Of a DNA stretch of 64,000 bases, positions 1 to 64,000 are shown in pieces. Position 1 is the first letter of the stretch, and each line of letters opens with the position of its first letter. Origin of the DNA: Nitrosopumilus sp. b1. GTDB lineage: Archaea > Thermoproteota > Nitrososphaeria > Nitrososphaerales > Nitrosopumilaceae. The stretch is taken from the NCBI RefSeq assembly GCF_014078545.1, contig NZ_MU078712.1, positions 5,105 to 69,104 on the forward strand, in the 5' to 3' direction. The notes below the pieces were generated by a model. The model was not told where the DNA came from. It made no database searches and was given only the letters and a program-made list of their open reading frames with translations. A program made the position numbers and the translations under genes.

Positions 1-107
1 TTTGTAGCAGTCTTCTTTGTTTTTCTTTTTGTAGTCTTTGCTGCTTTCTTAGCTGTACGTTTTACTTTACGAGCTGCTTTTTTTACAGTTCTTTTAGCAC
101 TTGCCAT
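1..107 (-). CDS. Lysine/alanine-rich basic protein, cut by window edge
   Basis: The first 35 codons of a minus-strand gene, starting at ATG 107-105 and running off the left edge. The visible part is almost entirely Lys, Ala, Thr and Arg, in a repeating K-K-A-A pattern like the C-terminal tails of histone H1 or bacterial Hc1-type chromatin proteins. A nucleic-acid-compacting role is inferred from composition only; no folded domain is visible. Confidence 0.6.
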   Translation of the reverse strand, partial: MASAKRTVKKAARKVKRTAKKAAKTTKRKTKKTAT

Positions 108-248
108 TAAACTATGGAATTTTGATAACTCTTTAAATTAGAAACAAGAATACAAGCTGAGCTTTAGTTAATTTTTTTTAGTTAAAAAAAATCTGCGATC
201 ATCTTTTCTTCTATTATAATTTTAATAATTCAATATTGTAGAAATACT

Positions 249-551
249 ATGTCATCAAAACGACCAACAATTCCAAAAATTAACAAGCCAAGTATCTCAA
301 AACGATCAAAAATTGCTAAAGTATCAAAAATTTCTCCATCTAGATCATTAAAACGTATTAACACAACTGTTTCTGCTACATCCTCCGTCCATCCACAGCC
401 TAAAAAGAAAATTATTGAAAAATTAGGTACATGTTATGAATTACTCGAATGCAAAGGCGAAATTATTGGAAGACGGATAAGTAAGAACAAGTGCAAATCA
501 CTAAAGGGTAAAAGTTGGAAGCCAATTAATGGAAAATGTCAGCCAACATGA
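249..551 (+). CDS. Small basic protein with four-cysteine C-terminal part
   Basis: A 100-residue protein I do not recognise. Residues 1-55 are very basic and rich in Ser, Lys and Ile with short SK/IxK repeats and look disordered. Residues 56-100 look folded and hold four cysteines (C62, C68, C82, C97) that could bind a metal or form disulfides. It sits next to, and divergent from, another lysine-rich gene at the window edge, so both may be nucleic-acid associated. ATG start with an AT-rich promoter-like stretch just upstream. Confidence 0.55.
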   Translation: MSSKRPTIPKINKPSISKRSKIAKVSKISPSRSLKRINTTVSATSSVHPQPKKKIIEKLGTCYELLECKGEIIGRRISKNKCKSLKGKSWKPINGKCQPT

Positions 552-657
552 AACCTGAATAATCCTATTTCGAAGTAAGTTCTTTAATTTCTCAAAACAA
601 CGTCTATGATATATCCAAAGACTATTGTTTGTAGAAGTAGATTTTTATTCAATTTGA

Positions 658-2343
658 ATGAAAATCGAACCAAGTATGGGCCTAAATTATTATCAAATCA
701 AAAAAAACGTTAGAAAGGCCCGAAAACTTGTCATTCAAGGTACAACTTCTGCTGGTTCAGGACATCCTGGAGGTTCTTTCTCTATGGCAGAAATTGTAGG
801 TGTGATTTTATTCAAGTATTTACGTCATGATCCAAAAAACCCACAATGGGAAGAACGAGATAAACTGATTTTATCAAAAGGTCACGCAGCACCTGGTTTA
901 TTCTCTAATTTAGCTGTAGCAGGATATTTCGATGAATCTGAATTACTGACTCTAAGAAAATTTGGAAGCAAATTACAGGGACATCCTGACCTAAAATGTC
1001 CTGGTGTAGAATTTTGTGGTGGTTCTTTAGGAATCGGACTGTCATTTTCGATTGGGTCAGCAATGGCTGCTAAAATTGATGGAAAGGATACTAGGATTTT
1101 TACAATTATGGGTGATGGCGAAACAGATGAAGGACAAGTATGGGAGGCTGCAATGACTGGTTCAAAATACAAGGTTGATAATCTGACTGCCATTTTAGAT
1201 CGTAATTTTATCCAACAGGATTCTTACACAGAAAAAGTTATGCCCCTTGATGAAGAATTAGTTGGTGATAACCTTTCTGAGATGTGGAAAGATGCATCAA
1301 GATGGAAAACCGGTGATAAATGGCGTTCATTTGGATGGAATGTAATTGAAATTGATGGACACCGTATTGAGCAAATTGACAATGCGATAAAAAAAGCAAC
1401 TTCAACCAAAGGATTGCCCTCAATTATCATTGCAAGAACTATCAAAGGAAAAGGTGTAGAGCATATGGAGGATAATCCTCAATGGCATGGCAAAGCAGCA
1501 GATCCTGACATTGCACCAATTATTGATACAGAACTTGATTGTCAATTTATGATAGCACCATCAATTATTGCAGGAGATATGTCTAATTTAGAAAACGAAG
1601 TGAAAAGGTGTGTTCATGGCAGAGCAGATTACATTCACCTTGATGTGATGGATGGACAATTTGTACCAAACAAGACCTTTGATTATACAAAAATTAAAGA
1701 ATTACGGCCATTAACTGTGATTCCTTTTGACACTCATTTGATGATTAATGATCCAGGAAAACAAATCAAGAATTATGTTGATGCTGGTAGTGATATTATC
1801 ACTGTTCATGCAGAAGTATGTGATGAATCAAGTTTTGGTGAAATTCATGATTACCTAAAACAAAATCAAGTTGGAGTTGGACTTGCCATAAATCCAGACA
1901 CTGATATTCCAAATTGGTCTTACAAATTTCTACCTACACTAGATCAACTAATCGTCATGTCCGTTGTACCAGGAAAATCAGGTCAAAAGTATATTGAATC
2001 AACCCATGAAAAAATGAATCAAATCAACTCTGTTTTAGAACAAAATAATTTTCAAGGCTATATTGAGGCCGATGGTGGTGTCACTTTAGACAATATTGGC
2101 TCCTGTTTTCATGATGGTGCTAGAATTTTTGTAGGTGGTAGTGCAATTATTGGGCAACAAGATGTTCGTGGAGTTATAACCGAATTTAGAAATACAACAT
2201 TACTTGCAAGAAGAAAACTTTTACTAAAAAAAGCAAATGACCTAGGTGGAACAGAACTTGTCAAAAAATGGATAGATCTTCATAAAATTGGAGAAAAGAA
2301 ACAACAGCTAATGAAAATTGCAACGGAGGCAGGCTTCCTATGA
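658..2343 (+). CDS. Transketolase N-terminal half fused to ribulose-phosphate 3-epimerase
   Basis: A 561-residue bifunctional protein. Residues 1-295 are the ThDP-binding N-half of a split transketolase (SAGSGHPGGS near 31; GDGETDEGQ at 152-160, the ThDP/Mg motif). Residues 297-510 match ribulose-5-phosphate 3-epimerase (IAPSII start, HLDVMDGQFVPN, THLM, VHAE, ADGGV). A charged 50-residue tail follows. The epimerase loop reads PGKSGQ where most family members have PGFGGQ. The transketolase C-half is the next gene (ATGA overlap) and transaldolase follows, giving a non-oxidative pentose-phosphate operon. The fusion would join epimerisation of ribulose-5-P directly to transketolase. The start may be ATG 658 or ATG 676; an AT-rich stretch at 639-650 slightly favours the latter. 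Confidence 0.9.
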   Translation: MKIEPSMGLNYYQIKKNVRKARKLVIQGTTSAGSGHPGGSFSMAEIVGVILFKYLRHDPKNPQWEERDKLILSKGHAAPGLFSNLAVAGYFDESELLTLRKFGSKLQGHPDLKCPGVEFCGGSLGIGLSFSIGSAMAAKIDGKDTRIFTIMGDGETDEGQVWEAAMTGSKYKVDNLTAILDRNFIQQDSYTEKVMPLDEELVGDNLSEMWKDASRWKTGDKWRSFGWNVIEIDGHRIEQIDNAIKKATSTKGLPSIIIARTIKGKGVEHMEDNPQWHGKAADPDIAPIIDTELDCQFMIAPSIIAGDMSNLENEVKRCVHGRADYIHLDVMDGQFVPNKTFDYTKIKELRPLTVIPFDTHLMINDPGKQIKNYVDAGSDIITVHAEVCDESSFGEIHDYLKQNQVGVGLAINPDTDIPNWSYKFLPTLDQLIVMSVVPGKSGQKYIESTHEKMNQINSVLEQNNFQGYIEADGGVTLDNIGSCFHDGARIFVGGSAIIGQQDVRGVITEFRNTTLLARRKLLLKKANDLGGTELVKKWIDLHKIGEKKQQLMKIATEAGFL

Positions 2344-3308
2344 GTGTACAAATGACTGATATGCGTACTGAGTATGGTAAGACAATTATCGAAATTGGAA
2401 AATCTAACCCTAACGTTGTCGTTTTAGGTGCTGACACAACTGATTCTTTGAAAACTGCAGATTTTGGCAAAGAATTCCCAAATAGATTTTTTAATGTTGG
2501 AATAGCTGAGGCAAATTTAGTTTCAGTTGCTGCCGGACTTGCAATCTCTGGAAAAATCTCCTTTGCAAGTACATATGCAATTTTTGTTCCTGGTAGAGCT
2601 GTTGATCAAATACGTAATGCTATTGCATATCCTACACGTGGGGACAAAAAAGGACTAAATGTGAAACTAGTCGTTTCACATGGAGGACTTTCAGTAGGTG
2701 CTGACGGAGGTTCTCATCAACAAATAGAAGACATTGCAATTATGCGAGTTATTCCTAACATGCGTGTATTCATTCCTGCCGATACCATTGCTGTTTCGAA
2801 TCTTACAAAAATTATGTCTCAACAGTATGGTCCATTCTATATGCGACTAGCTCGCTCAAAAACTCCTGTTGTTCATTCAGACTCTCAAGAATTTCAAATT
2901 GGTAAGGGAATTACTTTACGTGATGGCTCAGATTGCACTATTGCAGCTTGTGGAATCACAGTAAAAATGGCATTAGATGCAGCTGAAAAACTCCAGCATG
3001 ATGGTATTTCGTGTAGAGTTTTGGATCTCTTCTCGATAAAACCTATTGATGCTGATTTACTAGAAAAAGCAGCAAGGGAAACAGGTTCAATTGTTACTTG
3101 TGAGGAGCATAATATTTTTGGCGGTTTAGGTTCAGCAGTATCTGAAGTTGTTTCAGAAAGATATCCTGTTAAAATCAAAAGAATTGGTGCACAAGACAAA
3201 TTTGGTGAATCATGTAGAGATGAAGAAATACCACTATTATTAGAAAAACATGGTATCACATCTTTTAATATAGCAAATACTGTCAAAGAAATCAGGAGAA
3301 ACCAATGA
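2340..3308 (+). CDS. Transketolase C-terminal half
   Basis: A 322-residue pyrimidine-binding plus C-terminal domain of a split transketolase, the partner of the preceding fusion protein. Visible: MRTEYGKTIIEIG near the N terminus, GIAEANLVSVAAGLA (the conserved E that activates ThDP), HGGLSVGADGGSHQ, and a C-terminal domain with CEEHNIFGGLGSAVSE. The start codon overlaps the upstream stop as ATGA, so the two halves are probably translated in step. Split transketolases are normal in archaea; length is typical. Confidence 0.93.
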   Translation: MSVQMTDMRTEYGKTIIEIGKSNPNVVVLGADTTDSLKTADFGKEFPNRFFNVGIAEANLVSVAAGLAISGKISFASTYAIFVPGRAVDQIRNAIAYPTRGDKKGLNVKLVVSHGGLSVGADGGSHQQIEDIAIMRVIPNMRVFIPADTIAVSNLTKIMSQQYGPFYMRLARSKTPVVHSDSQEFQIGKGITLRDGSDCTIAACGITVKMALDAAEKLQHDGISCRVLDLFSIKPIDADLLEKAARETGSIVTCEEHNIFGGLGSAVSEVVSERYPVKIKRIGAQDKFGESCRDEEIPLLLEKHGITSFNIANTVKEIRRNQ

Positions 3309-3970
3309 AAATTTTTCTGGATACTGCAAATTTAGAATCAATTCGTAAATATAATGACATGGGACTATTGGATGGCATTACTACCAATCCTAGCTTGTTA
3401 TCCAAAGAGGGAGGAGATCCAAAAAAAGCAATGGATGAGATTACTAGAATAATCAAAGGTGATGTCTCTCTTGAAGTTGTTAGTACAGAATTTCAAGGAA
3501 TGATGGATGAGGGACATAAACTAAGAAAGTACGGTGACAATGTTGTTGTAAAATGCCCAATGACTGCTGATGGACTAAAAGCCTGCAAGTCATTAACAAA
3601 TGAAGGAATACCTGTTAATGTAACTTTGATATTTTCTTCCAATCAAGCAGTTTTAGCTGCAAAAGCTGGTGCAAAATACGTTAGTCCATTTATTGGAAGA
3701 TTAGATGATATTGGTCATAATGGCATGAATTTGATCAGAGAAATAAAAGACATTTTTAAAAATTACTCTTTTAAAACTCAAATTCTTGTTGCAAGTGTGA
3801 GACATCCTCTTCATGTTGTTGAAGCTGCCAAAATAGGTGCAGATGTTGTAACCTTGCCTCCTGATGTATTGGGTAAAATGCTAAAGCATCCTCTTACAGA
3901 TATTGGCTTGAAAAATTTTCTTGCAGATTGGGAAAAATTAAAGAATACAAATCAAAATATTAGTATCTAG
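3305..3970 (+). CDS. tal: Transaldolase, short (TalC/FSA) type
   Basis: A 221-residue TIM-barrel aldolase of the small transaldolase/fructose-6-phosphate aldolase family. Seen: MKIFLDTANL start, GITTNPSLL, the Schiff-base lysine region VVVKCPMT, NVTLIFSSNQA and SPFIGRLDD. It interconverts sedoheptulose-7-P/GAP and F6P/E4P. ATGA overlap with the transketolase C-half places it in the same operon, completing the non-oxidative pentose-phosphate branch that supplies ribose-5-P in organisms lacking the oxidative branch. Confidence 0.92.
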   Translation: MKIFLDTANLESIRKYNDMGLLDGITTNPSLLSKEGGDPKKAMDEITRIIKGDVSLEVVSTEFQGMMDEGHKLRKYGDNVVVKCPMTADGLKACKSLTNEGIPVNVTLIFSSNQAVLAAKAGAKYVSPFIGRLDDIGHNGMNLIREIKDIFKNYSFKTQILVASVRHPLHVVEAAKIGADVVTLPPDVLGKMLKHPLTDIGLKNFLADWEKLKNTNQNISI

Positions 3971-3978
3971 AAAATTTC

Positions 3979-4302
3979 TTAAACGCCTGATGATTCAGCT
4001 TTTGACAGCTCTAAGAATACTTTATCTCCAACTGATAAATTCATCTGTTTGTATTCATGCATGTCCATTTTTATTGATGTAACTCCCCCTGGCATTCCTC
4101 CCATTCCTGAAAACATTTTGTTTAGATCTTTCATCATATCATTCATGTTGCTAAATCCCATGACTTTGGGGCCGAAAGGTGATTGCGGCTGAATTCCTTC
4201 TTTTAGCTCTTTTGCAGATGATAATGATACTATTACATACGGAGCACCATCTGGTGCAGCATCAATACTCTTTACAACGAACTCTTTTCTCATGGTATCC
4301 AT
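3979..4302 (-). CDS. Conserved-looking small protein, unknown function
   Basis: A 107-residue protein, convergent with the transaldolase gene with only 8 nt between the stops. It has a beta-rich N-terminal stretch, a Met/Gly-rich central loop (residues 51-75) and a C-terminal part of alternating hydrophobic residues (VGDKVFLEL), suggesting a small barrel-like fold. No catalytic motif or membrane segment. I do not recognise the family. Confidence 0.6.
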   Translation of the reverse strand: MDTMRKEFVVKSIDAAPDGAPYVIVSLSSAKELKEGIQPQSPFGPKVMGFSNMNDMMKDLNKMFSGMGGMPGGVTSIKMDMHEYKQMNLSVGDKVFLELSKAESSGV

Positions 4303-4453
4303 TTTTTCATTCTCATATTTTAAACTTCAAATAAATAGTCTGCTGCTAAAGATTTTTCATAATCTTTTAACAATATCAGAAGAATTCCGATGACGATCAC
4401 AAGGTTATATCATAATACAGTCTGCTTTTTAGTTCCATCTTTTGACTATAATT

Positions 4454-4630
4454 ATGAAAAGTGACGAAAAGCGTTCTCATAGATTAAATCATCTATTGAA
4501 ATATTACCTGCAAAATCCTACTGAGCGAGAATTATTCAAAAGGGCAAAACAGATGGGTGTTTCTGATTCTACAGCAAAAGATTACATGAGGACTGTAATT
4601 ATTCAAGCACGAAAAATTTATCCTCAATAG
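4454..4630 (+). CDS. Small helix-turn-helix-like protein
   Basis: A 58-residue basic protein. The ATG at 4454 is preferred over an in-frame TTG at 4442. The sequence RAKQMGVSDSTAKDYMRTV looks like the turn and recognition helix of a helix-turn-helix. It is too short for an effector domain, so it may act as a stand-alone DNA-binding protein. Function is inferred from this pattern only. Confidence 0.5.
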   Translation: MKSDEKRSHRLNHLLKYYLQNPTERELFKRAKQMGVSDSTAKDYMRTVIIQARKIYPQ

Positions 4631-4721
4631 TTTTCATTTATAATCTAAAAAATTGGTTTTGTGTCTAATCTTTTCTTAGAAACGTTAAACAAGGCATTCT
4701 TGTTTATCTATTTTGAATTAC

Positions 4722-5426
4722 ATGCTCGATACAATCCTAGATGATGTAAACGAACTGATTAATTTAGAAAAAGGAGATTTTAAAATCTTAGAGCGAATTA
4801 AGAGGGCTGCAGAAAGAAATGAAGTCATTTCAGTTTATGAGCGAGATTATGTGAGAAAATTAGTAGAAACTCATCTAAGACCAAAATTTGAAGATCCAAA
4901 AAAAGAAAATATAAGAAAACCTATTGAATCGTCCAAACAAACTAGTTCTCTAGAAAAACCAATATCAAAACCTGTCATCAAAAAACAACCCATATTCGTA
5001 TCAAAATCAAATCCTAAAACAACAAAAATTGCTTTTGGAATTGGAGCAGTTGCTTTGGCAATAATATTGATTGTAGGAGTTTCGCAATTTGAATTTGATG
5101 ACACTGGACCACAAGAAATACCTGCACCAAAAGTTACACAAAAAGTATCTGGATTAATCATAGATACCGATTCACCTTCATATGAAATTGAAGATATCAT
5201 TTCTATTTCTGGAAGCACTGATTCATCTACTTCCAAAGTTTCTTTATCGATTAGAAACACACAGGGAAACCTGGTGTGGTCTGAGGATGTTACAACAAAG
5301 AGTGATGGCACTTATTCTACTCTATTGATTGCTGGGGGATCTGGTTGGGAAGATTCTGGAAAGTATACTATTTCTGCAGATGATGGACAATCAGAAGAAG
5401 AAGTCTCAATAAACATTAAAAAATAA
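4722..5426 (+). CDS. Single-pass membrane protein with extracytoplasmic Ig-like domain
   Basis: A 234-residue protein from ATG 4722 (an in-frame TTG lies at 4713). Residues 1-60 are helical and charged and presumably cytoplasmic; 60-100 form a Lys/Pro/Ser-rich linker; about 102-122 is one transmembrane helix; the rest is an extracellular beta-sandwich (TDSPSYEIEDIISISGS, then alternating strands ending in SINIKK) like the Ig-like domains common in thaumarchaeal surface proteins. No enzymatic motif. Role unknown. Confidence 0.6.
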   Translation: MLDTILDDVNELINLEKGDFKILERIKRAAERNEVISVYERDYVRKLVETHLRPKFEDPKKENIRKPIESSKQTSSLEKPISKPVIKKQPIFVSKSNPKTTKIAFGIGAVALAIILIVGVSQFEFDDTGPQEIPAPKVTQKVSGLIIDTDSPSYEIEDIISISGSTDSSTSKVSLSIRNTQGNLVWSEDVTTKSDGTYSTLLIAGGSGWEDSGKYTISADDGQSEEEVSINIKK

Positions 5427-5427
5427 T

Positions 5428-5793
5428 TTATTTAATTTTATATTTTGAGCGAGATTTTAAATCATCAGCTAACTTATTGAATATATCATTTGCACTAACA
5501 TCTACTAAATTTATTGTTGCATTTTCACTTACTATCTGTTTTTCAAATTTTTCCTTAATTGCAAAAGATACTGATGACCAATGTAGTGTGCCCTTCAACT
5601 GTTCTTCCATTATTACATTTGTTGTAGGAAAATTTAATGGTGAAAAAACAATTCCATTTGCCCATTGCATTGTGGGTATTCCACCACCTGATGTTCTACT
5701 ACTAAATGCTATTTGTTTAACCCAATCATCAAACTTGTATTCAATGACTTCATGAATAACTAATTTCTTCCAAGGTTCAATTGAGATTTCCAT
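5428..5793 (-). CDS. Hypothetical protein, 121 residues
   Basis: An ORF convergent with the membrane-protein gene (1 nt between stops) and downstream of TBP on the same strand. It has mixed alpha/beta character with a Trp-rich centre, and no transmembrane helix, cysteine pair or known motif. The low-complexity-free sequence and tight packing between genes argue that it is real. I cannot assign a function. Confidence 0.55.
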   Translation of the reverse strand: MEISIEPWKKLVIHEVIEYKFDDWVKQIAFSSRTSGGGIPTMQWANGIVFSPLNFPTTNVIMEEQLKGTLHWSSVSFAIKEKFEKQIVSENATINLVDVSANDIFNKLADDLKSRSKYKIK

Positions 5794-5822
5794 TTTTATA
5801 TTCCTCTAAAATGTATATCCTA

Positions 5823-6386
5823 CTATTCTCCATAGATCATTAATTGTTTTTCTTCAAGTAATGCATGTAAATTATGTACTGAACGATAAACATCAGCCTC
5901 TTTTTTTGCACCTGTGCATACTAGTTTTCCTGATGCAAACAAAAGAATCACAGTTTTAGGGTCTACCATTCTATGAATTAAGCCCGGAAATTGTTCTGGC
6001 TCATACATGCTTCGTGGTAAAACCCTTGCTGCTCTCTCTAAGTGAATTTTACCACCTAAATTTATGGCAGCAACTATATTTTGAACTACAATTACTGCAT
6101 CATTTTTAATTTTTATTCCGTTTTTTCTAAGATTTTGAACTACAGTTCTAACTGCTTTAACAGCCATTTCTTCAGATTTTGCACCTGTGCAAACCATTTT
6201 ACCTGTTCTGAAAATTAATGTGGCCGTTCTTGGATTTTTTAATCTAAATACTAATCCTGGAAATTGTTCAGGATGGTATTCCGTATCTGGAAATTTTTTT
6301 GTAACTTCAATAAGATCAATTTTTTGATCAACAGATGCAGATGCTACAACATTTTCTACACTGACAATAGGCTTGGTCTGGGGCAA
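5823..6386 (-). CDS. tbp: TATA-box binding protein (TBP)
   Basis: A 187-residue general transcription factor that binds the TATA box and recruits TFB and RNA polymerase. The two imperfect direct repeats that form the saddle are clear: each has an EQFPGL(V/I) motif and a (T/S)GK(M/L)VCTGAK motif, at about residues 42-72 and 132-163. The start is a TTG giving the usual MPQTKPIVSVENVVASA beginning; no in-frame ATG lies nearby. Single gene, length normal for archaea. Confidence 0.97.
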   Translation of the reverse strand: MPQTKPIVSVENVVASASVDQKIDLIEVTKKFPDTEYHPEQFPGLVFRLKNPRTATLIFRTGKMVCTGAKSEEMAVKAVRTVVQNLRKNGIKIKNDAVIVVQNIVAAINLGGKIHLERAARVLPRSMYEPEQFPGLIHRMVDPKTVILLFASGKLVCTGAKKEADVYRSVHNLHALLEEKQLMIYGE

Positions 6387-6448
6387 TCGTTGCTCATTTA
6401 GAAAGCCCCTTTATATACACATGGTGATACTTCAAAAAATTTTCCTAT

Positions 6449-6901
6449 CTAATGATGCCCTATCCATTGATATCTATATTCTTCATCAATAATGTCTGCT
6501 TCTATAGCTTTGTCATTGATTTTGTTCTTAGGGAGTTTCACTTCGAAAAAACCTAATTTACCTTTAAATGGAATTGGAATCCGAAATGCTTTTTGATTTT
6601 TTAACAAAAAACCATATTTTTTGTTCTGAATATTTTTAGCAAAATGACAATTGTAATCTTTTTTTAATTCTGAAGTGGACTCATATTTTTTTACATCGTA
6701 AAGTTCAGCTTTACCTACGATGACTCCTCTTGGTAGTAGTTTAGTTATTTTCAACCGCCTATAATCTTCTTTTTTTATCTTAATTGGTGCATGGATTAAA
6801 AACTCCCCGCGAAAATTTGTATTCCAGTTACGTAACTCTATAGTTTTTTTTCCCGAAATAATTAATTCTGCAAACGGTTGAGAGACTGAAAGACACTTCA
6901 A
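6449..6901 (-). CDS. ASCH/PUA-like domain protein
   Basis: A 150-residue protein that begins MKCLSVSQPFAELIISGKKTIELRNW, characteristic of the ASCH superfamily (PUA-like beta-barrels proposed to bind RNA). A conserved (H)APIKI strand follows. The gene starts 3 nt after the PLP-enzyme gene ends, so the two are cotranscribed. A role in RNA binding or modified-base recognition is family-level inference. Confidence 0.75.
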   Translation of the reverse strand: MKCLSVSQPFAELIISGKKTIELRNWNTNFRGEFLIHAPIKIKKEDYRRLKITKLLPRGVIVGKAELYDVKKYESTSELKKDYNCHFAKNIQNKKYGFLLKNQKAFRIPIPFKGKLGFFEVKLPKNKINDKAIEADIIDEEYRYQWIGHH

Positions 6902-6904
6902 GTT

Positions 6905-8446
6905 TTATTCAGTTGCTGCTTTGATATATTCACCAGGGTTTCTACCTCTACCTTCAGGCAAATTTGTAATTCCTCCAGTCAAACTTTCTGTTACTACGCC
7001 CTTGCTTGCAAGAACGTTGACTGCCATCAGTGAAGTATTTCCTGCCATGCAGACCAATAATGATTTTCCCTTGGAACCATTCAATTCTTTGTTTAATTCT
7101 TCAGGGATCTGCTGTGTTTGAAGTAATTCTCCAATTGTTCTAGCTTTAGGCACTACAATCTTCGATTTATCTACCCCGAGGGATTTGGCAATAATTTCTA
7201 CTCCTTCTTCTTTTGGGGTATATTGAGTGTGTACCCAGATGATTTTATCGTAATTATCAATTTGTGATGCTGCTTCTTGTAGAGTAATCTGAGTTCGTTT
7301 TTGATTTTTTGACATTTCTTCAAAGTGTTTTCTATATTTGTCAATTCCATCAGCAATGATTACCACAAAATTTCCTACACTTCCAAAATTTGCCATTTGG
7401 ATTACCGCATATAATGCAAGTGCACTACTCTCACCAATATCATATCCTTTGTCAACAAAAAATTTTAGGAGATGTTTTGCCTGCTCAAAATCTATTTCAT
7501 ACTGTCCTGCATAAATGTCAGGTTGAAACAATGTTAAACCTGATGCTTTGTCTTTTGTTCTAATTCCTGCAACATCTTGACCTGCTGGAGGAAATACAAC
7601 GTGAACTGATTTTTTGCCATATTTTTCTGAAATGTATTTACTGATACCCCCTGATGTACCGCCTGTTCCAAAAGAACAAACAACTTGATAATCCCCAAGT
7701 GATTTTCCCTCTTCATGTAATTGCTGGTCAATCTCGGGGGCAGTGATGGTACGATGAACTTCTATATTTTGCTGATTATCATACTGCTCTGGACAAAATA
7801 ATCCGTATATCTTTGCAAGAAACTTTGCTAAATTAATAATATCTTGTGCAGCTAAAAGTGATTCAATCTCTTTACTTGCATTATCAAATGGTGCAGGATC
7901 AAAACCTAATTCTACTAATTGTGAACGAATGTTTGCTGCAGTTGCCTTTGCTGCTAAAACATTTGGATTATCTTTCATTCCTGGAGCAGGACAGATATCC
8001 ATATCTAAATCCATGATTCGAATTTTCTCATTTCTTAATTCCTTGAAAACACCTTCTTGTAATTTTCTTGATACTAGAGCAACTACTGTTAATCCAAGCT
8101 TTGATAATTGCCCTAAAGCTATTCCAAAATTGCCCGATGTTGCCTCTATTACTGTTTGACCACTCTTGAGTTGACCTGCCATTATCGCATTATACATAAT
8201 GTGTACTGCTGGCCTTACTTTGATAGAGCCTGTTGGTAATTTAGAATCAAATTTACCATAAATGTTCAGATCCTTGTCTGATAAGTTGAGTTTAAAGACG
8301 CTTTTTGCACATTCCTTCAAATCCTCTGTTAGATTGACTAGAGGAGTCGCATTGATGACTTTATGACCCTGTTCATCTAGATGAGGAACTTTACTCCAAA
8401 TCTCTTCTTTAAATCGTTCAAGAAGCTTTGTGTCAACTTCGGCCAT
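6905..8446 (-). CDS. Cysteine-synthase-like PLP enzyme with C-terminal rhodanese-like domain
   Basis: A 513-residue protein. Residues 1-375 are a fold-type II PLP enzyme: PLP lysine K76 in PTGSIKVRPA, substrate loop EATSGNFGIALG, phosphate loop GTGGTSGG. Residues 385-513 resemble a rhodanese domain, with a cysteine (C466) in the loop CMAGNTSLMA where the active-site Cys belongs. The pairing suggests cysteine or related sulfur-amino-acid chemistry coupled to sulfur transfer. The exact substrate cannot be read from sequence; the KVR motif and the insert at 175-235 set it apart from classical CysK. Cotranscribed with the ASCH gene. Confidence 0.8.
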   Translation of the reverse strand: MAEVDTKLLERFKEEIWSKVPHLDEQGHKVINATPLVNLTEDLKECAKSVFKLNLSDKDLNIYGKFDSKLPTGSIKVRPAVHIMYNAIMAGQLKSGQTVIEATSGNFGIALGQLSKLGLTVVALVSRKLQEGVFKELRNEKIRIMDLDMDICPAPGMKDNPNVLAAKATAANIRSQLVELGFDPAPFDNASKEIESLLAAQDIINLAKFLAKIYGLFCPEQYDNQQNIEVHRTITAPEIDQQLHEEGKSLGDYQVVCSFGTGGTSGGISKYISEKYGKKSVHVVFPPAGQDVAGIRTKDKASGLTLFQPDIYAGQYEIDFEQAKHLLKFFVDKGYDIGESSALALYAVIQMANFGSVGNFVVIIADGIDKYRKHFEEMSKNQKRTQITLQEAASQIDNYDKIIWVHTQYTPKEEGVEIIAKSLGVDKSKIVVPKARTIGELLQTQQIPEELNKELNGSKGKSLLVCMAGNTSLMAVNVLASKGVVTESLTGGITNLPEGRGRNPGEYIKAATE

Positions 8447-8499
8447 GAAAAACCTACATTTCTAGCTAAATTTAGAACTTACTTAATTGAAAATTACTT

Positions 8500-8637
8500 C
8501 TAACCTTTGCTCTTGCGAGGCTTTGAATGAGCCTTTACCATATGCCTGAATGTTCTTTCAGAATCTGAAAATTCCATTCCGCATATTTTACATACAGTTG
8601 CTAATTCCAAATTCTTGTTCCTGTTGAATAGTCCCAT
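8500..8637 (-). CDS. 45-residue C2H2 zinc-finger protein
   Basis: A very small gene encoding a single finger: C16-x2-C19 followed by H32-x4-H37, with a basic tail (SKPRKSKG). The ATG at 8637 and TAG at 8500-8502 enclose 45 codons. Stand-alone C2H2 fingers of this size occur widely in archaea and are presumed nucleic-acid binding. No operon partner is clear; the gene lies between the PLP enzyme and VWA genes on the same strand. Confidence 0.7.
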   Translation of the reverse strand: MGLFNRNKNLELATVCKICGMEFSDSERTFRHMVKAHSKPRKSKG

Positions 8638-8712
8638 GTGGTGATTTTAGATCCCTTCAATAAATATCTAGATGTGGTTTTTTTTCACAAGCTAAGAGTT
8701 TTGATAAAAAAA

Positions 8713-10278
8713 TTATTGCTCCTGTAAAACAGACAGAACTCTGTTTGGAATATCATTTAGTCTACTGACTGCCAAAGTTCTTTCATAACCCAAGCGCTTG
8801 AGATTGCTTGCAATAATTGTTGCACCAACAGTGTTTGGACCTAATCCTAGTGCAACCATCTTGATTCCCATTGATTTGAATGATTTAATCATGGAACGTA
8901 CAGCATTAGGATCTGATGGCTCTCCATCAGTTAAAGTCAAAAAAACGTTTGGTCTCTTTGATTGTAATACAGAATACATTTTATCATATACTTCGGCAAG
9001 TGGAGTTCCGCCGTTTGCAATAATTTGAGTAAGCCGTTTTGCACATATGTTATTCCACTTCATATTATCAGGTTTTACTAACCAACACATCACCGCTTTA
9101 TCCACGGTACTAAATGCATAAACAGAAAAATTAATTTTCAAATAAGATAATACTTCACATAAAGCTAAGGTTGCCTTTTTGTATTCTAATTGTTGAGAGG
9201 AAATACTTGATGAATGATCTAACAAGATTACAATTTTTGTTTTTATTATCTTTTTTTGATCAGTAAAAAATGGCTCATGCCCTTCAATGTATGTTTCCTC
9301 ATCAAACTCATCGCCTGCTTTCAGATGTTGTTCTTTCCAACCAGATTTCCAATCTTTGAATCGAATTTTTAGATTATTAATTAAATCCAAATCATAGATT
9401 GTTGTTTCATCAACATTTGTTTGGGATGGGATTTTAACTCCAATCGTTTCTGTGCCCAATCCTTTATTTTGATTTTTTTTATTTTCTTCCAAGAGAACCT
9501 TGTATTCCTCAAAAATATTTTTTCCACGAAATGCAGCCTCATGATCAATTTTTCCAAAATCACTTTCCCGATTTTTTGAAACTTTGATCAAAGCTTTTAG
9601 TAATTCTTCTTCTGTAAGGGCCATTCCTGGTTTTATCCATGGTAATGCAACTGGTATAGTCATCAATGAATCAATATCAAGAATTTTTATTATTTCAGGA
9701 ATTTTTGTTTCTAACCAATTTGTATCGAGATCATTTTTCATTGCATACTGTAGAATTTCAGACGCGAATGAAGAGGCTTTCTTAATTCTCTCAAGATGAC
9801 TAGGTTGGATTTCTCCTTTTACATCCCCAAATAAAAAATATTGATAGAGTGCTTCTACCATTCTTGCTTTTCCATATACTGTGTTTAGCATGGGTCTGTA
9901 ATTCCACATGAAGGCATAATTGAAAATTAATTCTTCATCCATTCCTTTCCAAATCTTTCTTCCTAAAAGCTCAATCCTTCTTGTTTCAATAGTATTGAGA
10001 ATAAAACCAAACGCATGATCATTACTGAGAATCTTCTTACACAGTTTCACTCTCATTGATTCATACCAAAGAGCAGTTCTAAATTGCCTATATCTTTGAA
10101 AATCATCCCCACTTAATTTCTCAAATGGTACTAAGATGATTCTACTTTCTCTTAGTAGGGTCTTTGTTTCACTTTTGTCTGAAAATTCTACTGTGATGTT
10201 TTCTTTTTCAGACCACCGTCTTGCTAGAAAGGTTGCTATCTCAACAAGAGAATCATTTCTAATTTGTAATGATTGCAT
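8713..10278 (-). CDS. VWA-domain protein (CoxE/NorD-like), partner of MoxR ATPase
   Basis: A 521-residue protein. The C-terminal 170 residues form a von Willebrand A domain with an intact MIDAS: DHSSS starting at D354, the Thr of NGGTP near 425, and TDGEPSD with D451. The N-terminal 300 residues are helical. It follows the MoxR-type ATPase directly (no gap), the standard MoxR/VWA pairing used in metallo-enzyme assembly (CoxDE, NorQD, CbbQO). The target enzyme is not obvious from the neighbours. Confidence 0.82.
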   Translation of the reverse strand: MQSLQIRNDSLVEIATFLARRWSEKENITVEFSDKSETKTLLRESRIILVPFEKLSGDDFQRYRQFRTALWYESMRVKLCKKILSNDHAFGFILNTIETRRIELLGRKIWKGMDEELIFNYAFMWNYRPMLNTVYGKARMVEALYQYFLFGDVKGEIQPSHLERIKKASSFASEILQYAMKNDLDTNWLETKIPEIIKILDIDSLMTIPVALPWIKPGMALTEEELLKALIKVSKNRESDFGKIDHEAAFRGKNIFEEYKVLLEENKKNQNKGLGTETIGVKIPSQTNVDETTIYDLDLINNLKIRFKDWKSGWKEQHLKAGDEFDEETYIEGHEPFFTDQKKIIKTKIVILLDHSSSISSQQLEYKKATLALCEVLSYLKINFSVYAFSTVDKAVMCWLVKPDNMKWNNICAKRLTQIIANGGTPLAEVYDKMYSVLQSKRPNVFLTLTDGEPSDPNAVRSMIKSFKSMGIKMVALGLGPNTVGATIIASNLKRLGYERTLAVSRLNDIPNRVLSVLQEQ

Positions 10279-11076
10279 CTAATTACCAAACATGGAGGTA
10301 ATGATGTCGCTTACTTTTTGATATTCCACATTTCCCCATTGGGCATACACGTTACCAAAAACAATGTTTGCAGCTTCTTTTGGGGTTACTCCAGAATCTA
10401 GCATCTTTCCAAATGCAATACTCTCTCTCAAACTTGGAGAATAATACAATTCTTCAACTGCAGCAGCTTGACGTAATGTATTGGCTAATTTTATCCCCTG
10501 CTTTAAGGAATCTTGATGTGATCCTGAAACATATTTTTTTATTATTTCTAGTTCAATTTCCTCTGGAGGATATTCTAATCTTATTCTGACTGGAAATCTA
10601 CTGAGTAGTTGAGGTGGAAGTTCTTTTGTTCCAACATGAGTTAAGGGATTAATGGTAGCAACAACAAACCACCCTTCTTTTGCATTGACAACTTCTCCAG
10701 TGGATTCCTTTAGCACAATTTGTCGTCTATCATCTAGGGCTTCATCTAATCTCAAAAGGACATCTGCTTCTGCAGAATTTAGCTCATCAAGATAGAGTAT
10801 GTTTCCCTCCCTCATTGACTTGATTAGTATTCCCTCATCAAATCCTATTGAACCCTCATTGAGTGTTTTAGTTCCAACCAAATGACTCTCTCTTGTTCTA
10901 AGGCTAAAGTTAATTGATTCTAATGGGACTGATTTACTCTTTGCAAAATCCCTTACCAGAGTAGTCTTTCCTGTTCCCTTTGGACCAATAATTAAAACAA
11001 ACAATCCTGATTCGTACGCCTTGTTCAAAATTTTAAAAGAATCATTCCAATCTAAGTAACTTGCTTCTTGTAGCAT
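10279..11076 (-). CDS. MoxR-family AAA+ ATPase (NorQ/CbbQ-like)
   Basis: A 265-residue AAA+ ATPase with Walker A GPKGTGKTTL (31-40), Walker B ILYLDELN (93-100), sensor-1 region VVATINPLT and an arginine-finger region LLSRFPVRI. The size and short lid fit the MoxR branch, which remodels or inserts metal cofactors into enzymes together with a VWA protein. First gene of a two-gene operon. Confidence 0.88.
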   Translation of the reverse strand: MLQEASYLDWNDSFKILNKAYESGLFVLIIGPKGTGKTTLVRDFAKSKSVPLESINFSLRTRESHLVGTKTLNEGSIGFDEGILIKSMREGNILYLDELNSAEADVLLRLDEALDDRRQIVLKESTGEVVNAKEGWFVVATINPLTHVGTKELPPQLLSRFPVRIRLEYPPEEIELEIIKKYVSGSHQDSLKQGIKLANTLRQAAAVEELYYSPSLRESIAFGKMLDSGVTPKEAANIVFGNVYAQWGNVEYQKVSDIITSMFGN

Positions 11077-11110
11077 CTACAAGATGGATTTTTTAATTTA
11101 CAAATAAGTC

Positions 11111-12574
11111 TTAGTTTTGGAATTGTTCTAGTTTGGCATTGGATTCATCAAGAACTTTGTGTAATTTTTGACTCCAATCTGCAAATCCTTCAGGTGAATC
11201 TGGATAATTGTAATAATGTTCTGTTAACCATCTGTTTTGCTGTGTAGTAAATTTTAGGCCGTCAGCTAATTTTTTGTTAAGTGCTCCTCTGATAATCATT
11301 CCAAGTTTTCCAAGTGCACTAAAGTCTGGGTGCTCCCCTTTGGAAATTGCTTCAACATCCAAGTTTCCCAAAAAGTGTTTCATTCCATAGTCAATCTGTT
11401 CATTTGTTAATGTCTGAATTAATCTTCTAAATACCTCAAGACCTGCAGTTTTGTATCCATATTCGTTGATGAATTCTTTATTATAATTCCACAGTCCTTT
11501 TTCCGTAACGTCTCCTTTTTGAATTGCCTCTACAGCACATTTTCCAATAATTGTGCCAGCTACTAATGCAGGACCGATACCTCCAGCATCTAATGGTTTT
11601 GGCATCCATGCAGCATCTCCCACCAGCATGTATCCATTTGCTACTAGACAGTCGTTTTGTCTTCTAACTGACACCTGAAAATTTCCAGTTGCATTATTCT
11701 TATCTTCTGGATCAGTTGAAAGTTTGGGATTTTTGATAGCTCTGTTTCGTGCTACATATTGATCAATCAACATCGACACGTTGTCATTTTTTCCTAAGCG
11801 CTTGTTTCGTTTATCTAGAAGAGTTTTTTCAACGCCGAGACCGATGTTTACTTTGTTTTTGCCTTTTGGAAATACCCAACCATATCCACCTGGTGCGATA
11901 TCTTGATCTAAATGTATGATACAATAATCTGGGTCAAATTCTGATAGGTCTTCTTCACCATTTTCAAAATACATAATGTGCCTTCCTGTGGATTCTACAT
12001 CTCTTCTGTCTACCTTTCTTTCGATTTTTGTTGTGTTTTGAATTTGATTTCTAAGCATTGATGTAATTCCAGTTGCATCAATCACTATCTTTGCAGTTTT
12101 TTTGTAAGGTTGCTTATTTTTATTGTCAACTCCTTGAACGCCAACTACTTGACTTCCATCATAAATTAGACCCGTAAGATTAACCTCAAAATCAAAGTTT
12201 ATTCCCATTTTCATGGAACGCTCGTTTTGCCTTTCTGGGAGTTTTTGACGATTTAACATGTAACCGTCCCCATCAAAAGGAATTGATGTTTCTCTGTTTG
12301 GAGAAAATGCCATGACTCCTTTTACTTTGTGTTCGATCTCTGGATCCGTCCAATTCACCTTGATTCTTTCTGACATGTAGTCTACAGCTTCTTTGCTTAC
12401 TGCATCACCACAAATCCATCCTCCTACACTTTTTCTGCCTGGTAGAAAACTAGAGTTTCTGTCAACAACTAGAATTTTTAGTCCTTGTTTAGAATAATGA
12501 GATACTGATTGAGCAGCAATTGTTCCTGCTAATCCTCCTCCAGCTATGATGACATCATAATCGGCCACAAACAT
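11111..12574 (-). CDS. Geranylgeranyl reductase family flavoprotein
   Basis: An FAD-dependent reductase of about 487 residues that saturates geranylgeranyl chains, most likely of archaeal ether lipids. Seen: dinucleotide-binding YDVIIAGGGLAGTIAA, the CxGGWICGDAV-type active-site region (SVGGWICGDAVS), VIDATG, and the second FAD motif MLVGDAAWMPKPLDAGGIGPAL. An ATG also exists at 12586, but the TATA-like ATTTAAAA lies only about 5 nt before it, so a leaderless start at ATG 12574 or GTG 12568 is more likely. Confidence 0.87.
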   Translation of the reverse strand: MFVADYDVIIAGGGLAGTIAAQSVSHYSKQGLKILVVDRNSSFLPGRKSVGGWICGDAVSKEAVDYMSERIKVNWTDPEIEHKVKGVMAFSPNRETSIPFDGDGYMLNRQKLPERQNERSMKMGINFDFEVNLTGLIYDGSQVVGVQGVDNKNKQPYKKTAKIVIDATGITSMLRNQIQNTTKIERKVDRRDVESTGRHIMYFENGEEDLSEFDPDYCIIHLDQDIAPGGYGWVFPKGKNKVNIGLGVEKTLLDKRNKRLGKNDNVSMLIDQYVARNRAIKNPKLSTDPEDKNNATGNFQVSVRRQNDCLVANGYMLVGDAAWMPKPLDAGGIGPALVAGTIIGKCAVEAIQKGDVTEKGLWNYNKEFINEYGYKTAGLEVFRRLIQTLTNEQIDYGMKHFLGNLDVEAISKGEHPDFSALGKLGMIIRGALNKKLADGLKFTTQQNRWLTEHYYNYPDSPEGFADWSQKLHKVLDESNAKLEQFQN

Positions 12575-12623
12575 CCCCTCGTTCATCGGTATTTAAAACA
12601 ATCTTGATTTTACGGATCTAAAA

Positions 12624-12698
12624 TTGGGTCGGTTCGTCGCGGCATCTTCAAAGCTTGCGCTGCTCAGACTGGAGCGGCTGTTATTTCCTCATTCCCAA
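12624..12698 (-). ncRNA. Probable C/D-box guide sRNA
   Basis: A 75-nt GC-rich island in an AT-rich gap. Read on the minus strand: terminal stem TTGGG/CCCAA, box C-like ATGAGGA, internal D' CTGA, C'-like TTGAAGA and D-like CCGA, in the right order and spacing for an archaeal two-guide sRNA. A TATA-like TTAAATAGG (12717-12726) sits about 25 nt before the 5' end. Boxes C and D each deviate by one base from consensus. Guide targets were not determined. Confidence 0.45.
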
Positions 12699-12727
12699 AA
12701 AATAGAATGTGTGTTTTCCTATTTAAT

Positions 12728-13156
12728 CTAGATGGATTTTTTGAGCAAATCAGTAAATGCTTTGATAGTATTTTTTTTCGAATATATTGGAGTGTAAATT
12801 TTTATCTTTATTGCATTCTTCTCTTGAAACGTAATTTTATTTTCCACAAAATCTTGTTTGCTGATTCTCAAATAAAGTGTAGAATTATCAATCATGGAAT
12901 CAAGATTTGAAATGATCACATCCATCTGTTCTTTACTCATCATTGAAGTTATGGTATTTACAAAATTCATTGCCTGTTCTTTAACAATTTTTGTAGTCAT
13001 TATAGAAATTGGATTATCATAATGCCCTGAAACAATCTGAACAGAAAACTCCTCTGGAGTTATCAAAAAGACATCTTCAAAGGTTTCCTGAAATTTTACC
13101 ATGTCCTCAGTTGCGTGGATAATTACATCAATAGTAACTTCAGTTTTGTTTCCCAT
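12728..13156 (-). CDS. RNA-binding protein of the archaeal exosome-linked family (COG1325-like)
   Basis: A 142-residue alpha/beta protein starting with TEVTIDVIIHATEDMVKF and a helix-strand pattern that matches, by recall, the small RNA-binding proteins annotated as exosome-associated in archaea. It closes the operon rps15-recJ-pcc1-serS-rps3ae. Context supports RNA processing or translation. The family match is from general similarity, without a diagnostic catalytic motif. Confidence 0.6.
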   Translation of the reverse strand: MGNKTEVTIDVIIHATEDMVKFQETFEDVFLITPEEFSVQIVSGHYDNPISIMTTKIVKEQAMNFVNTITSMMSKEQMDVIISNLDSMIDNSTLYLRISKQDFVENKITFQEKNAIKIKIYTPIYSKKNTIKAFTDLLKKSI

Positions 13157-13181
13157 CTCTAAGTAGGATGTTTTTTAATAT

Positions 13182-13793
13182 TTAGGCTTGAAGTAATGCT
13201 ACTTCCTTTTCAGCAGTTCTTACAAGTTTGACTTTTTCTAGTCCAACATGTCTCATTCTGATTAGCTTCTTTGCTGCTGCCATAATATCAGAGTTAATCT
13301 TTCCATAACATGTTGCTTGAACAAATTGGTCTATTGTCATTTGAGGTACTGTCTTTTCTATTACATCCTTTGCAATCAATCTTAAAGCATGTTTTCTAGA
13401 TGTGTTTAACTGCCTGTGTGTTAGTGCTAAAACCTTTAACCTGAAAACATGACCGTCTTTGGTCTTTGCATCAATAATGAAATTGATTTTTGAGGAACCT
13501 CGTCTAACGAGACTTCGTAAAAATTCTTTTGCATACTCGTATCTTTTGAAGATAGTTGTCGCTTTATCATCTTGAATTTTGTGTAACTGGAAATACATCT
13601 TGTATTGGTGTTGTGATGGATCTCCCTTTAGAATATCAAATAATGTAACCTCAAAGACTCTGCCCACTGCATTTTCCTCATCAGTAATAGGAACATAGGC
13701 TACTGGAACATTGTTAAATGAATCTGGAGCTAATACGGTAATCCATTTTTTCTCTCTCCATTTGTCCTTAACCTTAGTCTTTCTTCGTGCCAA
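13182..13793 (-). CDS. rps3ae: Ribosomal protein S3Ae (eS1)
   Basis: A 203-residue small-subunit protein shared by archaea and eukaryotes. Recognised from the basic start MARRKTKVKDKWREKKW, the AYVPIT strand, RVFEVTLFDILKGD and the RRGSSKINF region. Located between serS and the exosome-linked gene on the same strand. Length normal. Confidence 0.95.
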   Translation of the reverse strand: MARRKTKVKDKWREKKWITVLAPDSFNNVPVAYVPITDEENAVGRVFEVTLFDILKGDPSQHQYKMYFQLHKIQDDKATTIFKRYEYAKEFLRSLVRRGSSKINFIIDAKTKDGHVFRLKVLALTHRQLNTSRKHALRLIAKDVIEKTVPQMTIDQFVQATCYGKINSDIMAAAKKLIRMRHVGLEKVKLVRTAEKEVALLQA

Positions 13794-13834
13794 TTAGTAA
13801 CCGACCTTTGAATCCAAAATATAAGGGTATGTTA

Positions 13835-15100
13835 TTAAATTGAATCTTTGCCGATATAATTTCTTAAAATTTTTGGAATGGTAACATGTCCATCTTTTGT
13901 TTGGAAATTTTCCAATAAAGAAACTAAAACTCGAGAGGTTGCCACCAACGTACTATTCAGTGTATGAAGAAATTGTGTGTCTTCATTAGTCTTATCTCTA
14001 AATCTTATCTTTAGGCGTCTTGCTTGATAATCTAGACAATTAGAGCAAGATACGATCTCTCGAAATGAATTTTGTCCTGCCATCCAAGCTTCAATATCAT
14101 ATGTCTTTGCTGAAACTTTTCCCATATCTGCACTTGAAAGCAACATAACTCTATGTGGAATTTCTAAACTTTGGTAAAATTCTTCTGCAATAGATAGCAT
14201 TCGCTCATGTTCTTTCCATGAATCCTCTGGCCTTGCAAATACAAACTGCTCAATCTTTTCAAATTGGTGAACTCGGAAAATTCCTTTCTGATCTCTTCCA
14301 TGTGCACCCGCTTCTTTTCTAAAACATGGGCTGATTCCCGCATATCTGATTGGTAAAGTATTTCCATCCATGATCTCACCTGAGTGCATCGCAGCCATTG
14401 CATGCTCTGATGTGCCTATAAGGTATAGGTCCTCATCTTGAATTTTGTATATTACATCCTCAAAGTCCTCAGAGATTACTGCGCCTTCCATTGATTCTTT
14501 TTTAATCATGTATGGTGGCTGAATTAGTGAATAGTTTTTCTTGTTAAGAAAATCCAATGCGTAATTAATCAATGCTTGATTTAATCTCACTAGATCATTT
14601 TTCAAATAATAAAATCTGGCCCCTGCTACCTTTGCTGCTCTCTCTAAATCTACAAGATCCAAATCTGCTGAAATATCTATATGATCATGAATCTTAAAAT
14701 CAAATTTTGGCGGGTTGCCCCAAACTCTGATTTCTTTATTAGAAGTTTCATCTTTTCCTTTAGGTACTGACTCGTGAATTAAATTTGGAATAGTGTATGC
14801 GAGTTTGGCAAAATCCATTTCTACTTCATTTTGCTCTATCTCCAATTTTGCAAGTTTTTCAGAAACTGCCTTCATCTCATTGAGAATTCCTGATGCATCT
14901 TCTCCTGATTTTTTCTTTTGAGCTATTTGTAATGCAACTTGGTTTTTCTTTTGTCGCAGCTCATCAGTTTTGATTATGAAATCACGTCTTTTCTGATCTG
15001 AATCTAATAATTTTTCTAGATCAAAATTCACACAACGGGATTCTAACATCGAGCGAATCTCTTCTACGTTTTCTCTGATAAATTTTGGGTCTAGCATCAC
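13835..15100 (-). CDS. serS: Seryl-tRNA synthetase
   Basis: A 421-residue class II synthetase of the common (bacterial/eukaryotic-like) type. It has the long N-terminal coiled-coil arm (about residues 25-100, rich in E/K/Q), motif 2 with CFRKEAGAHGRDQKGIFRVHQFEK and motif 3 region ATSRVLVSLLENFQ. Start codon overlaps the pcc1 stop (ATGA). It charges tRNA-Ser. Confidence 0.96.
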   Translation of the reverse strand: MMLDPKFIRENVEEIRSMLESRCVNFDLEKLLDSDQKRRDFIIKTDELRQKKNQVALQIAQKKKSGEDASGILNEMKAVSEKLAKLEIEQNEVEMDFAKLAYTIPNLIHESVPKGKDETSNKEIRVWGNPPKFDFKIHDHIDISADLDLVDLERAAKVAGARFYYLKNDLVRLNQALINYALDFLNKKNYSLIQPPYMIKKESMEGAVISEDFEDVIYKIQDEDLYLIGTSEHAMAAMHSGEIMDGNTLPIRYAGISPCFRKEAGAHGRDQKGIFRVHQFEKIEQFVFARPEDSWKEHERMLSIAEEFYQSLEIPHRVMLLSSADMGKVSAKTYDIEAWMAGQNSFREIVSCSNCLDYQARRLKIRFRDKTNEDTQFLHTLNSTLVATSRVLVSLLENFQTKDGHVTIPKILRNYIGKDSI

Positions 15101-15339
15101 TCTATCACTTTGAGAATCACTTGAACATGGTCTAAAACTTCATCAACAGAGGCAATCATACTTTTCATGTTATTCTGACTTTGGAAATCAAAAACAAGTT
15201 TGTTATCAATATTTTCAATTTTTAGAGTCAAGTTTTCTGGAAAATCTACATTGTCTGGCTCTAAAGCCTTTTTGATTGCCTCTGCCTTTTGGGCTGAAAT
15301 ATTATCCAGAGTTATCTGTAATCTGCACGTTAATGACAT
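15097..15339 (-). CDS. pcc1: KEOPS complex subunit Pcc1
   Basis: About 80 residues from the internal ATG at 15339 (MSLTCRLQITL...); an upstream ATG at 15366 would add nine residues and deepen the overlap with the previous gene. Pcc1 is the dimerising subunit of KEOPS, which makes t6A37 in ANN-decoding tRNAs. Seen: ALEPDN, the VxF strand pattern, and the C-terminal helix ending in VDEVLDHVQVILKVI. It overlaps the RecJ-like gene and serS at its two ends. Confidence 0.85.
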   Translation of the reverse strand: MSLTCRLQITLDNISAQKAEAIKKALEPDNVDFPENLTLKIENIDNKLVFDFQSQNNMKSMIASVDEVLDHVQVILKVIE

Positions 15340-16723
15340 TTGATTCCAAATAGTCCAAAAATCCATCCAATTTGTCTTTAGTTATTTTTGCACCTGCTGC
15401 TGCATCATGTCCTCCACCTACTCCGTCAAATTTTTCTGCACCGTTTCTCATGAGTAAGCTTAGATTTACTTCTGATTTACAACCCATAGATTTTCTAGAA
15501 GAGAATTTTATCGTGCCCTCTTCTCCATTAGTTCTCAAAATGACTATCTTTCCAGCATTCTTTGGAGAACCTGCAATTAGCGATGAGATTGTACCTGTCA
15601 TTGTTTCTGGCACTATTCCTTCCCCATTGACCATAACACATGATTGGCTTTCAGAAATTCTCCATCTTTCATTGGCTAAAACATTCATGTAATTTCTTAT
15701 CATCTTTCGATACTCTGTAAGAATAGTTTCACCCTCTCTTAGCATTCTGTTTCGATCTCCCATACAAATGGCTATTCCAACACCTGCCCTGCTAATCCTT
15801 CCACATGAATTTAGCATTGTTGAAAAATCTCTGCCATCCCTCAAAAAACTCATCTTATCTTCTCTAGGAAAAGTGTAGGTATACCCAATCAATTCCTCCA
15901 TTATATCAGTTGCATTTTTTCCTGAGGTAAATTTTGTAATTGATTCTATTACTGCTCTTTTTTCATCCTCTGATAATTCTGCAGGAACTCTCCATCTTCC
16001 GCCTTCTTTGAGTTTGATTCCTGATGAATTTAGTAATGATAAGCAGGCATCTCTATTCCAAGTTAGTCCTTCAATAAATGGCTGTGAGGTAAATGCCAAT
16101 GCATCAGGCAATGGCCTTGTCTCTCTGCCAACTAGTAACAAATCCAAGTCCACATCTACCAAACCTTGTTCTTTGGCTACTTTTACAATCTCAGAGTTTT
16201 TTCCTATGAATGATTTTTTCTCTCCCTGATCCTGTCTGTCCCCCAAAGCTGAAACCACCGCCACTCCTGCAAGATCTGAGTTTTTCTCATCAAGTGCCAT
16301 GGAAGCCAAGTAAGTCATCCCTCCTGCGCAAATCTCTACTCCTCCATCTATGCCGTACTTCCATGCGTTAATTACTCGCTCGTTGTCCATCTCTTCATCA
16401 GAAATTTGATGATGATCAATAACAAACCAATTGTCACTTAATGCCGCATCAAGCTCATCTGCAAATCCTCCTCCAAGGTCTGTTACAATGTGAAAATCTC
16501 TAGAATCTCTTTTCATTCCAGAAATAACATTTTGACTAAACTCATTTGATGTTCTAACTGTACATTTTGCTCCTGCTCTGATGAGGGCTTTAGTGATAAT
16601 ACTTCCTGATGTTAATCCGTCACAATCTATGTGGGTAGTAACAACAATGGATTTGTTTGTTTTAATGCAATCTGAAATTTTATCGTTAAAACTAGATAAT
16701 GATTCGCTTAGGCTTTTTCCCAT
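15302..16723 (-). CDS. RecJ-like DHH-family phosphoesterase (archaeal GAN/RecJ type)
   Basis: A 473-residue single-strand-specific nuclease-type protein. DHH-domain metal ligands are visible: HIDCDG (H31, D33, D35), TDLGGG (D82) and DHH (103-105). The C-terminal DHHA1 domain has the GGGHDAAAGA motif. Archaeal homologues associate with GINS at the replication fork or act in RNA turnover. It lies between rps15 (stop/start overlap) and pcc1 in the translation operon, which favours a general nucleic-acid housekeeping role. Confidence 0.88.
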   Translation of the reverse strand: MGKSLSESLSSFNDKISDCIKTNKSIVVTTHIDCDGLTSGSIITKALIRAGAKCTVRTSNEFSQNVISGMKRDSRDFHIVTDLGGGFADELDAALSDNWFVIDHHQISDEEMDNERVINAWKYGIDGGVEICAGGMTYLASMALDEKNSDLAGVAVVSALGDRQDQGEKKSFIGKNSEIVKVAKEQGLVDVDLDLLLVGRETRPLPDALAFTSQPFIEGLTWNRDACLSLLNSSGIKLKEGGRWRVPAELSEDEKRAVIESITKFTSGKNATDIMEELIGYTYTFPREDKMSFLRDGRDFSTMLNSCGRISRAGVGIAICMGDRNRMLREGETILTEYRKMIRNYMNVLANERWRISESQSCVMVNGEGIVPETMTGTISSLIAGSPKNAGKIVILRTNGEEGTIKFSSRKSMGCKSEVNLSLLMRNGAEKFDGVGGGHDAAAGAKITKDKLDGFLDYLESNVINVQITDNSG

Positions 16724-17172
16724 TACTCTAATTGAGCTACCACGGATTTATATTTCCAGTTTTTGGGAATTCGACCTATTCTTTTGTAATAAGTTGCCAG
16801 CCTGTGAACTTTGGCTTCGATTAACTCTAATGATCTAACGTTTCTATGATCTCCTTTGTTTGCTTTGAGGTGTTTTTGTAATCCTACCGCCTTGTTAACA
16901 ATATTGTTCAAGTCTTCAGGAAGTTCTGGAAGCATCTTGTTTTCCTCCAAAATTTTTGTTACAGATTTTTGAGTGATTGGTTTTGTTAATGGAATAGAAT
17001 ATTGATCGCGAAGCTTGATGCCTATCTGACTCGGGGCGAGACCTTCTTTTGCATACTTTACAACTAACTCTTCAACCTCTTTTGAGCTCTGAGTAATCCA
17101 GGATGGAGCTCTTACAGTTACCGGTCTGATAGAGTGAGATCTTCCATGTCTGTGAGTGTGCAGTCGTCCCAT
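16723..17172 (-). CDS. rps15: Ribosomal protein S15 (uS15), archaeal long form
   Basis: A 149-residue protein with the archaeal/eukaryotic N-terminal extension (MGRLHTHRHGRSHS, RAPSW) and the core S15 motif HRNVRSLELIEAKVHRLATYYKRIGRIP. First gene of the rps15-recJ-pcc1-serS-rps3ae operon. Single-base overlap with the RecJ-like gene. Confidence 0.96.
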   Translation of the reverse strand: MGRLHTHRHGRSHSIRPVTVRAPSWITQSSKEVEELVVKYAKEGLAPSQIGIKLRDQYSIPLTKPITQKSVTKILEENKMLPELPEDLNNIVNKAVGLQKHLKANKGDHRNVRSLELIEAKVHRLATYYKRIGRIPKNWKYKSVVAQLE

Positions 17173-17298
17173 ATTCTGGCAGACTTTAGAAGAGAATTAA
17201 ACGTTACTTACTGCGATTATCGAACAAAATTCCTGGATCTGGGTCTAAGAATAAAAGTTAAATAAGTATAATAGACATCTCACCAACAGGTAAACGGT

Positions 17299-17628
17299 AT
17301 GACTAAGACAATACTATTCGCAAGTGTTTTGGCAGTAATTGCCTTCGGAAGCATGGGAATGACTGGCGTTGCTTATGCTCAATACATGGGTAATGTTGGA
17401 GACGAAGGACAAACTGGAAAATACACTTTAGAAGAAGCCCTCGAGATTCAAAGAAGAAGAATCGAGGCAGTACAGGAAAACCCTGCCAGCGGTTCAGGAA
17501 CTCCATATCTTGATGCTAGCGGTGTAATTGGTGCTTCTGCAATTTCTGCAGCAGTATTTGGTGGCATTGCAGGCGCTCTATTCATTAGAGGAAGATCTGG
17601 TAAATACGCCGCTCAAGGTAGAGGATAA
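17299..17628 (+). CDS. Small secreted/membrane protein, candidate extra AMO subunit (AmoY/AmoZ type)
   Basis: A 109-residue protein with a signal peptide (residues 1-27, cleavage after AYA), a charged helical segment (EEALEIQRRRIEAVQ) and one C-terminal transmembrane helix (about 76-96) followed by a short basic tail. It lies about 1.4 kb from amoB. Published structural and proteomic work on archaeal AMO describes added subunits AmoX, AmoY and AmoZ; a small one-helix protein near amo fits this description. I cannot tell which letter applies. A TATA-like GTTAAATAAG lies upstream at about 17256. Confidence 0.6.
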   Translation: MTKTILFASVLAVIAFGSMGMTGVAYAQYMGNVGDEGQTGKYTLEEALEIQRRRIEAVQENPASGSGTPYLDASGVIGASAISAAVFGGIAGALFIRGRSGKYAAQGRG

Positions 17629-17721
17629 ACAAAACCTCTTTTCTCTTATTTTATTAGATTTTTCTATATCATGTGCTGATCTCGTCCTTTTTGAGAATGA
17701 AGGAAATGTATATATCGCAGA

Positions 17722-17737
17722 AATATCGTTCGATATT
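17722..17737. promoter_or_regulatory. Inverted repeat at the start of the 89-residue membrane protein gene
   Basis: A perfect 7-2-7 inverted repeat, AATATCG-TT-CGATATT, ending 2 nt before the ATG at 17740. A TATA-like GTATATAT lies at about 17708-17715, so in a leaderless transcript the repeat spans the region between TATA and transcription start, a position where a bound protein would block initiation. Confidence 0.5.
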
Positions 17738-17739
17738 CA

Positions 17740-18009
17740 ATGACTCCTATATTGGGCACATTCCTCAGTATCTTGTCAACAATAACAGGACAACTGGGAC
17801 CTAACTATGACCCATTGTTCTATGACGTTATGATTTACATCTTCGGAACCATAATGTTTACGATATTCCTTCTGGCTATCGTTTCCTTCTGGTTACGTGT
17901 TCACGGATGGGGATACAAAGACAACCGTGAGAGATGGGTCGACGAATTGGATAGACACTTTGAAAGAGAAGGTATCGGTCTAATTCCAGATAACGGCAAG
18001 TATTGGTAA
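17740..18009 (+). CDS. Small membrane protein, candidate extra AMO subunit (AmoY/AmoZ type)
   Basis: An 89-residue protein with one strong transmembrane helix (about residues 27-49) and an acidic/basic C-terminal tail rich in aromatic residues (WVDELDRHF, GKYW). It has its own strong TATA box and follows the 109-residue protein by 111 nt. The combination of small size, single helix, strong promoter and position beside amoB makes it a candidate for one of the additional AMO subunits described in archaea. Assignment is by context and architecture only. Confidence 0.6.
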   Translation: MTPILGTFLSILSTITGQLGPNYDPLFYDVMIYIFGTIMFTIFLLAIVSFWLRVHGWGYKDNRERWVDELDRHFEREGIGLIPDNGKYW

Positions 18010-18074
18010 AATTACCTTTTTCTTCTTTTCATTATTTTTAGAAACGGACTTAGACGATTCTATAGAATTCTGAT

Positions 18075-18605
18075 TTATGGTTGTAACTCGGGTGGCAAAA
18101 AGTCCTTGTCTTTTGATTCATCATATGCCTTTGATGTAAACTCTGCCCTGTAGTGATATCCTTCAACTAACGGGGAGTGAATGAAGTTTGGTGACTCTAC
18201 ACCATTAACTAGAATTCTTGATTTTGACTGTTCCATATCTCTTAACGGAAAGTCCCATGACCATAGAAAGTGACCAATCTCAAATGGGTACTCTTCTTCC
18301 CACTCTGCATAAATTGTTCCATCGTCTGTAATTGTATATAGTGACCTTTGACATTCTCCCTCAACAAAACCAATGTTTGCAGGAATGTCTGCCTTCTGTT
18401 TATCAACATAAAGCTCTAAGGTTGCCTTGATCTTGTATGGTGTGTTTCTATCATTGATGCATGCCTTTAGCGGGTCGCCTTGACTAAGCTGACCCTGAAT
18501 GAGACTGCCTGCCAAAAAAACCGACATCCCAATGGCTGCTGTCAAACCCAAAAACTTGAGCGTTTTTTTTCGCTTTGTGGGATCCCCCATCCCTGGCCAA
18601 ATCAT
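18075..18605 (-). CDS. Membrane-anchored extracytoplasmic protein near amo
   Basis: A 176-residue protein: a basic N terminus (DPTKRKKTLK), one transmembrane anchor (about 18-38), then a beta-rich extracytoplasmic domain containing two cysteines (C49 and C85) that could pair. I do not recognise the fold. It points toward the two small membrane genes and lies two genes from amoB, so it may be part of the same membrane system, but nothing in the sequence proves it. Confidence 0.6.
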   Translation of the reverse strand: MIWPGMGDPTKRKKTLKFLGLTAAIGMSVFLAGSLIQGQLSQGDPLKACINDRNTPYKIKATLELYVDKQKADIPANIGFVEGECQRSLYTITDDGTIYAEWEEEYPFEIGHFLWSWDFPLRDMEQSKSRILVNGVESPNFIHSPLVEGYHYRAEFTSKAYDESKDKDFLPPELQP

Positions 18606-18647
18606 GTCTTATCTCTCTTGAAATTCTTTAAAGTCGTTTCTATGATT

Positions 18648-18962
18648 CTATTCATCTACAATCTCTATTGTGTCAAATTCATCCTGTTTATCTGCAAGTG
18701 CAAATACTATCTCATCAGAGTCAATCTCAAGCCATTCAGATTCTCCAATGTATGGTAAATAGTCCTCAACAAAGATGTCTTCTTTCCCTGTGAACCTGAC
18801 TAAAAATCGGTGTTTTTTTGAGTGTGGTTTAATTGGCATTTTGAGCACTTTACCTCTTCTTTGATCCTGAACATTTATGCTGAATTCTTTTCCTGCTGAT
18901 TCTACCTTTCCAACAAAATAACTCTGATGCATGTCTAATTTTGTAATTCTGAAACTGGTCAC
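18648..18962 (-). CDS. Small soluble acidic protein near amoB
   Basis: A 104-residue protein without signal peptide or transmembrane helix. It begins with beta strands (SFRITKLDMHQSYFVGKVE) and has an acidic C-terminal half (EWLEIDSDEIVFALADKQDEFD). It lies 68 nt downstream of amoB on the same strand. No family recognised. Confidence 0.6.
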   Translation of the reverse strand: MTSFRITKLDMHQSYFVGKVESAGKEFSINVQDQRRGKVLKMPIKPHSKKHRFLVRFTGKEDIFVEDYLPYIGESEWLEIDSDEIVFALADKQDEFDTIEIVDE

Positions 18963-19003
18963 TTTTTCAAAATGAGACTTTGATAGATAAATCTATGATG
19001 TAC

Positions 19004-19028
19004 TAGAAAAGGAAAAGGAAAGAAGGGA
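19004..19028 (-). terminator. Pyrimidine-tract terminator after amoB
   Basis: On the minus strand the 25 nt after the amoB stop are almost pure pyrimidine with repeated CTTTTC units. A near-copy follows amoA at 21661-21677. Such T-rich tracts terminate archaeal RNA polymerase without a hairpin. Confidence 0.55.
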
Positions 19029-19030
19029 TT

Positions 19031-19600
19031 TTAGATAACTTGCCAGGGTCGTGTCGCGAATGTGATGACATAGCCAACACCAATGATTATTGATTGATAT
19101 GCGATGTTGGTATATGGGATCGGTTTGATGATTGGATCTCCCTCGACTACTACTGTTTGTCCTGGACCAAGTCCTGGACCTACTTGTGCTACGTTGAGTT
19201 GGGTGTGTACGTGGTATACTCCTGGCTCAAGTGCTTTTGCAGAGATTGCATAATCTAGTACGTTGTTGCCTCCTAGGTCAAAGACGTTACCTGGTGGATC
19301 TCTTGCTAGAATCTCCCATCTGTTTCCAGCATTGGTTGATTCAGAGAATATTGAGAGCCATCCTCTAAGGTCTCTTTCTACAAGACTAACTAACTTTCCT
19401 TGTACAGTTAATGTTTCTCCGGTTTGTAGTGATTGTCGATTGAAGGTTTCATCTTCAATTCTAACGAAACGACTCTGCAGTTGTGCTTGAACTCCGTGTG
19501 CTTCAGCGGTTGGAAGGATAGATTCAACCCAGTTGAATCCAACGGTTCCCAGTGCTAAAACGACGCTGAGTCCGACTACAATTAGTTTTTTATCGACCAT
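19031..19600 (-). CDS. amoB: Ammonia monooxygenase subunit B
   Basis: A 189-residue archaeal AmoB: signal peptide/first helix (residues 5-33, ending TAEAHG; the new N-terminal His after cleavage would match the copper-binding His of the family), one cupredoxin-like extracytoplasmic domain (HVHTQLNV copper-site region) and a C-terminal transmembrane helix. Much shorter than bacterial AmoB/PmoB, as usual in archaea. With AmoA and AmoC it oxidises ammonia to hydroxylamine. It is transcribed away from amoC; TATA-like AAACATATAACG near 19640-19650. Confidence 0.96.
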   Translation of the reverse strand: MVDKKLIVVGLSVVLALGTVGFNWVESILPTAEAHGVQAQLQSRFVRIEDETFNRQSLQTGETLTVQGKLVSLVERDLRGWLSIFSESTNAGNRWEILARDPPGNVFDLGGNNVLDYAISAKALEPGVYHVHTQLNVAQVGPGLGPGQTVVVEGDPIIKPIPYTNIAYQSIIIGVGYVITFATRPWQVI

Positions 19601-19683
19601 AGTTATCCCGTTAATTACTCAGTGAGGTAACATACGTCGTTATATGTTTTACCTTGATGTGGGAGATCTAAGAATAGTTTTAT

Positions 19684-19707
19684 TGATTATCATTAATGAT
19701 TATCATT
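19684..19707. promoter_or_regulatory. Two direct repeats TGATTATCATT between amoB and amoC
   Basis: The 11-mer TGATTATCATT occurs at 19684-19694 and again at 19697-19707 (13-bp period). Each copy resembles the GATAAT/ATTATC half-sites of Fur-type metal regulators, but with direct rather than purely palindromic arrangement. It lies about 35-60 bp upstream of the amoB TATA element, in the activator position. Confidence 0.4.
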
Positions 19708-19829
19708 CAAATGCATTTCTTAACTGATATTATTTCTATAATTTTTTATTGTAAAATTACATAAAATTACAAGTTTAGTCATAATTTAATAAAAGAAATT
19801 TACAAAAAAACTCAGAATTAGAACTCTTA

Positions 19830-19838
19830 CTTTATATT
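19830..19838 (+). promoter_or_regulatory. amoC TATA box
   Basis: CTTTATATT 23-31 nt before the amoC ATG, the spacing expected of a leaderless or near-leaderless archaeal promoter. Confidence 0.6.
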
Positions 19839-19860
19839 CAGATGGCAACACACTGTACCT

Positions 19861-20424
19861 ATGGCACAAATGCCCGCATTAATCCCAAAAGAAGTCGAAA
19901 TCCAGAGACTGAAGAAAATCTGGCTTATCGTCATCGCTATGGGTTCTACTGCAGCATCTGTCGAAGTAGACAACTTCGTTGATGGATCTTTACATCAAAC
20001 CTCTATTAGAGATAGTGCATTTACACCAGCACACTGGTGGCTATACTCCCACTTCGTGGCTCTACCACTTGGATGGGGTTCAGTTGCAATCTATGATAGA
20101 AAAGTACCAATTCTCAGAGGTCCAAATAACTCTATGAACACCGGTCTTAAGATGACTATTCTAGGTTACTTGGCAACCATGTTTACCATTGGAGTAAATG
20201 AGATGTGGCACTTTTGGTTTGTAGAAGAAATCTTTGCAGTACCAAACCATTGGATGTTTAACATGGGTGTAGTAGTCGCCTTTATGGGCGCACTTGCATA
20301 CGTGGTCAGAGTCTATGCTAGACTTGTCGAACTCGGTGCAGAAACACCAGGTGAAAATCCATATGTTGCTGAAATGTACAAGATGGCCCTAGAAGGCAAA
20401 CTGTACAGCAGATCAATCCCATAG
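19861..20424 (+). CDS. amoC: Ammonia monooxygenase subunit C
   Basis: A 187-residue integral membrane protein with about five transmembrane helices. The region NEMWHFWFVEE, with conserved E/H residues near the CuC/CuD site, and HWWLYSHFVALPLGW identify AmoC. Length is normal for archaea, which lack the long bacterial N-terminal part. Own promoter and a hairpin terminator downstream, so it can be transcribed as a single gene. Confidence 0.96.
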   Translation: MAQMPALIPKEVEIQRLKKIWLIVIAMGSTAASVEVDNFVDGSLHQTSIRDSAFTPAHWWLYSHFVALPLGWGSVAIYDRKVPILRGPNNSMNTGLKMTILGYLATMFTIGVNEMWHFWFVEEIFAVPNHWMFNMGVVVAFMGALAYVVRVYARLVELGAETPGENPYVAEMYKMALEGKLYSRSIP

Positions 20425-20432
20425 ACAAAAAC

Positions 20433-20456
20433 GTGCGAAAGCACTTTTTTCTTTAT
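20433..20456 (+). terminator. Hairpin plus U-run after amoC
   Basis: GTGC-GAAA-GCAC (a 4-bp stem closed by a GNRA-type loop) followed at once by six T and a further pyrimidine stretch, 8 nt after the amoC stop. Confidence 0.6.
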
Positions 20457-20503
20457 ATTTTAACTATAACTTAGATCGAGTCTTTTTCATCCTTTAAGAA
20501 AGA

Positions 20504-20513
20504 CTTAAAAGTA
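20504..20513 (+). promoter_or_regulatory. amoX TATA box
   Basis: CTTAAAAGTA 22-31 nt before the amoX ATG at 20535. Confidence 0.5.
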
Positions 20514-20534
20514 TTCTGCATAGTATAAACGCAA

Positions 20535-20897
20535 ATGACTCTTCCGAAAGGATTTGGTTCAGGTGGCTCAGGTGGCACTGGTTCTGCTGACGTCGAAAAG
20601 ATGATTGGCAGACGAGTTGAAAACATGACCGGCCTGATAACAATATCATACATTGCAGCATGGCTAGCAACATTTGGTGGAACAGCAGCTGGATACTTCT
20701 ATTATCCATGGGCATATCCAACACCAAGCGGACACTATGCTTTCATCGTACTCACAATCATCGAGGCGATTGGTTATCTCTTCTGTGTTAAAGTCATGGA
20801 AGAAGGTTCTAGAAAGAATAGCAACGGAATCATCGCCGCTACACTTGCTGGTACTGCAGTAGGAACTGTGTTTATTTCTCTATACGTCGGTGTATAG
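20535..20897 (+). CDS. amoX: AMO-associated membrane protein AmoX
   Basis: A 120-residue protein lying between amoC and amoA, the conserved position of archaeal amoX. It has a Gly-rich start, an amphipathic segment and three hydrophobic helices (about 33-57, 63-82, 92-115). AmoX is an additional subunit of the archaeal ammonia monooxygenase. It has its own promoter and hairpin terminator. Confidence 0.92.
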   Translation: MTLPKGFGSGGSGGTGSADVEKMIGRRVENMTGLITISYIAAWLATFGGTAAGYFYYPWAYPTPSGHYAFIVLTIIEAIGYLFCVKVMEEGSRKNSNGIIAATLAGTAVGTVFISLYVGV

Positions 20898-20905
20898 TGA
20901 GATAC

Positions 20906-20932
20906 AGTCCATTGGACTTTTTTCTCTTTTTC
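20906..20932 (+). terminator. Hairpin plus T-rich tract after amoX
   Basis: AGTCC-ATT-GGACT (20906-20918) runs directly into a T-rich tract (TTTTTTCTCTTTTTC), 8 nt after the amoX stop. Confidence 0.55.
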
Positions 20933-20971
20933 ATTTTCTACATAAAGACGATCATCATACCAGTCTAAAAT

Positions 20972-20980
20972 TTTATATAC
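20972..20980 (+). promoter_or_regulatory. amoA TATA box
   Basis: TTTATATAC 23-31 nt upstream of the amoA ATG at 21003; a strong match to the archaeal TATA consensus. Confidence 0.65.
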
Positions 20981-21002
20981 CAACCCTATCTTCTACCTGA
21001 TA

Positions 21003-21653
21003 ATGGTCTGGCTAAGACGATGTACCCACTACTTATTCATAGTAGTAGTTGCGGTTAACTCGACTTTGTTAACAATTAATGCAGGAGACTATATCTTCTA
21101 CACTGACTGGGCCTGGACATCGTTTGTAGTATTCTCAATATCTCAAACGTTAATGCTTGTAGTAGGTGCAGCATATTACCTAACATTTACAGGCGTTCCC
21201 GGAACAGCAACGTATTATGCGTTGATTATGACAGTATACACGTGGATTGCAAAAGGTGCATGGTTTGCACTCGGATATCCATACGACTTCATTGTTACAC
21301 CAGTTTGGCTACCATCAGCAATGTTGATGGACTTGGCTTATTGGGCAACAAAGAGAAACAAACACTCACTGATACTGTTCGGCGGTGTACTGGTAGGAAT
21401 GTCTCTACCATTGTTTAACATGGTCAACTTGATTACGGTAGCTGACCCACTAGAAACGGCCTTCAAATATCCAAGACCAACATTACCACCATATATGACA
21501 CCTATAGAACCCCAAGTAGGTAAATTCTATAACAGCCCAGTAGCACTGGGAGCAGGTGCTGGTGCAGTGTTGTCTGTAACTATGGCTGCGTTGGGATGTA
21601 AATTAACAACGTGGACTTATAGATGGATGGCCGCTTGGTCCAAGTGGGACTAA
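21003..21653 (+). CDS. amoA: Ammonia monooxygenase subunit A
   Basis: A 216-residue archaeal AmoA with the family hallmarks: MVWLRRCTHYLFI start, NAGDYIFYTDWAWTSFVVFS, FTGVPGTATYYAL, GYPYDFIVTPVWLPSAMLMD, and a C-terminal WTYRWMAAWSKWD. Five to six transmembrane helices. This is the standard marker gene of ammonia-oxidising archaea. Single gene with own promoter, followed by a pyrimidine tract. Confidence 0.98.
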   Translation: MVWLRRCTHYLFIVVVAVNSTLLTINAGDYIFYTDWAWTSFVVFSISQTLMLVVGAAYYLTFTGVPGTATYYALIMTVYTWIAKGAWFALGYPYDFIVTPVWLPSAMLMDLAYWATKRNKHSLILFGGVLVGMSLPLFNMVNLITVADPLETAFKYPRPTLPPYMTPIEPQVGKFYNSPVALGAGAGAVLSVTMAALGCKLTTWTYRWMAAWSKWD

Positions 21654-21660
21654 ACCCAAT

Positions 21661-21677
21661 CTTTTCCTTTTCCTTTT
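21661..21677 (+). terminator. Pyrimidine-tract terminator after amoA
   Basis: A CTTTTCCTTTTCCTTTTC tract 7 nt after the amoA stop, nearly the same as the one following amoB on the other strand. Confidence 0.55.
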
Positions 21678-21782
21678 CATTTTATTATACTCACTAAGAG
21701 ATTTCTCAGCTCCAGCAAATTTGATTAAAAAATATTGCACAGATAGTGATCATTTGTTGTCTCTTCATACCTTCTAAATTGA

Positions 21783-22658
21783 TTGAATCATAACATATTG
21801 GCACAGCAATATGATCAGATTCATGATTCTCCAAAACCATTTGTAAAATGGGCTGGTGGAAAAAGACAACTCTTATCTGAACTTGACAAACACATACCTA
21901 ATACATTTGGCACATATTTTGAGCCATTTTTGGGAGGCGGTGCAATGCTATTTCATATGCTTGAGAAGAATCAAAAACAAGCATGTGTTGTCTCTGATCT
22001 AAATTCTGATTTGGTTCTATCTTATGTGACAATTCGGGATAAAGTCAGCGAACTGATTTCATGTCTAAAAAAACATGAAAAAAAATACTATGAGGATTCT
22101 AGTTCCTATTACTATTCTGTTAGAGATAGCGAGCCAAAGAGCCAAGTCGAAAAAACAGCCAGGCTGATATTTCTTAATCGAACGTGCTTTAACGGGCTTT
22201 ATCGCGTTAACAGTAAAGGCAAATTCAACGTTCCACTAGGACGATACACAAACCCAAACATCGTAAATGAGGATAATCTTAACTCAGTAAGCCACACCTT
22301 ACAGTCAAAGAAAATTTCTATTAGTTGCCGAGACTTTACCTCTGTTTCTAAATTGGCACAAGAAAACGACTTTGTATATTTTGATCCGCCTTATCAGCCA
22401 GTAAGCAAAACTGCAAATTTTACAAGCTATACAAACAAGGACTTCAACATTAAAGACCTAAAGCGCCTATTTGAGATATGCTTAGAATTGGACGCAAAAG
22501 GCTGTCACGTTCTTTTATCAAACTCCCACTCACCAGAAGTTCAAAAGATGTTTTCAAAAAAACCTTGGAAGACAATTGAAATAGCTGCTAACCGTGCAAT
22601 TAATTCAAACTCAAAAAAGAGAACAGGACATTTAGAACTATTAATCAAAAATTATTAG
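21783..22658 (+). CDS. D12-class DNA adenine methyltransferase (Dam-like)
   Basis: A 291-residue N6-adenine methyltransferase. SAM-binding motif I is PFVKWAGGKRQLLSEL plus FEPFLGGGAML; the catalytic DPPY lies in FVYFDPPYQPVS; NRTCFNGLYRVN is typical of the Dam family (GATC-type enzymes). The first start is TTG at 21783 (another TTG at 21798); no ATG is available near the N terminus. No restriction endonuclease is adjacent, so it looks like an orphan. Its stop codon abuts the 3' end of a convergent tRNA-Thr gene with no spacer, suggesting a past insertion next to the tRNA. Confidence 0.9.
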   Translation: MNHNILAQQYDQIHDSPKPFVKWAGGKRQLLSELDKHIPNTFGTYFEPFLGGGAMLFHMLEKNQKQACVVSDLNSDLVLSYVTIRDKVSELISCLKKHEKKYYEDSSSYYYSVRDSEPKSQVEKTARLIFLNRTCFNGLYRVNSKGKFNVPLGRYTNPNIVNEDNLNSVSHTLQSKKISISCRDFTSVSKLAQENDFVYFDPPYQPVSKTANFTSYTNKDFNIKDLKRLFEICLELDAKGCHVLLSNSHSPEVQKMFSKKPWKTIEIAANRAINSNSKKRTGHLELLIKNY

Positions 22659-22732
22659 AGCTTCGAGCGGGATCCGAACCCGCGACCTTTACCTTACCAA
22701 GGTAACGCTCTACCAGGCTGAGCTATCGAAGC
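22659..22732 (-). tRNA. tRNA-Thr (GGT)
   Basis: A 74-nt cloverleaf: acceptor GCTTCGA/TCGAAGC, anticodon loop TTGGTAA giving anticodon GGT, T-arm with GTTCGGATC-type loop. No intron and no encoded CCA. The 3' end touches the stop codon of the methylase gene. Confidence 0.95.
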
Positions 22733-22824
22733 ACCGTTTTTGCCCTGTAGAAAATCCTTATAATTCTTGGTTATGACGGGTTTCTCTCTAAACTGTTAAA
22801 TTTCACACAAAAATTAGCAACAAC

Positions 22825-22945
22825 GGAGGAGTAATCAAGCCTGGCCAAAGTAAGCACTTGTGCTTTTGGACATGCAGGACTTAAGATCATAAAATGGGTG
22901 ATCCTGTCTCTCAGGAGTTCGTGGGTTCAAATCCCACCTCCTCCA
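22825..22945 (+). tRNA. tRNA-Leu (TAA) with two introns
   Basis: A 121-nt gene. The acceptor GGAGGAG/CTCCTCC, the long variable arm and anticodon loop CTTAAGA (anticodon TAA) are clear. A 15-nt intron sits at the canonical 37/38 site (22886-22900; a repeated GATC makes the exact edges ambiguous). A second insert of 21 nt (22851-22871) interrupts the 3' strand of the D-stem; removing it restores ATC/GAT pairing and G26, leaving an 85-nt class II tRNA. The insert contains the perfect hairpin AAGCAC-TT-GTGCTT. Confidence 0.88.
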
Positions 22946-22951
22946 CTGCTC

Positions 22952-23338
22952 TTATCTTGGATGTTTAATTCCTCTAGAGTTCAAAACTTCGTAAACGTCA
23001 GGTAATGAAAATACGAATCCAATATGGACACAATCTTTTTCATCACAAAGCTGACAGAATAATTCTCCTCTTTGAATTGTAACTTCGGCAATCCTGTTTT
23101 TGATATTGTCTTTAAGAACCACTCTATCTCCATCAACAGAAATCTTTTCTAATTTTGGAGCATATCTTGCAAAGGTCTTATCCTTTTGCATCATCTCCTC
23201 TAACATGTAAGTAACATACCCTGAAAAGCTGTTAACACCTTTCATGGTTAGGTCTTCTTTGTTCTTTTCATAAACATTGAAGAACTTATCGTAAACTGCT
23301 TCTGAAACTGTGATTGATTTGAATCCTGCTTTCGGCAA
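22952..23338 (-). CDS. Putative RHH-like regulator with C-terminal Cys/His cluster
   Basis: A 128-residue protein. Residues 3-50 (GFKSITVSEAVYDKF...SFSGYVTYMLEEMM) look like a ribbon-helix-helix pattern; the C-terminal part carries FCQLCDEKDCVHIGF, a potential zinc site (CxxC, C, H). Divergent from the wHTH regulator at 23457. DNA binding is inferred from the N-terminal pattern only. Confidence 0.55.
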   Translation of the reverse strand: MPKAGFKSITVSEAVYDKFFNVYEKNKEDLTMKGVNSFSGYVTYMLEEMMQKDKTFARYAPKLEKISVDGDRVVLKDNIKNRIAEVTIQRGELFCQLCDEKDCVHIGFVFSLPDVYEVLNSRGIKHPR

Positions 23339-23456
23339 TTTACTTTCCTCTTACCGTACTTTATGGTACAACTATTTAAGACTTGTTTTGTATCTTTTGT
23401 GAACCTGGTATCTAAAAAAAATTAGACTTTATACCATACTGCAAGGTTAGACCAGT

Positions 23457-24350
23457 ATGGCAAGAGGATATCAAGTCAATGAGATACGTGAAAAAATAAT
23501 TGATCTGCTATCTGAATCAAAGACTGGTCTTTCTGGAACCGAAGTATCCGAACAACTAGGAATCAACAGATTAACTATTACAAAATACCTTAACATTTTT
23601 GCAGCAGAGGGAAGTATCACACAAAAAAACATTGGAAATATTACACTGTGGTTAACCGAGGAGGGAATTGAAAAATACAGTTTCCCAGATGACTATTATA
23701 AAATTCAAAAAAAGTTTTCCGATCTTCTTAACACCGGAACACAAAATCAAATTAATAGCTTAGTTCAAAATTGTATTCATTCTGGTGCCATTACTACAAA
23801 GATGATTTCAGAGGTGATCTACCCTTCTATCAAATCTGTTCAAAAACAATACGATGATGGAAAAATTGGAAATTCTGAAAGGAAATATCTTTACAACATC
23901 ATGTCTAGTTGTATTCAATCTCTAAGACCCTCCACGATTGACAACGATCCAAAAAAGAACGTCCTCATACTATCTGCAGATGCAAACAGCTCATTATTTG
24001 CAGAGGCAGCATCTGCATCTTATCGATATGAAAAATGGACTGTCTCTTACTTGGGTGATATGTCTTCATCAATTGATGTAATCTTTGATTTAGATCTTCA
24101 AAAATTTCTGGGTCGAATTTGGAAGCAAAAAAACGGTATAATGATAATTGCTGTCTTTTCAGAATCCGAAGAAGGCCTAAACTTTTTTTCAGAATCTGTT
24201 TTATCACTAAAAACAAAGATTGGAAAAAATCTTAAATTAATTTTATGTGGGAAGGTTGGCAAAAAAACTCGAATCAAGGCTGACCTCATTACCGAGGATA
24301 TAGATACAGCATTACAATGGTCCCAAACAGTTTTTGAAAGTAAGAATTAG
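23457..24350 (+). CDS. Winged-HTH regulator with cobalamin-binding-like C-terminal domain
   Basis: A 297-residue protein. Residues 8-68 form a winged helix (GLSGTEVSEQLGINRLTITKYL, then a wing TLWLTEEG). Residues 90-160 are helical, like the cap that precedes B12 domains. Residues 167-292 have a Rossmann-like alternation beginning KNVLILSADANSSLFAEA and SYLGDMSSSI, as in MerR/CarH-type sensors, but the cobalt-ligating DxHxxG motif is absent. It may sense another ligand or cofactor. ATG start; the preceding TATA-like stretch is at about 23430. Confidence 0.65.
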   Translation: MARGYQVNEIREKIIDLLSESKTGLSGTEVSEQLGINRLTITKYLNIFAAEGSITQKNIGNITLWLTEEGIEKYSFPDDYYKIQKKFSDLLNTGTQNQINSLVQNCIHSGAITTKMISEVIYPSIKSVQKQYDDGKIGNSERKYLYNIMSSCIQSLRPSTIDNDPKKNVLILSADANSSLFAEAASASYRYEKWTVSYLGDMSSSIDVIFDLDLQKFLGRIWKQKNGIMIIAVFSESEEGLNFFSESVLSLKTKIGKNLKLILCGKVGKKTRIKADLITEDIDTALQWSQTVFESKN

Positions 24351-24354
24351 AATA

Positions 24355-24442
24355 TGGGCCCGATGTGATTCGAACACATGACCTTTCGATCTCTGAGAAA
24401 TCTTATCAGTCGAACGCTCCAGCCAAGCTGAGCTACGAGCCC
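24355..24442 (-). tRNA. tRNA-Ile (GAT) with one intron
   Basis: An 88-nt gene. Acceptor GGGCTCG/CGGGCCC (one G-T pair), anticodon stem TTCGA/TCGAA, loop CTGATAA giving GAT. A 13-nt intron at position 37/38; the mature tRNA is 75 nt. Not followed by CCA. Confidence 0.92.
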
Positions 24443-24475
24443 ACGAACAGTTCTCTAGGCTAGACTCATTTAAGT

Positions 24476-25030
24476 TTAATTTTCCTTCCACTTTATTGAA
24501 CAACCAATTGAAGGATCAAAGTCCTTTTGGATTTTTTCTTGATTTAGTAATTTGGTAATGTTATCAATCATGGTCTTTTCAGTAGCTATATCTTCTGGCT
24601 TCATTGCGTTGTCAATTCTTCCATGGAAAACAAGATTGCCGTTTTTGTCAAATAGGAATGGGTCTGGTGTGCACATTGCCCCAAATCTTTTTGCTACCTC
24701 CTGTGTGTCATCTACCAAATAGTCAAATTTGATACCTTTTTCTGAAGCAGTCTTTTTCATGTTTTCAAAATTATCATCTGGAAAGGCTATGGGGTCATTA
24801 CTGTTGATTCCAACTACTGCCACCTTGTCACTAAACTTTTCATGAATCTCCTTTATTGCCTCAACTTTTGCTTTAACATATGGGCAATGATTACACATGA
24901 AAATAATCAACTTGCCATCATAGTCTTTGTAGTCACTTACTGAATGAATTTTATCGTCGATTCCTTTTAGAGAGAAATCTGGAATCTTATCTCCAGTTTT
25001 TAATTTAATTTGTGACTCTAAAAGTACCAT
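24476..25030 (-). CDS. Thioredoxin-fold redoxin (AhpC/TSA-like)
   Basis: About 184 residues from the internal ATG at 25030 (MVLLESQIKLKTGDKIPDFSL); an upstream ATG at 25084 adds an unlikely leader. The active site reads IIFMCNHCPYVKA, i.e. a CxxC in a peroxiredoxin/thioredoxin-like fold, followed by VVGINSNDP and CTPDPFLFDKNGNL, diagnostic for a widespread redoxin family with CNHCPYV. Probable cytoplasmic thiol-disulfide or peroxide-handling protein. Confidence 0.85.
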   Translation of the reverse strand: MVLLESQIKLKTGDKIPDFSLKGIDDKIHSVSDYKDYDGKLIIFMCNHCPYVKAKVEAIKEIHEKFSDKVAVVGINSNDPIAFPDDNFENMKKTASEKGIKFDYLVDDTQEVAKRFGAMCTPDPFLFDKNGNLVFHGRIDNAMKPEDIATEKTMIDNITKLLNQEKIQKDFDPSIGCSIKWKEN

Positions 25031-25115
25031 ACAAAAAAACCCATTTTGAGCAAATAAAATCTTTACCGGCCAATAAGACAACAATTAAAATCAACACGGA
25101 TTTCATGATTCCCGT

Positions 25116-25189
25116 GGGCTGATAGTATAGACTGGTAGTATACCCGCCTTGCACGCGGGGGGTCAGGGGTTCAAATCCCCTTCAGTCCA
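25116..25189 (+). tRNA. tRNA-Ala (TGC)
   Basis: A 74-nt cloverleaf without intron: acceptor GGGCTGA/TCAGTCC with the G3-U70 pair that marks tRNA-Ala, anticodon stem CCCGC/GCGGG and loop CTTGCAC (anticodon TGC). Confidence 0.96.
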
Positions 25190-25276
25190 CTTACACATTT
25201 TCTAAAGATATGCGATCATTGAAGGATTTCAGACCACAGGATGGATTTAAATAGGATAAGTTAGGGTGAAATTAAC

Positions 25277-25384
25277 ATGGCAAGCGCAGTCGATGGATGG
25301 CCAGTATGGATTCCACTTATTGTTGGTCTAGCACCAGGATTAGTTTACTGGTTTGCAATTACCGCAATGAAGAAACGAAGATAA
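25277..25384 (+). CDS. 35-residue single-helix membrane protein
   Basis: ATG at 25277 to TAA at 25384. The peptide has a short polar start, one transmembrane helix (about residues 10-31) and a basic end (KKRR), i.e. a small N-out/C-in membrane peptide. A TATA-like ATTTAAATA at about 25245-25253 sits about 25-30 nt upstream. The clean promoter and compact design argue that it is expressed; it could be a small subunit of a membrane complex. Confidence 0.6.
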   Translation: MASAVDGWPVWIPLIVGLAPGLVYWFAITAMKKRR

Positions 25385-25514
25385 AATAACAATTTATCAT
25401 TAACATCTTTTTCTTATTTATCATTCCTAGATGAAATAAGGTAAAACCTTCTAACTACCTTGTTTAGATTATGCTATTTCACATAAAATTAATCACTCCT
25501 CATAAGAACATCTA

Positions 25515-26576
25515 TTGAAATTTCTTGTAATCTTGATTTTGATTGTTGGTCTTTTTCCCATTGGTACAATCTATTCCCAACTCCAAGACAAACAGCCTAC
25601 ACTTGGTATAGTTCTGACTAGTTTTACCCCCTACCACTACACTGATGATGATGGCTATACGATAATCATTGGTGAGATCCAGAATACAAAAAACTTCCCA
25701 GTTACTGGAGTAAAAATTTGGGCTGGATTTTATGATGATGTGAACCTTCAACCCTTAGAATCAACCGTTGGCACTTCTCTTTTAGAAGTAATTCCGCCAA
25801 ATGGAAAATCACCATATGTGATAAAATCCCCAACAAAAAATAGCGCAATAACTAACATCTCAGTTAATCTGTTAGGCTTCAATTCTGCTGGAGTAAAACC
25901 AAGCTCCCTTAATCTCAAAACAACTGATACCGTAATGGGAGAATCGATAATCTTCTCTGGAACAATTACAAACAATGGTGGTGTAAAGTCGGAGAATACA
26001 ACCGCCCACCTAATATTTTTTGATGCATTTACTCCTCCACGATTACTGAAAATCTCATCAATTGATTTGGGAACTATTGAATCAAAAGATACAAAGGAAT
26101 TTACATTCACTGAAAAACGTATCAATCAAGCAAGCGGATTTAAGATTTTATCTGAATCTAAGAGCTTTTCATCAAATGTTTTGAATGCTCAAGTAACACC
26201 TCCAGAAATTTTAAGCAAAAGCATTTCCATAAATGATATTTCAATTAGTGATAAAGATGGTAATTTATTGAGCAGTCTGACAAAAGACACCCCTGTTAAC
26301 ATTCAAAGTAACATGTGGATACAGATTGCTTCTGAAAATGAATCATATGATCAGGAATATGTTTACTATGCACAAGTAATTCAATCTGGAAAACCACCTT
26401 ATGTTGAATTTATTGGTACATTCGAGGGAAAATTTGAAGGACCGGATTCCCAGATGCCATCCGTTGAGTGGATTCCAGAAAAAAGTGGATTATACTATGT
26501 TGAAACTTACATTTGGGATCCAAGCGGTATTGCACTTGGCGATAAAGGTCCAATACACCTAGTATTAGTAAACTAG
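25515..26576 (+). CDS. Secreted protein with tandem beta-sandwich domains
   Basis: A 353-residue protein with a signal peptide (residues 1-21, KFLVILILIVGLFPIGTIYSQ). Two domains follow the pattern IIxGEIQNTKNFPVTGVKIWAGFYD and IIFSGTITNNGGVKSENTTAHLIFFD, typical of FxLYD/CARDB-like beta-sandwiches in archaeal exoproteins, and a C-terminal domain carries several aromatic residues. TTG start at 25515. Function unknown; extracytoplasmic location is likely. Confidence 0.65.
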   Translation: MKFLVILILIVGLFPIGTIYSQLQDKQPTLGIVLTSFTPYHYTDDDGYTIIIGEIQNTKNFPVTGVKIWAGFYDDVNLQPLESTVGTSLLEVIPPNGKSPYVIKSPTKNSAITNISVNLLGFNSAGVKPSSLNLKTTDTVMGESIIFSGTITNNGGVKSENTTAHLIFFDAFTPPRLLKISSIDLGTIESKDTKEFTFTEKRINQASGFKILSESKSFSSNVLNAQVTPPEILSKSISINDISISDKDGNLLSSLTKDTPVNIQSNMWIQIASENESYDQEYVYYAQVIQSGKPPYVEFIGTFEGKFEGPDSQMPSVEWIPEKSGLYYVETYIWDPSGIALGDKGPIHLVLVN

Positions 26577-26602
26577 ATTTAATTTCAAATGTAACTGTCA
26601 TT

Positions 26603-27067
26603 ATGAAAAAATTCACTCTTGTTGCAACCGGGGGAACTTTTGATATTATTCACAAGGGTCATTTGGCGTTACTAGAAAAAGCATTCTATGTATCATCTAG
26701 TGTTATCATAGGTCTGACAAGTGATGAGTTTGCAATCAAAAAAGGAAAGAAAACTCTTAATGATTTTGAAACAAGAAAAATAAATCTAAAATCCATAATA
26801 GAAAAAACATTCCCTAATCCCAAGTATCAAATTAGTAAACTTGACAATGATTTTGGCCCGGCAGTGCTTGAAAAAGATGTTGAAGCACTAGTAACTAGTC
26901 AAGAGACCAGCTATCAAGGAAATAATCTAAACAAGTTGAGGCAGGAAAAAAATATGCCTCCAATAGAGACAATAGTTGTCCCAATGATTCTTGCAGATGA
27001 CGGAAAAAGAATCTCCACAACTAGAATACGAAGCTCTGAAATTGATTCAGAGGGAAACTTGTCATGA
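26603..27067 (+). CDS. coaD: Phosphopantetheine adenylyltransferase, archaeal type
   Basis: A 154-residue nucleotidyltransferase with the cytidylyltransferase signature TGGTFDIIHKGHLALL (HKGH) and the C-terminal RISTTRIRSSEI (variant of the ISSTxIR motif). Archaeal PPAT converts 4'-phosphopantetheine to dephospho-CoA. ATG start at 26603; the upstream secreted-protein gene ends 26 nt before. Confidence 0.88.
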   Translation: MKKFTLVATGGTFDIIHKGHLALLEKAFYVSSSVIIGLTSDEFAIKKGKKTLNDFETRKINLKSIIEKTFPNPKYQISKLDNDFGPAVLEKDVEALVTSQETSYQGNNLNKLRQEKNMPPIETIVVPMILADDGKRISTTRIRSSEIDSEGNLS

Positions 27068-27131
27068 GTTGACAATTTACTTGCTTTACATTGAGTCATC
27101 GAGATAAAACAAAAAATTCTGAGGCATTACT

Positions 27132-27461
27132 GTGACTGTAATTAATCACATGATGAAAAAACTGGATAATGATGTCTCTAATTTACAAAAAGGACTCCAT
27201 CCTGAGAATCTTGCTTATTGGTATGAAAAAATTATTGCCGAAAGTATTGAGATGGCCCCGCCTTGGTTACAAGATAAAATAAAAGTAAAACAGGATCCAA
27301 TCTTACCATTAAAATTTAATCTGGATATTTCAAAGCGTGCAGTAAGATACTTTATGATTGCAGTTGAAAATAATATCGATGAAATGCCATATTCGACTCA
27401 GCTGTATTTTTTGAAAGTTCAGGAAATACTTGCTGATGAGATGGATAAATCACTAGTCTAA
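27132..27461 (+). CDS. Small helical protein, unknown
   Basis: A 109-residue soluble protein (GTG 27132; the ATG at 27150 is equally possible). Mainly helical, with YWYEKIIAESIEMAPPWLQDKI and a Met/Asp-rich end. Four-nucleotide overlap with the convergent gene at 27458. No family recognised. Confidence 0.55.
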   Translation: MTVINHMMKKLDNDVSNLQKGLHPENLAYWYEKIIAESIEMAPPWLQDKIKVKQDPILPLKFNLDISKRAVRYFMIAVENNIDEMPYSTQLYFLKVQEILADEMDKSLV

Positions 27462-27739
27462 CCCTTTACTATCTCAACTTTTTCATTGATAGTCACAGTA
27501 CTGATAATTTTATGCTGTTTTTCTATAACTGATTGAATAAAATCTGCAAACGTTTCAACTTGTTTAGTATTTTCTAGGATAACACTGTGTGCTGATTTAT
27601 CTTTTAGAGATATGACTAGCTCATTTTCTACAATGTTTAGTATTTCGGTGATAAATGTCTCGTTTCCGTCTTTAATGTAGATAAGACTAGATAATTTCTG
27701 TGCTTCATACTTGTCTTGACAGTTAATTATTGTCTTCAT
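27458..27739 (-). CDS. Small protein cotranscribed with trpS, unknown
   Basis: A 93-residue soluble protein whose start overlaps the trpS stop by 4 nt (ATGA-type), so it is translated from the same mRNA. Alternating strand/helix pattern, one cysteine, no motif I recognise. Confidence 0.55.
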   Translation of the reverse strand: MKTIINCQDKYEAQKLSSLIYIKDGNETFITEILNIVENELVISLKDKSAHSVILENTKQVETFADFIQSVIEKQHKIISTVTINEKVEIVKG

Positions 27740-28848
27740 TTATTTTCTAGTAAAAACTTGGGTACTAACTCTCTTGCTTTTTCACGTTTTTCTTGGTGAA
27801 CTTTCAAAAATGCATTTATCTTTTCAATTAGAATTGCTTTTAATTCTCCAGTTAACAGTTTTCCTGATTTGTAATCATCATAAATTTTTTTGAGCTTCAT
27901 ATCGTCTGGTTCAAAAAAGATTCTCAGATATTGATATGATACATCAATATCTGGATTGCCTCCTAGTTTTCTATGTTGTTCTACATCGGGTTGACCACCA
28001 GAAAATGCATACTTGTTAATCTTCTTTTTAACAACATTTGGAGAATCAGTTGTATAGATTGTGCCATTATCTGCAGATGCCGACATTTTTCCTCCAGGAC
28101 CTTCAAGAGCTGGAATCATTATGTTGTGAATGAGCGAAGGTTTTGGCTTTCCAATCTTTGGTGCAATATCTCGTGTTAATCTAAAGTGAGGATCTTGATC
28201 AACGCCTAGAGGAATTAGTACAGGAAGATTTTCAATGAAGCATGGAGCAGATTGAAGCGATGTATAGAAAATCATTCCAATGTTAGTTTCATTTGTGAAA
28301 CCAAAAACTGCTTTTGTATTTGAAAAGTTAATCTTTTTTGCTACTTGAGCAGCTATTGGATAAAGTGTACTGATGTTTTGTGTATTAATTATGATCTTTG
28401 TTTTTTTTGGATCAAACCCAAGTGCAATAAAATCAAGGGCATTTTCAAATGCATACTTGTTTGTCTCCTCTAAAGTAAGATTTTGCTTTGAGAAGAATTT
28501 TTCATCATCAGTGAGTTGAAAATACATGTTTACATCAAATTTGTCCTGTAACCACTTTGCAAAAACCCATGGTACAAGATGACCAATGTGAGTATGGCCT
28601 GATGGTCCCCTTCCAGTATATAGGAAAAATTTTTTCCCTTTTTCATGCTCATTGAGTAAATTTCCTAAATCCCTGTGGGAAAAAAACACTCCACGTCTCA
28701 ACATAAAGTGATCCTCACCTGTAATCTTGGTAATTTTTTTCAAAAGTTCACTAGAAATTTTTTCGGTACCAAACTGCTTTATGAGCTTGTCATAGTCAAT
28801 GTCTCCTTCAACATGCCATGGGGTAACTACAAAGTCATCGACTGACAT
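27736..28848 (-). CDS. trpS: Tryptophanyl-tRNA synthetase
   Basis: A 370-residue class I synthetase of the archaeal/eukaryotic type. HIGH-like motif in GRGPSGHTHIGHLVPW, KMSKS-like motif in GGKMSASADNGTIY, and the Trp-specific GVDQDPHFRLTRD. It charges the intron-containing tRNA-Trp encoded at 36.8 kb. Divergent from pheS. Confidence 0.95.
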   Translation of the reverse strand: MSVDDFVVTPWHVEGDIDYDKLIKQFGTEKISSELLKKITKITGEDHFMLRRGVFFSHRDLGNLLNEHEKGKKFFLYTGRGPSGHTHIGHLVPWVFAKWLQDKFDVNMYFQLTDDEKFFSKQNLTLEETNKYAFENALDFIALGFDPKKTKIIINTQNISTLYPIAAQVAKKINFSNTKAVFGFTNETNIGMIFYTSLQSAPCFIENLPVLIPLGVDQDPHFRLTRDIAPKIGKPKPSLIHNIMIPALEGPGGKMSASADNGTIYTTDSPNVVKKKINKYAFSGGQPDVEQHRKLGGNPDIDVSYQYLRIFFEPDDMKLKKIYDDYKSGKLLTGELKAILIEKINAFLKVHQEKREKARELVPKFLLENK

Positions 28849-28899
28849 TCATGTTTGACTTAGGTTAAGGTTTAAAAAGTCTTTTTAGAACTTTGTGCT

Positions 28900-30291
28900 G
28901 TGTCTCAGGTTTTTCATGATATAGAAAAAAAAATTATCAGAATTTTAAAAGAAAAGCCAAAAATTTCTCCTGAAAAACTTGAAGAAGAAACTGCACTCTC
29001 CACTGATCAAATAAGACGTGGAATAGAATGGCTTAAGCTAAAGAATCTTCTTGATGTTTCAGAAACTAAAAGGACATTAATCAAATTAGGTAAAAATGGT
29101 CTTGAATCAAAAACAAATGGCTTGCCTGAAAGACAATTACTTGATTTACTAAAAGACGGACCAAAACAACTTCAAGATTTACAAAAAGAGATGAAATCTG
29201 TTTTTGGCCCTGCAATGGGAATAGCAAGAAAAAACAACTGGATAAAATCAGATGGTGATAAAATTTTACTTAACAATCCTCCCTTAGAATTACCAGGTGA
29301 AAAAATCATCAACCAAATTGGTGAAAGTAAAATATCACTTGACGAAATTAGTAACAAGTCTGATTATAATTCACTTGTTAAAAGACCGGATTTTATTACT
29401 GAAGAAATTACAACATCAAAGATAATTTCGCTTTCTGAAAATGCTCGCAATATTGAATTGGATAATACAAGCGGTGCAATAGATGTAGAAGCAGAGACTC
29501 CAAAAGTTTTTGCTGCAAGAACCCATCCTCTTAAAGATACCATTGATGAGATTCGTGAAACTTTTGTGACATTGGGTTTCTCAGAAATTTTTGGCAATTT
29601 ATCTCAGTCAAGTTTTTGGAATTTTGATGCACTATTCACTCCCCAGGATCATCCTGCACGAGAGATGCAGGATACCTTTTACTTGAAAAATATACGTGAT
29701 AAAAAGCCAGCCACTCCAACTCAGATTAAGAATGTCTCTTCTTCACACAAAAAAAACTGGCGATACCAATGGGATATTTCTGAAGCACAAAAAATGGTTT
29801 TGCGAACTCATACTACATGTGTGACAATAAAATATCTTGCAGAACAAAAGCCTGATGAGGCTAGGGTTTTTTCATTAGGCAGAGTCTTTAGGAATGAAAA
29901 AGTTAGCTACAAGCATCTTGTTGAATTCAATCAAATTGAAGGCATTGTCGTTGGTAAAAATGCAACTCTTCGTGATCTTATGGGAATTCAAAAAGAATTC
30001 TACAAGCGTTTAGGATTGACCAAAATAAAATTCTGGCCTACGTTTTTCCCATACACTGAGCCATCACTCCAGACAATGGTTTACAATGATCGATTAGGAA
30101 AATGGGTTGAGCTCTTTGGTATGGGAATATTTAGACCAGAAGTCACAAAACCATTGGGAATTACCAAACCTGTGTTAGCATGGGGTGGTGGTATTGAAAG
30201 AATTGCCATGCTGAAATATGATCTAGATGATGTTAGAGAATTTTACAATAATAATCTTAGCTGGTTGAGGAGCACACCAAAATGCCAGTAG
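28900..30291 (+). CDS. pheS: Phenylalanyl-tRNA synthetase alpha subunit
   Basis: A 463-residue archaeal PheS. An N-terminal helical/wHTH-like part (residues 1-120) precedes the class II core: HPLKDTIDEIRETFVTLGF, FRNEKVSYKHLVEFNQIEG (motif 2) and GIERIAMLKY (motif 3). GTG start at 28900, leaderless-type spacing. Overlaps pheT by 10 nt; the two subunits form an alpha2-beta2 enzyme. Confidence 0.95.
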   Translation: MSQVFHDIEKKIIRILKEKPKISPEKLEEETALSTDQIRRGIEWLKLKNLLDVSETKRTLIKLGKNGLESKTNGLPERQLLDLLKDGPKQLQDLQKEMKSVFGPAMGIARKNNWIKSDGDKILLNNPPLELPGEKIINQIGESKISLDEISNKSDYNSLVKRPDFITEEITTSKIISLSENARNIELDNTSGAIDVEAETPKVFAARTHPLKDTIDEIRETFVTLGFSEIFGNLSQSSFWNFDALFTPQDHPAREMQDTFYLKNIRDKKPATPTQIKNVSSSHKKNWRYQWDISEAQKMVLRTHTTCVTIKYLAEQKPDEARVFSLGRVFRNEKVSYKHLVEFNQIEGIVVGKNATLRDLMGIQKEFYKRLGLTKIKFWPTFFPYTEPSLQTMVYNDRLGKWVELFGMGIFRPEVTKPLGITKPVLAWGGGIERIAMLKYDLDDVREFYNNNLSWLRSTPKCQ

Positions 30292-31904
30292 TTGAATTAA
30301 GTTATTCTAGACTTGAGAAACTTATCGGTAAAGTTTCAAGAAAGCAAATTCTTGAAAGTCTTCCATATCTTGGCTTAGATATTGAATCTGAATCAAAAGA
30401 TGAAATTAGAATTGAATACAGTCCTAACCGACCTGACTATTCCACTGATTTTGGAATTGCATTGGGAATGCAAGGATTACTCGGCACTAAAAAAGGTCTA
30501 TACCAGCTAAAAATTTCTTCTGGCTCTAAAAAAATACTGGTAGATTCTTCAATATCAAAAATTAGACCATACGTTACTAGCATAGTTGCAAAAGGTGGTT
30601 CAATTGATGATGCTACTATTAAGCAGCTCATGGTAATGCAAGAAGATCTTCATTTTGGAATTGGTAGACGAAGAAAAAAATCCTCTATTGGCATTCACGA
30701 CCTAGATACAATATCGTTCCCACTAAAGTATACTACAACTGATAAAAATCATAAATTTACTCCACTTAATTCAAATCAAGAGCAAACTATCACTGATATT
30801 CTACAAAACACCGATGTTGGAAAAGATTATGGTGGTATACTTGGAAATTCAACGAAATTTCCAATTATTTTAGACTCCAAGGGGAAAACCGTATCATTTC
30901 CTCCAATAATCAATGCTTCAATGACTACTGTTACTACTAAAACAAAGAATCTTCTTGTAGAAGTTACTGGTCTAAACAAAGATGATGTAGAAGACTCTCT
31001 TTCTGTAGTTGCAACCATTCTTCAAAGTGCAGGATTTAAGCTAGAGTCGGTGAAAATTTCTGGCTCCAAAAACTCTTCACCACTCTTAAAAAATAAAAAA
31101 CTAACATTTGATTCTGACCTAGTAAACAAAACACTTGGAACAAATCTTACTACATCACTGATATGCTCATGCTTGAAAAAATCCAGATTAGATGCAATCG
31201 CTAAAGGAAAAAAGATAGAGTGTACTATACCTCGATACAGATTTGATATCTTTGGCCCAATGGATTTAGTTGAAGAAGTTGCACTAGGTTATGGAATTCA
31301 AAACTTGGAACCTGTATTATCTCCATCATTAACTGTTGGTCAAAAAAACCAATTTTCAGAAAAACTCAAAACTCTAAGCTCTGTTTTGGTTGGACTTGGA
31401 TTTACAGAAGCACTAAACTCTAGTTTGACCAGTGAACGAATTCTTTACAGTTCTACTCAAAGAGATCCTAAAGGCAGTATCTCTGTTGTTGATTCCAAAA
31501 GTCAAGAGCACACAATTTTACGTGACTCACTTCTTCCAGGATTGATTGAAAATCTCTCACGAAATATTCATGAACAGTACCCTCAGAAATTATTTGAAAT
31601 CGGCACAGTCTTTACACTTGGAAATCCAATTAATGAAACAACACATATTGCTTGTGTCAGTGCACACCAATCATCAAATTTCACTGAAATAAAATCTATC
31701 ATGCAATCTATGTTAAAGACCGCATTCAATCTTGACTCACAGACAAAGACATCCTCAGAGTCTTTGTTCAAAAAAGGCAGATCAGCCAAAGTCATTCTTA
31801 ATGGAAACTCAATTGGAACAATTGGAGAAATTGATTCAGCAATAATTGAAAATTTTAAGATTAGAGTTCCGGTAGTGGGATTTGAAATCAACCTGCCTGG
31901 TTAA
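30282..31904 (+). CDS. pheT: Phenylalanyl-tRNA synthetase beta subunit
   Basis: A 540-residue archaeal/eukaryotic-type PheT. Features: VELSYSRLEKLIG start, EYSPNRPDYSTDFGIAL, the B5 domain (about 275-350) and the catalytic-like C-terminal domain FTEALNSSLTSE...ILRDSLLPGLIENLSRN. Translationally coupled to pheS. Confidence 0.95.
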   Translation: MPVVELSYSRLEKLIGKVSRKQILESLPYLGLDIESESKDEIRIEYSPNRPDYSTDFGIALGMQGLLGTKKGLYQLKISSGSKKILVDSSISKIRPYVTSIVAKGGSIDDATIKQLMVMQEDLHFGIGRRRKKSSIGIHDLDTISFPLKYTTTDKNHKFTPLNSNQEQTITDILQNTDVGKDYGGILGNSTKFPIILDSKGKTVSFPPIINASMTTVTTKTKNLLVEVTGLNKDDVEDSLSVVATILQSAGFKLESVKISGSKNSSPLLKNKKLTFDSDLVNKTLGTNLTTSLICSCLKKSRLDAIAKGKKIECTIPRYRFDIFGPMDLVEEVALGYGIQNLEPVLSPSLTVGQKNQFSEKLKTLSSVLVGLGFTEALNSSLTSERILYSSTQRDPKGSISVVDSKSQEHTILRDSLLPGLIENLSRNIHEQYPQKLFEIGTVFTLGNPINETTHIACVSAHQSSNFTEIKSIMQSMLKTAFNLDSQTKTSSESLFKKGRSAKVILNGNSIGTIGEIDSAIIENFKIRVPVVGFEINLPG

Positions 31905-31927
31905 TATTTGACCAAGTGTATTGTATT

Positions 31928-32095
31928 TTGCCCAAGAGCAAGCACGCAGACGGATTGGGATGAGGTGATCGTATTGATTTCAATGATTTCTAATTCACCC
32001 AGGTGTGCTACATTCGGGCAACCCCGGTTAGAAAAACCCAAGGAGGTTAATGGCTAAAAACACCAATGATCTTGCGCGAGTCAGAACCGGGGAAC
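31928..32095 (+). ncRNA. Structured RNA of unknown family
   Basis: A GC-richer island of about 170 nt in an AT-rich gap. Nested pairings: TTGCCC (31928-31933)/GGGCAA (32016-32021); AGCAC (31941)/GTGCT (32005); GGTGA (31964)/TCACC (31995); apical ATTGA-TT-TCAAT (31973-31984). A second arm pairs CCCCGGTT (32022-32029) with AACCGGGG (32085-32092). A TATA-like TTAATATTTG (31901-31910) lies about 25 nt before the 5' end. I could not match it to RNase P, SRP, 5S or a C/D sRNA. Confidence 0.5.
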
Positions 32096-32139
32096 ATTCT
32101 CTTACAAAAATAATTAAACCCTGTATTGATAGGATTTTC

Positions 32140-32547
32140 ATGGTAAACTATTGGCTTGCAAAACAAGAACCTTCAAGTTACAATTTTGAAACTCTAAAGA
32201 AAGAAAAAAAAACTGTCTGGGATGGCGTGCATAACAATTTGGCACTAAAACATATACGCAATATGAAAAAGGGTGATCAAGTTTTGTTTTATCACTCAGG
32301 TGACCAAAAACAAGCCGTAGGAATTATGGAAGTTACAAAAAACCCCTACCCAAATCCTGATGAAAAAGATGAAAGATATGTTGTTGTAGATGTAAAATAC
32401 AAGAGTCAGCTCAAAAATCCAGTAACCTTATCTGAAATGAAAAAACAAAAAAAATTCAAAAACTGGGAATTATTACGCATTTCTAGGCTATCTGTCATGC
32501 CAGTTCCTAAAGAAATCTGGAGTAGCATACTAAAATTATCAAAATAG
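32140..32547 (+). CDS. EVE-domain protein (PUA-like)
   Basis: A 135-residue EVE domain: MVNYWLAKQEPSSYNFETL, WDGVHNNLALKHIRNMKKGDQVLFYHSG and VGIMEV are characteristic. EVE domains bind modified nucleobases in DNA or RNA. The reading frame is open back to an ATG at 32050 with a GGAGG before it, but residues upstream of 32140 do not belong to the family and overlap the structured RNA; a TATA-like AAATAATTAAA at 32107-32117 supports a leaderless start at 32140. Confidence 0.88.
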   Translation: MVNYWLAKQEPSSYNFETLKKEKKTVWDGVHNNLALKHIRNMKKGDQVLFYHSGDQKQAVGIMEVTKNPYPNPDEKDERYVVVDVKYKSQLKNPVTLSEMKKQKKFKNWELLRISRLSVMPVPKEIWSSILKLSK

Positions 32548-32590
32548 CCAAATCGGTTTATTGATATAGCCGTATTTCCTAAAGCAGTAC

Positions 32591-32830
32591 ATGGCAACAG
32601 CTTATGTTTTAATAAACTGTGAACTCGGTTCTGAGGAAGCTATCATTCAGCAACTAAAAGGCCTTGAAGGCGTACGTGAAGTACATGGAACTTTTGGCGC
32701 ATATGATATTTTAGCAAAAATTGAATCAGATACCGTGGAAAAACTGAGAGAAACCATTACATGGAAAATTAGAAAGATCGAAAAAATTAGATCAACTCTA
32801 ACATTAATGGGTATCGAAGGCCAAACCTAA
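32591..32830 (+). CDS. Stand-alone Lrp/AsnC ligand-binding (RAM) domain
   Basis: A 79-residue protein consisting only of the RAM/ACT-like domain of Lrp/AsnC regulators (TAYVLINCELGSEEAIIQQL, GVREVHGTFGAYDILAKIE). No DNA-binding part. Such single-domain proteins form ring assemblies and may modulate full-length Lrp partners by binding amino acids. Confidence 0.88.
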   Translation: MATAYVLINCELGSEEAIIQQLKGLEGVREVHGTFGAYDILAKIESDTVEKLRETITWKIRKIEKIRSTLTLMGIEGQT

Positions 32831-32848
32831 CCATCTATTTTTCTTAAA

Positions 32849-33415
32849 ATGCTTCTGCATTTCATTTTTGTAATAAAGGAAGAAGATTATGGAAAACGAA
32901 ACGAAGAGTTTCAATATGTTATTCATATGGGAAATTTTTACAAAAAATGGATTAAAGAAAAATTCTCAAAAGATTATGATGTCAAATGTGATGAGATGAT
33001 CACTGGTCATAGAGGTCTACTTGAAAGACTTGACACCAATGCTCTACTAAGAGATCATCGGCAACGTGGAGAGGACACATTTCATTTTTACCTTTCACAT
33101 TTTAGGCCGTTTTGGACTGACTGTACCTGTGAAGGATACTTTGCTCAAAATTTTGCCATGATACATTGGCAAAAACCAAAAACCACTGATGATGTTATGT
33201 TTTTGGCAGAAAAAAACTGTACTACTGTATCTCATGAATTATCTCATGAGTTACTAAGGCAAGCAGGTTATAAAAAATTCAAAGAAGATGTTCACGATGT
33301 CTGGACTAGACACTTTTATGCAAATTTGCCATTTGAACAATATGGAGAAAATTTTGAAAAGACCAATGACAAACCAATGTTTCTTACAATGGACGTCTCA
33401 AGCTTTCGGTTATAG
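32849..33415 (+). CDS. Putative zincin-like metalloprotease
   Basis: A 188-residue soluble protein with an HExxH motif: H129-E130-L-S-H133, followed by E134 and, further on, H149/H155, any of which could be the third ligand. The N-terminal half has several Cys and His (DCTCEGYF). No signal peptide, so cytoplasmic. I do not recognise the family; metallopeptidase activity is inferred from the motif alone. The next gene starts at the stop codon. Confidence 0.55.
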   Translation: MLLHFIFVIKEEDYGKRNEEFQYVIHMGNFYKKWIKEKFSKDYDVKCDEMITGHRGLLERLDTNALLRDHRQRGEDTFHFYLSHFRPFWTDCTCEGYFAQNFAMIHWQKPKTTDDVMFLAEKNCTTVSHELSHELLRQAGYKKFKEDVHDVWTRHFYANLPFEQYGENFEKTNDKPMFLTMDVSSFRL

Positions 33416-33459
33416 TGTTCTCACCATTTTCTTTTAATCTAATTTTTGTTACTCTTTTC

Positions 33460-33681
33460 ATGTTTTCGTGTAAGGGCTTGTGCCAAACATCATTAAAGCA
33501 TCTTCTAGGTAATGTGTTGTTGAGATATAATTCTGGCCAAAAACGTTGTAGTGTTTGCAGTGTTTATATCAATTGGAAGGGAACAAAATGTCCTTGCTGT
33601 AATACTGTTTTACATACAAGACCGCGTCACTCTAAAGATAAAACAAAATACTATGAATCAGATGACGTAAAATGGTTATGA
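33460..33681 (+). CDS. Small zinc-ribbon protein
   Basis: A 73-residue protein (ATG 33460; the frame is open back to 33415, overlapping the previous stop). It has a CKGLC pair near the N terminus and a CSVC...CPCC ribbon, plus a basic His/Arg-rich C terminus, so probably one or two zinc sites with nucleic-acid binding. It follows the putative zincin on the same strand. Confidence 0.65.
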   Translation: MFSCKGLCQTSLKHLLGNVLLRYNSGQKRCSVCSVYINWKGTKCPCCNTVLHTRPRHSKDKTKYYESDDVKWL

Positions 33682-33689
33682 GAAAATGA

Positions 33690-34322
33690 CTAGCACTTTG
33701 TTACAGAATAAATATTGTTTTCAAAGTTAGCAGTTTTAAAATCAAGCTTATTTTCAGGATCATTACTTCTTGATTTGCTTAGTTTTTCAAGCTCAACTAG
33801 TGCTTCACCCTTGAATCCAACAGAAGAACCATAAATTGCATCAGTGAGCATAGTTCCCTGCTCACCTTTCTTAATGTCATCTACAATATCATAGAATTTG
33901 ACTGTATCTTTTTTTGCAATTTGATTTCCAGTAGCTTTGTTAAATGCTACTGCAATATACATTCCATTATTTTTTACTGCTACAGGAACCTTGTGATTTT
34001 TTCCTGATTTTCCAGGAATTAATTCATTAATCAAAACTTCACATTTGTGATACATGCTTGATACATATGCATAAAATCTGTATTGGGCATACTTTCCAGC
34101 ATCATCCTCTTCACAGTCTACAAAGACTTTGTGTAAAAGCTCTAGTGCTTGATCATTCATACTTTGTAATCTATCGTCGATTCTACCTCTCTCTAATAAT
34201 TCTGAATTTGATTCCTTTGCAACCAGCTCTAAAATGAAATCTGGCAAATTGTAATTTTTCAGAGCAGCTACAAATGCACCTGCTTGAGACATTCCAAATT
34301 TTGGGAAACCTTTGTTGACCAT
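33690..34322 (-). CDS. Conserved-looking soluble protein, unknown
   Basis: A 210-residue protein. N-terminal half helical (SQAGAFVAALKNYNLPDFILELVAKES), C-terminal half mixed. No transmembrane segment and no catalytic motif. Convergent with the zinc-ribbon gene and divergent from aconitase. I cannot assign a function. Confidence 0.6.
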   Translation of the reverse strand: MVNKGFPKFGMSQAGAFVAALKNYNLPDFILELVAKESNSELLERGRIDDRLQSMNDQALELLHKVFVDCEEDDAGKYAQYRFYAYVSSMYHKCEVLINELIPGKSGKNHKVPVAVKNNGMYIAVAFNKATGNQIAKKDTVKFYDIVDDIKKGEQGTMLTDAIYGSSVGFKGEALVELEKLSKSRSNDPENKLDFKTANFENNIYSVTKC

Positions 34323-34467
34323 TTTTAATCACATTTGTAATAAGATACTCTTATTCTCCCCCTAATAGTAAAAGGCAGTTTTCGCTTATAATTGTTAAGA
34401 AAAATCCATTATAATACAGAAAAATCACTTTGATAGTATTAAATTCCGGTTTATTTGTTGTACAAAC

Positions 34468-36735
34468 ATGGAAATTGAAACAACACCTTCTATGGTTTCC
34501 AAAGTTTATGCAAAATTAGAAGAAAATATTTCAAAATATAGAAAGGTTGTAAACAGACCTCTCACTTTGGCTGAAAAAATTCTAGCAGGCCATTTAGTAG
34601 AAGTGGAAAACAAGAATCTCGATGATGGTAAAAATTATGTTTTCTTACGTCCAGATAGGGTTGCATGTCAAGATGTTACTGGTCAAATGGTAATGCTCCA
34701 GTTTATGTCAACAGGTCTTAAGCAAACTAGTTTGCCAACTACAATTCATTGTGATCATCTTATCAGAGCACAAGTTGAAGGCGAAACCGACATGCGCGTT
34801 TCACTAGATGAAAATAGTGAAGTATTCAAATTTCTTGAATCATCTGCAAGTAAACATGGAATAGGATTTTGGAAACCCGGTGCCGGAATAATTCACCAAG
34901 TTGTTTTAGAGAACTATGCATTTCCAGGCGGTCTGATGATTGGCACAGACTCTCACACTCCAAATGCTGGTGGTCTAGGAATGGTTGCAGTTGGTGTTGG
35001 CGGTGTTGATGCAGCAGAAACAATGGCTGGAATGCCCTGGGAGATTCTCTATCCAAAAAGAATAGGTGTCTATTTGACTGGTGAACTAAACGGATGGACA
35101 GCACCAAAAGATATCATTTTACGTGTTGCAGGAGAGCTGACTGTCTCTGGTGGTACCAATGCCATAATAGAATACTTTGGACCGGGAACAAAATCGATCA
35201 GCTGTACCGGAAAGGCAACAATTACTAACATGGGTGCAGAAATTGGTGCTACATGTTCAATATTCCCATATGATGAAAGAATGGAAACTTATCTCAATTA
35301 CACTGAACGAAAAGAATTAGCTGAACTTGCAAATAAAAATAAAAAATTACTGGTTGCAGATCCTGAGGTAGAAAAAGATCCAAAAAAGTATTTTGATAAG
35401 GTAATCGAGATTAATCTTTCAACACTTGAACCACACATAGTTGGGCCACACACTCCTGATCTTGCAAGACCAATATCAAAACTAAATGATGATGTCCAAA
35501 AAGAAAAATACATTGATGAAATTTCTGTAGCACTAATTGGTAGTTGTACAAATTCATCATATGAGGACATGTCTCGTGCTGCCAGCCTAGCAGAACAAGC
35601 AATCAACAATGGTGTTAAATCTAAAATTCCTTTACTAGTAACACCTGGTTCTGAGCAGATTAGAGCAACAATAGAAAGAGATGGACAGATGACCTCTCTA
35701 AAAGAAATTGGAGCAACAGTTCTTGCAAATGCATGTGGTCCATGTATAGGACAATGGAATAGACCAGAATTAAAAAAAGGTGAACAAAATACCATCATTA
35801 CTTCATTTAACAGAAATTTTCCTGGAAGAAACGATGGAAGACGTGAAACAATGAATTTCATTGCTAGTCCAGAAATGATTATTGCACTTGCATTAGGTGG
35901 TAGACTTTCCTTTAATCCACTTACTGATTACATTACGACTCCTGATGGTAAAAAATTCAAACTCGAAGCACCAAAAATTGCACCAGAAGTTCCAAAAGAT
36001 GGATTCAAAAAAGCAGAAAATGTCTATGTTCCACCTTCTAAAAACCCTGAAAGTGTTGAGGTAATAATTAATAAAAATAGTAACAGACTACAAGTTTTAG
36101 AACCATTTGAAAAATGGGATGGAAATGACTTTGTTGATTTTCCAATAATGGTAAAAGCTAAAGGAAAATGCACAACAGATCACATCTCTCCTGCAGGGCC
36201 TTGGCTTTCTTTTAGAGGTCACCTTGATAATCTAAGTGATAACATGCTCCTTGGTGCAGTTAATGCGTTTAACGATGAAGTAGGAAAAGGAAAAAATCAA
36301 CTTAATGATAAAATGGAGCCATTTCCACAAATTGCTCGTCAGTATAAAGAAAAGCAAATTCGGTGGTTAATAATTGGCGACTCTAATTATGGAGAGGGAA
36401 GCAGTAGAGAACACGCTGCAATGTCACCGCGTTATCTCAACTGTGCAGCAGTTATTGCAAAAAGTTTTGCCAGAATTCATGAAACAAATCTGAAAAAACA
36501 GGGACTTTTGGCATTAACATTTGAGAATCCAAAAGATTATGATAAAATAAAAGAAAATGACAAGATCAGCATCATAAATCTTAAAGAAATGAAGCCATCT
36601 CAGCCTGTCAAATGTGTAATCACTCATGATGATGGTACCAAAGATGAAATTTCATTGGTTCATTCGTATAACCAAATGCAAATTGAATGGTTCAGAGCAG
36701 GCTCTGCACTAAATGTACTGCGAAATAAAGAGTAA
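34468..36735 (+). CDS. acn: Aconitate hydratase
   Basis: A 755-residue aconitase of the mitochondrial-like branch. The three [4Fe-4S] cysteines are in GSCTNSSYEDM and NACGPCIGQW; the swivel domain carries GDSNYGEGSSREHAAMSPR. It interconverts citrate and isocitrate. Single gene with leaderless-type promoter. In autotrophic thaumarchaea it supplies 2-oxoglutarate for biosynthesis and runs the incomplete TCA cycle. Confidence 0.96.
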   Translation: MEIETTPSMVSKVYAKLEENISKYRKVVNRPLTLAEKILAGHLVEVENKNLDDGKNYVFLRPDRVACQDVTGQMVMLQFMSTGLKQTSLPTTIHCDHLIRAQVEGETDMRVSLDENSEVFKFLESSASKHGIGFWKPGAGIIHQVVLENYAFPGGLMIGTDSHTPNAGGLGMVAVGVGGVDAAETMAGMPWEILYPKRIGVYLTGELNGWTAPKDIILRVAGELTVSGGTNAIIEYFGPGTKSISCTGKATITNMGAEIGATCSIFPYDERMETYLNYTERKELAELANKNKKLLVADPEVEKDPKKYFDKVIEINLSTLEPHIVGPHTPDLARPISKLNDDVQKEKYIDEISVALIGSCTNSSYEDMSRAASLAEQAINNGVKSKIPLLVTPGSEQIRATIERDGQMTSLKEIGATVLANACGPCIGQWNRPELKKGEQNTIITSFNRNFPGRNDGRRETMNFIASPEMIIALALGGRLSFNPLTDYITTPDGKKFKLEAPKIAPEVPKDGFKKAENVYVPPSKNPESVEVIINKNSNRLQVLEPFEKWDGNDFVDFPIMVKAKGKCTTDHISPAGPWLSFRGHLDNLSDNMLLGAVNAFNDEVGKGKNQLNDKMEPFPQIARQYKEKQIRWLIIGDSNYGEGSSREHAAMSPRYLNCAAVIAKSFARIHETNLKKQGLLALTFENPKDYDKIKENDKISIINLKEMKPSQPVKCVITHDDGTKDEISLVHSYNQMQIEWFRAGSALNVLRNKE

Positions 36736-36756
36736 AAATTTTAATTTAAAATAACG

Positions 36757-36908
36757 TGGGGCCGACCGGAATCGAACCGGCGACCTACGGGTCACTACAG
36801 CTCCAAACTCACATCATCTTTTCATCAGTAGCTTAGTTTAACCTCTGGAGCCCTTAGCGGTGATCTATTCGTAGACACTGTCGCCCTACCAGGCTAGGCT
36901 ACGACCCC
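36757..36908 (-). tRNA. tRNA-Trp (CCA) with two introns
   Basis: A 152-nt gene with acceptor GGGGTCG/CGGCCCC (one G-T pair) and anticodon loop CTCCAGA (anticodon CCA). Two inserts must be removed to give a 74-nt cloverleaf: about 26 nt between positions 28 and 29 in the anticodon stem, and 52 nt at the canonical 37/38 site. The latter contains CTGATGA- and GATGATG-like sequences reminiscent of the C/D guide carried in many archaeal tRNA-Trp introns, but is too short to show a complete two-guide unit. Confidence 0.88.
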
Positions 36909-36996
36909 ACGGCTAATGCACAAATTAACTCGAATTTTAAGTTATTTTTACCAAGATTTATTGCTAATAGAATAATTTCATAATTATTAGAAAATC

Positions 36997-37527
36997 ATGG
37001 TCAAACCAATCTTGTTAGTTTTAGGTGCAATTCCAGCAATTGTAGCAATATTGATTGCAATTCCAATGATCACTAAACCTGACATTCCTTACAGTGCATC
37101 AGTTCCTAGTGATATTATAGAAATTGAATTTACCAAACACAATATCAAAAAGGTTTCATTTGGTGTTACAGAAAGAACAATTCCACAAACATCTGAGATC
37201 CTCATCATAAAAGACAACGGAGATGTACGATACACAATTACTAAAGGTGGGGAACCACAACCAGACAAGCATTTTAAACTTGATGAAGCAACACTCAAAA
37301 AATTATCTGCAATCATTAAAGAGACTGGTTTCATGGAAATTCCATCAGAATCATTCCCTGTAAGCGACGAGGCAGATAATTATGATAGATTTTCAGTAAA
37401 GGTGACCCTAAATGGTGCAGTAAAGCAAATTTATTGGCCGGAGCAAAACGCCACCAACAAATTTGTTCCCCCAATAATCACCCTAGTTGAAACTGAACTT
37501 GAACAGGTAATATCAAAAATTAGCTAG
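36997..37527 (+). CDS. Membrane-anchored extracytoplasmic protein
   Basis: A 176-residue protein with one N-terminal transmembrane helix (about 4-25) and a beta/alpha domain outside (IIEIEFTKHNIKKVSFGVTE, LSAIIKETGFMEIPSE, a region resembling small secreted inhibitor-like or YcgL-type folds). No catalytic residues recognised. ATG start. Confidence 0.6.
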   Translation: MVKPILLVLGAIPAIVAILIAIPMITKPDIPYSASVPSDIIEIEFTKHNIKKVSFGVTERTIPQTSEILIIKDNGDVRYTITKGGEPQPDKHFKLDEATLKKLSAIIKETGFMEIPSESFPVSDEADNYDRFSVKVTLNGAVKQIYWPEQNATNKFVPPIITLVETELEQVISKIS

Positions 37528-37603
37528 ATTCCTTTTCTTACTACGTATGATATTGTGTTAAAAAAGTGAATAGGTACAAATAGGATATGATGAGACTTTT
37601 ACC

Positions 37604-38572
37604 ATGATTCCACTTTCAGGTGATCTAAGAAACGCAAAAGGCATTGTAACTGAAAACATTGATGCAACTTCAATCACTCGCGGTACTTCAACCCTTAAAC
37701 GAGGTTTTGCTCATATGCTAAAAAATGGTGTAGTAATGGATGTCACCACTGTAGAGCAAGCTCAAATCGCCGAAGAAGCAGGAGCAGTTTCCGTTATGGT
37801 TTTAGATAAACTTCCTTCTGATGTTCGCAAAGCAGGCGGTGTGGCAAGAACTGCAAGCATTAGAGTTATTCAAGATATTATGGATTCTGTTACAATCCCA
37901 GTTATGGCAAAATGCAGGATTGGCCATGTCTATGAAGCTCGAGTATTACAAGAGACTGATGTTGACATGATTGATGAATCAGAAGTATTGACGCCCGCAG
38001 ATGAAACCCATCATATTTGGAAATGGGATTTTACTACGCCTTTTGTTAATGGTGCCCGTTCTCTTGCAGAAGCATTACGAAGAGTCGAAGAAGGAGCTGC
38101 AATGATTCGAACAAAAGGAGAGCCTGGAACAGGAAACGTTGCAGAAGCTGTAACCCACATTAAAAAAGTCAATGATGAATTACGTGCAATTAAATCAATT
38201 TACGATTCAGGTGATAACCAAGATCTTGTCCGAATTGCCAGAGAGTTCAAGGTTTCTTATGACCTTGTAGAGCAAACAGCAAAAACTGGTAGACTGCCTG
38301 TTGTAAATTTTGCAGCAGGTGGTATTGCAACTCCTGCTGATGCTGCATATCTAATGTCATTAGGATGTGATGGAATCTTTGTTGGTTCTGGAATCTTCAA
38401 AGCAGAAGATGCAAAGGAACGTGCAAGAGCAGTAGTACTTGCAACAACATTTTGGGAAGAACCAGATAAAGTAAAAGAAGCTCAAAAAATGATTGATGAA
38501 AGACAATCAATGTTGGGTCTTGACGTCAACACACTTGAATTAAGAATGCAGGATCGTGGAAGTTCAGCATGA
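37604..38572 (+). CDS. pdxS: Pyridoxal 5'-phosphate synthase subunit PdxS
   Basis: A 322-residue TIM barrel that makes PLP from ribose-5-P (or ribulose-5-P), GAP and ammonia. Recognised from [17 protein letters not shown], the two catalytic lysine regions ([13 protein letters not shown] and [11 protein letters not shown]) and [14 protein letters not shown]. Overlaps pdxT by 4 nt. Its pentose substrate links it to the operon at 0.6-4 kb. Confidence 0.97.
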
Positions 38573-39192
38573 GTGGATTAAACATAGGGGTATTTGGAAT
38601 TCAAGGAGATGTAGCTGAGAACATCAATTCTACTAAACAGGCATTAGATGAATTAGGTGAAACTGGAAATGTTACTCTTGTAAAAACTCCCGACGAAATC
38701 GAAAATCTAGATGGATTGATAATTCCCGGTGGAGAAAGCACGATGATGGGACAACTCTCTTTAGTAAATGGTTCATTAAAAAAAATCAAAGAAAAAATTG
38801 AGTCAGGAATGCCTGTATTTGGAATATGTGCTGGATTAATTCTGCTATCAAAAAATGCAAAGGATAGAGTAGTTGGCAAAACTGATCAGCCATTATTAGA
38901 CATACTTGATGTACATGTTGAACGAAACTCGTTTGGGAGACAAAGAGAATCATTTGAAGCAGAAATTGACATGCCTGAAATCGGAATTTCTGATTTTAAC
39001 GGTGTGTTTATCCGGGCACCATCAATATCTGACGTTGGAAGCAACGTTGAGATTCTTTCAAAATACAACGAAAAAATTATAGCAGTAAAACAAGGTAATA
39101 TCGTAGGAACAGCATTTCATCCAGAGCTAACCGTTGATGGCTCAATGCACAAATATTTCGTGAATCTAATAAAACAGTCAAAACTAAATTAA
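38569..39192 (+). CDS. pdxT: Pyridoxal 5'-phosphate synthase glutaminase subunit PdxT
   Basis: A 207-residue class I glutaminase giving ammonia to PdxS. Nucleophile Cys in [11 protein letters not shown], oxyanion region IPGGESTMM and the His/Glu pair in [11 protein letters not shown] are intact. Translationally coupled to pdxS (ATGA). Confidence 0.96.
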
Positions 39193-39267
39193 AATTGTCT
39201 GTTTGATCACTCAAACTAATCATTCCTTAGCAATTCTTTTTAAAGATGAATAATTTTTTACTGTAAA

Positions 39268-41187
39268 ATGGCTCAAAACATGCTTTTGGCAGGGTTTGCA
39301 ATTCTTACATTATTACTAGGATTCTCAAGCGCAGTTCTGGATTTTCAGGCATTTGCACAAACATCAGATGATGACAGAAAGGATGTTGCCCAAGACAGAC
39401 TGGAACAGCAACGAATTGAAGCAAAAGAAAAGGCTGAGCAGAGAATGCAGGAAGCAAGAGAAAAAGCCGAAGAACGTAAAGAGCAAGCACGTGATCATCT
39501 TGATGATAGAGAAAAAGAAGCACGTGAAAAACTAGAACAAAGAAAACAAGAAGCACGTGAAAAACTAGAACAAAGAAAACAAGAAGCACAAGACAAAGTT
39601 GAAGATAGAAAACAGCAGGCACGAGAGAAATTAGAGGAGCAAAGAGAATTAGCAAAACAAAGATTAGATGAAAAAAGAGATGAAGTACGAGACACTGCTT
39701 CTGAAAAACGAGATGAAATCAAAGAACGATTAGAAGCCAAACGTGATGAAATAAGAGATAGATTAGAAGCAAAAAGAGACGAAGTACGAGATAATATTTC
39801 CGATAAACGTGATGAGATTAGAGATAGATTAGAAGCAAAAAGAGACGAAGTACGAGATAATATTTCCGATAAACGTGATGAGATTAGAATTAAAGTTTTA
39901 GATAAAAGAGAAGATATCCGTGAAAAATTAATTGATAAAAAACAAGAGATTAAAGATAAAGTAAAGGCCGACGTTCTTGATATAGTCAAAGATAAGATCA
40001 AAGACAAATTATCCGATAAAGCAAAAGATGTTGCTAGAGAGAAACTACAACTAAGAATTTCTGATGAAATTCATGATAAAATGATTCAAAAAGCACGAAC
40101 AGAAGTTGCTGCTTCCGCTAAAGCAAATGTCATAGGTGATGTTCGTGATAAAATTACAGATGATGTTCGTGACAGAGCAATTGAAGCATTACGTGCAAAC
40201 TCTGACCGATTAAGCGACGAAATGAAGGATCGTTTGATTGATGAATTACGTGACAAGGCAAAGTACAAAGCAGATTTGATTAAAGCAAAGATAAAAGAAT
40301 CTGGAAATGATAAGTTCCAACAATTAAAGATTCTGTACAAAGAAAAAATTATTGATAAAGCAAATGAACGATTAGACACTATACGTGATCAAATCAAGTC
40401 ACCTAGATTAGTTGATCAAGTAGAGGATGGCACTTACTATGGAATAAATCCTGACATTCCTGAGGAAGAAACCGTAAACTATTCACTCGAATTCAGGGGT
40501 GATGCCGTAAAGCAAACCGATTCCAGTGTGATTAAAGATGTAACTGGCAATTTGATATTGGAACTAGCTAATGCTGGTGATGTAAATGCAAAACTCAAAG
40601 TGATTGGTGGTGACTTTACAATAATTGATCCTGCAACTGGAGATGTGATCAACGTATGGGATGCATCATTTGGAAGAGCACGAGTATTATTTGACAGAAA
40701 TGCTATGCAAGTTACTGTTAACGCAGTAGATACCAATGGAAAACATGGTACATTTAGAATGCAGGCTGATACTAACGGTGTATTCCCAATAACATCTGGT
40801 GAAATAATGGATATTCATGCAACACATGGCCGAACATCAATTTCTGGTTCATGGATTCTTGATTTTGATGGAACACTAAGTGTTGACACTATAATTCCAA
40901 TTAGCGAATTCAGTGATGTAGAAGCTGATGTCCAGGCTGACATTGTTTCATCAGAACTCACTGAAGAGGCAACAGATGAAATTATTGATGATATTGAGGT
41001 AAACCTTGATGAAATCTTAACTGATGAGGAATTATCTGATTTCACTGAAGATGAAATAAGAGAAATAGAATCAGAGCTAACTGCTGAAATTGTATCTGAA
41101 CTAGAGGATGAAGTAAGCGATGAAATCGAGGATGACATCCAAGATGATGTGAAACAAGCAATCAATGCTGTTTCAGATGAGGAATAA
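39268..41187 (+). CDS. Secreted coiled-coil repeat protein
   Basis: A 639-residue protein: signal peptide (1-30, ending QAFAQ), then about 340 residues of unbroken charged coiled coil made of REKLEQRKQEA- and RDEIRDRLEAKRDEVRDN-type repeats, then a beta-rich domain (about 395-545) and an acidic Glu/Asp-rich C-terminal tail. DNA-level tandem repeats are present. The layout suggests a long extracellular stalk, as for a surface or S-layer-associated protein. The next gene starts 2 nt later and encodes another secreted protein. No enzymatic motif. Confidence 0.7.
   Translation: MAQNMLLAGFAILTLLLGFSSAVLDFQAFAQTSDDDRKDVAQDRLEQQRIEAKEKAEQRMQEAREKAEERKEQARDHLDDREKEAREKLEQRKQEAREKLEQRKQEAQDKVEDRKQQAREKLEEQRELAKQRLDEKRDEVRDTASEKRDEIKERLEAKRDEIRDRLEAKRDEVRDNISDKRDEIRDRLEAKRDEVRDNISDKRDEIRIKVLDKREDIREKLIDKKQEIKDKVKADVLDIVKDKIKDKLSDKAKDVAREKLQLRISDEIHDKMIQKARTEVAASAKANVIGDVRDKITDDVRDRAIEALRANSDRLSDEMKDRLIDELRDKAKYKADLIKAKIKESGNDKFQQLKILYKEKIIDKANERLDTIRDQIKSPRLVDQVEDGTYYGINPDIPEEETVNYSLEFRGDAVKQTDSSVIKDVTGNLILELANAGDVNAKLKVIGGDFTIIDPATGDVINVWDASFGRARVLFDRNAMQVTVNAVDTNGKHGTFRMQADTNGVFPITSGEIMDIHATHGRTSISGSWILDFDGTLSVDTIIPISEFSDVEADVQADIVSSELTEEATDEIIDDIEVNLDEILTDEELSDFTEDEIREIESELTAEIVSELEDEVSDEIEDDIQDDVKQAINAVSDEE
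39518..39583 (+). repeat. 33-bp tandem repeat inside the coiled-coil gene
   Basis: Two adjacent identical 33-bp units (39518-39550, 39551-39583), each encoding 11 residues of heptad-like coiled coil. Confidence 0.85.
39755..39886 (+). repeat. 66-bp tandem repeat inside the coiled-coil gene
   Basis: Two adjacent near-identical 66-bp units (39755-39820, 39821-39886), each encoding 22 residues built from two 11-residue repeats; suggests recent duplication and possible length variation between strains. Confidence 0.85.
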
Positions 41188-41189
41188 CC

Positions 41190-41876
41190 ATGAAAACAAT
41201 ACAATATTCTATATTTGCAATTCTCGGGTTATCGTTGATTGGTTTTTCATCATTTGCCTATGCAGAGTCTGGCTCAATGTCAATCTTAGATCAAACTGTA
41301 GATTATGATATTGAAAACGGTCAGGTTGTTGATATCTATCTAGACGTTGACTTTGTAGAATTGATTTTAGATTTTGTTGCAGTTGATGATGGCATTGTAG
41401 AGATAACCATACCACGAGGACTATTGGATTCTAAATTAAGCGAGACTGAGGATGATATCTTTTTCATATTGGTTGATGGCTTTGAGACAGAGTACATTGA
41501 GATTGAATCTGCTATAGGTACAAGAACTTTGGTGATCCCTTTCTTTGGAGGCGATGAGCAAATTGAGATTATTGGAACTACCGCATTAGAGCCTGTCAAG
41601 ATGGCAGAAATTGAGATTCCAGGCTGGGTTAAGAACAATGCCGGTTGGTGGTCAGAAGGTGTGATTCCTGACTCTGATTTCGTATCAGGCATTCAGTACA
41701 TGATTACTAATGGAATCATGACTATTCCTGAAACAGAATCTGGTCAATCAACCAGTGCTGACATACCAGGCTGGGTTAAGAACAATGCCGGTTGGTGGTC
41801 AGAAGGTAAAATTCCTGACTCTGATTTTGTCTCTGGAATACAATATTTGATAACAAATGGAATCATTGGCATCTAA
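41190..41876 (+). CDS. Secreted protein with two WVKNNAGWWSEG repeats
   Basis: A 228-residue protein: signal peptide (1-25, ending FAYAE), a beta-sandwich domain (30-130), then two copies of a 35-residue unit IPGWVKNNAGWWSEG...DSDFVSGIQY(M/L)ITNGI. This unit is frequent in extracellular thaumarchaeal proteins and probably mediates cell-surface or protein binding. A 42-nt stretch is identical in both copies (41619-41660 and 41766-41807). Located 2 nt after the coiled-coil gene, so the two probably act together at the cell surface. Confidence 0.75.
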   Translation: MKTIQYSIFAILGLSLIGFSSFAYAESGSMSILDQTVDYDIENGQVVDIYLDVDFVELILDFVAVDDGIVEITIPRGLLDSKLSETEDDIFFILVDGFETEYIEIESAIGTRTLVIPFFGGDEQIEIIGTTALEPVKMAEIEIPGWVKNNAGWWSEGVIPDSDFVSGIQYMITNGIMTIPETESGQSTSADIPGWVKNNAGWWSEGKIPDSDFVSGIQYLITNGIIGI

Positions 41877-41962
41877 ACTGAATCTTCCTTAATCTTTCGA
41901 ACAATTAGATAAGCTGCAATACCTGCAACAATCGCTCCAATTATCCATAGATCAAAATCCAT
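41873..41962 (-). CDS. 29-residue single-helix membrane peptide
   Basis: ATG at 41962, TAG ending at 41873, overlapping the convergent repeat-protein gene by 4 nt. The peptide is one hydrophobic helix (LWIIGAIVAGIAAYLIV) with a short charged tail (RKIKEDSV). Plausible but unproven as a gene; the helix and codon pattern are regular. Confidence 0.4.
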   Translation of the reverse strand: MDFDLWIIGAIVAGIAAYLIVRKIKEDSV

Positions 41963-41987
41963 TTGAATAGTAATTGGAACTACTTGT

Positions 41988-44303
41988 TTAAATCAAATTA
42001 TGCATTGATGTCAAGTCTTTTTCAAACGGAACAAGACTAGGTGGAACTTTAATTGCAATTGAATCCTTTAATGAAAGGTCCTTACTCTTTTTTTCATTCC
42101 ATACTTTGGAGTTGAATTCTTCTATCTCTTTGGTTATGGCACTCATATCTGTATGATCCTCTACTTCTACTTGCTTTTGTTTGTGGATGCTCTCTTCTGA
42201 GTAGAGTGTCTTCCATAGATGCTCTGTTATGAAAGGAGTGATTGGAGCCATGAGTTTCAATATTGTTGATAAGACTTTGTGAAGAGTATAGATTGCGGCA
42301 TTTTTCTCTTCATCAGAAAATCCAATTCCATATGCTCTTGCCTTTACCATTTCAATATAATGTGCAGCAAACAGATTCCATGTGAATTCTCTAATTGCAA
42401 TTGCTGGTACAAAAAAGTTGTATTCGTCATATCCTTTCTTGCATTCTTTGATTAGCTTGTTTAATTCTGCTAGAATCCATTTATCAGAATCCAATATTTT
42501 TGTAGACTCAATAACTGGAAAACTAGATAAAAATCTTGAAACATTCCATAATTTGCTGAGGAATTTTTTTGTTGATTCTATCTTTTGCTCATTGCATCTA
42601 AAGTCATATCCGTGATTTATCTCACTTGCACTCCAAAATCGGAAAGTGTCTGCACCAAACTTTTCTACTACCGGCAAAGGATCAATTGCGTTTCCCTTAC
42701 TTTTGCTCATCTTCATTCCTTTTTCATCAAGACCATATCCCATAATCCAGGCTTCAGCCCATGGTTTTTTTCCGGTAAGCTGTTCACATCTTAGGAGTGT
42801 ATAGTATAACCACGTTCGAACAATATCCTTTGCCTGTGGTCTGATTCCAGTGGGGTATGTTTTTTTGAAAAACTCTTCATCTTTTTGGAATTTAGTCACA
42901 AATAATGGTGAAACACTGGAATCCATCCATGTATCAAACGTTCTGTCTTCTCCTACAAATTCAGAATTACCGCACTTTGTACACTTCTTTATTGGAGATT
43001 CATCCTTCCATGGTTTGAAATATTTACCTGGCTCTGGCACATGTGGTTCTGAACATTTCTTACAATACCAGATGGGAATCTCAGTTCCATAGAAACGACG
43101 TCTTGAGATTGGCCAATCAATGGAAATTGACTCCAACCAGTTCATCAAAATTTGTTTGTGCATATTGGGATGAAATTTAATCTCAGAACCAAGTTCTTTC
43201 ATTTTTTCCACTGAATCTATCTGTTTCAGATAATATTCCTCCATTGGAATGATCTCAATTGGAGTTTTGCTTCTCTCTGAAACTGGAGTTCTATGTGAAA
43301 TCTCTTCAATTTTTTCTACAAAGCCTTTTGTTTGCAGATCTTCAATGATCTTTGTTCTTGCCTGTTTTGGTTTCAATCCTTGATATTCTCCAGCAGACTC
43401 TGTCATCCTTCCATCTAGCCCAATTGCAATGACTTCGTCTAGCTTTAGCTCTCTGAATAATGCAACATCATTTTGATCTCCATAGCTACATACCATTACT
43501 GCTCCTGAACCAAATTCTTTCTGAGCAGAGTGATGTGTTTTAATTTCAACCTCGTTTCCAAAAATTGGAACGATTAATTTTTTCCCTACAAGTTTTGTGT
43601 ATCTTTCATCTTCTGGATTTACAATCACTGTTTTACATGCGCACAATAGTTCCGGTCTTGTACTTGCAATGATGATCTCCTCACTAGAATCACTTACTTT
43701 GAATTTCATGTATACTAGCTTAGTTGGGATATCTTCGTATGTTATCTCTGCATCCGCAATTGTAGTGCCAGATACCCAATCATAGTTATTTGGACGTGTA
43801 GCAAGATACACTTGACCCTTCTTCCATAGCTCTATGAAAGTTGCCTGAGTGAGTGACCTGTATTCTTCAGAATCTGTTCTATAATGCTCATCAATGCCAC
43901 CACTTATTCCTAAATTCTTCATTATCTGAATCATCTCTGCTTCCAAGTCATCTAATGCTTCTCTGCACAATTCTAGGAATTTTCCTCGTTCTGTTTCCCT
44001 CATTCGAATGTTGTACTTTTTTTCAGTGTAGAGTTCTACAGGAAGTCCATTTCTGTCAATTCCTATAGGAAAATAGACATTTTTACCAGCCATTCTTGCA
44101 GTTCTTGCAATCATGTCAATCTGAGCATAATGAGCTGCTGCTCCAATATGCCATGGCCTCCCAGATGGATACGGCGGAGGCGTATCAATTGTAAAATTTT
44201 CATTTGCTAGTTGAAACTTGTATAGGTTAGTTTCTTGCCAATTCTCTCTGATCTTCTTTTCTAATTCTGGATTCCAGGCTTTCTCTTGGATTTTTGGTTC
44301 CAT
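41988..44303 (-). CDS. valS: Valyl-tRNA synthetase
   Basis: A 771-residue class I synthetase. HIGH-like motif in YPSGRPWHIGAAAHY, KMSKSKGNAIDP, the DWPISRRRFYGTEIPIWYC zinc/editing-linker region with CKKC...CTKC, and the CP1 editing domain (STRPELLCACKTV). Somewhat shorter than bacterial ValS because the C-terminal coiled coil is missing, as in related archaea. Its start is 3 nt downstream of the pterin-enzyme gene stop. Confidence 0.94.
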   Translation of the reverse strand: MEPKIQEKAWNPELEKKIRENWQETNLYKFQLANENFTIDTPPPYPSGRPWHIGAAAHYAQIDMIARTARMAGKNVYFPIGIDRNGLPVELYTEKKYNIRMRETERGKFLELCREALDDLEAEMIQIMKNLGISGGIDEHYRTDSEEYRSLTQATFIELWKKGQVYLATRPNNYDWVSGTTIADAEITYEDIPTKLVYMKFKVSDSSEEIIIASTRPELLCACKTVIVNPEDERYTKLVGKKLIVPIFGNEVEIKTHHSAQKEFGSGAVMVCSYGDQNDVALFRELKLDEVIAIGLDGRMTESAGEYQGLKPKQARTKIIEDLQTKGFVEKIEEISHRTPVSERSKTPIEIIPMEEYYLKQIDSVEKMKELGSEIKFHPNMHKQILMNWLESISIDWPISRRRFYGTEIPIWYCKKCSEPHVPEPGKYFKPWKDESPIKKCTKCGNSEFVGEDRTFDTWMDSSVSPLFVTKFQKDEEFFKKTYPTGIRPQAKDIVRTWLYYTLLRCEQLTGKKPWAEAWIMGYGLDEKGMKMSKSKGNAIDPLPVVEKFGADTFRFWSASEINHGYDFRCNEQKIESTKKFLSKLWNVSRFLSSFPVIESTKILDSDKWILAELNKLIKECKKGYDEYNFFVPAIAIREFTWNLFAAHYIEMVKARAYGIGFSDEEKNAAIYTLHKVLSTILKLMAPITPFITEHLWKTLYSEESIHKQKQVEVEDHTDMSAITKEIEEFNSKVWNEKKSKDLSLKDSIAIKVPPSLVPFEKDLTSMHNLI

Positions 44304-44306
44304 CTT

Positions 44307-45125
44307 CTATTTTCTTGCAATGTTTGAGATGATATGGGAACCCTTGTTGTATCCCTCGTAAATGTAAACTCCTACTGCTTCTACATTTGGAGGAAGTTTT
44401 GGTGCTAAAATTTTGATAATTTCAGTTGAGAGGTTCTCTACGGTAGCTTCTCCCTCTAAAAGATATGTTGTATTCTTTGGAACTTGTAAATCAAATACTC
44501 CTTTTGGTCCATCAAATGAAATGTGATAGTGCGAATCATCTTCTTTGTTCATGTATTTTCTATTTATGAAGAACTTATGATCAAATACTCCGATTACTTC
44601 TTTGATGATCTTTTTTGCCTCACCAAAATCAATTAGGAGATTATTCTTCATCTGACCTACTAGCTCAACCATCACAGATGATGTGTGGCCATGAAGTATT
44701 GAGCATTTTTCCACTAGAGGAAGTATGTGCGCATAATCAAAAGTAAATGATTGATCTTCCATAAAGATTGAACCCGTCTGTGGATGTTTTTGATCATAAA
44801 ATACAATATCCTGTAACTCTTTAATCTGTGCTGCATACTTTGGATGCCCAATTGCCATTACCTTGAAATCAGGTTTACTCTCTTTGATCTCTCTGTATTT
44901 TTCTATGTCTTCTTCATTATCGATTACTTCGATCAATCCTTTTTCTGTTTTAAAATCAACTTTGATCTTTTTCCCATTAACTTCTAACTCGTAATCATAA
45001 TCATAATCTTGTCCCAAAAATGACAACATCTGGGCAATAGATAATTCTGTTCTACTTTTTAGAAGATTTCCCAATTTGTCAATATACCTAAAATCTGAAT
45101 CAAGTACCGTCGGAGTTGTGGTCAT
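44307..45125 (-). CDS. 6-pyruvoyl-tetrahydropterin synthase/QueD-like domain fused to a nuclease-fold-like N-terminal domain
   Basis: A 272-residue protein. Residues 120-272 are a PTPS/QueD domain: zinc histidines H133, H145 and H147 (FDYAHIL...CSILHGHTSS), possible catalytic C141, and DFGEAKKIIKEVIGVFDHKFF. Residues 10-112 have a helix-strand pattern with D57 and E66 (VDFKTEKGLIEVID) resembling a PD-(D/E)XK fold, though the final Lys is not in the usual place. The domain makes 6-carboxy- or 6-pyruvoyl-tetrahydropterin from dihydroneopterin triphosphate. A pterin carbinolamine dehydratase gene follows upstream on the same strand. Confidence 0.75.
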   Translation of the reverse strand: MTTTPTVLDSDFRYIDKLGNLLKSRTELSIAQMLSFLGQDYDYDYELEVNGKKIKVDFKTEKGLIEVIDNEEDIEKYREIKESKPDFKVMAIGHPKYAAQIKELQDIVFYDQKHPQTGSIFMEDQSFTFDYAHILPLVEKCSILHGHTSSVMVELVGQMKNNLLIDFGEAKKIIKEVIGVFDHKFFINRKYMNKEDDSHYHISFDGPKGVFDLQVPKNTTYLLEGEATVENLSTEIIKILAPKLPPNVEAVGVYIYEGYNKGSHIISNIARK

Positions 45126-45180
45126 TTGGAGTCTTTGGTCAGTAATCTGTATATAAATTCTGTAAAATAATTTTCAAAAT

Positions 45181-45459
45181 CTATGCAAGAGAATTTAGAA
45201 TTTCAGCAAGACAGATATCATTTTGAGTAATGCCTCCTGCATCATGAGTCATCAAATCAATTGATATTTTGTTGTAAACATTAAACCATTCTGGGTGATG
45301 ATTCATCTTTTCTATCTCCATGGCTGCCCTTGTCATAAATCCAAATGCTTCATTAAATGAGGCAAATTCAAAATCCTTGTGTAGTTTTTCATCTCTGATT
45401 GACCACCCGGGAATGGATTTGAGAGCCTCCTCTATCTGTTCTTGGGGTAGTTTTTGCAT
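45181..45459 (-). CDS. Pterin-4a-carbinolamine dehydratase
   Basis: A 92-residue protein of the PCD/DCoH family, with the signature helix-strand [31 protein letters not shown] (His pair HH and the last T/D motif intact). It recycles the 4a-hydroxy form of tetrahydropterin after aromatic hydroxylation, or protects pterin/folate chemistry. Upstream of the PTPS-like gene on the same strand, supporting a pterin-cofactor unit. Confidence 0.93.
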
Positions 45460-45536
45460 AATTCAAGTTTGTTGTTGTTAAATTAATAGTTTCAACACCG
45501 CAACCACTTTGTATTGGATTTTTTATAAGTGAAATC

Positions 45537-46292
45537 ATGGATGAGAATCAAAAGATTCTGCTTGAAAAAATCACAAATTCGATAAAATCTACAGTTGACG
45601 CAAAAAAAATTGGGGTTGCCTTTTCAGGAGGAGTAGACAGCACCATGATGGCAAAAATTCTATCTTCTCTGGGATATGATGTTACATTACTAACCGTCGG
45701 CTTCAAAGACTCTCATGATATTATGTTTGCAAAACAAGTCAATGAACTTCTTGGATTGCCTCACAAAATTCTTGAGATAGTTCCAAAAACTTTTGAAAAA
45801 ATTTCAAAGGATATCAATACAAAAATCAAGACAGATAATTTATCATGGAATGAAAACTGTATTGCATTTTATTATGTTTCAAAACTTGCATCTAAAATAG
45901 GAATAAGGACTGTAGTTACTGCAAACGGCATTGATGAGTTGTTTTGTGGTTACAATGCGTATAGGGACGTTGTATCTGATGGGGAATCTGCAGTTTTAGA
46001 ATTAATGGAGAAGAAACTTGCAAATGAAATAGAAATGATGAAAGCAGTAAACCTCATTTCTTCTGAGAACGAAGTAAAGATATTACAACCTTTGCTTACT
46101 TTTGATTTTATTAATTTTGCAAAAAAAATACCACTTGATGAGAAAATTCACGATAAGGATGATCTTATTAGAAAACACATCATACGAAAACTTGCTTTAT
46201 CAGTTGGCGTTCCGGAAGTATCAGCTACTAAAAGAAAAAAGGCATTACAATATGGGACAAAAATTCACAAAACTTTGCTAAAGTCTAGGTAA
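45537..46292 (+). CDS. Stand-alone asparagine-synthase-type PP-loop ATPase
   Basis: A 251-residue protein made only of the AMP-forming synthetase half of AsnB-type enzymes: PP-loop SGGVDST (30-36), TANGIDELFCGYNAYR, and the C-terminal KRKKALQYGTKIHK. The N-terminal glutaminase domain is absent, so ammonia must come from free NH4+ or another protein, or the substrate differs. Ammonia is abundant in these cells. The stop overlaps the convergent purB by 8 nt. Confidence 0.75.
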   Translation: MDENQKILLEKITNSIKSTVDAKKIGVAFSGGVDSTMMAKILSSLGYDVTLLTVGFKDSHDIMFAKQVNELLGLPHKILEIVPKTFEKISKDINTKIKTDNLSWNENCIAFYYVSKLASKIGIRTVVTANGIDELFCGYNAYRDVVSDGESAVLELMEKKLANEIEMMKAVNLISSENEVKILQPLLTFDFINFAKKIPLDEKIHDKDDLIRKHIIRKLALSVGVPEVSATKRKKALQYGTKIHKTLLKSR

Positions 46293-47649
46293 ATCTCTTC
46301 ATATACTTTTGAACCGTTTTGTTTACATTTGAAATTATTGTAACCGAAGCTCCCAAGTGACGTTCTGGAACAAAGATGTCTTTGATCTCTTTTTCTGAAA
46401 GCTTTGATGATACTGCCTTGTCATTTTTTATTGCATCAAAGTAATCCATATTCTTGTCCTTTGCCTCAAATGCAATTCTTTGAACATCTCTATATGCTAC
46501 AAATCTGGGTACACCTTTCTTGATTAGTGCCTCTAAAACAAATTCTGCAAAAATTTGGCCTTTAGTTTGGTAAAGGTTCTCTTTTATTCGCTTATCGTTT
46601 ACTTGAAGGTTTGAGATTATCTTGATCATTGTTTCAAGCATCTCATCAAGTAAAATTGAGACCATAGGAAGCATAAATCGCTCATTGGCTGAATTGGATA
46701 GATCTCTTTCATGCCATAATGGAATATTTTCAAATGCTGTTCCAATTTGACTGCGCAAAATTTTTGAAAGTGAAGAGATTCTCTCGCTTTTGATTGGATT
46801 TCTCTTCACTGGAACTGCACTGCTTCCCATCTGACCTTTCTTAAATTGCTCAGCAACTTCACCGATTTCTGTCCTTTGAAGATTTCTAATCTCTATTGCA
46901 ATTTTTTCTAATGTTGCACCGATTAATGATAACTGGAATACATACTCTGCATACCTTTCTCTTGGAATTATCTGCGTTGTAACTTCTGCAGGATATAGAT
47001 TCAGTCTTTTTGCAACTCGCCTTTGAACCTCTACTGCTTTTACACCCATCAATGAACCAGTTCCAACTACGCCTAGAGTCTTACACATTAACACTCTTTT
47101 TTTGATCTCTTGAACTCTTTCCAAGTGTAGTGCCATCTCAGAAGCCCAGTTTGCAAATTTTAATCCAAATGATATAATGCTTGCATGCTGTCCATGAGTC
47201 CTGCCAACTGCAGGAAGCTCTTTGTACGTTACTGCTTTTTTTGCTAAAAGTATTGCAAGCTTTCCAATTTTAGGCTGAATTATAGAAATTGCATCCCTCA
47301 TCTGCATTGAATTGCTTGTATCAACTAGATCATTACTTGTCAAGCCATAATGAATCCAAGGCCTTGTACTTGCAATGCATTTTTCACTTAATGCCTCAAC
47401 AAGGGCTGCTGTGTCATGATCACTTTTTGCTTCTAATTGTTTTATTCTGTTGGCTGTAATCTTTCTTGATTTTGTAACTGCAAAAATGTTCTTTCCAGCT
47501 GATTTTGGAATTATTCCAATCTCGCCCTGTGAAATAGCAGCTGCACCTTCGATCTCTAATTGATAATTTACTTTATTTTGTTCATTAAAGATAGCTAGCA
47601 TTTCTTTTGTTCCGTATCTTCCAGAATCTATTGGTAGAATTGCCAACAT
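46285..47649 (-). CDS. purB: Adenylosuccinate lyase
   Basis: A 454-residue fumarase/aspartase-superfamily lyase acting twice in purine synthesis. Seen: the TSNDLVDTSNS region, GRTHGQHASIISFG, and the signature loop KGQMGSSAVPVKRNPIKSE. ATG start; length normal. Confidence 0.95.
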   Translation of the reverse strand: MLAILPIDSGRYGTKEMLAIFNEQNKVNYQLEIEGAAAISQGEIGIIPKSAGKNIFAVTKSRKITANRIKQLEAKSDHDTAALVEALSEKCIASTRPWIHYGLTSNDLVDTSNSMQMRDAISIIQPKIGKLAILLAKKAVTYKELPAVGRTHGQHASIISFGLKFANWASEMALHLERVQEIKKRVLMCKTLGVVGTGSLMGVKAVEVQRRVAKRLNLYPAEVTTQIIPRERYAEYVFQLSLIGATLEKIAIEIRNLQRTEIGEVAEQFKKGQMGSSAVPVKRNPIKSERISSLSKILRSQIGTAFENIPLWHERDLSNSANERFMLPMVSILLDEMLETMIKIISNLQVNDKRIKENLYQTKGQIFAEFVLEALIKKGVPRFVAYRDVQRIAFEAKDKNMDYFDAIKNDKAVSSKLSEKEIKDIFVPERHLGASVTIISNVNKTVQKYMKRFT

Positions 47650-47716
47650 TTTGTATCATTTAGCATCGAAAATAAATCTACTTCTTTGGAGTCGATTTAC
47701 GGTCAGTTTTTAGTCA

Positions 47717-47884
47717 TTATTTATGACACTCACAATTACAACTTTTAGGAATACACCTGTGCGTTATACAGTCCTTGCACCCTTTACTTCGACCACTCTT
47801 TACTCGAAGCCACTCCTTATCCAACTTGAATCTATTAGATGATCTAGGAACATAAAGATGCTGAATATTTGATGCTTTAACCAC
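47717..47884 (-). CDS. 55-residue cysteine-rich protein
   Basis: GTG at 47884, TAA ending at 47717. Residues 36-54 carry GCKDC...HRC...CNCECHK, six Cys and several His in 19 residues, suggesting a compact zinc or iron-sulfur site; the N-terminal part is basic (RSSNRFKLDKEWLRVKSGR). No ATG start; a TATA-like sequence is not obvious. A likely small nucleic-acid-binding or redox protein. Confidence 0.45.
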   Translation of the reverse strand: MVKASNIQHLYVPRSSNRFKLDKEWLRVKSGRSKGCKDCITHRCIPKSCNCECHK

Positions 47885-48129
47885 TGAGAAAAAAGAAGTC
47901 TCCTTTACTTTGGAGACTGGTAATTACGTTAACTAGTTTATGTGAGCTTTTGGGCCACCAGCTAACACCGTGAGATGTCTCTGACTCAATGATTCACATA
48001 GTACTGTGTTTTTGTTAAAAAATTGGGGCCAAAAAGGATCACAATTAGGTTAATTTTGTAAACCTTCCATTACTGATTCAGTGATGGAAAGAATGCTCAC
48101 TATCTTAAATACAAATTTTGTTAGAGGAA
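47885..48129. other. Intergenic region with hairpins, no gene seen
   Basis: A 6-bp hairpin GTCTCC/GGAGAC lies around 47898-47917 and an 11-bp hairpin (one G-T pair) at 48065-48089. A TATA-like CTTAAATACA lies at 48104-48113, serving the RNA candidate that follows. No ORF with coding character. Confidence 0.4.
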
Positions 48130-48204
48130 TCAGTGCTAATCCAATCCTCGCTGAACCAGGGGAAAACAAGGTTTGGCTTGAGTCGATAGATTAGCGTTTT
48201 CCCC
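48130..48204 (+). ncRNA. Small structured RNA with pseudoknot-like pairings
   Basis: About 75 nt between a TATA-like element and rtcB. Two perfect long-range pairings: GCTAATC (48135-48141) with GATTAGC (48189-48195), and GGGGAAAAC (48159-48167) with GTTTTCCCC (48196-48204). They interleave (a-b-a'-b'), so the RNA forms an H-type pseudoknot or switches between two states. The second pairing is followed by ATTTTAT, as in a terminator. No known family recognised. Confidence 0.45.
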
Positions 48205-48251
48205 ATTTTATATGATTTAAATTGCTTAATTTTGGATCTTAAGCGATTCTT

Positions 48252-49700
48252 ATGTCTTCTTTAACTCCAAAAAAAGTTCGTGACAATGAATATGTAATAA
48301 ATCCCGATTCATCAAACGGGCTTAAAGTACCCGTGAAAATTTTTGCAGACGAACAACTATTATCAAAAATGCTCACAGATAGAACAATTTCCCAAGCAAT
48401 GAATGTTGCATCAATGCCTGGCATTGTAAGTCATGCAGTGGTACTACCGGATGGCCATGAGGGCTATGGATTTCCTGTTGGTGGTGTTGCCGCAATGGAT
48501 GCAAATGAAGGGATGATTAGTCCTGGAGGAGTTGGTTATGATATCAACTGCGGAGTAAGACTGATTCGTACCAATCTTACAGCAGAAACAATGCGACCAA
48601 AACTAAAGGAACTTGTAACTGATTTGTTTAATACGATTCCTTCCGGTGTAGGCTCAAAAGGAGCGGTAAAGCTAAACACATCACAACTTGATGAAGTACT
48701 AGTTAGAGGTGTAAGTTGGGCAGTTGATCATGGTTATGGTACCAAAGATGACGTAAATGTTTGTGAAGAGTCAGGTCAGATTAAAGACGCAGATCCAAAC
48801 AAAGTTTCTGATAGGGCACGCAAACGCGGAGCTCCGCAACTAGGAAGTCTTGGATCGGGAAACCATTTTCTTGAAATTCAGCAAGTATCTGAAATTCATG
48901 ATGAGGAAGCAGCAAAAAGAATGGGAATTCAAAAAGGAAACATTACTGTTCTGATACATTGTGGCTCTAGAGGATTTGGTCATCAAGTGTGCAGCGATTA
49001 TCTTAGAATATCTGAAAAAGCATTACAAAAGTATAACATCAATCTAAAAGACAGGGAACTTGCATGCGTTCCCAATTCTTCTGAAGAAGGCGAATCGTAT
49101 AGAAAGGCAATGTTTGCAGCATTGAATTTTGCATGGAGTAATAGGCAGATGATCACGCACTGGACAAGAAAATCTTTTGAGCGAGTTTTCAAACAGTCAG
49201 AAGCAGATCTAGATATGAAATTAGTATATGATGTAGCGCACAACATTGCCAAAGTAGAAAAACACAAAATCGATGGAAAAGAAAGGTCTGTAGTGGTTCA
49301 CAGAAAAGGCGCAACTAGAGCATTTCCTGCAAATCGAGATGAAATCCCACAAAAGTATAGGGATTTGGGACAACCAGTATTCATTCCAGGTTCTATGGGA
49401 ACCGCAAGCTGGATTTTACTTGGGCAACCAAATTCTATGGATTTGACTTTTGGCTCTACTGCTCATGGTGCAGGAAGAATGATGTCAAGATCAAAGGCCA
49501 GAAGAGACTATACAGAGTCTGAAGTAAAACAATCACTTTCCGATAAAGGAATTTTCATTAAAGCATTAACAAGAGATGGAGTAGTGGAAGAGACACCTCA
49601 AGCATACAAAGATGTAGATGCAGTCGTCAATGTCTCTCATGATTTAGGTATTGCAACCAAAGTAGCAAAACTTGTACCTATTGGTGTGATTAAAGGTTGA
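48252..49700 (+). CDS. rtcB: RNA-splicing ligase RtcB
   Basis: A 482-residue GTP-dependent RNA ligase that joins tRNA exons after intron removal (2',3'-cyclic phosphate and 5'-OH ends). Signatures: PDGHEGYGFPVGGVAA, GGVGYDINCGVRLI (metal-binding Cys), LGSGNHFLE, HCGSRGFGHQV and the guanylylated His near the end in GSTAHGAGRMMSRSKA. Its substrates include the intron-containing Leu, Ile and Trp tRNAs of this window. Ends TTGA, overlapping the PDCD5-like gene. Confidence 0.97.
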   Translation: MSSLTPKKVRDNEYVINPDSSNGLKVPVKIFADEQLLSKMLTDRTISQAMNVASMPGIVSHAVVLPDGHEGYGFPVGGVAAMDANEGMISPGGVGYDINCGVRLIRTNLTAETMRPKLKELVTDLFNTIPSGVGSKGAVKLNTSQLDEVLVRGVSWAVDHGYGTKDDVNVCEESGQIKDADPNKVSDRARKRGAPQLGSLGSGNHFLEIQQVSEIHDEEAAKRMGIQKGNITVLIHCGSRGFGHQVCSDYLRISEKALQKYNINLKDRELACVPNSSEEGESYRKAMFAALNFAWSNRQMITHWTRKSFERVFKQSEADLDMKLVYDVAHNIAKVEKHKIDGKERSVVVHRKGATRAFPANRDEIPQKYRDLGQPVFIPGSMGTASWILLGQPNSMDLTFGSTAHGAGRMMSRSKARRDYTESEVKQSLSDKGIFIKALTRDGVVEETPQAYKDVDAVVNVSHDLGIATKVAKLVPIGVIKG

Positions 49701-50107
49701 GCGAAGAAGACAAGGAACTTGAACAACTAAAAGCAAAACGCCTAGCAGAGATGCAAAGAAACCTTTCTTCAAAACAGATGCAAGAATCTAATAAAACTCA
49801 AGCAAAGAAACCTGCTAAAAAGCCTCGTGAAATTTTGGTTGAGCAACTAGGGTTTCGTGGACTAGAAGTACTACAGAATGCTGAATCTCAATTTCCAAAT
49901 GAGACTAGAATGGTAGTTGACAAACTTGCAGAGCTAATCACTTCTGGTGAAGTTGATGAAAAAATTGATGGTGGAAAACTTTTGATGCTCTTTCGCTCAA
50001 TTGGAATTAATGTTAGAATGCAAACCAAAATTAACATTGAGCAGGATGGAAAGTTTGTCTCACTTTCAGATAAGCTAAGCACCAAAAACGAAGAGCCTAG
50101 TGAATGA
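49697..50107 (+). CDS. PDCD5-family DNA-binding protein
   Basis: A 136-residue protein of the archaeal PDCD5 family: charged N-terminal helix (SEEDKELEQLKAKRLAEMQ) with a basic linker, then the three-helix core (ILVEQLGFRGLEVLQNAESQFP...VVDKLAELITSGEVDEKIDG). TTG start overlapping the rtcB stop, so translationally coupled. Homologues bind DNA; precise role in archaea is not settled. Confidence 0.85.
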   Translation: MSEEDKELEQLKAKRLAEMQRNLSSKQMQESNKTQAKKPAKKPREILVEQLGFRGLEVLQNAESQFPNETRMVVDKLAELITSGEVDEKIDGGKLLMLFRSIGINVRMQTKINIEQDGKFVSLSDKLSTKNEEPSE

Positions 50108-50110
50108 TTC

Positions 50111-50425
50111 ATGCCAACCATTCTAGAAATCAGCTCCACAAAATACGACGATGATATCCCATTAATCAAAAAGGCACTGATTAATTTAGAATCAATCTGT
50201 GAAGTACGTGACGGATTTTTAATTAGTGAACCGATGGCAAGGTTTGGCTGGACATTTTTCAAGATTGCATTAAAGCCTAATCTGTTTTTTGCAATAGAAA
50301 AAAAATTTCATGACATGATAAACAACTCAAAGGGAAGAAAACCTGAAGACAGGTTTTCAAATTTTATGTCAGACTATTTTGCAGCTCGTGGGTGTGCAGT
50401 TAAGATAAAACTATTGGACTACTAG
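50111..50425 (+). CDS. Small protein in the rtcB operon, unknown
   Basis: A 104-residue soluble protein starting 3 nt after the PDCD5-like gene. Strand-helix start ([21 protein letters not shown]), a Phe/Trp-rich centre and a basic end. Four-nt overlap with the convergent rps11 gene. Family not recognised. Confidence 0.6.
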
Positions 50426-50931
50426 ACTCTGCGTCCTCTTTTACCGCCTTTCTTTCTGGTGGTATCGTGAGGAATTGGTGTAACATCATCAATTCTACCA
50501 ATTTTGAATCCGCCTCTAGCCAATGCTCTGATTGCAGCTTGTGCACCTGGTCCTGGAACTCTTGAACCGACTCCGCCAACTGCTCTAACTCTAATATGAA
50601 ATGCTGTGAATCCTTTGGTTCTTGCTGATTCATTTACTGCATTTGCTGCTTTCATGGCAGCAAATGGTGATGATTCGTATCTGTCTGCATTAACATGGAT
50701 TCCACCTGAGCTGATTGCAATTGTTTCAGCACCGGTAAGATCTGTCATGTGAATTATTGTATTATTATAACTGCTGTAAATATGGGCAATTCCCCATTTC
50801 TCCTTCTCTTCTGTCTTCTGCTCTGTCTTTTTTGATTTTGTTTTTACCTTAGTTTCCTCTACTTCGGCCTCTACTTGTTCTGGCTCTTCTACCTCTTCAA
50901 TCTCTTTAACCTCGACTTCGGCTTCAGACAA
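50422..50931 (-). CDS. rps11: Ribosomal protein S11 (uS11) with acidic N-terminal extension
   Basis: A 169-residue protein. The C-terminal 125 residues are a standard uS11 ([40 protein letters not shown], and the basic [12 protein letters not shown] end). Residues 1-44 are an unusual Glu/Lys-rich extension with no likely fold. TTG start at 50931; an internal start is possible, but none is better supported. Confidence 0.95.
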
Positions 50932-51035
50932 TGTGTACTCACGCCTTGAAGGGTTTAAAAAACATTAGTTTGACAAATAGTTCCTATTCTGACTTAGGTT
51001 TTCTCATTTTTAGCTAAAATTAAAGAAATCAGCTG

Positions 51036-52382
51036 ATGATGAACTATTTGGGAAATTTACATCCTAATTTCATGAGCGATAAACAAGTAAAAACTGAGGC
51101 ATGGGCTTCAGAATGGGGATTTCTTTTAGCATGCATAGGCTCTGCAGTTGGAATAGGTAACATCTGGAGATTCCCATATATTGTAGGTGAAAATGGCGGT
51201 GGTGCATTTCTAATTCCATTCATAATCATTGTTGGGAGTCTAGGGTTCGTTTTGATGTTACTTGAATTTGCAATAGGGAGAAGATACAAGTCTTCAATCG
51301 TTACTGGATTGGCAAGTATTTCTAAAAAATTCAAATGGGCTGGAGCAGCAATCGCATTAGTAGCATTTGCAATGCTTAGTTACTACCTTGTAATCTTAGG
51401 ATGGGTTTTATCATATTTTATCTCAAATCTTGGTCAAACATTTTTAGAATTTGAAAAATTCACTCAGTCATATTATCCTGTATTAGCTTTTACGGCTGTT
51501 TTGATTTTGACTTTTATTATTGTACGACGAGGAATTACTTCTGGAATAGAAAAATTCAACAAGATAGGAATTTTGTTTCTAATAGGAATTATTATTCCTT
51601 TGATGATTTATGGTGTGACTTTACCTGGTTCCAGTGAAGGAATTTCATATTTTCTTAAGCCTGATTTTTCTAGAATTGGAGAACCACAAATTTGGTCAAC
51701 TGCATTTGGTCAAGCATTTTTTTCTTTATCATTAGGTTCTGGCTCTTTACTTACCTATGGTAGCTACCTACGAGGAAAACATTCTCTGATCCGTTCTTCT
51801 TCAATAATTATTTCTGCAAATACAATGATATCGATATTTGCAGGAATTATGATTTTTTCATTTGTTTTCTCATTTGGAATGAACCCACAAGAGGGAATTC
51901 CATTAATCTTTGAAGTCTTACCGAATATTTTTTCTGACATTAATTTTGGCTTCTTTGTTGGTGCAATCTTCTTCTTCTTACTCTTAATAGCTGGACTAAC
52001 TTCTGCAATAGGGCTTTTTCAAGTTCCAAATGCTTCTCTACAGGACTCATTTAATCTATCAAACAAAAAATCAAGTGCCATAATCGCAATTGGAATATTT
52101 TTGGTAGGTATTCCTTCAGCATTAAGTTATAGTCCAATTGAACTTGGTTTGTCAGGTGTTTTATTCCTAGATGGAATGGATTATGTATTTGGAACGTATG
52201 GTATCACAATCTCTGAACTGATTTTTGTAGTAGTGGTAACTTGGTTTGTTGATAAAAAGAAGATACTAGAAAATATTAACGCGACATCTAGATTCAATAT
52301 ACCACAATCGACAATATCTGTGGTAAAATATTCCTCACCAATTGTAATTATTGCAATACTAGTATCCACTGCAATTTTCTAG
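51036..52382 (+). CDS. Sodium-dependent transporter of the NSS (SNF) family
   Basis: A 448-residue membrane protein with about 11 helices and the LeuT-type signature in TM1 (WGFLLACIGSAVGIGNIWRFPYI). NSS proteins import amino acids or osmolytes with Na+. In a chemolithoautotroph it may recover amino acids or take up compatible solutes. A start at ATG 51072 (MSDKQVKTEAW) is also plausible. Single gene. Confidence 0.9.
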   Translation: MMNYLGNLHPNFMSDKQVKTEAWASEWGFLLACIGSAVGIGNIWRFPYIVGENGGGAFLIPFIIIVGSLGFVLMLLEFAIGRRYKSSIVTGLASISKKFKWAGAAIALVAFAMLSYYLVILGWVLSYFISNLGQTFLEFEKFTQSYYPVLAFTAVLILTFIIVRRGITSGIEKFNKIGILFLIGIIIPLMIYGVTLPGSSEGISYFLKPDFSRIGEPQIWSTAFGQAFFSLSLGSGSLLTYGSYLRGKHSLIRSSSIIISANTMISIFAGIMIFSFVFSFGMNPQEGIPLIFEVLPNIFSDINFGFFVGAIFFFLLLIAGLTSAIGLFQVPNASLQDSFNLSNKKSSAIIAIGIFLVGIPSALSYSPIELGLSGVLFLDGMDYVFGTYGITISELIFVVVVTWFVDKKKILENINATSRFNIPQSTISVVKYSSPIVIIAILVSTAIF

Positions 52383-52492
52383 ATTTATTTAATCATAAAA
52401 ACAAAACAAACAGAATTTTAGAAATGCATCAAAAAAGATCATATCTATTCAAAACCTCTTAAATTTTTAAGTGATTATTTCTTATAATCAAC

Positions 52493-52846
52493 ATGGGGAT
52501 TTTTGATCGATTCAGAAAAAAACAGATAGAAAATTTAGGCATTCAAGACCAAAAAATTAAATTTTTGGAAATAACCTGGACAGATCTCCTGACATGGCCA
52601 GCTGAAAAAACTAGTCAAGAGATACAAAGAAACCTTGTACCTTATTATAAAAAACTAAAGAAAATGCAGATAGATGAATTACGTAATATGAAAATTGAGA
52701 TAGTAGAGTCAAGAGATAAACATCTGCAAATTCCAGATTCCTTATCACCAAATTTTCCCATGAATAAATTAGAAACTCCAAAATCCGAATTTACTAAATT
52801 GATTCAGGCTATTGAGGAAGAAATCAAAAATCGCAAACCAGAGTAA
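52493..52846 (+). CDS. Small charged helical protein, unknown
   Basis: A 117-residue soluble protein: basic start (MGIFDRFRKKQ), then long helices rich in Glu and Lys. No membrane segment or motif. Convergent with ferritin. Confidence 0.55.
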   Translation: MGIFDRFRKKQIENLGIQDQKIKFLEITWTDLLTWPAEKTSQEIQRNLVPYYKKLKKMQIDELRNMKIEIVESRDKHLQIPDSLSPNFPMNKLETPKSEFTKLIQAIEEEIKNRKPE

Positions 52847-52922
52847 GACATTTTTCAATTACTTTATTTTTTGTGATGATATGATGAATGTAAATTACGA
52901 AACCAGCATGAATGGTTTTTAA

Positions 52923-53432
52923 TTATTCTTTGTCTTGTTTGGAACCTATTCCATTCATGTACTTGTCAACCTCGTAGATGGCAAGTTTATCACGGCCTAC
53001 GACTTCAAATTTTTGCAAAATATTATCAAAGGTTTCTTCTTCTTCGATCTGTTCTTTTACGAACCACTGCATAAAGTCAAATGTACGGCGATCTCTTTCT
53101 TTTTCTGCTAATGTGATGATTTGATGTATGGATTGTGTTACTTTTTGTTCATTCTCAAGCGAAGTCCTGATGATTTCCTCCAACGACTTGACATCTTTTT
53201 TTGGTTCAGAGCATGCAGATATGTCTGCCATAGTGCCTATTCTATTCATGTAATGAACTATCTTTAGCATGTGCTGTCTTTCTTCATCTGATTGAGCATA
53301 AAAAAAACTTGCAGCTCCTTCATACCCTGTTACTTCACACCATGAGGCCATTCCAAGATAAAAGCTTGAAGCATCAGATTCCATAACTATTTGCTCATTT
53401 AGAGATTTTCTCATCTCGTCTGATAGTTTCAT
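52923..53432 (-). CDS. Ferritin
   Basis: A 169-residue four-helix ferritin. Diiron-centre ligands are visible in the first helix (QIVMESDASSFYLGMASW, the E17 region), the second (DEERQHMLKIVHYMNRIG, E50/H53 type) and the third (EEIIRTSLENEQKVTQSI). The C-terminal part keeps E in VKEQIEEEETF. It stores iron and detoxifies Fe2+. It lies at the left edge of the AGCT-box region; only a single AGCT is upstream of it. Confidence 0.93.
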   Translation of the reverse strand: MKLSDEMRKSLNEQIVMESDASSFYLGMASWCEVTGYEGAASFFYAQSDEERQHMLKIVHYMNRIGTMADISACSEPKKDVKSLEEIIRTSLENEQKVTQSIHQIITLAEKERDRRTFDFMQWFVKEQIEEEETFDNILQKFEVVGRDKLAIYEVDKYMNGIGSKQDKE

Positions 53433-53567
53433 ACGTTACGTTTCGTTCTATTTGATAATAGTTTGTTTCTGATTTATTGTTTACAAAATCAATATTTGTA
53501 TAATTTCATAATGTTAGCTTATGTTTTATTGATTTTACCTACTGTAAAAAATCAATGTCATAATAAC

Positions 53568-53590
53568 AGCTGAAAGCAAGCATTATGCTT
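53568..53590 (+). promoter_or_regulatory. Degenerate AGCT box before the secreted 155-residue gene
   Basis: AGCT at 53568 followed by TGCT 18 bp later (53586-53589) instead of AGCT at 19 bp. The downstream edge lies about 39 nt before the ATG at 53629, the same position as in the exact boxes. May be a weak version of the element. Confidence 0.35.
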
Positions 53591-53628
53591 TACCAGTTTT
53601 TTAATAATATCCAGATTATCAATTCATA

Positions 53629-54096
53629 ATGACAAAACAAAAAACACTGAGAATGTTGCTGGTTGTCTCTGCCTTAGCGGTAGGCATCGGTTTCATAGGA
53701 GAATCATATGCTGAAGTGCGTACTGATTACTTTGCATCAGGTGATATTAGACAAGGAATTAACTCTGATAACACAGATGAAAAAAGCAAAGTTGGATACT
53801 ATGCAATTTCAGGCTTGGCTGATATGAGAAATTGGGTTCATGTTAGCATGGATTACTATCCGTCTGCTGATTCAACCTATGAAGTTCGTTTGGCAAATAC
53901 CTCAACTGGCAATGAATTGGTTCTAGGTGAACTAAAAGGTGACGACAAGAGAGATCAATTCTCAACTGAAGAGGATCTTTCCGGGTATAATGTAATTAAG
54001 GTGTTTGAAATATCTGATACTGGTAATGTAGCATTGTCAGGACAGAGTTCTTTTGAATATCTTGATGCAGATAGAGCACCCACAAGACCCAACTAA
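53629..54096 (+). CDS. Secreted protein, unknown
   Basis: A 155-residue protein with a signal peptide (1-28, ending ESYAE) and a beta-rich mature part (HVSMDYYPSADSTYEVRLANTSTGNELVLGEL). No cysteine after the signal and no enzymatic motif. First gene of the accessory region; promoter carries a degenerate AGCT box. Confidence 0.6.
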   Translation: MTKQKTLRMLLVVSALAVGIGFIGESYAEVRTDYFASGDIRQGINSDNTDEKSKVGYYAISGLADMRNWVHVSMDYYPSADSTYEVRLANTSTGNELVLGELKGDDKRDQFSTEEDLSGYNVIKVFEISDTGNVALSGQSSFEYLDADRAPTRPN

Positions 54097-54149
54097 TTTT
54101 TTTTAATTATGAACTATGAAAATTCAATACGAGATTATCATAGTTCATA

Positions 54150-54172
54150 AGCTACATTTGAAAATTTCAGCT
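54150..54172 (+). promoter_or_regulatory. AGCT box 1
   Basis: AGCT at 54150 and 54169 (N15 between). Followed by a TATA-like GATTATAGATAA region and the ATG at 54218 (45 nt after the box). Confidence 0.6.
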
Positions 54173-54217
54173 TGACGACTTACAAAATTATTTGATTATA
54201 GATAATTTATCTATTAC

Positions 54218-54436
54218 ATGGATAGGTTGTTGGTAATAGCTATTTTAGGAATTTGGGTTTCTACTGTAACTCTAATTGGAATATGGCTAGTTGATGATGG
54301 AATTATAACATTAGATTTTCTTGATAATTTTACAAAAAATTACATTCTCATTGAAAACCAAATTTATTTAATTGATATTAGCCCTATAGAATCTGTTTAT
54401 TTTTCCTCTTTCATGGATAATATTTCGCTGCATTGA
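54218..54436 (+). CDS. Small membrane protein
   Basis: A 72-residue protein with one N-terminal transmembrane helix (about 4-25) and a short, partly hydrophobic exposed part. Promoter has an AGCT box. The next small membrane gene starts at ATG 54439, 2 nt later. Function unknown. Confidence 0.55.
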   Translation: MDRLLVIAILGIWVSTVTLIGIWLVDDGIITLDFLDNFTKNYILIENQIYLIDISPIESVYFSSFMDNISLH

Positions 54437-54438
54437 AA

Positions 54439-54648
54439 ATGAGTTTAATTCATCGGGACATTATTGAAAACATAATTATCTGTGTTGTTGTGATACTTGG
54501 CGCATTCGTTATTGCACTTTTCCTTATAAATACAAATTTCTTTGAATTTGATTCGCAAAGTTTTTCTGATAATTTAACATCTTTTTGTAATAATCCACAA
54601 TATTCTAAAATCGATTCTAATTTGCGTAATGCCCTCTGTGAGACATAG
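54439..54648 (+). CDS. Small membrane protein
   Basis: A 69-residue protein with one transmembrane helix (about 11-31) and a C-terminal domain with two cysteines (SFCNNP, ALCET) that may form a disulfide outside the cell. ATG 54439 is preferred over TTG 54433, which overlaps the previous stop. Second gene of a two-gene unit. Confidence 0.5.
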   Translation: MSLIHRDIIENIIICVVVILGAFVIALFLINTNFFEFDSQSFSDNLTSFCNNPQYSKIDSNLRNALCET

Positions 54649-54659
54649 ATCTCAAAATC

Positions 54660-54682
54660 AGCTATAGCAGATAATTTCAGCT
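54660..54682 (+). promoter_or_regulatory. AGCT box 2
   Basis: AGCT at 54660 and 54679. A TATA-like element (AATCTAATTAAAAA) follows at about 54695-54708; the first possible start codon is the ATG at 54716 of a short upstream reading frame, 33 nt from the box. Confidence 0.6.
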
Positions 54683-54715
54683 ATTTTTTTGAAATAATCT
54701 AATTAAAAACGGGAT

Positions 54716-54751
54716 ATGATGATGATTATGCGTATTTGGGGTGAGAAATAA
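54716..54751 (+). CDS. Possible 11-codon upstream reading frame
   Basis: ATG ATG ATG ATT ATG ... TAA, with the stop overlapping the ATG of the 81-residue gene (TAATG). It begins where transcription is predicted to start, so it could be read leaderlessly and couple translation to the next gene. A GGGGTGA Shine-Dalgarno-like stretch also precedes the main ATG. Confidence 0.25.
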   Translation: MMMIMRIWGEK

Positions 54752-54996
54752 TGCAAGAGTCCCGAATTAGGACAAAGGCTGTTGTGGATACACTTCATGA
54801 TCTTACTGAAATTATTTCTGATAGTGATGATTACCTCATACCTAAAGAAATTCTAGCAAAAACTGATCCTGAATTCTTACGAATTTCTGATGAAAATTTT
54901 GTTCCAAGACAGGTAGTGGACATTCTTGGCGTACTTACCAAACTGTATGATCGCGGGTATGTGGATTCAATTAAAGATATCCAAAAATTAAGATAA
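54751..54996 (+). CDS. Small soluble protein, unknown
   Basis: An 81-residue acidic, helical protein (DTLHDLTEIISDSDDYLIPKEIL, then VPRQVVDILGVLTKLYDRG). The end resembles a small helical adaptor but no family is recognised. Preceded by AGCT box 2 and a short upstream frame. Confidence 0.5.
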   Translation: MQESRIRTKAVVDTLHDLTEIISDSDDYLIPKEILAKTDPEFLRISDENFVPRQVVDILGVLTKLYDRGYVDSIKDIQKLR

Positions 54997-55027
54997 TTTT
55001 TCATTAACAATTCTATGATGGGTATTT

Positions 55028-55050
55028 AGCTGAAATTCAACATAACAGCT
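55028..55050 (+). promoter_or_regulatory. AGCT box 3
   Basis: AGCT at 55028 and 55047; 37 nt from the box to the ATG at 55088. The sequence after the box (TAGAAAA..TTAT) is shared with box 8 in front of the paralogous gene at 59838. Confidence 0.7.
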
Positions 55051-55087
55051 TAGAAAACATTATCATATTTTTTCTACAAATTTACCC

Positions 55088-55468
55088 ATGTCTGACTTAG
55101 AAAATAATGAACTTGTAAAGAATCTAATCGATGAGTTCCAGGCAAGCGGCTTGGAAGTAACATCGGCAAACTATGGGGGATTCAAAAAACCTCAAGCAAT
55201 AAAAGATCAACGACCTGATGTTGTTGCATGGGATTCTGATAAACAACTATACTATTTGGGTTTGGTAGCCGATCCAGAAAAGATTGATCTAGAAAATATG
55301 GATGATAAACTAAAGATTCTGTCCAATCTGGTTATGGATGCAGGATCTACTCAAAATGCAAGACTCCCGTTCTATCTTGGTATTCCAAAAGGAAATGTAG
55401 TTGATGTAACAAAAATGTTAGATGAAAATAATATTCCACGAGATAATGTTTTTACTATAGAACTATAA
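55088..55468 (+). CDS. Paralogue A of a 125-residue alpha/beta protein (nuclease-fold-like, no catalytic set)
   Basis: A 126-residue soluble protein, clearly homologous along its whole length to the protein at 59838 (shared: LVK.LID.F...G.EV..ANYG.FK.P, PDV.AWDS, LSNL, PFYLGIPK). The order helix, strand, PDVVAWDS..LYYLGLV resembles a PD-(D/E)XK-type core, but the expected second acid and lysine are missing, so a non-catalytic or different function is likely. Single gene under AGCT box 3. Confidence 0.65.
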   Translation: MSDLENNELVKNLIDEFQASGLEVTSANYGGFKKPQAIKDQRPDVVAWDSDKQLYYLGLVADPEKIDLENMDDKLKILSNLVMDAGSTQNARLPFYLGIPKGNVVDVTKMLDENNIPRDNVFTIEL

Positions 55469-55507
55469 TTAATTTTCTTTTAAAATTAAACTAAAATATT
55501 TGTTTTA

Positions 55508-55642
55508 TTAATTATTTTCAAAATTATTTTGTATTATTTGAATTTTTTTCCTAGCACATTCTAACGCTTCATTTTTTGTATGAAAATGTTTAGACTTTTG
55601 ACATATTGAACATATGTCTTTGTGATTATCCTCTGATGACAT
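55508..55642 (-). CDS. 44-residue CxxC/His protein
   Basis: ATG 55642 to TAA 55508. Holds CSICQKSKHFH with a further C at residue 29, a possible small zinc finger, followed by an Asn-rich helical tail. It begins 2 nt after the end of the next zinc protein, so it is the third gene in the TFB operon. Confidence 0.5.
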   Translation of the reverse strand: MSSEDNHKDICSICQKSKHFHTKNEALECARKKIQIIQNNFENN

Positions 55643-55644
55643 AT

Positions 55645-55845
55645 CTAAGACGCTAAAGTATTGATAACTTGTTTTTTAGGAAAGTTATAGTTTCGTTCTA
55701 ATGGAATTATTGAATCATTAATGTGTGGTTTTGGATCTGAGCATTCTCCACATCTAGGGAAAATTATCTCTGCATCATAGTTTACTTCTCCAATACTTTT
55801 CTCACAAATTACACACTTTACTACTTTCTTATCGTAAATATTCAT
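55645..55845 (-). CDS. 66-residue zinc-ribbon-like protein in the TFB operon
   Basis: Contains CVIC (11-14) and CGEC (32-35), a probable zinc ribbon or rubredoxin-like knuckle, and a basic C-terminal part. It starts 2 nt after the TFB stop, so it is cotranscribed with the transcription factor and may act in transcription. Confidence 0.6.
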   Translation of the reverse strand: MNIYDKKVVKCVICEKSIGEVNYDAEIIFPRCGECSDPKPHINDSIIPLERNYNFPKKQVINTLAS

Positions 55846-55847
55846 TG

Positions 55848-56771
55848 TTATACCTCTATAGAATCAATATATTTTGCTGCATATTTTCGAAACATCGAAG
55901 TATTTTTTCTAATTGTCACTGCACTTACGTTGCATTTTTTTTCAAGCTTTGGATATGATATTTTTTCATTATTTGCAGCACATGATAAATAAATTGCACC
56001 TGCCGCTAATCCTAAGGGATTTTTTCCCTGAACTATTCTATCTTTTATAACATCTTGAAGGATTTTTAACGCCAATCTTTGAGATTTTTCACTAGCTCCT
56101 ACCTTACTTGCAATTTTTCCTAGATAGTCAATGCAACCTGGATGTTCTAAGGAGATATTTAGATAACTTACTAATCTCTTGTAACTTCTGATTAGATAAC
56201 GTCTTGTAACATTTGATGCTTTTGCAATTTCATCCACACTTCGAGGAATTCCTGATAACCTGCAAGCAACATAGATTGATGATGCCATCATAACTGGAAT
56301 TGATTTTCCGCGAATTAGTCCTCTGTTTGCTGCTTTTCGATATATTGTAGCAGTCTTTTCAATTACTGAATCTGGTAATCCTAATTTTGGTTTTAATGAA
56401 TCTAAATGTGCAAATGCCTTGTTCAAGCTTCTTTTTTTTCCTGCATTTTTGCTTCTAAAATCCCACATTCGGAGTCTATGAAAGCGCTTTTTTGTACTGT
56501 GAGATAATCTGTTTCCAGATGCATCTACATTTTTTTGACTTATGGTACTAGAAATTCCCATATCAGGTATAGAAATCCTTGAAGGACTGCCGGTTCTGAC
56601 CTTAGATGATGTTTTTCCATCACTGTATGTTTTTTCTTGATGTGAAAAATCGGCTATTCTTTCTTTGAGAACGTATCCGCAATCACTGCAAATTATCTCT
56701 CCGTTGGTTTCATCAGTAACTATTGAAGCGTGTTTATTTGTCAGGCATTTTTGCACGACTATGCTTTTCAT
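55848..56771 (-). CDS. tfb: Transcription factor B (TFB paralogue)
   Basis: A 307-residue general transcription factor. N-terminal zinc ribbon (CLTNKH...CSDCGYVL, residues 9-38), B-reader/linker, and two cyclin folds (about 115-205 and 210-305) including RKAANRGLIRGKSIPVMMASSIYVACR and KNPLGLAAGAIYLSC. Thaumarchaea carry several TFBs; the local context of this one (AGCT box in its own promoter, accessory neighbours) suggests a condition-specific factor. It heads a three-gene operon with two small zinc proteins. Confidence 0.95.
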   Translation of the reverse strand: MKSIVVQKCLTNKHASIVTDETNGEIICSDCGYVLKERIADFSHQEKTYSDGKTSSKVRTGSPSRISIPDMGISSTISQKNVDASGNRLSHSTKKRFHRLRMWDFRSKNAGKKRSLNKAFAHLDSLKPKLGLPDSVIEKTATIYRKAANRGLIRGKSIPVMMASSIYVACRLSGIPRSVDEIAKASNVTRRYLIRSYKRLVSYLNISLEHPGCIDYLGKIASKVGASEKSQRLALKILQDVIKDRIVQGKNPLGLAAGAIYLSCAANNEKISYPKLEKKCNVSAVTIRKNTSMFRKYAAKYIDSIEV

Positions 56772-56808
56772 AATGTTTCTTTGTTAATTAAAAAGATAAG
56801 AACTCATA

Positions 56809-56831
56809 AGCTTCATTTATGATAATAAGCT
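56809..56831 (-). promoter_or_regulatory. AGCT box 4 (TFB promoter)
   Basis: AGCT at 56809 and 56828; the proximal AGCT lies 37 nt before the TFB start at 56771 on the minus strand. A TTTTTAATTAA TATA-like stretch falls between. The promoter-proximal AGCTTATGAGT is shared with box 6. Confidence 0.7.
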
Positions 56832-56837
56832 ATTTTT

Positions 56838-57122
56838 TTATTTTGGAATAAAATATTCTGATAGTATGTTTTTTGAATTGTACTTTATGAATCCATCATA
56901 TACTGATACTTGAGAATTTTTTTGAAAAATAAATTCTAAAAATCCATCGTCATATCCTAATTTTACCGAAGCCCGATCTGTTTTAGCAAGAAATGTTTTT
57001 AATTTTTCTGGTTTGTATTCTCCTAATTTTTCCCACGAATCATCAAATTTTATGGTTTGAAATGATCTGAATGCCGTATTGTTGTATACAAAAGGCTTGT
57101 CAAAATTTGTCAATGAACTCAT
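56838..57122 (-). CDS. Small soluble protein, unknown
   Basis: A 94-residue protein rich in Phe and Tyr with alternating strands (NKPF-like start, SVKLGYDDGFLEFIFQKNSQVSVYDGFIKY), resembling a small beta-rich domain. Divergent from the basic small genes; AGCT box 5 lies between, with 46 nt to this start. Its stop is 6 nt from box 4. Confidence 0.5.
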   Translation of the reverse strand: MSSLTNFDKPFVYNNTAFRSFQTIKFDDSWEKLGEYKPEKLKTFLAKTDRASVKLGYDDGFLEFIFQKNSQVSVYDGFIKYNSKNILSEYFIPK

Positions 57123-57168
57123 TACTTGTTCTTCTTCATTCCTCTTAATGATATTTTATTGAAAAATA

Positions 57169-57191
57169 AGCTTAATATCAAATCACAAGCT
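57169..57191 (+). promoter_or_regulatory. AGCT box 5 (divergent)
   Basis: AGCT at 57169 and 57188. Distance to the plus-strand ATG at 57230 is 38 nt, to the minus-strand start at 57122 is 46 nt, so the plus-strand gene has the standard geometry. Confidence 0.7.
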
Positions 57192-57229
57192 TAATTGAAA
57201 TTATATCAAATTACCTCCATTATACACTA

Positions 57230-57349
57230 ATGAAAAAGACTAAACAAATAGACGATATGAAAACAGCAATGATAAAAGATCTTACAAATAGAGAGAACAT
57301 ATCAAAAAAGAAAGTCAAAGAACTCGTGGAAAATTTCATAGAGTCGTGA
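57230..57349 (+). CDS. 39-residue basic helical protein
   Basis: ATG 57230 to TGA 57349. A single charged helix-like peptide (KKKVKELVENFIES end). Under AGCT box 5 with the standard 38-nt spacing, which supports it as a real start. The next gene overlaps it by 4 nt. Confidence 0.5.
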   Translation: MKKTKQIDDMKTAMIKDLTNRENISKKKVKELVENFIES

Positions 57350-57519
57350 AACTAAAAGAAAAAATTCGTAGCGAGGTATTAAAATCTGCCAGGAAAAGTA
57401 GAAAATTATTAAAAAAAGAAAGTAAGGTGACAAAACAGCCTCCTACAAAAATGAATCCTTTATCATTTGAACGAAGTGCTGCAGGAGCAAATTCTAGAAG
57501 GCATCTTAAAAAGCAATAA
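57346..57519 (+). CDS. 57-residue lysine/arginine-rich protein
   Basis: GTG at 57346 (GTGA overlap with the previous stop), TAA at 57519. Highly basic N-terminal helix (RSEVLKSARKSRKLLKKES) and a basic end (NSRRHLKKQ); likely binds nucleic acid. Translationally coupled to the 39-residue gene. Confidence 0.5.
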   Translation: MKLKEKIRSEVLKSARKSRKLLKKESKVTKQPPTKMNPLSFERSAAGANSRRHLKKQ

Positions 57520-57534
57520 GCAATATAGTTGTCA

Positions 57535-57557
57535 AGCTTATTTTCAAAATATTAGCT
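57535..57557 (+). promoter_or_regulatory. AGCT box 6
   Basis: AGCT at 57535 and 57554; 37 nt to the ATG at 57595, with a TATA-like CTAAATTAAA in between. Confidence 0.7.
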
Positions 57558-57594
57558 TATGAGTCCATAAATCGTATCTAAATTAAATTTCCAT

Positions 57595-57939
57595 ATGAAA
57601 CCATATCGAACTAGAAAAGTTGGAAAAGGAGTCAAAAGACCAAATTCAAAAAACATGGTTGGAATGAAGACCACATCAAAAACTAACAGCATAAAACATA
57701 GTATATCGAAAATTCACTCTTATCAAAAATCATCAATTCGAGAACTAAAACTGGATATTAAAAAAATTGAGAATACAATAGTCTCCCCCGTGGGTTTGGA
57801 TAAAATTTCTGCAATAGAGATAGAAAAAATTCAGGATAAAAGAAAGCACATCTCATTGCACATGATAAATGTAATTAGTAATATTGTGGCATCTGCTAGA
57901 AAACTATCTTATCTTGAGGACAGATACCAAGCTAAATAG
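57595..57939 (+). CDS. Basic small protein with C-terminal helix pair
   Basis: A 114-residue protein. Residues 1-50 are basic and disordered (RTRKVGKGVKRPNSK), then two long helices (KLDIKKIENTIVS, EKIQDKRKHISLHMINVISNIV). Looks like a nucleic-acid-associated or chromatin-type protein. Single gene under AGCT box 6. Confidence 0.55.
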   Translation: MKPYRTRKVGKGVKRPNSKNMVGMKTTSKTNSIKHSISKIHSYQKSSIRELKLDIKKIENTIVSPVGLDKISAIEIEKIQDKRKHISLHMINVISNIVASARKLSYLEDRYQAK

Positions 57940-57947
57940 ATACAAAA

Positions 57948-58751
57948 TCATCGTGTTGGCTTGCTTCTTGCACTTTTCTTTGATTTTTCCCAAGTGAATT
58001 CCAGATAGTCCTTACACCAATCTAGGAACAAGGGATCATTGCCATAAAACATATTCCTTAGATCTGGTTCCCCATTATTTGCAGCAAAGATAACACCTGC
58101 TTCTTTTTCGTTCATTATCACAATGGTGTCAAGATCAGATGAAATCCTTCGTTCAATCTTTCCCTGCTCTATTAGGGTGAAATATCCAAGCTTTTCAAGA
58201 GTTTTGGTACGGCCTTCTGGTTCTATGAGATCTTTTGTAATTATGTGTCGATAGGTGGCGTTTTCTTTTATCCGCTTCATCAAGGGATCCACAAGTCCTG
58301 GAGGCGATTCCGTAATTGCATCAAAAACAAAAACTTTGGCATTTCTGTATATTGACTTCCATTTATCTAGAACAACTGTAACTCCTTTGATGTGTTTACA
58401 ATTTTCTAATACTCCTAATCGTCTAACAAATTTCATATGCATATTTCCTAATTCATGAGTTTCAAAGAATTTTTGATTTTTTGATAAAAATGTTATTAGT
58501 GGTAATTGTGATAAAATTATTTTTCCATTAGTTGTGATGTGGTAATGTTCATCCGTGCCCTTTCTAACAAAATATGCACTAGAAAGACGGTCTAGATTCC
58601 GATGAATTTCTTGAGATGTAACTTTGAGTAATTTTGCTAATGATGATACTCTATGTGGTTTTTTGTTAAGATTTGATAATATTCTTAATCTTTGTTCACT
58701 TGCTAATTCCAAGAAACATAATGCTGCATCCTCCATTGACTGTTCTTTCAT
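57948..58751 (-). CDS. ArsR-like winged-helix regulator with FilR1-type sensor domain
   Basis: A 267-residue transcription regulator. Residues 5-85: winged helix (ALCFLELASEQRLRILSNL, VSSLAKLLKVTSQEIHRNLDRLSSAYFV, wing HYHITTNGK). Residues 120-255 are an alpha/beta domain matching the DUF1724/FilR1 type seen in archaeal regulators (SPPGLVDPLMKRIKENATYRHIITKDLIEPE; IVIMNEKEAGVIFAANNGEPDL). The gene is divergent from the cupredoxin gene, and AGCT box 7 lies between them. It is the best candidate in this region for a protein that binds the box, though this is inference. Confidence 0.75.
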   Translation of the reverse strand: MKEQSMEDAALCFLELASEQRLRILSNLNKKPHRVSSLAKLLKVTSQEIHRNLDRLSSAYFVRKGTDEHYHITTNGKIILSQLPLITFLSKNQKFFETHELGNMHMKFVRRLGVLENCKHIKGVTVVLDKWKSIYRNAKVFVFDAITESPPGLVDPLMKRIKENATYRHIITKDLIEPEGRTKTLEKLGYFTLIEQGKIERRISSDLDTIVIMNEKEAGVIFAANNGEPDLRNMFYGNDPLFLDWCKDYLEFTWEKSKKSARSKPTR

Positions 58752-58799
58752 GTTGTTTGATATACATCACATGTTAAAAATCAATCTGATAATATTGTA

Positions 58800-58822
58800 A
58801 GCTTATAATCATATAATTAGCT
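58800..58822 (+). promoter_or_regulatory. AGCT box 7 (divergent regulator/cupredoxin)
   Basis: AGCT at 58800 and 58819; 38 nt to the cupredoxin ATG at 58861 and 48 nt to the regulator start at 58751. Confidence 0.7.
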
Positions 58823-58860
58823 GATGACATGTTATAGTTTGTAAAAATCACTAACTATCA

Positions 58861-59490
58861 ATGAAAAATAATGCAGATAGATTTGGTATGATAATTGCAA
58901 TTGCAATAACTGCAGTAGCTATTGCATTTGTTGGTACATTATCAAATCCTCAAGATAGAAACATACAGCCACAAGGACAAGCAGTCATTGATAGAGCTGC
59001 CACTGAGTTAAAAGAAATACCTGAAGTTGCACAAGATACGTTTACAGATACTGTAGAAGAATTAGAAAAACTACCTACGGAAATCGAAGAATCATTAGAT
59101 GATGTAGACAATATCCAAGAAGAATCGATGGAAGTCATCAAAGATGTGATTCCAGATGTACCTGACGTTGTAAAACAATCTGAAGGTAAACTCTTAGAAA
59201 CCATTAGTATTCCTAAGGATACTGCAGCGCCAGGATGTGAAGAGACCAACTCTTGTTACATTCCTGAAATCGTGACAATTAAGCGTGGAGGCGAAGTGAT
59301 TTGGGAAAACGATGATATTGCAGCACACACTGTTACCAGCGGTTCAGCAACATCTGGTCCTAATGGATTATTTGATAGTGGACTCATTTATCCTGGAGAC
59401 ACTTATTCAATCCAACTAGACTTGGTTAACGAGTATGTGTATTTTTGTCAAGTCCACCCTTGGATGACTGGAAAAATTGTGGTAAAATAA
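58861..59490 (+). CDS. Membrane-anchored cupredoxin (plastocyanin/halocyanin-like)
   Basis: A 209-residue protein: transmembrane anchor at about 9-27, an acidic helical linker (45-115), then a blue-copper domain (about 120-209) with ligands H156, C196, H199 and M202 (AAHT ... YFCQVHPWM). Such cupredoxins carry electrons at the outer face of the membrane in copper-based thaumarchaeal respiration. Box-controlled promoter suggests use under particular conditions, e.g. stress or altered copper/electron flow. Confidence 0.92.
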   Translation: MKNNADRFGMIIAIAITAVAIAFVGTLSNPQDRNIQPQGQAVIDRAATELKEIPEVAQDTFTDTVEELEKLPTEIEESLDDVDNIQEESMEVIKDVIPDVPDVVKQSEGKLLETISIPKDTAAPGCEETNSCYIPEIVTIKRGGEVIWENDDIAAHTVTSGSATSGPNGLFDSGLIYPGDTYSIQLDLVNEYVYFCQVHPWMTGKIVVK

Positions 59491-59777
59491 CCTCTTTTTT
59501 TATTATATTCAAATCTACAACTATTAAGATGACCATCTAGTTCATCAAAGAAATGTTTTATTTTCAGCTTGATTCATTATCAGGATACATATCATATACT
59601 GAGTATCAAATGTATGTTACAAATTTTAAAATCTGCTTTTTCAAATTCTAATTTCTTTTTTAGATTTGTTCACTATGATGATCTTGCGCTTTGTGGAACT
59701 TTATTTTCATCGGTATTGATATTTTTATTTGTACTTAATACTGGCACTTAATTTGGATTTTTGTCTGTAATAATCAT
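59491..59777. other. Intergenic region, no convincing gene
   Basis: AT-rich. A TTG-started frame at 59569-59751 has a hydrophobic end but no good start, no box at the standard distance and no family, so I do not call it. A single AGCT at 59566 has no partner at 19 bp. Confidence 0.5.
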
Positions 59778-59800
59778 AGCTGAATTGTAAGATATTAGCT
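59778..59800 (+). promoter_or_regulatory. AGCT box 8 (head of the ectoine region)
   Basis: AGCT at 59778 and 59797; 37 nt to the ATG at 59838. Downstream sequence resembles that following box 3. Confidence 0.7.
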
Positions 59801-59837
59801 TAGAAAATGTTATGTTGTTTTGAACTAACTTTTTCCT

Positions 59838-60215
59838 ATGTCAGAAAATCATAATGATTTAGTAAAAGGATTAATTGATAAATTTGATGAAAATGGTTTT
59901 GAAGTAATTTGTGCTAATTATGGTGAATTCAAAGAACCTGAGGAAATTCAAGGTGTTAAACCGGATGTAATAGCATGGGATTCTGAAAATGAGTTATATC
60001 ATTTAGCGTCTGTTATTGAACCTGAAGAACTAACTGATGAAAAAACCAATAGACGCGTTGAAACACTATCTAATTTAATGATGAGTAATGGTAAATCTAC
60101 AAGAACACGAATTCCATTTTATTTGGGAATTCCAAAACAAAAATCCAACCAGATAGAGAAATTTTTAGATAAAAACAACGCAGAACAGACTAATATTTTT
60201 CCACTGGAGGTTTAA
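59838..60215 (+). CDS. Paralogue B of the 125-residue alpha/beta protein; probable first gene of the ectoine operon
   Basis: A 125-residue protein homologous to that at 55088 (ANYGEFKEPEEI, PDVIAWDSENELYHLASV, IPFYLGIPKQ). The gene ends at TAA 60213-60215, and GGAGG inside its last codons serves as the ribosome-binding site of ectA, whose probable start lies 4 nt further on. It is therefore likely cotranscribed with ectABCD-mscS and places that operon under AGCT box 8. Function unknown; could be a stress-response or regulatory protein. Confidence 0.7.
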   Translation: MSENHNDLVKGLIDKFDENGFEVICANYGEFKEPEEIQGVKPDVIAWDSENELYHLASVIEPEELTDEKTNRRVETLSNLMMSNGKSTRTRIPFYLGIPKQKSNQIEKFLDKNNAEQTNIFPLEV

Positions 60216-60219
60216 GATC

Positions 60220-60732
60220 CTGAGCCAAATTACATTTTCAAAACCAACCGTTAGTGACGGAAAAGAAATATTCAGATTAGTTCGGGAAAATCCTCCTTTA
60301 GATGAAAACTCTGAATATTTCTATCTCTTGTTATGCCATCATTTTTCTGAGACTTGTGTTGTTGCAAAACAAAACTCTCAAGTTGTAGGATTCATTACTG
60401 GATATGTTCCTCCAAAGGAAAAAAAGACATTATTTGTTTGGCAAGCTGCAGTATCGCCTAAACTTCGTGGGAAAGGTCTTGCTGCAAAAATGCTTTATTC
60501 AATTTTACAAAGAGAAAATTTACGTAATTTTGAGTTTGTAGAAGCCACACTTGCACCTTCAAACAAGTCATCTTATTCATTTCTGATATCTTTTGCCAAT
60601 GATTTAGGCACAAATTTTACAAAATCTCCTCTTTTTACAAAGGATAAATTTGGAGAATCCAAACACGAAGAAGAAGAACTTATCAGAATTGGTCCATTCA
60701 AAACTCAAAAACTAGTGGAGGTTTTTGCTTAA
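60220..60732 (+). CDS. ectA: L-2,4-diaminobutyrate N-gamma-acetyltransferase
   Basis: A GNAT-family acetyltransferase, the second step of ectoine synthesis. The conserved domain begins at ITFSKPTVSDGKEIFRLV, upstream of the first ATG/GTG/TTG codon in frame (TTG 60328, which would delete about 36 family-conserved residues). The only suitable start is a CTG at 60220, 9 nt after a GGAGG at 60206-60210 (an ATC at 60217 is the alternative). Core motifs LFVWQAAVSPKLRGKGLAAKML (acetyl-CoA P-loop) and EATLAPSN are intact. Stop overlaps ectB (TAATG). Confidence 0.88.
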   Translation: MSQITFSKPTVSDGKEIFRLVRENPPLDENSEYFYLLLCHHFSETCVVAKQNSQVVGFITGYVPPKEKKTLFVWQAAVSPKLRGKGLAAKMLYSILQRENLRNFEFVEATLAPSNKSSYSFLISFANDLGTNFTKSPLFTKDKFGESKHEEEELIRIGPFKTQKLVEVFA

Positions 60733-62027
60733 TGCAAAATATCAAAAAATTTGAATCTAGAGTGCGCTCCTATTCTAGAGCCTTTCCTGTTACTTTCAAA
60801 TTAGCAAAAGATGCATACCTCTATGACGAACAAGATAATGCGTATCTAGATTTTCTTTGTGGAGCGGGTTCAATAAATTATGGGCATAACAATGAGGAAA
60901 TAAAAAAGAAAGTAATCGATTATCTTGATAGTGATGGAATTGTACATGGTTTGGATCTTGCAACAACTGCCAAAGAAGAATTTTTGAAAACATTTTCGTC
61001 ATTAATCTTGGAACCAAGAGAATTGAATTACAAAGTGCAATTTACCGGCCCTACAGGTACTAATGCTGTAGAAGCAGCACTAAAGTTAGCAAGAAAAGTC
61101 ACCGGCAGAACAAACATCATTTCTTTTACCAATGGTTTTCATGGTGTATCTTTAGGGCCTCTTGCTGCAACAGGAAATTCAGGACATAGAGGTGGTTCAG
61201 GTGTTCCGTTAACCAATGTAACATTTATGCCATATGATGGCTATTTTGGAAATAAATCAAACACAATTGATTATGTACGAAGATTCTTAGAAGATACCAG
61301 CAGTGGAGTTGATCTTCCCGCTGCATTTATTGTTGAAACAATACAGGGTGAAGGTGGAATTAACGTTGCAAAAGATAGCTGGTTGACATCTCTTTATGAA
61401 CTTTGTAAAGAATTTGAAATTTTATTGATTGTTGATGATATCCAAGTTGGATGTGGACGTACAGGATCTTTCTTTAGCTTTGAGCAATCCGAAATAACTC
61501 CGGATATGGTTGTATTATCAAAATCTCTCAGTGGTTTTGGATTACCATTTTCTATGCTTTTGTTAAAGCCCGAACTAGACATATGGAAACCTGGTGAGCA
61601 TAACGGAACATTTAGAGGCAATAACTTGGCATTTGTTAGTGCAACAGAAACTCTCAAAAAATATTGGTCCACACAAAAGTTTGAATCTGAAATTAATAAA
61701 AAATCTCAACTTTTAAAATCTGAACTTGAGCGTATCGTGAAAAAACATCTTTCTGCTGATATGGAGGTTCGCGGAAAGGGACTAATCTTTGGAGTTGATT
61801 GTAGGTCTCCTGATTTAGCCAAGCAATTAGCTGATAGAGCATTTGAAAATAGGTTAATTCTAGAAAGGTGCGGTTCAGAAGATCAAGTTGTCAAATTCAT
61901 GCCTCCTTTAACTGCTGATATCGAAACAATTGAAGCAGGTCTGAGAATTTTTGAAAAAAGCATTGAACAACTAACTACCAATTCTGAAATTCAATTGGAG
62001 GTAAAAAAGAGGACTGAACAAAATTGA
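60732..62027 (+). CDS. ectB: L-2,4-diaminobutyrate transaminase
   Basis: A 431-residue class III PLP aminotransferase forming diaminobutyrate from aspartate semialdehyde, the first step of ectoine synthesis. Recognised from FESRVRSYSRAFPVTF, GAGSINYGHN, QFTGPTGTNAVEAALKLARK, EGGINVA and the PLP lysine in VLSKSLSGFGLP. The next start (TTG of ectC) overlaps its stop. Confidence 0.95.
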   Translation: MQNIKKFESRVRSYSRAFPVTFKLAKDAYLYDEQDNAYLDFLCGAGSINYGHNNEEIKKKVIDYLDSDGIVHGLDLATTAKEEFLKTFSSLILEPRELNYKVQFTGPTGTNAVEAALKLARKVTGRTNIISFTNGFHGVSLGPLAATGNSGHRGGSGVPLTNVTFMPYDGYFGNKSNTIDYVRRFLEDTSSGVDLPAAFIVETIQGEGGINVAKDSWLTSLYELCKEFEILLIVDDIQVGCGRTGSFFSFEQSEITPDMVVLSKSLSGFGLPFSMLLLKPELDIWKPGEHNGTFRGNNLAFVSATETLKKYWSTQKFESEINKKSQLLKSELERIVKKHLSADMEVRGKGLIFGVDCRSPDLAKQLADRAFENRLILERCGSEDQVVKFMPPLTADIETIEAGLRIFEKSIEQLTTNSEIQLEVKKRTEQN

Positions 62028-62419
62028 TTATACGTAAAATTGACTCCATAAGGGAGTCTGATAGGACAGTTGATACGCCAAATTGGTCTAGTAGCAGACT
62101 TTTATTAAAAAAAGATAACATGGGTTTTTCCTTTCATGAAACTTTGGTGCGGGCCGGAACTGAAACCAAAATTTGGTACAAAAATCATTTGGAAGCCGTG
62201 TATTGCATAGAAGGAATTGGCGAGATTGAAGATCTTGAAACTGGATTGACGCATCAAATCGTTCCTGGAGTAATGTATGCACTTGACAAACATGAAAGAC
62301 ACATACTGCGAGGAAAAACTAACATGAGAATGATCTGTGTGTTTAATCCACCTTGTATTGGAACAGAAACTCACGACAAAGAGGGAGCATATCCACTTCT
62401 TGAGGTTGAAAATTCATGA
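62024..62419 (+). CDS. ectC: L-ectoine synthase
   Basis: A 131-residue cupin that cyclises N-gamma-acetyl-diaminobutyrate to ectoine. Seen: IIRKIDSIRESDRTV, SRLLLKKDNMGFSFHET, metal-site region EAVYCIEGIGEIED and the later H in DKHERHILRG, ending with NPP(C)IGTETHDKEGAYPLL. TTG start overlapping the ectB stop. Confidence 0.95.
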   Translation: MIIRKIDSIRESDRTVDTPNWSSSRLLLKKDNMGFSFHETLVRAGTETKIWYKNHLEAVYCIEGIGEIEDLETGLTHQIVPGVMYALDKHERHILRGKTNMRMICVFNPPCIGTETHDKEGAYPLLEVENS

Positions 62420-63339
62420 GTGTGTCTAAAACAGTAAATGATGACTATCCTACTAGAAACAGTGATTCATTTCAAGTAATTTCTAGGAGAGATCCTATTG
62501 TGTATGGGAATTCATTGCAACTTGATGTACTTGATTCTGATCAAGTAAAATTTTTTGAAGAAAGTGGGTATCTCTTTTTTCCAAATTTATTTTCAACAAA
62601 AGAGGTATCTACTTTATCTGATGAACTTGAACGATTATCAAAAAACGAAGAGCTAAAAAAGCAAGAACAATTTGTTTTAGAACCTCAAAGCGGCGAGGTG
62701 CGCTCAATTTTTGAAGTACACAAAAATAATAATTTGTTTGAAAAATTATCAAAAGATCCTAGAGTAGTAAATGTAGTACGACAGCTTTTGGGAAGTGATG
62801 TCTATATCACTCAATCAAGAATTAATCGAAAGCCAGGATTTGAAGGAAAAGAATTCTATTGGCACTCTGATTTTGAAACATGGCATGCAGAGGATGGAAT
62901 GCCTCACATGAGAGCTATCAGCTGCTCAATTAGCCTTACTGATAATTATGAATTTAATGGACCTCTGATGGTAATTCCCGGTTCGCACAAGCAGTTTATT
63001 TCATGCGCTGGTAAGACTCCAGATAATCACTACCAAGTATCTCTAAAACGGCAAGAAATTGGAACTCCAGATAAAGAGAATCTTGAAAAAATGGTTAAAC
63101 AAAACAGTATTGATACTGCAAAAGGACCTGCAGGTTCTGTAATATTCTTTGATTGTAATTTAATGCATGGTTCATCAGGAAATATCACTCCATACCCTAG
63201 AAGTAATGTCTTTTTTGTATACAACAGTATCAAAAACAAGCTGGAAGATCCATTTAGTGCAAGTAAACCAAGACCAGAGTATATTGCATCACGTGAGCCT
63301 CAAGTAATTACTCCTAAATCATTGGAAATTACCATTTAG
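62416..63339 (+). CDS. ectD: Ectoine 5-hydroxylase
   Basis: A 307-residue Fe(II)/2-oxoglutarate dioxygenase that makes 5-hydroxyectoine. The iron-binding HxD (YWHSDFETWHAEDGMP) and distal His (FFDCNLMHGSSGN) plus VYITQSRINRKPGFEGKEF are EctD-specific. ATGA overlap with ectC. Confidence 0.95.
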   Translation: MSVSKTVNDDYPTRNSDSFQVISRRDPIVYGNSLQLDVLDSDQVKFFEESGYLFFPNLFSTKEVSTLSDELERLSKNEELKKQEQFVLEPQSGEVRSIFEVHKNNNLFEKLSKDPRVVNVVRQLLGSDVYITQSRINRKPGFEGKEFYWHSDFETWHAEDGMPHMRAISCSISLTDNYEFNGPLMVIPGSHKQFISCAGKTPDNHYQVSLKRQEIGTPDKENLEKMVKQNSIDTAKGPAGSVIFFDCNLMHGSSGNITPYPRSNVFFVYNSIKNKLEDPFSASKPRPEYIASREPQVITPKSLEITI

Positions 63340-63358
63340 CTATTCAGGATGAATAATA

Positions 63359-63850
63359 TTGGAAATTGATCTTTTCTTCCCAATACTTTCAATAATTCTA
63401 GTTCTGTGTATTGTTGTAGTAATCAAGCTAGTTGAATATACGAAATTTCAAACTCTAAAAGGTTCACACAAGGCTACAAGTGTAATATTCATAATTTTAG
63501 GGGTGTCTGAAGTTCTCTATCTTTCACGATCAATGGGGTTGCTTATCCCTGCTATTGAGATTGTTACCTCTCTGAGTGCAATTTTACTCTTTTTCACATT
63601 TGTTTATCTTAACAAGCTACAGAATGCAGTATCTGGAATGAGTATAGCTCTTAGCCCAAGAATGAATGTGGGTGATGAGATTGAATGCAAAGGAAAACGT
63701 GGTATTATTACACAGATTGGTTTGTCAAAAACAATTGTAAAATTGGAGGACTCTGATAGATTGATGTTTATTCCTAACAAAAAATTAGATGAAGAGATTT
63801 CTATCATTAAGAAGATAAAAACGACTCACAGTGATATTAAAACGAGATAG
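63359..63850 (+). CDS. Small MscS-type mechanosensitive channel
   Basis: A 163-residue protein: three transmembrane helices (about 5-22, 40-60, 62-85) with the pore-lining helix leading into the MscS beta domain (ALSPRMNVGDEIECKGKRGIITQIGLSKTIVKLED). It lacks most of the C-terminal vestibule. It lies 19 nt after ectD and is the known mscS partner of the Nitrosopumilus ectoine cluster, letting the cell release solutes on osmotic downshift. TTG start with a GGATGA Shine-Dalgarno-like sequence at 63347-63352. Confidence 0.85.
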   Translation: MEIDLFFPILSIILVLCIVVVIKLVEYTKFQTLKGSHKATSVIFIILGVSEVLYLSRSMGLLIPAIEIVTSLSAILLFFTFVYLNKLQNAVSGMSIALSPRMNVGDEIECKGKRGIITQIGLSKTIVKLEDSDRLMFIPNKKLDEEISIIKKIKTTHSDIKTR

Positions 63851-63854
63851 TTTA

Positions 63855-63916
63855 ACGAGGAGTTGGCAGGGGAAAATACTGTGAATCGTCTGAAAACCCC
63901 TTCCTCGTCAAATTTT
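63855..63916 (+). terminator. Compound hairpin plus T-run after the ectoine operon
   Basis: Outer stem ACGAGGA (63855-63861)/TCCTCGT (63902-63908), inner stem GGGG/CCCC (63869-63872/63897-63900), then a T5 run at 63912-63916. Acts as an operon terminator or as a small RNA in its own right. Confidence 0.5.
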
Positions 63917-63946
63917 TGTACGTGGAATTGTTGATAAAAATTCTTA

Positions 63947-63969
63947 AGCTTTGATTATGATTTTCAGCT
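63947..63969 (+). promoter_or_regulatory. AGCT box 9
   Basis: AGCT at 63947 and 63966. By the geometry of the other boxes, the controlled gene should start at about 64007, just past the window's right edge. Confidence 0.6.
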
Positions 63970-64000
63970 TTACTTTCTAATTTTGTTAATAAGTAATTAA

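Follow-up and report, generated by a model that had tools for sequence, protein, structure and literature searches.

In a 64,000-nt stretch of the Nitrosopumilus sp. b1 genome (hereafter the window), we found ten copies of one box, AGCT-N15-AGCT, in which two AGCT words stand exactly 19 bases apart. The boxes surround ectABCD, a 125-aa leader gene, an MscS-type channel, an SNF symporter, a cupredoxin, a winged-helix regulator, a general transcription factor (TFB) and small ORFs. All ten are intergenic and lie within one 13-kb stretch (51012-63969), which is, as far as its sequence tells, an osmostress island. We think it probable that the winged-helix regulator binds the box and activates the osmostress genes and the TFB together, perhaps with the TFB as a feed-forward arm. 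The box, its fixed geometry, the set of genes behind it, their conservation and the distinct TFB clade can be read from the DNA itself. A first-pass annotation of this region had recognised a regulon and described its box, TFB and two small genes; it stopped at the box, omitted the remainder of the regulon, and made no mention of osmostress or of the likely binder.

The AGCT box and the osmostress island

The genes of the island outside the TFB operon and the regulator were as follows.

51072..52382, + strand: SNF (sodium:neurotransmitter symporter) family transporter
55088..55468, + strand: 126-aa protein, paralogue of the ect leader gene
58861..59490, + strand: cupredoxin (plastocyanin/azurin family)
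59838..60215, + strand: 125-aa leader gene of the ect operon, kept in nearly all islands
60328..63339, + strand: ectABCD, ectoine and hydroxyectoine synthesis (EctC Pfam E 2e-59)
63359..63850, + strand: small MscS-type mechanosensitive channel

A 2016 study by Widderich reportedly presents, in its title, the Nitrosopumilus ect genes as osmostress-responsive. A fold search with the 126-aa leader protein returned weak nuclease-like matches only (EcoO109I, E 0.013). At ectA (60169-60328), no ATG or GTG start covers the N-terminus; the frame is already open at 60169, which points to initiation at a non-AUG codon or to a gene that has been shortened.

Besides the box of the TFB promoter, described below, the window contained nine boxes.

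51012..51034, + strand: box of the SNF symporter, 37 nt before the start at 51072
54150..54172, + strand: box of a 72-aa ORF, R orientation, gap 45
54660..54682, + strand: box of a 7-codon ORF, R orientation, gap 45; the ORF overlaps the start of an 81-aa ORF
55028..55050, + strand: box of the 126-aa ORF, gap 37
57169..57191, both directions: bidirectional box, gap 38 to a 39-aa ORF (+) and gap 46 to a 94-aa ORF (-)
57535..57557, + strand: box of a 114-aa ORF, gap 37
58800..58822, both directions: box common to the divergent regulator (gap 48) and cupredoxin (gap 38) genes
59778..59800, + strand: box of the 125-aa ORF leading ectABCD, gap 37
63947..63969, + strand: box in R orientation, facing an ORF that starts just past the window (C6:69120)

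The window held 193 AGCT words, and pairs at spacing 19 occurred 10 times against 0.58 expected (Poisson P 7e-10), an enrichment of more than 10-fold; each other spacing up to 60 occurred at most twice. AGCTTA by itself was not enriched in the window, the enrichment being confined to the 19-base spacing. Genome-wide we counted 25 spacing-19 pairs, with a frequency outside the island close to the chance rate, and across 16 related islands there were 47 such pairs, most other spacings being found 0 to 5 times. In these islands the box took an asymmetric form, AGCTKAWWWTMA-N7-AGCT (hereafter the strong box). AGCT is a common palindrome, and the chance-level frequency of N15 pairs elsewhere in the genome might suggest a compositional artefact of AT-rich intergenic DNA. 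The P value, the single spacing, the intergenic position of every box, the fixed distance to the start codon and the conservation in other genera make such an origin vanishingly improbable, and the enrichment, the cross-island counts and the gap profile given below refute it.

Two further sequence features were seen around the boxes. AGCT pairs at spacing 27 (19+8) flank a KAWWWT core at L039:12325, L041:7523, L045:3372 and L047:12669, and look like a symmetric form of the box. At 54660-54753, the stop of the 7-codon ORF (MRIWGEK) overlaps the ATG of the 81-aa ORF (TAATG), and translation of the two may be coupled. Genes of about 80 aa that resemble stand-alone Lrp ligand-binding (RAM) domains carried a KAWWWTM core with AGCT 37/38 nt before the ATG (L036:672, L039:16417, L040:998, L040:13423, L041:17445, L045:5623, L046:11835, L047:11184), and by this arrangement they are probable further members of the regulon.

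Box geometry and core promoter

When the window and 15 other islands were taken together, the gap between box and first ATG was 37/38 in 21 cases and 45/46/48 in 13, other values being mostly singletons. The two distances followed the orientation of the box: gaps of 37/38 were found when the conserved half, AGCTKAWWWT, was distal (F orientation), and gaps of 45/46 when it was proximal (R orientation). This oriented alignment ruled out start-codon noise as the source of the difference between 37 and 45, and it would place the centre of the KAWWWT core some 53-54 nt before the ATG in both orientations. Single boxes that serve divergent genes, one at each distance, were present at 57169 in the window and at L039 13078, L041 11020 and L047 11934. 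We also profiled AGCT upstream of the ATG of 290 island genes that had not been chosen for having boxes; peaks appeared at gaps 37/38, 45/46, 56/57 and 64/65 (110 of 191 occurrences), and no peaks of this kind were seen in 642 control genes. For the SNF symporter, the start is probably Met13 (51072, within 51036-51072), and from there the gap to its box is again 37 nt.

Downstream of the box, 77% of box genes had an A at -33, 65% had a TATA-like word starting between -30 and -27, and an A was found at -10/-9. Since the archaeal standard places BRE at -34/-33 and TATA at -26/-27 from the transcription start (PMC4158304), these offsets put the ATG close to +1, and the mRNAs from box promoters are probably leaderless, with the box abutting the BRE. 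The box therefore stands at a fixed position just upstream of BRE/TATA, as an activator site does. It is not an additional BRE, because the canonical BRE A at -33 is downstream of it, and nothing in the core of these promoters suggested a special BRE for a special TFB.

The island TFB, its operon and its relatives

The TFB gene and its surroundings comprised the following features.

56809..56831, - strand: box of the TFB promoter, F orientation, gap 37, kept upstream of orthologues
56792..56804, - strand: TFB promoter BRE/TATA region, A at -33, TTAT from -28
55848..56771, - strand: TFB paralogue of 307 aa, divergent island clade, first zinc knuckle C-x4-H and not CxxC
55645..55845, - strand: 66-aa CxxC..CxxC protein, gene 2 of the putative operon, 2-nt gap
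55508..55642, - strand: 44-aa cysteine/histidine-rich protein, gene 3 of the putative operon, 2-nt gap

The first-pass annotation had correctly described a TFB followed by two small cysteine-rich genes at 2-nt gaps. Its claim that the three are cotranscribed is suggested by this spacing, from which we too infer a putative operon. It had also reported a perfect box at a standard distance of 37 nt; the box AGCTTATTATCATAAATGAAGCT (56831-56809, minus strand) does end exactly 37 nt before the TFB ATG, this distance being one of the two standards (37/38 and 45/46).

The protein matched Pfam TFIIB (PF00382, E 3e-29) over two stretches corresponding to the two cyclin repeats, the N-terminal zinc ribbon (PF08271, E 1e-7) and PDB 1d3u/1ais (E 1e-46). 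Its zinc knuckles departed from the canonical CxxC..CxxC pattern: most island TFBs carry C-x4-H where the first CxxC would stand, with the H missing from one of them, and the second CxxC is kept. Such a ribbon is a variation inside the TFB family and gives no ground for excluding these proteins. The reader region of the island TFBs was altered as well, as was the C-terminal recognition helix, in which V-T-I-R is still kept.

Ammonia-oxidizing archaea carry 4-11 TFB genes (PMC7554672), and we identified nine TFB-like ORFs in the host genome (a 1.79-Mb draft), the island TFB among them. In the tree of TFBs that had been called for at the outset, the island proteins formed one divergent clade (99/96), apart from a short-branched TFB found throughout the family that appears housekeeping-like. 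The gene is thus a paralogue, as first annotated, and not a sole, constitutive TFB. Relatives in named genomes were obtained with an alignment as query, a single-sequence scan giving none. The eight orthologues come from three genera (98% identity in G001, 42-46% in six genomes that belong to two further genera), and all eight lie behind a box, which supports the earlier view of a TFB inside a regulon and possibly serving as a feed-forward arm. The box is directly upstream in seven of the eight. In the eighth (G013), a box in R orientation stands at gap 45 from the GTG start of a universal-stress-protein-like ORF (uspA), whose stop overlaps the TFB start, so that the box precedes a uspA-TFB operon. 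In another ectoine island (L045:5937-8117, G089), two TFB genes of different clades diverge around one box.

The cysteine pattern of both small downstream proteins was kept in their relatives. Homologues of the 66-aa protein were found in four islands (L039, L041, L042, L047), and the 44-aa protein has two copies in L042 (G138), of which one follows a TFB from a different clade and the other a 66-aa homologue. The same genome has a box upstream of a further CxxC protein, and the other-clade TFB comes after it. The pair itself is not conserved beside orthologous TFBs, and four Nitrosopumilus-type islands have a cysteine-free ORF of 62-63 aa in this place, which rules out conserved cotranscription of the pair with the TFB. 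Homologues of the two zinc proteins recur in the regulon, and the association of small zinc proteins with TFBs is recurrent and not fixed.

Distribution across the family

EctC was present in 15 of 250 Nitrosopumilaceae genomes, and the strong box in 21 of 250, the reversed control giving three matches. Strong boxes occurred in 16 of the 17 genomes with ectC or a TFB orthologue versus 5 of the 233 others. All ten boxes were kept in the only other genome of the genus that was compared. Outside the family, a scan of the wider class found strong boxes at about control level. The one exception among the 17 is G124, where the box of the leader gene keeps its proximal AGCT and the distal word reads GGTT. 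Its island (L044) is poor in AGCT, with 13 words in 17 kb versus about 50 elsewhere; this depletion and the decayed box perhaps reflect avoidance due to a restriction-modification system.

The distribution bears on TFB switching, which the first-pass annotation had proposed beside feed-forward. In such switching, the island TFB would recognise the promoters itself, with the box acting as an upstream extension of the BRE, and would take the place of the housekeeping TFB across the regulon. Its divergent clade, with changes in zinc ribbon, reader region and recognition helix, is compatible with such switching. The TFB gene is linked to boxes wherever it occurs, and TFBs are reported to shift with growth state in biofilms of N. 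maritimus (PMC12448741); both observations fit switching as well. Against this, nine of the 15 ect genomes lack the island TFB clade, with ect persisting and boxes present in almost all of them, and several of these genomes are nearly complete (G014, G015, G093, G128). Moreover, the box has a canonical BRE/TATA downstream of it and is used in either orientation, with a different distance for each, which does not resemble a BRE. Switching by the island TFB is hence an unlikely explanation. Because genomes keep ect and boxes without it, this TFB appears dispensable for the regulon, and its absence from most ectoine genomes makes it an accessory output; it is best read as a co-activated output of the regulon and not as its driver. 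The reverse combination, TFB and boxes without ect, was found in G091 and G110.

The winged-helix regulator as candidate binder

The proposed activator is encoded within the island.

57948..58751, - strand: winged-helix regulator, TrmB-like fold, proposed box-binding activator

The structural model of the regulator (pLDDT 86) predicts an N-terminal wHTH and a C-terminal domain of the TrmB/TrmBL2 fold. Its best Foldseek matches were TrmBL2 (E 7.5e-11) and TrmB (E 4e-7), with a TM of about 0.45 and an rmsd of about 18 over the full length, which leaves the domain arrangement uncertain. The best Pfam match was PF25213 (HVO_A0261_N), and the Pfam TrmB domain PF01978 did not match at E <= 0.1, for which reason we call the protein TrmB-like and do not place it in the TrmB family.

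The island winged-helix proteins formed one clade (97/94) apart from 32 paralogues, on a tree whose box label was partly set by island membership; a label based strictly on proximity needs five changes. Genes of the island clade adjoin AGCT pairs spaced by 19, and those of the sister clade adjoin pairs spaced by 8, with the motif GTMAGCT-N4-AGCTKAC and its proximal AGCT 37/38 nt before the ATG. The two spacings differ by 11 bp, about one helical turn. The recognition helix, QE[IV]HRN, is common to the winged-helix paralogues with an intact helix and is nearly the same in the sister clade. GTMAGCT-N4-AGCTKAC sites were also observed near small MREH-type ORFs, beside sister-clade winged-helix genes (8-spaced motif loci: L040:5166, L040:14647, L042:11804, L045:15629, L046:14142, L047:8230, L089, L092, L099, L112, L118).

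From this pairing of clades with spacings, the island winged-helix protein is the likely binder of the box. The protein and the box are linked by genomic proximity and clade correlation, and the proximity may reflect mere island membership of the regulator gene; in L040 and L044 the protein is present with no 19-spaced box nearby. An unrelated regulator encoded elsewhere could then bind the box, with the island winged-helix gene as a mere target. We hold this to be most unlikely, given that the clades match AGCT motifs by spacing (19 versus 8) in many genomes and that the regulator still adjoins boxes in G103 and G137, which have neither ectC nor the island TFB.

If the winged-helix protein is the binder, it might still repress. 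Winged-helix proteins of ArsR- and TrmB-like type are often repressors, and the regulator gene carries a box of its own, as would fit an operator site released under salt stress. Archaeal repressor sites, however, usually overlap the core promoter or lie downstream of it, and the box is strictly upstream of BRE/TATA, the position from which TrmBL1/Tgr and TFB-RF1 activate (PMC4158304, PMC5937170). By analogy with these two regulators, activation is the best reading of the box, and its use as a repressor site is quite unlikely.

Proposed mechanism and comparison with known systems

We infer binding by this protein, activation over repression, osmotic induction and a role for the TFB as follows. 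The regulator would sit as a dimer on the box, at about -60 to -38 from the start codon in F orientation or -68 to -46 in R, directly upstream of the BRE/TATA of leaderless promoters, where it would help to recruit TBP/TFB. It would thereby switch on ectABCD, MscS, the SNF symporter, the cupredoxin and small stress proteins, one box often driving both directions. The divergent TFB gene would be one of the targets, so that the activator raises a second, stress-linked TFB, which could extend or reinforce the response; such a feed-forward arm is plausible.

Parts of this arrangement are already known in kind, namely an activator site upstream of BRE and a TFB paralogue tied to stress. The closest likeness is to TrmBL1/Tgr and the Thermococcales glycolytic motif, which share a TrmB-like fold, a palindromic site that precedes BRE/TATA where genes are activated and a compact metabolic regulon (PMC4158304). 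TrmBL1/Tgr differs in its motif (TATCAC-N5-GTGATA) and its sugar ligands (PMC4158304); here, the half-sites are AGCT words 19 apart in an asymmetric box, which belongs to an osmostress island and is used in either orientation, each with its set distance, and the regulator has no Pfam TrmB domain match. TFB-RF1 of Pyrococcus furiosus likewise has a footprint just upstream of BRE (-47 to -70 from the translation start) and recruits TFB, but it acts at weak BREs and at a different site, and the accessible part of its report describes no TFB gene in its regulon (PMC5937170). Haloarchaeal multi-TFB stress networks similarly tie expanded TFB paralogues to environmental and salinity response, but the accessible part of that source does not describe a defined activator box together with a TFB gene next to compatible-solute genes (PMC4230888).

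The ectABCD genes are the same as those of the described Nitrosopumilus cluster (PMC5924519, PMC7554672), for which the literature searched, the 2016 study being outside its coverage, gave no regulatory box, activator or TFB. Nor did the search, including by locus tag, return a description of the box or its binder; many subscription papers and the 2016 N. maritimus ectoine study were outside its coverage. The one motif study found for ammonia-oxidizing archaea dealt with Nitrososphaera and with other motifs, linked to copper (PMC7785015). What is new, as far as checked, is the code of half-sites, the pair of fixed distances and the presence of a TFB inside an ectoine regulon.

These results tie one TFB clade to a defined box and a named candidate activator, with ectoine synthesis as the known physiological output, and so make it testable whether a TFB paralogue is an output or a driver in the stress response. 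The idea that surplus TFBs are devoted to individual stress programs can likewise be tested on a defined promoter set, and the island-bearing genomes appear to include cultivated Nitrosopumilus species. More broadly, and as a tentative generalisation that we consider rather doubtful, Nitrosopumilaceae may share a patchy stress-regulon module with its own activator, its own bidirectional two-distance box and its own divergent general transcription factor, in which paralogous activators would recognise one AGCT half-site at two spacings, 8 and 19, that differ by a helical turn, and the module TFB would reprogram transcription beyond the island. For a group with few genetic tools, the box offers a means of reading regulation from sequence.
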